This document shows positions 1 to 24,326 of a stretch of 24,326 nt of DNA, in pieces. The DNA is from a virus. How positions within the stretch are numbered: position 1 is the stretch's first letter; each line of letters starts with the position of its first letter. The translations under genes were made by a program, and so were the position numbers. The notes under the pieces are model-generated. The model saw nothing but the letters and a program-made list of their open reading frames with translations, searched no databases and had not been told where the DNA came from. The stretch is taken from positions 1 through 24,326 of the IMG/VR virus record IMGVR_UViG_3300013127_001073, one strand, 5' to 3'.

Positions 1-2
1 CC

Positions 3-707
3 GTGGAGACCCGTAAGAGCTGCGCGGTGTGCGGGCGGCACCGTCACGCCGGCGAGGACTTGTGTCCTTGCTTCGCCCACGCAGGGCTCGGGCGGTACCT
101 CCACGACGTCCAGTCGCTGGAGGACGTGGCCCGCTACCAGGCGCTCGAGCCGAAGTCCTACAGGGACTTCGTGTTCGAGCGCACGCGCTGTGTCACCTGC
201 GGGGCGGTCTTCTCGACCACCCTCGGCCGCGTGGAGCAGAAGCTCCGCGCGGCTCAGCACCACGGGTCAACCCTGGCGCCCGAGCGCCTCGGTGACTCAC
301 ACTGCCGCGCGTGCCACACGCGCCGGCAGGACGAGAAGCGCGTCGCCGACCAGCGGGCGGCGCGCAACGCTCCCCCGCGGGAGCACCGGCCGGTGCAGCC
401 GATGCGTGCGCCCGCCCCCGCCCTCGCGGCGGTGGGCTCCAGGCTGCAGGGGCAGGTCCCTGCGGCCCCGCCGGCCCCGCCCGCGCCCGCCGCTCCGGCG
501 GCAGGTGCGTTCGGTGATCTGGGAGCGCCGCCGGCGCTCCCGATGAACGCGGGGGCGCACGCCGCCCCCGAGACCGCCCCGACCCCGGCCCGCAAGGGTA
601 AGGGCAAGGGCAAGGGCAAGGCGACCAAGGGCCGCGCCCCGCGCGCGTCCCTGGCCGAGCTCTCTGCGGCGGTCGCCGCCGAGAGCGAGATGACCCCCGA
701 GGCATGA
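3..707 (+). CDS. Double zinc-ribbon protein with Pro/Ala-rich linker and basic tail; function unknown
   Basis: The reading frame begins with GTG at base 3 and could continue upstream of the window, so the 5' end is uncertain. The first 105 residues carry four cysteine pairs: C7/C10 with C21/C23, and C63/C66 with C101/C104. The second set (RCVTCG at 62-67, HCRAC at 100-104) resembles small phage and bacterial zinc-ribbon proteins of the form CxxCG...CxxC. Residues from about 120 to 195 are rich in Pro and Ala and look disordered. They are followed by a Lys-Gly repeat (KGKGKGKGK) and a basic stretch typical of nucleic-acid binding. GC content is much higher than in all later genes, pointing to a different origin or selection. 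Long antisense frames here are by-products of the base composition. The zinc-binding prediction is fairly safe; a DNA or RNA target is inference. Confidence 0.7.
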   Translation: METRKSCAVCGRHRHAGEDLCPCFAHAGLGRYLHDVQSLEDVARYQALEPKSYRDFVFERTRCVTCGAVFSTTLGRVEQKLRAAQHHGSTLAPERLGDSHCRACHTRRQDEKRVADQRAARNAPPREHRPVQPMRAPAPALAAVGSRLQGQVPAAPPAPPAPAAPAAGAFGDLGAPPALPMNAGAHAAPETAPTPARKGKGKGKGKATKGRAPRASLAELSAAVAAESEMTPEA

Positions 708-717
708 GCCCCGGGGG
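694..717 (+). other. GC-rich hairpin spanning the stop codon of the first gene
   Basis: CCCCCG at 694-699 pairs with CGGGGG at 712-717. Inside, after one A/C mismatch, GGC at 701-703 pairs with GCC at 708-710, leaving an ATGA loop that holds the TGA stop (705-707). No U-tract follows, so it is not a canonical intrinsic terminator. It could slow or end transcription, or protect the mRNA 3' end. Confidence 0.45.
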
Positions 718-777
718 CGATGAACATATGGGGGTTGGACAAGGAGGGTCTATGGACGTGCGTCCTATTCCTCTGAG

Positions 778-1317
778 CTAGTCCTCTTCATCTTCGTCGC
801 CACCCGCATCGTATTCTGGGTCGCTGGGCTCCGCGCTGTCCTCATCATCGTCTTCATCGGCGGTGTTGGATGGCGCGGGGCTCAGCAACTCGTCTACCGT
901 GAGGTAGCCTCGGTTCTTACGCGGCGGTGTCTTTTTTTGTTCCATCCACTCTACCCAAATGACGACTGTGCCGTCTTTTAGGAAAGTGGTTTCCCGTTTG
1001 TTGATGATGGCCTCGCCGCGGAGAGACATATCCATGATCTCTTTCAGGCGCGCAGACTCATCAATGTCAGTCATCTCAGCTTGACCGTTAGAAAACCCGG
1101 TCTGCTCCACCCCGACGCGCAGTCGGGCGCACTGAAATGTGAAGTCCAACTGTTTAGCTCCGGGAATGCCCCGAGAGTCGTCTACAGCGATCTTACGTAT
1201 GAGGTTCTGTTGCCCGGAGTCACCTCCGAGCAGGTCAGGGATACGCGCCGCCACTTCGGACGGCATCTCTGGCATTTCTTGCGCGCTAATAAGCGCCTTG
1301 ATGAATTCGTCGCTCAA
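778..1317 (-). CDS. Unknown protein downstream of portal, acidic C-terminus
   Basis: A 179-residue protein that I do not recognise. The start is TTG at 1317-1315, preceded by GAGAGGA, which overlaps the portal stop; no ATG lies near. It follows the portal gene by 13 nt and is almost certainly co-transcribed and translationally coupled with it. Residues 1-145 look globular without a known motif. The last 30 or so residues are extremely acidic (runs such as DEDDDEDSAE and GGDEDEED), as seen in phage assembly factors, scaffolds and DNA mimics. The position next to the portal suggests a role in head assembly or packaging, but this is inference from context only. Its stop lies in a convergent arrangement, 70 nt from the end of the first gene. 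Confidence 0.75.
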   Translation of the reverse strand: MSDEFIKALISAQEMPEMPSEVAARIPDLLGGDSGQQNLIRKIAVDDSRGIPGAKQLDFTFQCARLRVGVEQTGFSNGQAEMTDIDESARLKEIMDMSLRGEAIINKRETTFLKDGTVVIWVEWMEQKKTPPRKNRGYLTVDELLSPAPSNTADEDDDEDSAEPSDPEYDAGGDEDEED

Positions 1318-1330
1318 GGACTAGTTCCTC

Positions 1331-3055
1331 TCAGCCCTGCTGCTGTGCCGCAGGGGATTTCTGTACGTTCTTAGCTGTTTCAAGCCGGTCCTTAACCACT
1401 GCGTACATGACCGGGTCTTCCTGTGATAGCTGGGACATGAACGACCGCTGTCCGCCCTCGTCCATGCCCTGCAGCTGCTGCACGAGTTCGTCGGCCTTGC
1501 CAAGCACAGCGCGCGGGTCGTAGGACATGCCTCCGCTGCCACCCGCCTGAGCCTGGGCCTGTGCCTGTTGCGCCAGCGAGTTCTGTATGGTCTGGATCTT
1601 CGACTGTGTCTCTAGCTGAGACCGTGTCTCGTCCAGAAGCTCCTGCTGCCGCTTCTTGCGCTCGTCGTTGATGTCGATGTCCATCATACCGAGGATGGTG
1701 CCATCGGACACTAGCGGCTTCATGGAGTTGAGGTTGAGCAGCAGCTGCTTTTGCTGTGCATCGTCAATCAGCTTGAACGGTATGAACTTCGCCTTAACGG
1801 GCTTCCAACTGAGGATCTTCGACGTCTGATCGACGATGAACTCTAGCTGTCCGTTGAGTTGCGCGGTGTATGTCTCGAGCTGGTTCTCGAGCATGCGCAG
1901 AGTGATAGCCGAGCCCGTGAACGACAGACCGCCGTACAGGAACTCGCGCGGGATTCCCATGGCAGCGATGATGTTGTCCTCGGCGTCTTTGACTTCGCCG
2001 AGCGTCAGCAGGCTACGTCCCTGCCCGCCCATGGTCGTAACGCCAAGTGCAGACGGCGCGAACATGATGTGATTGGGATCTCGGCGCCACTTACGCAGAT
2101 TAGACTCTAGCTCTTGCCGCCAACGCAGTAGGTTGATGGTAGTGGCGGGGTCTGCGGTGCCGCTAATCGCAGCCGGGTGTAGTACCCGGAAAGGTACGAT
2201 GTGTTCTAGAGCAATGGCCTCGTTGGCTTTGCGCAGAACAGCTGTGTAGAAGAACAGCTTGATGGTAGATGTGAGTGGCGGGAAGCCCCACTGAGAGTCG
2301 ATGCCCGCCGGCGGGCTGATCTTCATGTGGTAGATCTGCCCATCAGCGAATTCGAACACCTTATTGTCACGGATGGCCCGCAGGAATTCCACGGGCATCG
2401 TGTTGACTATATGCGCGTCCCCCTTCTCGACCTTACGCTTGAGCTCCTGTGGGATCGTGTAGTAATACACAGATTCCCCGGTGATCGCGTTGTGGTTGAT
2501 ATCGATTAGCTTGGGGTCCCAGCGGATGACGTTGATACGGTTTTCATCCGTTACCTTCTCGTCTTTCAATGTGCCGCTCGTGTGCTGGTCACACGCGGCA
2601 CACGTGTAGCTGAAGGTCATCGTCTTTAGCTTGAACTTGTACTGGACCTTCCGTACGTTGGTACGCCCTTGACACGAGTTACAGATCAAGAATCGGTTGA
2701 AGGGCTGGTAAATGGATATGAAAGAGTTGCCGTAGAGCTGCAGGTCCAGTCCCGAATGGATGGCGACGGCCTTAGCATCGATGGACTTATTTAGTACGCG
2801 GCCCCAGTTATTTCGCAGGGCCTCGTCGTTAGTGTCCAGTTCTACTTCTGTGACTGGGTACTCGGCAAACTTCTTGAGAGCTGCGAATATGTGCGCGGAG
2901 TTGTAGTACAGGTACTCAACCCACCGGAACAGGTCCTTGAGCTTGCGCGGCGCGAAGCCCGTGAGAAAGTCGAACATCGGATTGGGATTTGCCGCACCAC
3001 CGCGGCTACCCGCTATATCCGAAAAAGAAAGTCCACCGTCGTTTGCGCCGCTCAT
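1331..3055 (-). CDS. Phage portal protein with inserted zinc ribbon
   Basis: A 574-residue protein that would form the dodecameric ring at the capsid vertex through which DNA enters and leaves. Portal-like features are LYGNSF at 108-113, the WGFPPL segment followed by a long helix, and GIPREFLYGG followed by a helix rich in Leu and Gln, as in other portal families. The C-terminus is rich in Gln and Ala (Gln-Ala repeats, then PAAQQQG) and probably flexible. Unusually, CNSC (C125, C128) and CAAC (C152, C155) make a CxxC-x23-CxxC zinc ribbon in the region where the wing domain is expected. The start ATG at 3055-3053 has AGGA about 8 nt upstream. The gene is divergent from the helicase gene with only 21 nt between start codons. 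The family call rests on motif recognition rather than alignment. Confidence 0.87.
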   Translation of the reverse strand: MSGANDGGLSFSDIAGSRGGAANPNPMFDFLTGFAPRKLKDLFRWVEYLYYNSAHIFAALKKFAEYPVTEVELDTNDEALRNNWGRVLNKSIDAKAVAIHSGLDLQLYGNSFISIYQPFNRFLICNSCQGRTNVRKVQYKFKLKTMTFSYTCAACDQHTSGTLKDEKVTDENRINVIRWDPKLIDINHNAITGESVYYYTIPQELKRKVEKGDAHIVNTMPVEFLRAIRDNKVFEFADGQIYHMKISPPAGIDSQWGFPPLTSTIKLFFYTAVLRKANEAIALEHIVPFRVLHPAAISGTADPATTINLLRWRQELESNLRKWRRDPNHIMFAPSALGVTTMGGQGRSLLTLGEVKDAEDNIIAAMGIPREFLYGGLSFTGSAITLRMLENQLETYTAQLNGQLEFIVDQTSKILSWKPVKAKFIPFKLIDDAQQKQLLLNLNSMKPLVSDGTILGMMDIDINDERKKRQQELLDETRSQLETQSKIQTIQNSLAQQAQAQAQAGGSGGMSYDPRAVLGKADELVQQLQGMDEGGQRSFMSQLSQEDPVMYAVVKDRLETAKNVQKSPAAQQQG

Positions 3056-3076
3056 GTTTGCTTCCTGGGAGGAATT

Positions 3077-4984
3077 TTGGAGCTCGAACTAGACAGCATC
3101 TATGGTACCCCAGTATTCGTGCTGCGTACAACAGAGCCCGCGTTCAAAGCGGTATACGGGGCGTCGTACTGGGGGCAGGCTAGCGCGTGGCGCTTCCCTG
3201 CGTTTTTCCCGGTGCATAAGTCCGTGCTGGCGGACCTACGTAAACTAGCGCCCAAATTGACGCATTCTCCTTCGGTTGTCCAGCACTTACAGCGGCTGGA
3301 CGCGGCGTACGTGATGCCAGCTGATTTTAGCTACTTGACCAAACCGTACCAACATCAGATCGACGGCTTGGAGCACATCCTACGCAACCTACGCGCGGGT
3401 TTGTTCTACGCTCCGGGGCTGGGTAAGTGCAAAATAATCACGGACTGGCTGCGGGTTTTAGATGAACCGGCGCTAATCTTGTGTCCGCGCGTCATGCTCA
3501 ACACGTGGCAAGAAGAGTTGTACACGCACGGACGTATTCCAAGTGAGGTTGTTACTATACTGGATGCGGCCAGTAAAGCTAAAAAGGTGGCCTTAATCGA
3601 CAGGGCTATCGCCGATACGCCGAGGGCGACTGTAGTCACCTACGCGACGGCGGCTCTGCACCAAGAGCAGATACTGAAGATCAGATACAAGCTGATCGTG
3701 GCCGACGAGTCGCATCAGATGGCGTCGCCATTCTCCAACCGGACCAAGGCGGCTGCGGCGTTGGCGTCCCGCGCGTATCGACGCGTGCTGCTGTCTGGTA
3801 CCCCGTCACTGGGGTCGCCGTTCGATCTGTACGCCCAGCTCAGGTTCTTGGGTGTCTACTTCTGTCCTGAGGATTGGTGGGCGTTCCGCAAGAAGTTCGG
3901 CGTGTACCCCGAATGGGAAGCCAACGAGAACGTACCCAAAATGCTGTTGGGGTTTAAGAACCTCGACATCATCAACGAGCGGGTTAACCGCGTCTGCGTG
4001 CGCCGTACCAAGGAAGAATGCTTGGATCTTCCGGAGCGCGTGATAATCGACAAGAAGTTCGCGCTAGGGCACTCGCTGAAGAAGGTGTACAACGACTTCA
4101 TCATGGACCGAGCGGACGCCGCAGGGTTCGTCTTGCAGAAAGACATGGACGCGGGGCAGATAAACAACAGCACAGGCCCTGTAGTTACGCCGCACGTACT
4201 CGCGCCTGAGACCATCACAGTCCTAGGTAAGCTGTCTCAGATCTCCAGCGGGTTCATGTACAAAACCACTAAGAACCCCAAGCTGTGTGACGGGTGTGTC
4301 CACCTAAACCACTGCCTCACGGAGTCGATACAGCCGTACACTCCTAAGTGCCAGGTCGTGCGCGAAGACCCTGCGCCGCATGTCGAGCATTACAAGGACA
4401 ACGCGCGTATAGAGCAGCTAGAAGGACTGCTAGAAGAGCTGCTTCTGGATGATAACAACAAAGTGATCATCTGGGCCAACTTCATCACGCAGTTGGACGA
4501 TGTCTGCGCGCTAGCCACCAAGCTCAAGTACGACTTCGTGCGCGTACAGGGCGGTATGAGTACTGAAGAGCTGCGCGTCGCCCGTACGACATTCAACGAA
4601 AATCCTAAGGTTCGCCTGTACGTGGGCCAAGCTTCCACCGGCATAGGCATCACGCTCAACTCCGCGAACTACACCGTGTATTACGACCTGCCTTGGAGTC
4701 TCGAGCACTATTTGCAGTCGATCGACCGCAACTACCGCATAGGACAATCCAGCAAGGTTACCGTGTACCGCCTGTTAGGCGCACACACGCTGGATGAGGC
4801 TAAGGCTGCCGCGCTGGACCAGAAGATGGACTTTAGTCATCTGGTGACAACGCGCTCTATTTGTGCTACTTGTCCTGAATTCGCGCGTCGATGTGCTGCG
4901 CATAAAATCTCTCTGTATGACCCCGATTGCATCCACGATAGGGTGACGATGCGTAAAACTGCGGAGATAAAACTGATCCCATGA
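3077..4984 (+). CDS. SNF2-family DEAD/H helicase with two four-cysteine clusters
   Basis: A superfamily 2 translocase of 635 residues, expected to remodel or anneal DNA structures during phage replication or recombination. Visible motifs are the Q-motif-like PYQHQIDGL (90-98), Walker A APGLGKCK (112-119), motif II DESH (210-213), motif III SGTP (240-243), the helicase C start IIWANF near 464, and motif VI Q547-xxx-R551-xx-R554-IGQ. Two cysteine clusters with nearly equal spacing lie outside the core motifs: C404/C407/C413/C425, and C596/C599/C606/C618 near the C-terminus. The N-terminal 85 residues vaguely resemble the region before the motor in SMARCAL1-like annealing helicases. I choose TTG at 3077, placed 4 nt after GGGAGG. 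The longer frame from 2891 would run antisense through the portal start. It overlaps the next gene by ATGA. Confidence 0.93.
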   Translation: MELELDSIYGTPVFVLRTTEPAFKAVYGASYWGQASAWRFPAFFPVHKSVLADLRKLAPKLTHSPSVVQHLQRLDAAYVMPADFSYLTKPYQHQIDGLEHILRNLRAGLFYAPGLGKCKIITDWLRVLDEPALILCPRVMLNTWQEELYTHGRIPSEVVTILDAASKAKKVALIDRAIADTPRATVVTYATAALHQEQILKIRYKLIVADESHQMASPFSNRTKAAAALASRAYRRVLLSGTPSLGSPFDLYAQLRFLGVYFCPEDWWAFRKKFGVYPEWEANENVPKMLLGFKNLDIINERVNRVCVRRTKEECLDLPERVIIDKKFALGHSLKKVYNDFIMDRADAAGFVLQKDMDAGQINNSTGPVVTPHVLAPETITVLGKLSQISSGFMYKTTKNPKLCDGCVHLNHCLTESIQPYTPKCQVVREDPAPHVEHYKDNARIEQLEGLLEELLLDDNNKVIIWANFITQLDDVCALATKLKYDFVRVQGGMSTEELRVARTTFNENPKVRLYVGQASTGIGITLNSANYTVYYDLPWSLEHYLQSIDRNYRIGQSSKVTVYRLLGAHTLDEAKAAALDQKMDFSHLVTTRSICATCPEFARRCAAHKISLYDPDCIHDRVTMRKTAEIKLIP

Positions 4985-5418
4985 AAATACACCTACAGAT
5001 GGAAACGCACGACCTGCGGGAAATGCTCGGCGACTACTTCACCAGCCGCGGCTTTGAAGTGCTCAACACGGACGAGCTCTGCAGCAAGTTCGCCGAGGTA
5101 TTTCCAGAAGGGTTAGTGGTATCCGCCACGCTGGCGCCGCCGAAGCCTCCTCCGGAGGCTAGTCTTCCGCCGGAGACGGATTACCCGTCCATGACATCCG
5201 GTGGCGCCAAGAACGTAGTATCCATGGCCGAGCGTAGGCAGAATCCTGTTCTGCGCGACGCGGACCTGTTGGACCCTACGAATTACGGCAACGTGCCGCG
5301 TAGGCCTACAGACGATGAGTCTCACATTGACGCTGAACAGGAAATGCGCCGGCTATTGAGCGCCAGCAGCGCAATACAAGCAGAGAAGGAGCGAGAGGAT
5401 GCTCGACGAGGTCGATAA
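4981..5418 (+). CDS. Unknown 145-residue protein
   Basis: The ATG overlaps the helicase stop as ATGA, implying coupled translation with the helicase. Residues 1-50 may fold (helical, with EMLGDYFTSRGFEVL). Residues 52-75 are Pro-rich (PPKPPPEASLPPE), and the C-terminal part is charged and helical, ending in basic DARRGR. I do not recognise a family. The tight coupling between a helicase and a nuclease suggests an accessory factor for one of them. The last 20 nt overlap the start of the nuclease gene. Confidence 0.75.
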   Translation: MKIHLQMETHDLREMLGDYFTSRGFEVLNTDELCSKFAEVFPEGLVVSATLAPPKPPPEASLPPETDYPSMTSGGAKNVVSMAERRQNPVLRDADLLDPTNYGNVPRRPTDDESHIDAEQEMRRLLSASSAIQAEKEREDARRGR

Positions 5419-6271
5419 CGAAGAGATCAAGGGCATAGAGAAGGCTCCGGTCAAGGAGTCTTATTATTCGCGCATGCTGCCCCGCGGGTACCTGTCGGTA
5501 TCGCAGGTAACTCAGTATTTGAAGTGTGGAGAAGCGTACCGTCGGCGGTACGTACTCGAACAGCCTATCCCGCCTACCAGCTTCACCGCGCAGGGGCGCA
5601 GTGTGCACAAGGCGGCTGAGGTTCTGCACAACAGTATCATTGCGGCTGACCCGCTGTCCTTGCCTGAGATGGAGCAGGTCTTCTCAGACACTCACGACGC
5701 TGAGATGGTCAACGTCGAGATCCTGGAGGACGGGCTCACCCCGGGTAACATCAAGGATGCTGGCATGTCCCTTACGCGGCTGTATCATCAGACCGCGTTC
5801 GGTAATACCGTAGACGCCGCCACCAACAAGCTGGTGCCCGCCATCGAGCCAATCGCGGCGGAACGCGTCGTCAAGGTCGACCTGACCTACCCCGAAGGGG
5901 ACCCTATCCCATTCTTAGGCGTGATTGATCTTGAGGAGGCCCACACGGTCTCCGACCTCAAGACCAAGCGCAAGGCCGTATCGCAGGCGGAGACGAACAG
6001 CGCGCTGCAGCTGTCGCTGTACGCTCACATCACGGGCAAGCCGCACGTGAGGCTGGATCAGCTCATCAAACCGACCAAAACGCTACCGTCTCGCTTTGTT
6101 CGTACGGAATCCATAAGGACCAAGCAGGAAACGCTACACGCACTTGACGTAGTAGCAGATGTTGCGGTAGATGTAGCTGCCGGACGTTTTCGACGGACCG
6201 CGCCCGAAAACTGGTGGTGCTCCGAAAAGTGGTGCCCCTACTGGGGTGACTGCCGCGGGCGCAAACGCTGA
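5399..6271 (+). CDS. PD-(D/E)XK nuclease, Cas4/RecB-like, with four-cysteine (probable Fe-S) site
   Basis: A 290-residue nuclease of the RecB/Cas4 type, expected to resect or process DNA ends with a divalent metal ion. In order it shows SVSQVTQYLKC with C43, the conserved His in GRSVH (H70), D177 in GVIDL, the catalytic DLK (D186, K188) and the QxxxY motif (Q204, Y208). Near the C-terminus is CSEKWCPYWGDC (C274, C279, C285). One cysteine before and three after the nuclease core is the arrangement that binds 4Fe-4S in Cas4 and AddB. The ATG at 5399 has AAGGAG 7 nt upstream, inside the end of the previous gene. Co-expression with the SNF2 helicase suggests a helicase-nuclease team for recombination or host DNA breakdown, which is inference. 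A CRISPR role is unlikely, since no cas1, cas2 or array is present. Confidence 0.9.
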   Translation: MLDEVDNEEIKGIEKAPVKESYYSRMLPRGYLSVSQVTQYLKCGEAYRRRYVLEQPIPPTSFTAQGRSVHKAAEVLHNSIIAADPLSLPEMEQVFSDTHDAEMVNVEILEDGLTPGNIKDAGMSLTRLYHQTAFGNTVDAATNKLVPAIEPIAAERVVKVDLTYPEGDPIPFLGVIDLEEAHTVSDLKTKRKAVSQAETNSALQLSLYAHITGKPHVRLDQLIKPTKTLPSRFVRTESIRTKQETLHALDVVADVAVDVAAGRFRRTAPENWWCSEKWCPYWGDCRGRKR

Positions 6272-6291
6272 TACTCAACCGAGAGTAATAT

Positions 6292-6729
6292 ATGTCTAAC
6301 CCCTGGGATTTCGGAGCACGTCCTAATCTATCCAAGCTTCCTGCTCAAGTAAAAGAGCAGATGTCGCAGCCTATACCGCTGCGGCCAGAAGAAGCCTTGG
6401 GGCGGTTAATGGTGTTCCGAAATACCAGCGGGTTGAATCATCCCAACGCCCGCTTTTTAGTTACGTCTTTCCGAGAAGGGATAGACAACTACTCGGGGAC
6501 TCCTGATGGGGCGCAGTTGGATGTCATGGATTTCTCAGGACGTATTCCGTTGTCCAGCATGATTCTCCCTAAGGAGACTGTAGAGTCGTTGCTGGTGGGG
6601 CTAACGCGGTGCTACCTGGAAATGGGGGGTACTGGTGAAGCCCTGGACGCGGTGCGCACTAGAGCGGCCGTACCTGTACCTTTGCATAACGTGTCCAATT
6701 TCTACGAAGAGAAACCTAGTGATGAATAG
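6292..6729 (+). CDS. Unknown 145-residue protein
   Basis: A compact, apparently globular protein without cysteine clusters or transmembrane segments that I can recognise. The start ATG at 6292 is preceded by CGAGAG. It lies 20 nt after the nuclease stop and 11 nt before the next gene, so it belongs to the same plus-strand operon. The segment LPKETVESLLVGLTRCYLEMGG looks like an amphipathic helix. The family is unknown, and no function should be inferred beyond membership of a DNA-metabolism operon. Confidence 0.75.
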   Translation: MSNPWDFGARPNLSKLPAQVKEQMSQPIPLRPEEALGRLMVFRNTSGLNHPNARFLVTSFREGIDNYSGTPDGAQLDVMDFSGRIPLSSMILPKETVESLLVGLTRCYLEMGGTGEALDAVRTRAAVPVPLHNVSNFYEEKPSDE

Positions 6730-6740
6730 GAGCTACGCCG

Positions 6741-7109
6741 ATGTCTGAATCTATGACCGTTCTCGTTCCCATCACGTGTGACCGCACTGGCCGGGTCCAT
6801 AAGGTACCCATGTCGCTGGCCGAAGCGGCTGAGCACGAGAAGACCGTCGCGCACCGCAAGGACATTGCGGAGCAGGTGGCGTCGTTCCTAGGAGGCCTGC
6901 CCGCGGAGCGCCCCGATCTCGCGGTGCTGTTCCGCGGTAAGGTCGTGGTACTCAACACGGTCATCGCAAAGGACGACGCCGGTATCCTTCGGCTGCTCCA
7001 CGAGCTCACCAAGTCCGCCGCCTTTCCCGAGGTGGCGCGCACTCCTCGAAAAAACAAGGACAAAGCCGGTAAAAGGGGCGGCACCCCCGAAGCCGCTTCA
7101 GCCGAATGA
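6741..7109 (+). CDS. Unknown 122-residue protein, basic C-terminus
   Basis: The ATG at 6741 has AGGAG starting within the stop of the previous gene, so translation is probably coupled. Residues 1-95 look folded, with beta strands (MTVLVPITCD, KVVVLNTVI) and helices. The C-terminal 25 residues are basic and disordered (PRKNKDKAGKRGG). I recognise no family. The single early cysteine does not suggest a metal site. The basic tail would suit nucleic-acid binding, which is weak inference. Confidence 0.72.
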   Translation: MSESMTVLVPITCDRTGRVHKVPMSLAEAAEHEKTVAHRKDIAEQVASFLGGLPAERPDLAVLFRGKVVVLNTVIAKDDAGILRLLHELTKSAAFPEVARTPRKNKDKAGKRGGTPEAASAE

Positions 7110-7118
7110 CGAGTCTGT

Positions 7119-7301
7119 ATGGACAAATTCGGAGTAAAGCAGGACGATCCTGCCGCGGACAAACGCGCCGGTGCCTCTGACAGCTGCCCCCTATGCGGGC
7201 AGCTGTTGAAGATACATGGACCGACACGTTTATGTCCCAAACACGGTTCTGCGCCCTTCGAGACGCCAGAAACAAGCGAGGAACCTAATCGTGGCGGGTA
7301 A
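7119..7301 (+). CDS. Small zinc-ribbon protein (CxxC...CxxH)
   Basis: A 60-residue protein with one clear metal-binding knuckle: CPLCG (C23, C26) and CPKH (C39, H42). The rest is polar. The ATG at 7119 is 9 nt after the previous stop and has only a weak ribosome-binding site (GACGAG). Small zinc ribbons like this are common in phage early regions, where they bind nucleic acid or host proteins, but the partner is unknown here. The 3' end overlaps the next gene by 11 nt. Confidence 0.68.
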   Translation: MDKFGVKQDDPAADKRAGASDSCPLCGQLLKIHGPTRLCPKHGSAPFETPETSEEPNRGG

Positions 7302-7560
7302 TTCTAATGGAAGCTCCCCCTCCGGAGCTAACGTACACCTACTACGTGCCTGGGAGTCTGTAACACAGAAACTCAGCACGATCCGCGCGTTGTACATTGT
7401 TAGTGTGGCAACTAACGGTCCGCGCGATGAAATACATGCTGAGTTTCACCAAGCGATTGGAGACGTGCTAGAAGGGATGGCACTACCCACACTCAACCTT
7501 ACCTTGATCGAAAGACGCAAGGTAAATGAAGAGGCAGCTTGGCTACAAGAGCGGAAATGA
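7291..7560 (+). CDS. Unknown 89-residue protein
   Basis: I choose GTG at 7291, which has GAGGAA 7 nt upstream. The longer frame from 7216 would overlap the zinc-ribbon gene by 86 nt and has no good ribosome-binding site. The protein is mostly helical (HLLRAWESVTQKLSTIRALY, then EFHQAIGDVLEGM), with no known motif. It overlaps both neighbours slightly, which fits a tightly coupled small-gene cluster. I do not recognise its family. Confidence 0.68.
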   Translation: MAGNSNGSSPSGANVHLLRAWESVTQKLSTIRALYIVSVATNGPRDEIHAEFHQAIGDVLEGMALPTLNLTLIERRKVNEEAAWLQERK

Positions 7561-7898
7561 TGCGTAGGAGTCTCATAGAGACCTACCCCAATCACAGTGA
7601 TAAGTGGTATCTGAGTGAGGCGATTTGGGATGCAGTCCTGAGCGCCATCGGCATTATCGCCAATATCCTAGGCCTAGCCGGGCGTCCTATCGTTTCGACG
7701 ACGCTGGATACGGTTGTACGTGCTGCGCGTACGCCTAAGGAGACTCCCCTTGACAAGGTGGAGGAGCTTTACAGGACGCTCATGCACGAGATCTCTCAGA
7801 AGTTGGCGATTTTCGATAAGACATCTATCGATTATCAACGCGCGGATGCACAGCTTGAATTGCTGGGGCGTCTGATGAACCATGGAGAGGCTGCGTGA
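7557..7898 (+). CDS. Unknown small protein with a hydrophobic helix
   Basis: The ATG at 7557 overlaps the previous stop as ATGA, and AAGAG lies 5 nt upstream. An in-frame TTG at 7539, after GAAGAGG, is a possible alternative start that adds six residues. From the ATG the protein is 113 residues. Residues about 24-42 (AVLSAIGIIANILGLAG) are hydrophobic and could be a membrane helix or a buried core helix. The remainder is charged and helical. No family is recognised. It ends directly before the ParB-like gene, whose ribosome-binding site (GGAGAGG) lies inside this gene. Confidence 0.7.
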   Translation: MMRRSLIETYPNHSDKWYLSEAIWDAVLSAIGIIANILGLAGRPIVSTTLDTVVRAARTPKETPLDKVEELYRTLMHEISQKLAIFDKTSIDYQRADAQLELLGRLMNHGEAA

Positions 7899-8987
7899 AT
7901 GGCTAAGCGAAAGACCATAGAGGTCCCGTTTGAGTCGCTGGTGTGCGACACGGACTTCAACAGTCGCGAACAGTACAAGGGCATCGCCGAGCTGGCGGAG
8001 TCCATCAAGGCCTCTGGCCTGTTACAAAACATCGGCGTATGCGAGAACAAGGACGGGCCTGACGGCACGTACTTCGTCGTGTACGGTTTCCGCCGGTACT
8101 TAGCCATCGAGAAGATCCGCGCGGACCTGGGCCCCGAGGCCTTCGCTAACATCGAGGTAGTCCTCAACGACGGCACCCGTGAAGAGCTCCGTGAGCGCAA
8201 TCTCAAGGAGAACATCGACCGGGAGCAGCTCGCACCGTATGAGATTGCGCTGACCATCAAGAAGATGGTCAACGCGGGTCTCGAACAGCGCGACATCGCC
8301 TCTCGCCTCGGACGTCCGCAGTCTTGGGTCAGCTACCACTACAAGGTAGCTACCAAGCTGGCGCCTGCGGCCTGGCAAGCGTTCCGGGCGGGCACGCTGA
8401 CCCTCGAGCAGGCCCTACATATCGCTGACGTGGATGAGGACGCGCAGGGCGAAGTGGTTACCAAGGTAACCGAAGCCGACACGCGCACCGAGGCACGCCA
8501 GATTGCTAAGGATGCAGCTGCTGCAGCAGGTACCCGGCGCAAGTACACCAACAAGGGCCGGCCTACCTCCAAGAACCTGGCGCAGTACGTTAGCGATGTG
8601 TCCTTCGACGCGAGTGCCTCCGGGCTTTCGCGCACGGGGAAGAGCTTCGCCAACGGCCTGGCTGCGGGCATCCGGGTCGCCCTGGGTGAGCTGTCATTCA
8701 AGGGTCTCAGCGACACTGAGACTTACACCGATACGGACTACCACCTGCGCAACAAGCGCGCTAAGGCTGCTGCGGCTCTTCCTGAGGGAGCTCCGAAGAA
8801 GCGGCGCGGGCGTCCTCCCAAGGACCCGAACGCGCCCCCTAAGGAGAAGGCTCCCACGGTGGCCAAGGCCGCCAAGCCCAAGGCCCCCAAAGCAGCGAAG
8901 GCGGCACCTGCAGCCGGCGCAGCTCCCAAGCGGCGCGGGCGTCCTCCTAAGAATCGGGATCTCCTAGCTGAAGCTATGAGCTCCTAG
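7899..8987 (+). CDS. ParB-like protein with two C-terminal AT-hooks
   Basis: A 362-residue DNA-binding protein. The N-terminal ParB/sulfiredoxin-fold domain shows GFRRYLAI (63-70) and the NLKENIDRE segment (101-109), corresponding to the CTP-binding boxes of ParB. A helix-turn-helix follows at about 127-150 (LEQRDIASRLGRPQSWVSYH). Residues 285-351 are rich in Lys, Ala and Pro like a histone H1 tail and hold two AT-hooks, KKRRGRPPK (300-308) and KRRGRPPK (344-351). KGRP at 219-222 is a weaker third candidate. No ParA partner or parS-like repeat was seen, so it may act in replication, gene control or genome organisation rather than partition. The ATG at 7899 follows the previous stop directly. 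Its stop codon overlaps the stop of the convergent sigma factor gene. Confidence 0.9.
   Translation: MAKRKTIEVPFESLVCDTDFNSREQYKGIAELAESIKASGLLQNIGVCENKDGPDGTYFVVYGFRRYLAIEKIRADLGPEAFANIEVVLNDGTREELRERNLKENIDREQLAPYEIALTIKKMVNAGLEQRDIASRLGRPQSWVSYHYKVATKLAPAAWQAFRAGTLTLEQALHIADVDEDAQGEVVTKVTEADTRTEARQIAKDAAAAAGTRRKYTNKGRPTSKNLAQYVSDVSFDASASGLSRTGKSFANGLAAGIRVALGELSFKGLSDTETYTDTDYHLRNKRAKAAAALPEGAPKKRRGRPPKDPNAPPKEKAPTVAKAAKPKAPKAAKAAPAAGAAPKRRGRPPKNRDLLAEAMSS
8799..8947 (+). repeat. Two exact 20-bp direct repeats encoding the AT-hooks
   Basis: The same 20 bases occur at 8799-8818 and 8928-8947, both in frame and both encoding the KRRGRPP core. The flanks are also alike (AGCTCCGAAG against AGCTCCCAAG), with a 3-nt length difference. 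Because synonymous positions match as well, this looks like a recent internal duplication, or gene conversion, of the AT-hook. Confidence 0.85.
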
Positions 8988-9730
8988 AGCGATATATCGT
9001 GTGTTTCGGCAGCTTCGCGGAGTCGCTCTAACGCGCTTTCGCGGAGCTGCCGGACACGTTCTCCTGTGATATCCAGGATTTTTCCTATCTGCTTCAAAGT
9101 CTTAGCTGTGGTATGGATTCCGTAACAGGCTTTGACGATGAAAGACTCTCTAGTATTTAGAGGGGTAAGTTCTAGTAACCGGGTGACGCACTGCACCATC
9201 GTATTGGATGCCGGCGTGTCATACAGACCGTACTCTGTTGCAGTGAGCTCATTGAACTCTACCGTGGTGGGTGTACGTACTCCCTTTACTACGGCGTGTG
9301 CGGGGATATGCAGCAGCCCGATCCGTCGAGCCTCTTCCCGCATCTCGTGCTTTACCCACCAGCCCGCGTAAGTCAGAAAACGTGTACCTGCTTCAGGTTT
9401 GAATTTTCCCAAAGCGCGTATCAGGCCGATGTTGCCGGCAGCGATCAGGTCTTCTAGAACCGTCCTGTCGTGCAGCGCGCGAGGGTGTTTACGTGCTTCC
9501 GATATCACGTAGCGCAGCGCGCCCTCGACTATCTTATCCCGAGCCTTAGGGCTCTTGGTTTCCGCGTATTCGAGCAGTAATACGCGTTCGTCTGCAGCCG
9601 TTAGCTGGAACGTATTCTCTACGGACTTGTAATACTGCGACAACGCAGTATTTACCGGCCGAGGGGTCGGTGAGGCTTGCGGCGCATACATACTTATAGT
9701 CTTGTCCTTTGGTAGCCGATGGCTTACCAT
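8984..9730 (-). CDS. Sigma-70 family RNA polymerase sigma factor
   Basis: A 248-residue sigma factor that should direct host RNA polymerase to phage promoters. The region 1.2/2.1-like segment spans about 28-80. Region 2 follows with DLIAAGNIGLIRALGKF (94-110), TRFLTYAGWWVKHEMREEAR (116-135) covering regions 2.3 and 2.4. Region 4.2 is a helix-turn-helix, LKQIGKILDITGERVRQLRE (212-231). Region 1.1 is absent, as in alternative sigma factors. The start ATG at 9730-9728 has GAGGGG 7 nt upstream; a later ATG (M14) is less well placed. The gene runs convergent to the ParB-like gene with overlapping stops, and divergent from the four-cysteine protein with 32 nt between starts. It is the only non-packaging gene seen on the minus strand. 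Confidence 0.95.
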   Translation of the reverse strand: MVSHRLPKDKTISMYAPQASPTPRPVNTALSQYYKSVENTFQLTAADERVLLLEYAETKSPKARDKIVEGALRYVISEARKHPRALHDRTVLEDLIAAGNIGLIRALGKFKPEAGTRFLTYAGWWVKHEMREEARRIGLLHIPAHAVVKGVRTPTTVEFNELTATEYGLYDTPASNTMVQCVTRLLELTPLNTRESFIVKACYGIHTTAKTLKQIGKILDITGERVRQLRESALERLREAAETHDISL

Positions 9731-9762
9731 GCCTGTCCCCTCGAACTCTACCGGAGCTCACG

Positions 9763-10614
9763 TTGTCAACCAATCTCGTCACAACTTCTAAGCCCAGTCA
9801 AGAAGATCTCGACGCACAAATCCAGATCACGACTGAATCCCTGGTCACACTGGCAGCGTCACTGCCGCCGGAGTATGGCCAGAAGGTAATGACGCTGTCC
9901 ACCCTTACCCGTCCGGGCATCGCCGGTATGGAAGGGCGCCAGCGGGTCAGCATCCCGTTCGTACAGATTCGCCAGCCGATCTCCAATTCTCCTCAGATGC
10001 CTGAGGATACGAAGGTCGGGGAGCTATATAGCACCGATGGTCGCATCGGCGACAAGCTCATCATCTTCCCGGTTCTGTCGCATGAGGTGCGTCAGAAGTG
10101 GGGTGAAGAGAACATCGACTGCGCCTCGCCGGACGGCATCACCGGCAGCAAGTACGGCGCGTGTGCTTCTTGTCCGTATGCACGCTTCGTAAAGGGCGTG
10201 AAGACGGAGTGCAGCCGCGGCACGGCCATCTACGGCGTGACCGAGGACCTCTCCGCGCTGTACCGTATCAATTTCCTCAAGTCCTCCGCGAAGGCTGGGC
10301 AGAACCTGCTCAAGCTGGCGCGGCCGCCTGCCCTCTGGGCGCGGTCCTTCACGGTTAGCACCGAGAAGCAGACCGCGAACAACCGCCACTACTACACGCT
10401 CAAGACTCAGCTGACGGGCAACCGCGCAGACGAGTCCATGATGCAGGTGTGTGACGCGCTACACAGCTTCTTCAAGGCTGTGTACGACCGGGGCAAGATC
10501 TCGTTCGAGAAGGGTCTCGAGCGGCGGGCTCTGGAGGCGAAGGGCGGCGGGGCTGCTGGCGGCACCGTCACTCCTGATGCAGACGGTGTGATCGACTTCT
10601 CCGACAACGTGTGA
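9763..10614 (+). CDS. Four-cysteine protein, possible ssDNA-binding replication factor
   Basis: A 283-residue protein starting at TTG 9763 with GGAG 6 nt upstream. The longer frame from 9709 would overlap the divergent sigma factor start and lacks a ribosome-binding site. The central signature is C120, then GSKYGACASCPYARF (C134, C137) and C150, giving C-x13-C-x2-C-x12-C, a likely zinc site. I have seen the arrangement C.SPDG..G.KYG.C..CP.......C in phage proteins of replication modules that are suggested to bind ssDNA, but I cannot confirm the family. The flanks contain beta-rich segments, and the C-terminus ends in an acidic stretch (DADGVIDFSDNV). An acidic tip is typical of ssDNA-binding proteins that recruit partners. 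A strong terminator follows, making this a well-defined transcript end. Confidence 0.8.
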   Translation: MSTNLVTTSKPSQEDLDAQIQITTESLVTLAASLPPEYGQKVMTLSTLTRPGIAGMEGRQRVSIPFVQIRQPISNSPQMPEDTKVGELYSTDGRIGDKLIIFPVLSHEVRQKWGEENIDCASPDGITGSKYGACASCPYARFVKGVKTECSRGTAIYGVTEDLSALYRINFLKSSAKAGQNLLKLARPPALWARSFTVSTEKQTANNRHYYTLKTQLTGNRADESMMQVCDALHSFFKAVYDRGKISFEKGLERRALEAKGGGAAGGTVTPDADGVIDFSDNV

Positions 10615-10640
10615 CACGGCCACGCCGTTAACGTACCCCT

Positions 10641-10677
10641 AAGCGGGGGTTGGGTTATACTCAACTCCCGCTTTTTT
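10641..10677 (+). terminator. Rho-independent terminator
   Basis: AAGCGGG at 10641-10647 pairs with CCCGCTT at 10667-10673. The stem continues as GGTTG (10648-10652) with CAACT (10662-10666), including one G-U pair. This gives a 12-bp stem and a 9-nt loop, followed by T10672-T10677. It lies 27 nt after the four-cysteine gene. It is the only textbook intrinsic terminator I found in the window. Confidence 0.93.
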
Positions 10678-10690
10678 AGTCGTAACCGAC

Positions 10691-11503
10691 GTGAGGCGTG
10701 TGACCAAAGTATCCCTACCGCTGCTAGCTCATAACCCGTGGTCTCCTTCTAAGGCAGACCTGGCAGGTAATTGCGGGCTAGCATTCAAGTTGCGATACAT
10801 TGATAAAATCAAGGGCGGGCCAAAGGGGAGCCCTGCGAAAATCGGCGTGGCCGCACACAAAGTGCTCGAGCTGGCTATCCAAGGGGATGCCTTAAACTCC
10901 GCACTAGAAAAGTCTCTGACCGAGTACCAAGAGGAACTCACGGAGACCGAAGTGGAGGATGTGCGCGCTCTCATGTCGAACATCGACAGCTTCATGCAGC
11001 GCTTTTCGCGGCTGACCGCTAAGCACGGGATGCAGGAGCTTTTCGTCGAGCAGACGTGGGCAATTACGCCGAATTTCGAGGCCTGCGCCTACGACGACCC
11101 GGCGGCTATGATACGGGGGATAGTAGACCTGGCAGTGCTGCTCCGCAGCGGCCAACTGCTCATCGTAGACCACAAAAGCGGGCGACCGGCGGCCGTAACC
11201 AAGTACATGACGCAGCTGGACGTGTACGCCACGATGGGCCTGTCCCGGCTTCCCAACGTAACCGCGGTGCAATGTGGAGTGCACTTCCTGAAAAACGAGA
11301 AGATAGATTGGGCGGCGGTGCGGACGCCGGACTACATCCGCACGATTCTGCGGCCCTGGTTGCTGAACTTCCTTAACCAGCGAGCCCTAGGGCTAGAAGG
11401 CTATGCGCCCAGTATCGGGCGCCACTGCGCATGGTGCGACTACAAACAAATCTGTCCTGCCCAGGATCAGGGGACTGACGATGGCCAAGGTAAGTCAGGC
11501 TAG
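10691..11503 (+). CDS. Second PD-(D/E)XK nuclease, Cas4/RecB-like, with four-cysteine site
   Basis: A 270-residue nuclease of the same broad family as the one at 5399-6271 but with little direct similarity. In order: WSPSKADLAGNC with C28, the conserved His of GVAAH (H56), FVEQTW (E120), D146 in GIVDLAV, catalytic DHK (D160, K162), QLDVY (Q175, Y179), and C246, C249 and C255 in HCAWCDYKQIC. The 1+3 cysteine pattern again predicts a 4Fe-4S cluster. The C-terminal CxxC-x5-C spacing is closer to classical Cas4/AddB than in the first nuclease. The start is GTG at 10691; GTG at 10700 is an alternative with GAGG only 3 nt before it. It is the first gene after the terminator and overlaps the primase gene by 23 nt, so it is likely part of the replication operon. 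Confidence 0.9.
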   Translation: MRRVTKVSLPLLAHNPWSPSKADLAGNCGLAFKLRYIDKIKGGPKGSPAKIGVAAHKVLELAIQGDALNSALEKSLTEYQEELTETEVEDVRALMSNIDSFMQRFSRLTAKHGMQELFVEQTWAITPNFEACAYDDPAAMIRGIVDLAVLLRSGQLLIVDHKSGRPAAVTKYMTQLDVYATMGLSRLPNVTAVQCGVHFLKNEKIDWAAVRTPDYIRTILRPWLLNFLNQRALGLEGYAPSIGRHCAWCDYKQICPAQDQGTDDGQGKSG

Positions 11504-14500
11504 TGCTCCCGCGGTATCTAAGAAAGAATCGTGGGACCTTCGCAACAAGTTGTGGGCGCAGCCAGTCACCGAACTTGCGGGCTTTTTGCAGTCGGTGGGC
11601 GGGGAGCGTGTAGAGACTCACGGCAACTCCACCATCAAGCTGTGCTGCCCGTTCCACGCAGATACCAACCCGTCTGCCGTGATCAACACGCAGCAGGGGT
11701 TTTTCAAGTGCTACTCGGGGTCATGCGGTAAGTGGACTCGTGACCCCCTTCTCGTCATTAAGACCCTAAATAAATGCTCGCATGAACAAGCACTGGAGCT
11801 GTATCGCGCCAACTTTGCTCAGACGTTCGCAAAGCTCAAGCGCGAAGAGATAAAGCAGCTCGGGGCTATCGACGACGAACAGCGTCGTCTGCGTATGATG
11901 GCGGAGGCATGCCACACATACGCGTGCAATATCTGGATGTCCTCGGCGCTGCCCGAGACCGCTCGCAAGACGCGGGACTGGCTCAAGACAACGCGTAAGC
12001 TTGACGATGTAGCAGTCCTGACTGCGATCGGCATGCTACCGCGTGACAGCGACCTGGATCGTCTGCTGGACGGTCTTGGTGCTGACAAGGACGACAAGTC
12101 CGCCATCCGCGCGCTGTTTTCGCAGTATCTCGGCGCCACGTACATGGACTGTGTTGTCTACGTGTACGCCGAGTCTCCCGACCGTATTACGGGGTTCAAA
12201 CTCCGCATACCCGGAGACAGCAAGGATTCCACGCGTTTCATCCGTGCGAGTGACGACGCGCCGGTAGGGGTGTTTGGAGTCACGATGAGCGGGTACGCCC
12301 CGCTGCTGTCCAACGACAAGATCGAGTCCTTCTCGGTCGTAGAAGGCGAGCACGACCAACTCACGCTCTACCAGGAGCAGGTGAAGACTGGCATCGTTGA
12401 CCATGTCTACGTGGCGGCAGGAGGCAACGGTCACGGCGGGCTGGACTGCATGGCCGCGCTAGGCATGTCTCGTGGAGACGCCATCGGTGATGACGATGCC
12501 GCGGGTCGTGACTGGGCCGAAGGCCTAATCAAGAAGTCTCCCAAGATTAATTTCCGCGTGTTCCGCTGGCCACACACGCTGACCAGCGCGGCACATACCG
12601 TACGGCTTGACCCCGACAGTGCGGTCCTTCTTCTTGGAGGCACCGCTGTTTTTACGGAGTTTCAGCTAGAACGTAACTACCAGTACGCATACGACTGGTG
12701 CTACGACCGCGCACGCGTAAAGCTGCAGACCGTCAATCCCGACGACATCGTCCGCCAGCTGGACATCTCTGCGGAGTACGGCCAGGTACTGCACTCCGAG
12801 GCTGAGCAACGGGCGTATGCAGCCGCAATCGTAGCTGCGTTCCCCAAGCTCACGATATCGGATGTACTGGCTCAGATCGTAAAGACGGACGAGTCACCGC
12901 TTACGTTCATTGCGCAGATAGTCTCTGCGCTCAAGCGTAAGTTCATCCCGAGCCATCACGATCATAACGACAACATCCTCTACTTCTGGGACAAGGAGAA
13001 CGAGGACCACCTAGCTATGCCGCTCAGCGCGGACCAGCGTGCGATATCGCTTCTGCGTACGCGTATCGGTGGCGTGTTCTACACGTGGGTCAGCCAGGAA
13101 ATCGGGCTGCCGTCGTGGTTGCCGGATGTCTCGGACCCAGAGACGGGCCATGCTGCATTGCCTGTCTGTGAGGCCAAGATACAGACCGCTGTAATCCAGG
13201 CGCTTGCCACCATCGCTAGTGAATGCCCCTCGCACACTACGGTGCACGACCAGGGCATACACGTAGCGTCGGTCCCCACGGAGAACGCCGGGTATCTGGT
13301 CAACGGCAACAAGCAGTACAAGCTGACCTATTCGCCGGCGGACGGCACGTTGACCAAGATAGACCAGCTCAAAGCGCCGATAGATGGCAACAAGGTGTTC
13401 TACACCAAACACCACGTCGGCCTTTTCTACACGGACCCCGCGCTGGGCTGGGCGGAGTATCCCGACGCCGCCAGCATGAGACGTAAACCTAAGTTTTCCC
13501 CCGAACAGTACATCACGACCGTAAATGACATTTTCAAGGACGTGTTCTCGTTCAAGTACCCTGAACAAGACGCCATGTATTGCACGTTGATGACGCTCTA
13601 CAGCAACATCTTCGACTGCATGTCCAAGAAGGTGATGACTCACATCCTGGGTGAGTGGGAGTCGGGTAAGTCGTCGCTGCTGTGTCTGCTAGCGAATAAC
13701 CAGCAGATCCGCGGGTATAGCCTGGTAAACGCTGCGATCACCACAGACAACTATACGCAGGCCGCGCTGTTCCAGCTGTATGGCACTAAGCGTATCGTGG
13801 TGGCGCTGGACGAATTCAATGACCATGACGATGGCTCTCGAGACTCCGCATCTCGACAGGCCATTCTTTCCAGTCTTCGCGGGTTGGCTACTAAGGGGCA
13901 AACTGAGCGCGTACTCGGTTCAAAAGAGGGCGAGGGCAAGATTCAACGGCTTACGGTGCCGTTCTATATTGCCGGCGCCACCGCTCCCGTAGACCCCATG
14001 GATTTGTCCCGCTTCAACCGCATTGAGGTTCTGAAGCGCGACGGTAAGATAAATATCGGCGCAGCTCTGGCAAAATACGGGACAGCCCTGTTCTCCGAGC
14101 TCCGCCACGCGGCCTTCTACCACGCGGTGCACAACGTCGTGCCGATCACGCGCGCGTACAGCCAGCTGTACAAGGAAGCCGAGGCCAATACGCAGCGCTT
14201 CACCATCTCTCGAGGGCACGAAAACCTCATGCCTCTCGGGGCTATCTTCTCGGCGTTCGGTGGAGACGGCGTTGAATTCATCAACAGCTTCATCAACTCC
14301 AAGCAGGACGTAAAGGCCGAGAAGGTCGAGCGCTCTCCGTCTGAGATTCTGTTCTCTACTGTCATGTACAGCCCCAACATCGAGGTAGAGATCAACCAGC
14401 GCCCGTCGCGCCGTACGCTCATGAGCGTCCTGACCCGTGCCGACTGGCGTGAGTACATCAATGACTCGGATCGCGGCGTCTTCTTCGATAAGGTCACCAA

Positions 14501-14819
14501 CTACCTGGCCGTGGTGTGGCCGCAGGCGCGTACCTGTCTACTGTCCGGGCAATACGCCCGTATGGGGGCTACTACGTTACGCGGGCTTGCACAGACTTCG
14601 TCGCACATGGTGCCGTACAAGAAGGCTCGAGACCGTGGCGCTGTGACACGCCTCCGTCAGTTCGGGCTTCCCGACGATCCGCAGCAAGTTACTTTCTTTG
14701 ATGTGAGCCACGTAATCCACAACGTGGAGCAAGCTCATAAGGAGCTGGCGGCAGCCGTGGCCGCAGCCAATATCCCGGCTGCACCTACGAACGACCCTCT
14801 AGACAAATCTGGACTCTGA
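11481..14819 (+). CDS. TOPRIM primase fused to a P-loop ATPase (replicative primase-helicase)
   Basis: A large protein of 1112 residues, likely to make primers and unwind DNA at the fork. A CHC2-like zinc finger (C55/C56, H59, C77, C82) is followed by a TOPRIM domain with VVEGEHD (E288) and the acidic DDD at 337-339. A long central region has no motif I can name. The C-terminal ATPase shows Walker A GEWESGKSS (about 724-732), Walker B VVALDEFN (about 770-777), a sensor-like IAGATAP, and SRFNRIE as a possible arginine finger. This ATPase does not look like the RecA-type DnaB/T7 gp4 helicase; it is closer to AAA+/DUF927-like ATPases. ATG at 11481 has AGGGGA 7 nt upstream; the longer frame from 11403 would overlap the nuclease by 101 nt. 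The polymerase gene follows directly. Confidence 0.9.
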   Translation: MAKVSQASAPAVSKKESWDLRNKLWAQPVTELAGFLQSVGGERVETHGNSTIKLCCPFHADTNPSAVINTQQGFFKCYSGSCGKWTRDPLLVIKTLNKCSHEQALELYRANFAQTFAKLKREEIKQLGAIDDEQRRLRMMAEACHTYACNIWMSSALPETARKTRDWLKTTRKLDDVAVLTAIGMLPRDSDLDRLLDGLGADKDDKSAIRALFSQYLGATYMDCVVYVYAESPDRITGFKLRIPGDSKDSTRFIRASDDAPVGVFGVTMSGYAPLLSNDKIESFSVVEGEHDQLTLYQEQVKTGIVDHVYVAAGGNGHGGLDCMAALGMSRGDAIGDDDAAGRDWAEGLIKKSPKINFRVFRWPHTLTSAAHTVRLDPDSAVLLLGGTAVFTEFQLERNYQYAYDWCYDRARVKLQTVNPDDIVRQLDISAEYGQVLHSEAEQRAYAAAIVAAFPKLTISDVLAQIVKTDESPLTFIAQIVSALKRKFIPSHHDHNDNILYFWDKENEDHLAMPLSADQRAISLLRTRIGGVFYTWVSQEIGLPSWLPDVSDPETGHAALPVCEAKIQTAVIQALATIASECPSHTTVHDQGIHVASVPTENAGYLVNGNKQYKLTYSPADGTLTKIDQLKAPIDGNKVFYTKHHVGLFYTDPALGWAEYPDAASMRRKPKFSPEQYITTVNDIFKDVFSFKYPEQDAMYCTLMTLYSNIFDCMSKKVMTHILGEWESGKSSLLCLLANNQQIRGYSLVNAAITTDNYTQAALFQLYGTKRIVVALDEFNDHDDGSRDSASRQAILSSLRGLATKGQTERVLGSKEGEGKIQRLTVPFYIAGATAPVDPMDLSRFNRIEVLKRDGKINIGAALAKYGTALFSELRHAAFYHAVHNVVPITRAYSQLYKEAEANTQRFTISRGHENLMPLGAIFSAFGGDGVEFINSFINSKQDVKAEKVERSPSEILFSTVMYSPNIEVEINQRPSRRTLMSVLTRADWREYINDSDRGVFFDKVTNYLAVVWPQARTCLLSGQYARMGATTLRGLAQTSSHMVPYKKARDRGAVTRLRQFGLPDDPQQVTFFDVSHVIHNVEQAHKELAAAVAAANIPAAPTNDPLDKSGL

Positions 14820-17800
14820 ATGACCAAAGGGCCTCTGTGTCAAGGTTGCCCTCGATTTTCTGAGCTCCGCTGTCCTCCTGCTGCTCAAGACGCTGCCCGC
14901 CGCTGTGACGTACTGATCGTCGCCGAGCAACCCGACGATAAGTCAGCAACCGCGGGCCGCGCTTTGTTTGGACACGGCGGTACTGTAGTCAATAAAGCCA
15001 TCGATGCCGTGATGGACTCCGAGCCCGTGTACCGGGGCTTGGATGTGCGCAAGACCTACGCAGTGCAGTGCATGTCGCCTGACGACACTGCACCTAACAA
15101 AGAGGTCATGGCGCAGTGCAGCACGTATCTGAATGGCCTGATAGGGGCGTGGAAGCCCAAGGTGCTCATCGTACTTGGGGGCACCGCCTTCAAGCAGCTG
15201 GGCTTCAAGCTGCAGTTCAATGACTCTCGTGGGAAGATGTACACGCACGCCGGCACGGGCACGCCCGTGCTGGTCACCTTCTCCGAGAAGGCACTCGTGG
15301 CCGCCCCAGGTGTTTACGCGACGTTCATGCTGGACCTGCGTAACGCGTTCAAGCGGGCTCTCTACGGCGAGGCTAAAGCCAAGACCATAGAAGAGCTCTC
15401 CAAGGACTACATACTGCCTAAGACTGTAGACGAGTCGCTGGCGGTATGTGACCTGATCTGCAACTACGCACGTAGCGGAGACCCGGCGGCGTGGGCAATC
15501 TCGTTCGACACCGAGACCACTACGCTACGCCCAGAGAAGAGCAGCGCCCGTATCATCGCGTTCTGCTTTGCGTGGGACGCCGGCAAGGCCACGACCATAC
15601 TGTACGACCATCCGCATGCGCCTGAAGAGTTCTCGGTGCGCAGAGCGGAGTTGCGAGATGCAATTCAGCGAGTGTTGGCCAGCAGCAAGCCTAAGCTAGC
15701 GCACAACCTGAAATTCGACGCTAAGTTCGTGATGCTCAAAGAGCTGTTCACGATCAATAACCTCATGTGGTGTACGCTTTTGGGAGAACATCTCCTGGAT
15801 GAGGACAAGAAGGGCAACTACGGCCTGAAGGCACTGACCGCCTCTTTCTTGCCTGACTACGTAGGCTACGAGGACCGCCTCTACGACCTTCTCCAAGCTG
15901 AAGAGGGAATCTCTGAAGCAGAGGAGATGGCTAAGGAGATTGCCGACCAAGCCGATATCCTGGCGGAAGATCATCCTGAGTTCTTGGCGGCGCTCACGAA
16001 ACATCACGCTGAGCTGGTCGAGTACGAGCAGAAGTCCCCTGCGGAGCAGGCTGCCCTAGCTACTTACGAGCGCGCCATGGAGGATTACACCTTCATGCGC
16101 AGCTACCACAAGGGGCGTGTCGCAGTGTGGGAAGCGGAGGTCGCCGACTGGCCTAAGGGCAAGCGCGGTAAGCCCGTCAAACCCAAGTTCACCGCGGCTA
16201 AGCCCGATAAGCCCGTGATCTCCAAGAGGCCAAAGCGCCCTGAGGATCCGCGCTCCAAGAAGGAGCGCCAGATTGCCAAGGACGCGGGCTTCGAGAATGT
16301 GCCCATCGATGAGCTGCAGCTGTATGGCGCGATTGACGCGGACGTCACACGCCAACTCACGTCCATACAGCGGACGCGCATCAAGCAGGAGCAGTCCAAG
16401 GTGGGCCCGCTCATGCGTACACATGCAGTCCCTGCATCTCTGGTGCTGGGGCGCATGGAGTATTACGGCACTCGCGTAGACCAGGAGTACATCCCTGTAC
16501 TCGAGGAAGGTTTGCGTCGTATTGCCGAGAGCACTGAGCGAGAGCTCTACGACATGGCTGGGCGGGTGCGTAATGACCGCGCCATCAACCTGAACAGCCC
16601 TATCACCCTGTGCGACGTGTTGTTCTCTTGGGGCTGGACGCATCCCGACGGGAAAGTGGTCACGTACACACCCGTCGAGAAGACCAAGAAGGGCGCGTTC
16701 AGTACCTCCGAGAAAGTGATCCGTACATTCATCGAATACGCCGACGACGCCAAGACAATACCGGCACACGACGCGTTGTTCGCTGTACGTCTGCTGGAGT
16801 GGCGTAAGTCCAGTAAGGCGCTGAACACCTTCCTAGCCAATATCCGAGCACTGTCTAAGCGCGATGGGTTCCTGCATACGCAGTTTCACTTGAACGGCAC
16901 CGGCACCGGCCGGTTGAGCTCGAGTGATATGAACATGCAGAACATCCCGAAGTTCTTAGCGAATTTCAACATCAAGAAGCTGTTCATACCGGAGTCAGAC
17001 GACTACGTCATCGTGAACGTGGACTGGAAAGGCGCGGAAGTCCGCGTCTTCACGGCCTATGCACACGACCCCGCACTGATAGACGCGCTCAACCGCGGTC
17101 TAGACATGCACAGCTTCTTCGCGCATAAGGTGTTCAACCGCCCGTATGAACACTACGACCGTCGCGATGACGATGTATTCTTGCCTGACAAGGCGTATCG
17201 AAAGAAGCTCGATCTCGAGCGCTCTCGAATCAAGCGCGTCGTGTTCGGCATTCTGTACGGTGCAGGCCCGGGCAAGATCGCAGAGACCATCGGCGTTTCT
17301 GAGGACGTGGCCCGCGAGCTAATCGACCTGCTCTACGCCATGTTCCCTGCCATCAAGCAGTACGCTATCGATATAGAGCAGGAAGTTCTCAATAAGGGCT
17401 GGGTGGAGACACACTTCGGTCGTCGCAGGCGTTTCCCGCTTGCGCGGCTGTCGCGCCACCGTGGCCGCGCCGTGCGCCAAGCACGCAACTTCAAGATCCA
17501 GAGCACGTCCTCTGACATCGTCATTGGGCAGTTGGTCGAAATGGACCAGCCGCTGCGGGATCTGGGCGGCCGCCTGTTGCTCACAGTACACGACTCCATT
17601 GTCATGCAATTCCCCAAGAAGCACCTGAGTCAGCTCAAGGAGTTCATCCACTACTACGCCGAAAAGCGGGTGAGTGAGAAGTACTCTTGGCTTCCTGTCC
17701 CCTTCAAGGTAGACATCGAAGTCGGGCCTAACTACGGGGAATGCCAGCCCATAGATAAGTACTTGGCTAAGCACGTATTCACGCCCGTTCTAGAAGGAGT

Positions 17801-17873
17801 GGTAGAAGAAAATGAAATCCTCGCAGAGCTCCGAGACGACGCCTTCTCCGGCGAAGCCGCCGCGACCGTCTAG
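14820..17873 (+). CDS. Family A DNA polymerase with UDG-like N-terminal domain and 3'-5' exonuclease
   Basis: The replicative polymerase, 1017 residues. Residues 1-185 resemble family 4 uracil-DNA glycosylase, with C7, C10, C84 and C100 in the spacing that holds a 4Fe-4S cluster. The usual GEAPG is AEQPD (35-39), and the HPS-type motif is not visible. The proofreading exonuclease has D230/E232, NLKFD (D300) and Y502/D506. Polymerase motif A is DWKGAEVR (D735), motif B is R801-K805-F809-Y813-G814, and motif C is VHDS (H924, D925, S926), where Pol I has VHDE. About 129 extra residues lie between exonuclease motifs II and III. SPO1-type phage polymerases also carry a UDG-like N-terminus. ATG at 14820 abuts the primase stop, with no clear ribosome-binding site. 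There is no 5'-3' exonuclease domain. Confidence 0.96.
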   Translation: MTKGPLCQGCPRFSELRCPPAAQDAARRCDVLIVAEQPDDKSATAGRALFGHGGTVVNKAIDAVMDSEPVYRGLDVRKTYAVQCMSPDDTAPNKEVMAQCSTYLNGLIGAWKPKVLIVLGGTAFKQLGFKLQFNDSRGKMYTHAGTGTPVLVTFSEKALVAAPGVYATFMLDLRNAFKRALYGEAKAKTIEELSKDYILPKTVDESLAVCDLICNYARSGDPAAWAISFDTETTTLRPEKSSARIIAFCFAWDAGKATTILYDHPHAPEEFSVRRAELRDAIQRVLASSKPKLAHNLKFDAKFVMLKELFTINNLMWCTLLGEHLLDEDKKGNYGLKALTASFLPDYVGYEDRLYDLLQAEEGISEAEEMAKEIADQADILAEDHPEFLAALTKHHAELVEYEQKSPAEQAALATYERAMEDYTFMRSYHKGRVAVWEAEVADWPKGKRGKPVKPKFTAAKPDKPVISKRPKRPEDPRSKKERQIAKDAGFENVPIDELQLYGAIDADVTRQLTSIQRTRIKQEQSKVGPLMRTHAVPASLVLGRMEYYGTRVDQEYIPVLEEGLRRIAESTERELYDMAGRVRNDRAINLNSPITLCDVLFSWGWTHPDGKVVTYTPVEKTKKGAFSTSEKVIRTFIEYADDAKTIPAHDALFAVRLLEWRKSSKALNTFLANIRALSKRDGFLHTQFHLNGTGTGRLSSSDMNMQNIPKFLANFNIKKLFIPESDDYVIVNVDWKGAEVRVFTAYAHDPALIDALNRGLDMHSFFAHKVFNRPYEHYDRRDDDVFLPDKAYRKKLDLERSRIKRVVFGILYGAGPGKIAETIGVSEDVARELIDLLYAMFPAIKQYAIDIEQEVLNKGWVETHFGRRRRFPLARLSRHRGRAVRQARNFKIQSTSSDIVIGQLVEMDQPLRDLGGRLLLTVHDSIVMQFPKKHLSQLKEFIHYYAEKRVSEKYSWLPVPFKVDIEVGPNYGECQPIDKYLAKHVFTPVLEGVVEENEILAELRDDAFSGEAAATV

Positions 17874-18468
17874 CACCAAGACCCACGATACAGTCTCGTT
17901 CGATAAGTTCGGGGCTACCTTCACCCTGAACATCGTCCGAGATACGCGTTATGCGTGGAAGCCCTCCGTCAGGCTAGCTGACGGCACTCTGGTGGACACG
18001 ACGGTAGAGAACTGGGCGGCGCAGCTACCTCCTGGCTCTAGGCCCATCACTGAATGGGAGGAGACTGACGAGGAGCTGCATACCAGCTACGTCCAACACG
18101 CCACAGTGCAGGACGACGAGTTCTGTGTGGCGCCCAAGCCGCTGCAGGTCTATACGACAGCCGACGGGCCTATCCTGGGCATCCAGCTCGAGATAGACAG
18201 CGACGCGATTATGCTACTAGACCCCTGCGTAGTTCGTTTCGACGACAAGCGCGGCGGTCTGCAGCTCGTGCCCATCTTCAACGTAGCACGCCACCTGCGC
18301 ATCATGAAGGCGGGCATCCGTTCTATGTGCCCGCCCTCCGAGCTCCTGATAGGCATCTACCCGGGGTTCATGCTGCAGAACCGGCAGGCACGATACACGC
18401 TGAAGCCCAGCATCGCCATGGCTGAGAAGATCGTGGCCGAGGGCACCGGGATCGCGGTTACCTCCTGA
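17812..18468 (+). CDS. Unknown 218-residue protein overlapping the polymerase 3' end
   Basis: ATG at 17812 lies 62 nt inside the polymerase gene in another frame. AAGGAG lies 12 nt upstream and AGAAGA lies closer. No later in-frame ATG occurs before the folded part, so I keep this start. Residues 1-25 are Ser/Pro-rich and disordered. The core contains beta-rich segments such as ILGIQLEID, LDPCVVRFDD and LQLVPIFNVARHLRI, ending with LLIGIYPGFML. The pattern 'L-(N/D)-P-x-V...L-x-P' recalls viral Sm-like domains, but I hold this weakly. It is the last gene of the replication operon before a convergent junction. Confidence 0.8.
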   Translation: MKSSQSSETTPSPAKPPRPSSTKTHDTVSFDKFGATFTLNIVRDTRYAWKPSVRLADGTLVDTTVENWAAQLPPGSRPITEWEETDEELHTSYVQHATVQDDEFCVAPKPLQVYTTADGPILGIQLEIDSDAIMLLDPCVVRFDDKRGGLQLVPIFNVARHLRIMKAGIRSMCPPSELLIGIYPGFMLQNRQARYTLKPSIAMAEKIVAEGTGIAVTS

Positions 18469-18601
18469 CGGTGACCCGCTAACGCAACGCATGCCTTCTA
18501 GCGCTGATGTACCGTCAGCTACGTTGCGCGACCCCCCACTACGCGGGGCACACAGCCGAATCCCTTGAGTTGTTACAAGGGCTTCGTACTAAAGGTTGCG
18601 T
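18469..18601. terminator. Structured junction between convergent operons; possible bidirectional termination region
   Basis: Three consecutive inverted repeats fill this gap. CGCAACG (18483-18489) pairs with CGTTGCG (18522-18528) and encloses CTGATG-TAC-CGTCAG. A CCCC/GGGG hairpin lies at about 18534-18548. CCCTTG (18562-18567) pairs with CAAGGG (18576-18581) around an 8-nt loop. None has a U-tract, so intrinsic termination is unproven. The location between the replication operon and the terminase gene fits a transcription barrier or mRNA end protection. I saw no tRNA fold or reading frame of note. Confidence 0.4.
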
Positions 18602-20302
18602 TTACCGCGGGGCACCGTCATAGGTCATCATCGGATCCGCTGCCAGTAACTTGCTGGCTAGCCACGCATATATCTGGGCATGGCACGCGTCGTCGGGGTT
18701 AGACGCCGCGTGCCGCCATACTTTACGGCCGGTGTTAGACACTTCCTCGTACAGAGCGAGGATGTCCTTGATGGGCGTTGTCATCTGCTTGATGCTCGGG
18801 AAGATCACGCCCTCGCGCTTCAAGAACATCATGTAGTGATCGATCATGGTGGTCCGGTCCACCATCCAACGGTCGATCTTGTTCCAGAAGATGGGACGTG
18901 CGTTAGTGCCGCTGCCGCCGGTCACGCCACCGCGGTACTGGCACTGGTGGGCGCGGTGCTGGCCTAGGCGCTCACGCAGGTTAGCATTGGCCAACGCGCC
19001 ACCGCCGGCGTCACCCATGATTATGCTGACGTTGTATCGATTGCAGATCTCGACAATGTGATCGACAACACCGCCGGAGATGGGGTTGGTCTCCGGGTAT
19101 ATCTTGAAGTAGAGCGTCTTCAGACGGAAGTTGTGCTCTACGGTACCCTGCGTAATCCCGTATACCCACAGCACGGTGCGCGACGCTCCTGAAGCCATGC
19201 CGCCGCCGGACCAGTCTACGCCGGCTACGACGCCGCGCAGGTCTTGCATCATGATGTTGTTGGTGGGGTATTCCGTGATCACATAGTCACGGCAGAGGTT
19301 CTCGAGCTCTTCTTGCGAGATGAGGCGCGTACCGATGGCGTCGCTGACGCCCATGACCTCGTTCTTGAACTTGGACGGCGGGTAGGCGACGTGCTTTTCG
19401 ATGATGCGGTCCCAGCGCGTCTTTGCGAGCTCCTGATTCTTTAGGTCAGAAGGCATGGACGCCGGGACGTTCTTGGGCAGGATGACCTGCGGGATATGGA
19501 ATCCCTTTAGCTTCTTGCCCGTGTGGTTGGGCGGGAACACGTGTGTGTCTATCCACTCCCCCTGGCGGACATCAACGTACTTGCCGCACTTCAGGCAAAT
19601 GGGGCCCTTCTTGCCTAAACAACGCTCGTCCTCGAAGAACATGAACGCGTTGCAGCCAGAGCACTTGATCACCCACTCAGTCTTAGTGCTCCACTGCCAC
19701 AGGCCTTCGATGGTGTTTTCCATCGACTTAGGCGTTCCGCAGTACGTCTCATACGCGTAATCGCTGTTGCTCATCGTCTCGTTGATGACGGGGATTACGG
19801 CCTCGTACTGCATGTCCTGGACCTCGTCGTATGCAACGCGGTCGGCAGACACACCGCGGGCGCGGTCCGGGTCATCGCTGGCGTACGTGAACGTTATCTC
19901 GGAGCCGTTGGTGAATTGCTTCTGGAAGACGCGGCTAGACAGCTCACTGGATACCCATCGATTGCGTATCTCAGGGCTGTAGAAGATGGTCTTGCCGACA
20001 CGTGTCTGCGAGAAGCGTGTGGTTTGCTCTTGTGCGGGCGCTACGAACAGACTGCGCCAGTGGGGCTTTGTGCAAGCCTCGGCAATCAGGAAGTTAGACA
20101 GCGTCGTACTCTTAGCAACCTGCTGCCCCGTTTTCAGCAATAGCCCGCCTACGGTGCTGTCGTAAATGCGATTGTAGAACGGGTAGTCTGCTAGGGAGAA
20201 CGGACGGCCGTCCAGGCAGATTAACGCCTGGGCCCAGTCGGAGCGGCGTATGACCAAATCGTCTTTCGTGTACGCGTCTCCAACGGTAGATGTATTTTCC
20301 AT
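18602..20302 (-). CDS. Terminase large subunit with zinc-ribbon insertion
   Basis: The DNA-packaging motor, 566 residues. The ATPase half has a deviant Walker A, KTGQQVAKST (57-66; Ala replaces the usual Gly before K64), Walker B VAYDE (D159, E160) and a coupling-like CGTPKS (188-193). Between the ATPase and nuclease halves are C214/C217 and C236/C239 (CSGC, CLKC), a zinc ribbon of the kind seen in GpA-like large terminases. The RNase H-like nuclease shows GVDWSGGG (D363), MGDAGGG (D431) and NPDDACH (D537/D538). The ATG at 20302-20300 has no good ribosome-binding site within 20 nt. No small terminase is evident nearby. The portal lies about 15.5 kb away on the same strand. Confidence 0.96.
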   Translation of the reverse strand: MENTSTVGDAYTKDDLVIRRSDWAQALICLDGRPFSLADYPFYNRIYDSTVGGLLLKTGQQVAKSTTLSNFLIAEACTKPHWRSLFVAPAQEQTTRFSQTRVGKTIFYSPEIRNRWVSSELSSRVFQKQFTNGSEITFTYASDDPDRARGVSADRVAYDEVQDMQYEAVIPVINETMSNSDYAYETYCGTPKSMENTIEGLWQWSTKTEWVIKCSGCNAFMFFEDERCLGKKGPICLKCGKYVDVRQGEWIDTHVFPPNHTGKKLKGFHIPQVILPKNVPASMPSDLKNQELAKTRWDRIIEKHVAYPPSKFKNEVMGVSDAIGTRLISQEELENLCRDYVITEYPTNNIMMQDLRGVVAGVDWSGGGMASGASRTVLWVYGITQGTVEHNFRLKTLYFKIYPETNPISGGVVDHIVEICNRYNVSIIMGDAGGGALANANLRERLGQHRAHQCQYRGGVTGGSGTNARPIFWNKIDRWMVDRTTMIDHYMMFLKREGVIFPSIKQMTTPIKDILALYEEVSNTGRKVWRHAASNPDDACHAQIYAWLASKLLAADPMMTYDGAPR

Positions 20303-20448
20303 TATTTCGCGTTTTCGTGGTAGAAGTGCGTATCAATGATAGAGTCAGGCTCTGCTGGCGCACCAGAGTCGGGCGCAAAAATGGCTGTGGAAATAATGTG
20401 CATCATGGCACATAGGTGTGCAATACCATCCTTTAGAAAAGGGGAGTA
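20303..20448. promoter_or_regulatory. Divergent intergenic region with 6-bp inverted repeat
   Basis: This 146-bp gap between the terminase (-) and ATPase (+) genes must supply leaders, and probably promoters, for at least one side. ATGTGC (20396-20401) and GCACAT (20408-20413) form a perfect inverted repeat around ATCATG, a candidate operator. A strong ribosome-binding sequence, AAAAGGGGAG, at 20437-20446 serves the plus-strand gene. I could not find a convincing sigma-70 -35/-10 pair in either direction, and a phage-specific sigma factor would not require one. Confidence 0.4.
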
Positions 20449-20544
20449 ATGGCCGAGAAGAAGGACATGGTCGACGGCTGGGACCGTCTGGGAATCAGCC
20501 CCACGAGCATGGGACTGGTATCTAAGCTGCTAGACATTGTGTGA
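20449..20544 (+). CDS. 31-codon frame, likely the N-terminal helix of the adjacent AAA+ ATPase, cut off by TGA
   Basis: ATG at 20449 sits 2 nt after AAAAGGGGAG. The frame encodes 31 residues ending SPTSMGLVSKLLDIV and stops at TGA 20542-20544. The ATPase ATG at 20548 is in the same frame with only one codon (CAC) between. The LVSKLLDIV helix followed by a short turn and the ATPase beta-1 strand is what an intact MoxR-type AAA+ domain should have. The stop is UGA followed by C, a leaky context. Options are a nonsense mutation, readthrough, termination and re-initiation, a sequencing error, or a genuine separate leader peptide. Confidence 0.6.
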   Translation: MAEKKDMVDGWDRLGISPTSMGLVSKLLDIV

Positions 20545-20547
20545 CAC

Positions 20548-21723
20548 ATGAAGCCACGCCTGACGATCTGCCTGATCGGTGAGACCGGGATCGGCAAGAC
20601 GCCGATCGTGCACCAATGGTGCGCACGCATGAATGGGTACATGCGTGTACTGAACTTCGGTCACATGAGCCAGGAGGAAATCTCCATGATCATGTTCACC
20701 GAGGACGCAAGTTCGTTCAATTTCGTAGCTCCTGAGTGGCTACTCGAGCTCAACCGCAAGGCGGAAGAGATGGGATGTGCGGTGCTCTTCCTCGACGAGT
20801 GGAATCGCTCCGAAAAGGCGCTCGTGAACGGCCTGTTCACGCTCGCCGATGAGCGGCGACTTCACAACTTCCACCTCCACGAGAACGTCATCGTGGTGGC
20901 TGCGATGAACCCGTCGGATGGGTCCTACCTCGTCAACGAGGCGGAGAAGGATCACGCGATCCGAAAGCGCCTCAACTTCGTCTACACAGTCCACGACCTC
21001 TCGGCGTGGCTGGACTACGTCAAGAAGGCGAACTGGCACCCGTACGTGCCGGCCTTCATCAAGGCGGCAAACACCTTCCTGTATGACACCGGCGCGCGCG
21101 ACGCCGGCAAGGCCTTCCCGTGCCCCTCCAACTGGGAGAAGGTGTCCAACATCCTTCATGGAGCCCAGAAGGCCAAGATGGATCTCGCTGGCGAAGCAGT
21201 GCGCACCCTGATCGAAGGTCAGGTGGGCACCGTGGCAGCCCGGAAGTTCATGGAGTTCGTCGCGGACCAGAACACGCTGATCCAGCCGTCGGAGATCCTC
21301 TACTCGTATACGCCACAGAGCAGCGTGCGCAAGCGCGTCGCGTCTCTGCTGGATCGTACGGTCAACAAGGAAGGCGACATGGTCGAGAAGGCCGTGGACG
21401 CCAAGGCGGCCAACCGCGCGAGCCTGGTGGTCGAGCTGTGCGAGGGCGTAGCCCTCGAGCTGTTCTCTACGATGGCCGATCCGACCAAGATCGCGGCTCA
21501 CGTCGCGCTCTTCATCGGCGACCTGCCGAACGAGATCCTCCAGACGTTCGTCGCGGAGCATCTGAAGCAGGCCATGAACGCGAAGGGAGCCGAGGGACAG
21601 ACGTACCTCAACAAGCTCTCCAGCGCCTTGTCGGCTTACGAGCCGTACAAGAAGAAGATGAAGTTCATCGTAGACACAATGAGGTCGTACAAGCAGGCCG
21701 CGGGGTTGATCCCCAAGACCTGA
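20548..21723 (+). CDS. MoxR-type AAA+ ATPase
   Basis: A chaperone-like ATPase, 391 residues from this ATG. Walker A GETGIGKT lies at 11-18, unusually close to the N-terminus. Walker B is VLFLDE (79-84) followed by WNRSEK, and the sensor-1 segment is AAMNPSD (118-124). KRLNF at 140-144 lies in the expected arginine-finger region. The C-terminal 220 residues are helical, with a long charged stretch. There is no ribosome-binding site before 20548, so translation depends on the 31-codon frame upstream, by readthrough or re-initiation; the ancestral gene was probably 20449-21723. MoxR ATPases typically work with VWA or metallopeptidase-like partners. A candidate partner begins at 23417 on the same strand, past two minus-strand genes. 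The archaeal virus ATV has a MoxR/VWA pair linked to tail development. Confidence 0.92.
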   Translation: MKPRLTICLIGETGIGKTPIVHQWCARMNGYMRVLNFGHMSQEEISMIMFTEDASSFNFVAPEWLLELNRKAEEMGCAVLFLDEWNRSEKALVNGLFTLADERRLHNFHLHENVIVVAAMNPSDGSYLVNEAEKDHAIRKRLNFVYTVHDLSAWLDYVKKANWHPYVPAFIKAANTFLYDTGARDAGKAFPCPSNWEKVSNILHGAQKAKMDLAGEAVRTLIEGQVGTVAARKFMEFVADQNTLIQPSEILYSYTPQSSVRKRVASLLDRTVNKEGDMVEKAVDAKAANRASLVVELCEGVALELFSTMADPTKIAAHVALFIGDLPNEILQTFVAEHLKQAMNAKGAEGQTYLNKLSSALSAYEPYKKKMKFIVDTMRSYKQAAGLIPKT

Positions 21724-22383
21724 TCACGACACCAGTTGGGCTAAGCTAGCTTGTAGTGCCTTGGACTTCGTATCGAAGTACGTGTGCACTGCAGCTAGTT
21801 TGGCCAGCTGTACTCCCAGAGGAGTCTCGGGATACGCGTTATTTTTTAGCTCGCCCTTAGGCAGGGCAGCCCACGCGGCCTCGACCTTCTTGCGCAACAC
21901 GACACTGTCTTTTCCGTAGTGCGTGTCGAGAGCTTCTTGAGCCCAGTGCAGCTGCTCAGGGGCTACTAGCAACCCGTGTCTGTACAGCTGCACGCCGGTG
22001 TACGCGATGGGCTCCCGGTCGTAGCTCACGTTTTCTTTGTGGTAGTGCAGGTATATTTTGTACGCCTCGTATGAGGCCCACGCCAGATACTCCACAGGCG
22101 CATCGTCTAGGCTGTCCAGGTGCACAGGGTCGTCGTTGAACGTTACCGCGGTCTTCTCGAAGACCAGCGCGTCGTAATAGAACCGACCAGTAGACACCAG
22201 GACCCGCGCGGCCATTACCTTGGCGCGGTTATTCGGAGGTACGCTGACGCCCATGCGCGACAGCTCTATCCATAGAGTCTCGGGCTCCCACGCCATCCAA
22301 GTGCTGGGCAGCAGTACATCTAGGGCGCGGACACATGCGAAGGCGCACGTGGTCGCGTCCTTGAGCAGTTCCCGCGCGCCCAC
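21724..22383 (-). CDS. Unknown 219-residue protein, possibly virion-related
   Basis: GTG at 22383-22381 follows the previous gene's stop without a gap, and GGGGA lies 6 nt upstream, so the two genes are coupled. Sequence features are an N-terminal Cys pair (CAFAC at 13-17), aromatic-rich segments (YLAWASYEAYKIYLHYH) and a helical C-terminus. I recognise no family. Its strand is shared with the portal and terminase genes, which suggests late expression and a structural or assembly role. This is context-based inference only. Its stop abuts the convergent ATPase stop. Confidence 0.78.
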   Translation of the reverse strand: MGARELLKDATTCAFACVRALDVLLPSTWMAWEPETLWIELSRMGVSVPPNNRAKVMAARVLVSTGRFYYDALVFEKTAVTFNDDPVHLDSLDDAPVEYLAWASYEAYKIYLHYHKENVSYDREPIAYTGVQLYRHGLLVAPEQLHWAQEALDTHYGKDSVVLRKKVEAAWAALPKGELKNNAYPETPLGVQLAKLAAVHTYFDTKSKALQASLAQLVS

Positions 22384-23379
22384 TTACATCCCCAGTTGCT
22401 TGCAAATCATCGTCTTGATGTCTGCGGGGATGGTGGCAAAGACCTGCGCGAATTCCGCAGGGTCACCGGCCTCGGCCACCTGCGCCATCTCGGGCATGTC
22501 TACCGACTCCCAGATATCGGGAGGTAACGCCATGAGGGTCTCTACAGGCACCTGGGTTCCGCAGGCGTCTACGGTTTGCCCGGCGACCTTAGACGTGTTG
22601 AACACCGTCAGCAGCGGATCCGGCAGCTTGCGGTCGTAGTGCTTGTCGAGCCCCGCAAGGCGGTCGATCTCTTCGATCGTAGAGGCCACCTTCACCAGGT
22701 CTTTGCGACTGGTCATGAGGGGCTGCGCCGGCAGAGCTGCAGCGAGCTTCTCGTACGCGTCGCTGTACTTGCCTGTGGTAGCGCCTGCGCGGGCTCCTAG
22801 CCAGGTCTTCAGCGTGTCTACACTCGATGCGGTTAGCCCCGCCATCTTCAGTGTGAAGGGCTGAAGCGTAACGCTGTGTACTCGGGCAGCCTGCGCGACT
22901 CGGCTGAACGCCTCGGCGCGCTTCTCGAGCGTGAGCTTGGTGTAGTCCCGCTGAAGGACCTCTTCAGCTACCTTAATCTGCTCGGCGTTATTGATTGGCA
23001 GACGCGACACGTCGGGGAGCGCGTACACGGACTGTTCCGGCGTGACCGACTGCGCGGTCTTGGCGGCCGCAAACACGTGCGCTTCGAGCCCGTAGATCTC
23101 ACTAGCCTTAGCCAACTTGGAGTCTACGTAGCCCGGCACCGAAGAACCTAGCTTACTCCGGTATAAGAGGCTGGCGACGGTGTCCTCTTTCGTGTGCACA
23201 GGGAATCGCCTTTCAGATTCCCACGCGAAAGCTGTATCGGGCAGCGCGTCCACTTCAGCTTTTTTACTCATGAACTGCGCAGTCTTCAGCAGTTCACGTG
23301 CAAGCGGGCGCCCCCGTGTGAGAACATGGAGTTCTGCGTATGTGGGGTCGCCGTTATATTGGTCGTTGATAGCGCGCAT
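22384..23379 (-). CDS. Probable phage structural or assembly protein with an LPDxxFA motif
   Basis: A 331-residue protein starting at ATG 23379-23377. No Shine-Dalgarno is visible; instead a perfect 16-bp palindrome lies just upstream. Residues 46-61 read LPDTAFAWESERRFPV, resembling the LPDSxFAxPxxRxFPI motif in several phage and prophage head-region proteins, followed by an Ala/Lys-rich helical segment. The middle is helical (AEEVLQRDYTKLTLEKRAEAF), and the C-terminus contains PADIKTMI. The motif and the minus-strand setting favour a virion or head-assembly role, but this is not secure. Confidence 0.78.
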   Translation of the reverse strand: MRAINDQYNGDPTYAELHVLTRGRPLARELLKTAQFMSKKAEVDALPDTAFAWESERRFPVHTKEDTVASLLYRSKLGSSVPGYVDSKLAKASEIYGLEAHVFAAAKTAQSVTPEQSVYALPDVSRLPINNAEQIKVAEEVLQRDYTKLTLEKRAEAFSRVAQAARVHSVTLQPFTLKMAGLTASSVDTLKTWLGARAGATTGKYSDAYEKLAAALPAQPLMTSRKDLVKVASTIEEIDRLAGLDKHYDRKLPDPLLTVFNTSKVAGQTVDACGTQVPVETLMALPPDIWESVDMPEMAQVAEAGDPAEFAQVFATIPADIKTMICKQLGM

Positions 23380-23381
23380 TT

Positions 23382-23397
23382 GGGCTAATCATAGCCC
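23382..23397. promoter_or_regulatory. Perfect 16-bp palindrome between divergent genes
   Basis: GGGCTA (23382-23387) and TAGCCC (23392-23397) form an exact inverted repeat with a 4-nt spacer, ATCA. It lies 2 nt from the minus-strand ATG and directly before the plus-strand ribosome-binding site AAAGGAGAAG. As DNA it could be an operator controlling both genes. As RNA it would be a hairpin occupying the place of a ribosome-binding site on the minus-strand message. No second copy was noticed. Confidence 0.5.
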
Positions 23398-23416
23398 TAA
23401 AGGAGAAGCAAAGCTA

Positions 23417-24326
23417 GTGCGTACCGGGGCAGACAAAATTCAATTGGAGATGCAGCTCAACGAGAAGCTGCAGGAACTAATCGACAAGGGGCGCGACACA
23501 GTCGCGGACGCCCTCACCTACTTCTCGAGCAACCAGGCCGCGAATTTCTACGCGCGAGTGCTCAATCGCCTGGATCGTGTGGCAGCCCCAGGCTTCGGCA
23601 CCATGGGTGTCGTGTCCAATCGCGGCAAGTACTTCCTTCTGTACGACCCGATCTTCGCGGCGATGGTCAGCCACGAAGAGCTGGCCGCTACGCTGGAGCA
23701 CGAGGTGCTGCACATCATCCTCGAGCACATTCCTCGAGGCCTGACTCTTCTGAAGTGCCTGAATGGCGTGGAAGAGCAGCACATGTTCGCCATCACGCGC
23801 AACCTCGCTGCGGACATGGCCGACAACGAGCTGCTCAAGAAGAACTGGCCGGGCATCGCCGATCCGGCCAAGCCGCTGGGGTACTGGGTTCTGCCCAGTA
23901 ACTTCACGCCTCCGATGCCGCCCAACATGGCATTCGAGCAGTATCAGAAGCTGCTCATGGATCTACTGCGCAGTCGCCTGCAGTCGAGCCCCAAGAAAAT
24001 CTATCAGCTGGCGTCGGCCATCCTCAAGAAGCGCGCGGAGCTGGCTCAGCAGGCCATCCAGCAACAGCAGAAGCGCGGACAGTCTGCCGAGGACGAGGAG
24101 AAGCAGGAAGGCCAGCCAGGCCAGCCAGGCCAGCCAGGCCAGCCAGGCCAGCAGGGTCAGCAGGGACAGTCTCCTCAGAGTCAGTCTCAGCAGGGCCAGC
24201 AGGGCCAGCAGGGCCAGCAGGGCCAGCAGGGCCAGCAGGGCCAGCAGGGCCAGCAGGGCCAGCAGGGCCAGCAGGGCCAGTCCCAGCAGGGCCAGCAGGG
24301 CCAGTCCCAGCAGGGCCAGCAGGGCC
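23417..24326 (+). CDS. Metallopeptidase-like partner of MoxR ATPase (DUF2201-like), 3' end beyond window
   Basis: The frame runs open from GTG 23417 to the window edge, giving 303 complete codons and no stop. The ribosome-binding site AAAGGAGAAG lies about 10 nt upstream; a later in-frame TTG at 23444 is a weaker start. Residues 95-104 read HEVLHIILEH, the HExxHxxxxH zinc motif of putative metallopeptidases usually encoded beside MoxR ATPases and often followed by a VWA-like domain. HE and LGYWVLP segments nearby fit that family. From about residue 210 the protein turns hydrophilic (QQQQKRGQ, EDEEKQ). From about 232 it becomes a Gly-Gln-Pro and then Gly-Gln-Gln repeat. Any C-terminal VWA-like domain would lie outside the window. 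Whether it is an active protease or a substrate-recruiting partner of the ATPase is open. Confidence 0.88.
   Translation, partial: MRTGADKIQLEMQLNEKLQELIDKGRDTVADALTYFSSNQAANFYARVLNRLDRVAAPGFGTMGVVSNRGKYFLLYDPIFAAMVSHEELAATLEHEVLHIILEHIPRGLTLLKCLNGVEEQHMFAITRNLAADMADNELLKKNWPGIADPAKPLGYWVLPSNFTPPMPPNMAFEQYQKLLMDLLRSRLQSSPKKIYQLASAILKKRAELAQQAIQQQQKRGQSAEDEEKQEGQPGQPGQPGQPGQQGQQGQSPQSQSQQGQQGQQGQQGQQGQQGQQGQQGQQGQQGQSQQGQQGQSQQGQQG
24110..24154 (+). repeat. 9-bp tandem repeat encoding Gly-Gln-Pro
   Basis: GGCCAGCCA occurs four times in tandem from 24110 to 24145, then changes to GGCCAGCAG. It is in frame with the metallopeptidase-like gene and encodes GQP units. The change CCA to CAG turns Pro into Gln and links this block to the next. 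Confidence 0.9.
24194..24326 (+). repeat. 9-bp tandem repeat encoding Gly-Gln-Gln, continuing past the window
   Basis: GGCCAGCAG is repeated almost without change, interrupted twice by GGCCAGTCC (Gly-Gln-Ser), at about 24275 and 24302. Low synonymous variation indicates recent expansion by slippage or unequal recombination. The product is a collagen-like Gly-X-Y tract rich in Gln. The copy number in the assembly may be unreliable. Confidence 0.92.

Follow-up and report, generated by a model that had tools for sequence, protein, structure and literature searches.

An in-frame TGA in a phage AAA+ ATPase gene is probably a one-off nonsense change of a conserved tryptophan codon

The in-frame TGA that interrupts an AAA+ ATPase gene in the virus record analyzed here (24,326 bases, referred to as the window) is very probably a single TGG-to-TGA nonsense change of a conserved tryptophan codon, Trp32. 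Sequence comparison indicates that the change is private to the window and is a chance mutation or a consensus error, not a programmed signal, because TGG is present in every close relative that covers the codon, even in one that is 99.7% identical. The gene would then be an ordinary continuous phage AAA+ ATPase that suffered a one-off change of its Trp32 codon in one contig. The preliminary description listed a single-base nonsense change among several explanations, and the relatives select this one, with TGG as the original codon. The importance of the finding beyond annotation is small. It carries a caution, however: a lone in-frame stop in a single metagenome contig should be compared with a near-identical contig before recoding is proposed.

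The upstream frame starts at ATG 20449 on the plus strand and runs for 31 sense codons to TGA 20542-20544, which has C as its +4 base. The stop is followed by CAC and ATG 20548 in an unchanged frame, from which 391 codons extend to TGA 21721-21723 (Table 1). AAAAGGGGAGTA lies upstream of ATG 20449 and forms an anti-SD duplex of -8.2 kcal/mol; ATG 20548 has no ribosome-binding site (anti-SD duplex +0.5 kcal/mol). These values agree exactly with the preliminary description of a well-initiated 31-codon frame and of an ATPase start one codon past its stop, in the same frame and without a ribosome-binding site. Every relative covering that region has an N-terminus homologous to the upstream peptide, and therefore the 31-codon frame is not a chance open reading frame. 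Over codons 3-31, pN is lower than pS in ten of ten pairs tested (e.g., 0.25 versus 0.72), which argues that the stretch is coding and under constraint. The conserved N-terminus of the covering relatives also bears out the proposal that the upstream peptide provides the helix before the Walker A strand. The 60-80 bases 3' of the UGA fold with ordinary G+C-rich pairing. Automatic gene calling would place the ATPase start 33 residues too far downstream and may add a spurious peptide of 31 residues.

Table 1. Features of the interrupted ATPase gene and its surroundings in the window.
Feature	Position	Strand	Basis
Shine-Dalgarno region AAAAGGGGAG at the start of the intact gene	20435..20448	+	Sequence; anti-SD duplex -8.2 kcal/mol
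Whole AAA+ ATPase gene as in relatives (MoxR/midasin-like, phrog_1297), 424 codons plus stop, interrupted at codon 32	20449..21723	+	tblastn and alignments with 17 close and 4 distant uninterrupted loci; Pfam AAA_5 E=3.5e-10; phrog_1297 E=3.1e-43 on the G001 product
31-codon N-terminal part, ..KLGI.PTS....LLDIVW helix before Walker A strand	20449..20541	+	Kept in all covering relatives; pN < pS
In-frame TGA versus TGG (Trp32) in 17/17 close relatives	20542..20544	+	Alignment of relatives
ATG, codon 34 of the intact gene; possible, unproven re-initiation point	20548..20550	+	Met in 16/17 relatives, GTG/Val in L041
Cluster of 6 of 18 single-base differences from G001 (20360, 20381, 20384, 20514, 20532, 20544)	20360..20544		Comparison with G001; chance 0.0006 by simulation

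A wide scan with the ATPase homologue of IMG/VR contig G004 as query identified 22 loci; the first two ATPase protein scans had found only three. The 22 loci comprise 17 close ones that cover the codon, some of them near-duplicates of each other, four distant ones, and L044, which starts downstream of the TGA site and is uninformative there. The closest relative, G001 (IMG/VR contig 3300013129_001921, 8,524 bases), comes from a different sample and is 99.7% identical to positions 15781-24301 of the window. It has TGG where the window has TGA, and its single open gene of 423 codons starts at the same ATG and encodes an ATPase 100% identical over the 391-residue open reading frame of the window. 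In the 16 other close loci, the ATPase is 61-71% identical and encoded by one uninterrupted gene of roughly 420 codons. Among them, G002 and G003 (about 70% identical to the window, and identical to each other in this gene) and G004 (67-68%) are continuous with TGG. Codon 32 is TGG in 17 of the 17 close loci, which answers the question raised by the preliminary description of whether homologues are continuous across the stop and which residue they carry. Codon 34 is ATG in 16 of them and GTG (Val) in L041. The four distant homologues (34-36% identical) show a gap of two residues here and lack the tryptophan, but are continuous from the same '.KLGI' N-terminus into the Walker A strand. The earlier suggestion that the two frames are one gene thus holds in all 17 close and four distant homologous loci. 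Residues also precede the Walker A strand in the homologues from the isolated phages PA5oct, Axy11, and pv27. Two DNA patterns across the site matched no near-identical contig in IMG/VR other than G001, and a scan of genome contigs found no cellular or prophage relative.

Contigs G001 to G004 and L031-L045 share the terminase-ATPase neighborhood with the window, and G003 is syntenic with it as far as both contigs extend. They differ from the window in having the uninterrupted gene, TGG at codon 32, and an arginine in the terminase Walker A motif, none of which the window has.

Programmed readthrough of the UGA, producing a short peptide and the full-length ATPase, would fit the C after the stop, the good upstream ribosome-binding site, and the common frame, and tryptophan is both the native residue and the usual misreading of UGA. 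However, the 31-residue product has no counterpart elsewhere and the stop is kept in no relative, not even in G001. The conserved in-frame stop of a readthrough gene is thus missing from all 17 close loci covering the codon, and the previously suggested production of two protein forms by readthrough is very unlikely. We consider equally improbable a real, maintained allele in which misreading of UGA as tryptophan deliberately lowers the ATPase dose in the strain. The gene does not qualify as a selenoprotein gene, as relatives carry Trp at the codon, not Cys or Sec. The proximity of ATG 20548, three bases past the stop, had also suggested translational coupling, with two genes arranged by design so that ribosomes re-initiate to begin the ATPase. 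This ATG, however, is an internal codon of a continuous gene in 16 of 17 relatives (GTG in the remaining one), lacks a ribosome-binding site, and follows an N-terminal part whose protein sequence is conserved and, everywhere else, joined in frame to the rest. A conserved methionine of the protein accounts for the ATG at codon 34, and re-initiation survives only as an accidental rescue; as a designed feature, it has very little probability.

Reading of UGA as tryptophan throughout the genome, as in genetic code 4, would agree with the native Trp at codon 32, but it has a negligible probability. TGA terminates 12 of the 22 window genes with a visible end. For several of these, namely 5399-6271, 7539-7898, 20548-21723, and 21724-22383, the syntenic G003 orthologue has TAA or TAG at the same position. 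The window contains 100 TGG codons elsewhere and one internal TGA. Reassignment of UGA to Trp is contradicted by these counts, in line with the preliminary description, which had considered a genome-wide code change unlikely. Comparison of window genes with their orthologues identified no other in-frame stop or interruption, and the window contains no tRNA genes, including suppressor ones.

Within the preferred explanation of a TGG-to-TGA nonsense change, we lean slightly towards a real allele in the sampled population over a local sequencing or assembly error of the consensus. Excluding the repeat at the contig end, 18 single-base differences separate the window from G001 over 8.5 kb, and they are clustered: six lie within 185 bases, and simulated random placement yields six or more in a stretch of that length with a probability of 0.0006. 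Clusters of differences, mostly silent, are located at 16189-16304, 16826-16835, and 20360-20544. Such clusters in 8.5 kb of otherwise identical sequence look like short tracts of strain variation or recombination, or like assembly bubbles. If the TGA were absent from the phage population, its source would be reads that are chimeric, damaged, or carry errors, in a stretch with thin coverage or mixed strains, a reading to which we give somewhat less than an even chance. The dense cluster favors it, as does a second private change at 20124, 420 bases from the TGA, which replaces Walker A Arg60 of the terminase by Gln (gene 18602-20302, minus strand, codon 60). In the window, this motif is TGQQVAKST, versus TGRQ/TARQVAKST or CGRQVAKST in 21 of 21 homologous loci, including G001, and the arginine is also present in aligned terminases of Salmonella, Bacillus, and Geobacillus phages. 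Both disabling changes are C:G to T:A. Two such changes at otherwise invariant sites within 420 bases suggest that this part of the window either derives from a damaged genome copy or allele or is a poor consensus. Against an error, the window base at 20514 is that of the outgroup G002, so this difference is not an error, and 11 of the 14 coding differences in the overlap are silent or at third positions, as in real strain variation. The TGG-to-TGA change itself affects a third codon position, and most of the strain differences clustered with it are silent, which would fit a real haplotype.

A real allele would halt most ribosomes after 31 residues. Misreading of UGA by tRNA-Trp may yield a little full-length protein with the native residue restored, and re-initiation at codon 34 may yield some N-terminally shortened protein. 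The shortened form would lack the helix before the Walker A strand, which lies within the midasin and NorQ profile matches and is expected by phrog_1297, and therefore partial or complete loss of function would be most likely. The lesion may nevertheless be mild, because UGA-C terminates relatively weakly and misreading would insert Trp. Data in PMC5289835 support UGA misreading by tRNA-Trp in E. coli and B. subtilis; the +4C data in that paper come from yeast.

Its domains and neighborhood identify the gene as a phage AAA+ ATPase gene of the MoxR/midasin-like type, partnered by a DUF2201 (VWA-like) gene. Its AAA_5 domain, with Walker A and Walker B motifs, scores above the Pfam gathering threshold (E=3.5e-10), and the G001 product matches phrog_1297 (E=3.1e-43). 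The AAA_5 core is shared with the phrog_1297 or MoxR-type ATPases of Vibrio phage pv27, Achromobacter phage Axy11 (Schitoviridae), and Pseudomonas phage PA5oct. The window and the phrog_1297 phage ATPases have in common the Walker A motif GETGIGKT, the Walker B motif LFLDE, and an N-terminal extension before the Walker A strand. However, the window ATPase is only 20-27% identical to the compared isolated-phage proteins, and its codon 32 is a stop. Among solved structures, the best profile matches are the AAA+ modules of midasin (Rea1) and NorQ, and the match extends over the helix preceding the Walker A strand; the homology is remote only, and the window protein is a single module of about 424 residues. 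AlphaFold2 prediction of the intact G001 protein, from a three-row alignment only, reached a pLDDT of 42 and is given no weight.

As in MoxR-VWA pairs, a VWA-like partner gene is located close by. The window open reading frame from 23432, which the contig end truncates, matches DUF2201_N, and its G002 orthologue contains DUF2201_N and a DUF2201 VWA-like domain. MoxR-type AAA+ proteins work together with VWA partners as chaperone-like remodeling factors, as described for RavA-ViaA (PMC3893208). By analogy with the family, the ATPase may perform chaperone-like remodeling with its DUF2201_N/DUF2201 partner. The metallopeptidase-like or VWA-like DUF2201_N gene (23432-24326) contains a long collagen-like GQQGQQGQ repeat where the window ends, with a short indel between G001 and the window.

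The window also encodes a terminase large subunit, a family A DNA polymerase, a sigma factor, and a ParB-like protein. The closest isolated relative by terminase comparison, Vibrio phage D181 (187 kb), is not a close one, with about 31% identity. The lineage includes contigs L041, L044, and L038 of 180, 190, and 104 kb, and the window therefore probably represents only part of a phage genome in about this size range. In the product of the DNA polymerase A gene (14820-17873), a uracil-DNA-glycosylase-like domain forms the N-terminal part and is fused to 3'-5' exonuclease and polymerase domains. The phage-encoded sigma-70-family factor, with regions 2 and 4 (8984-9730, minus strand), adjoins the ParB-like gene 7899-8987.
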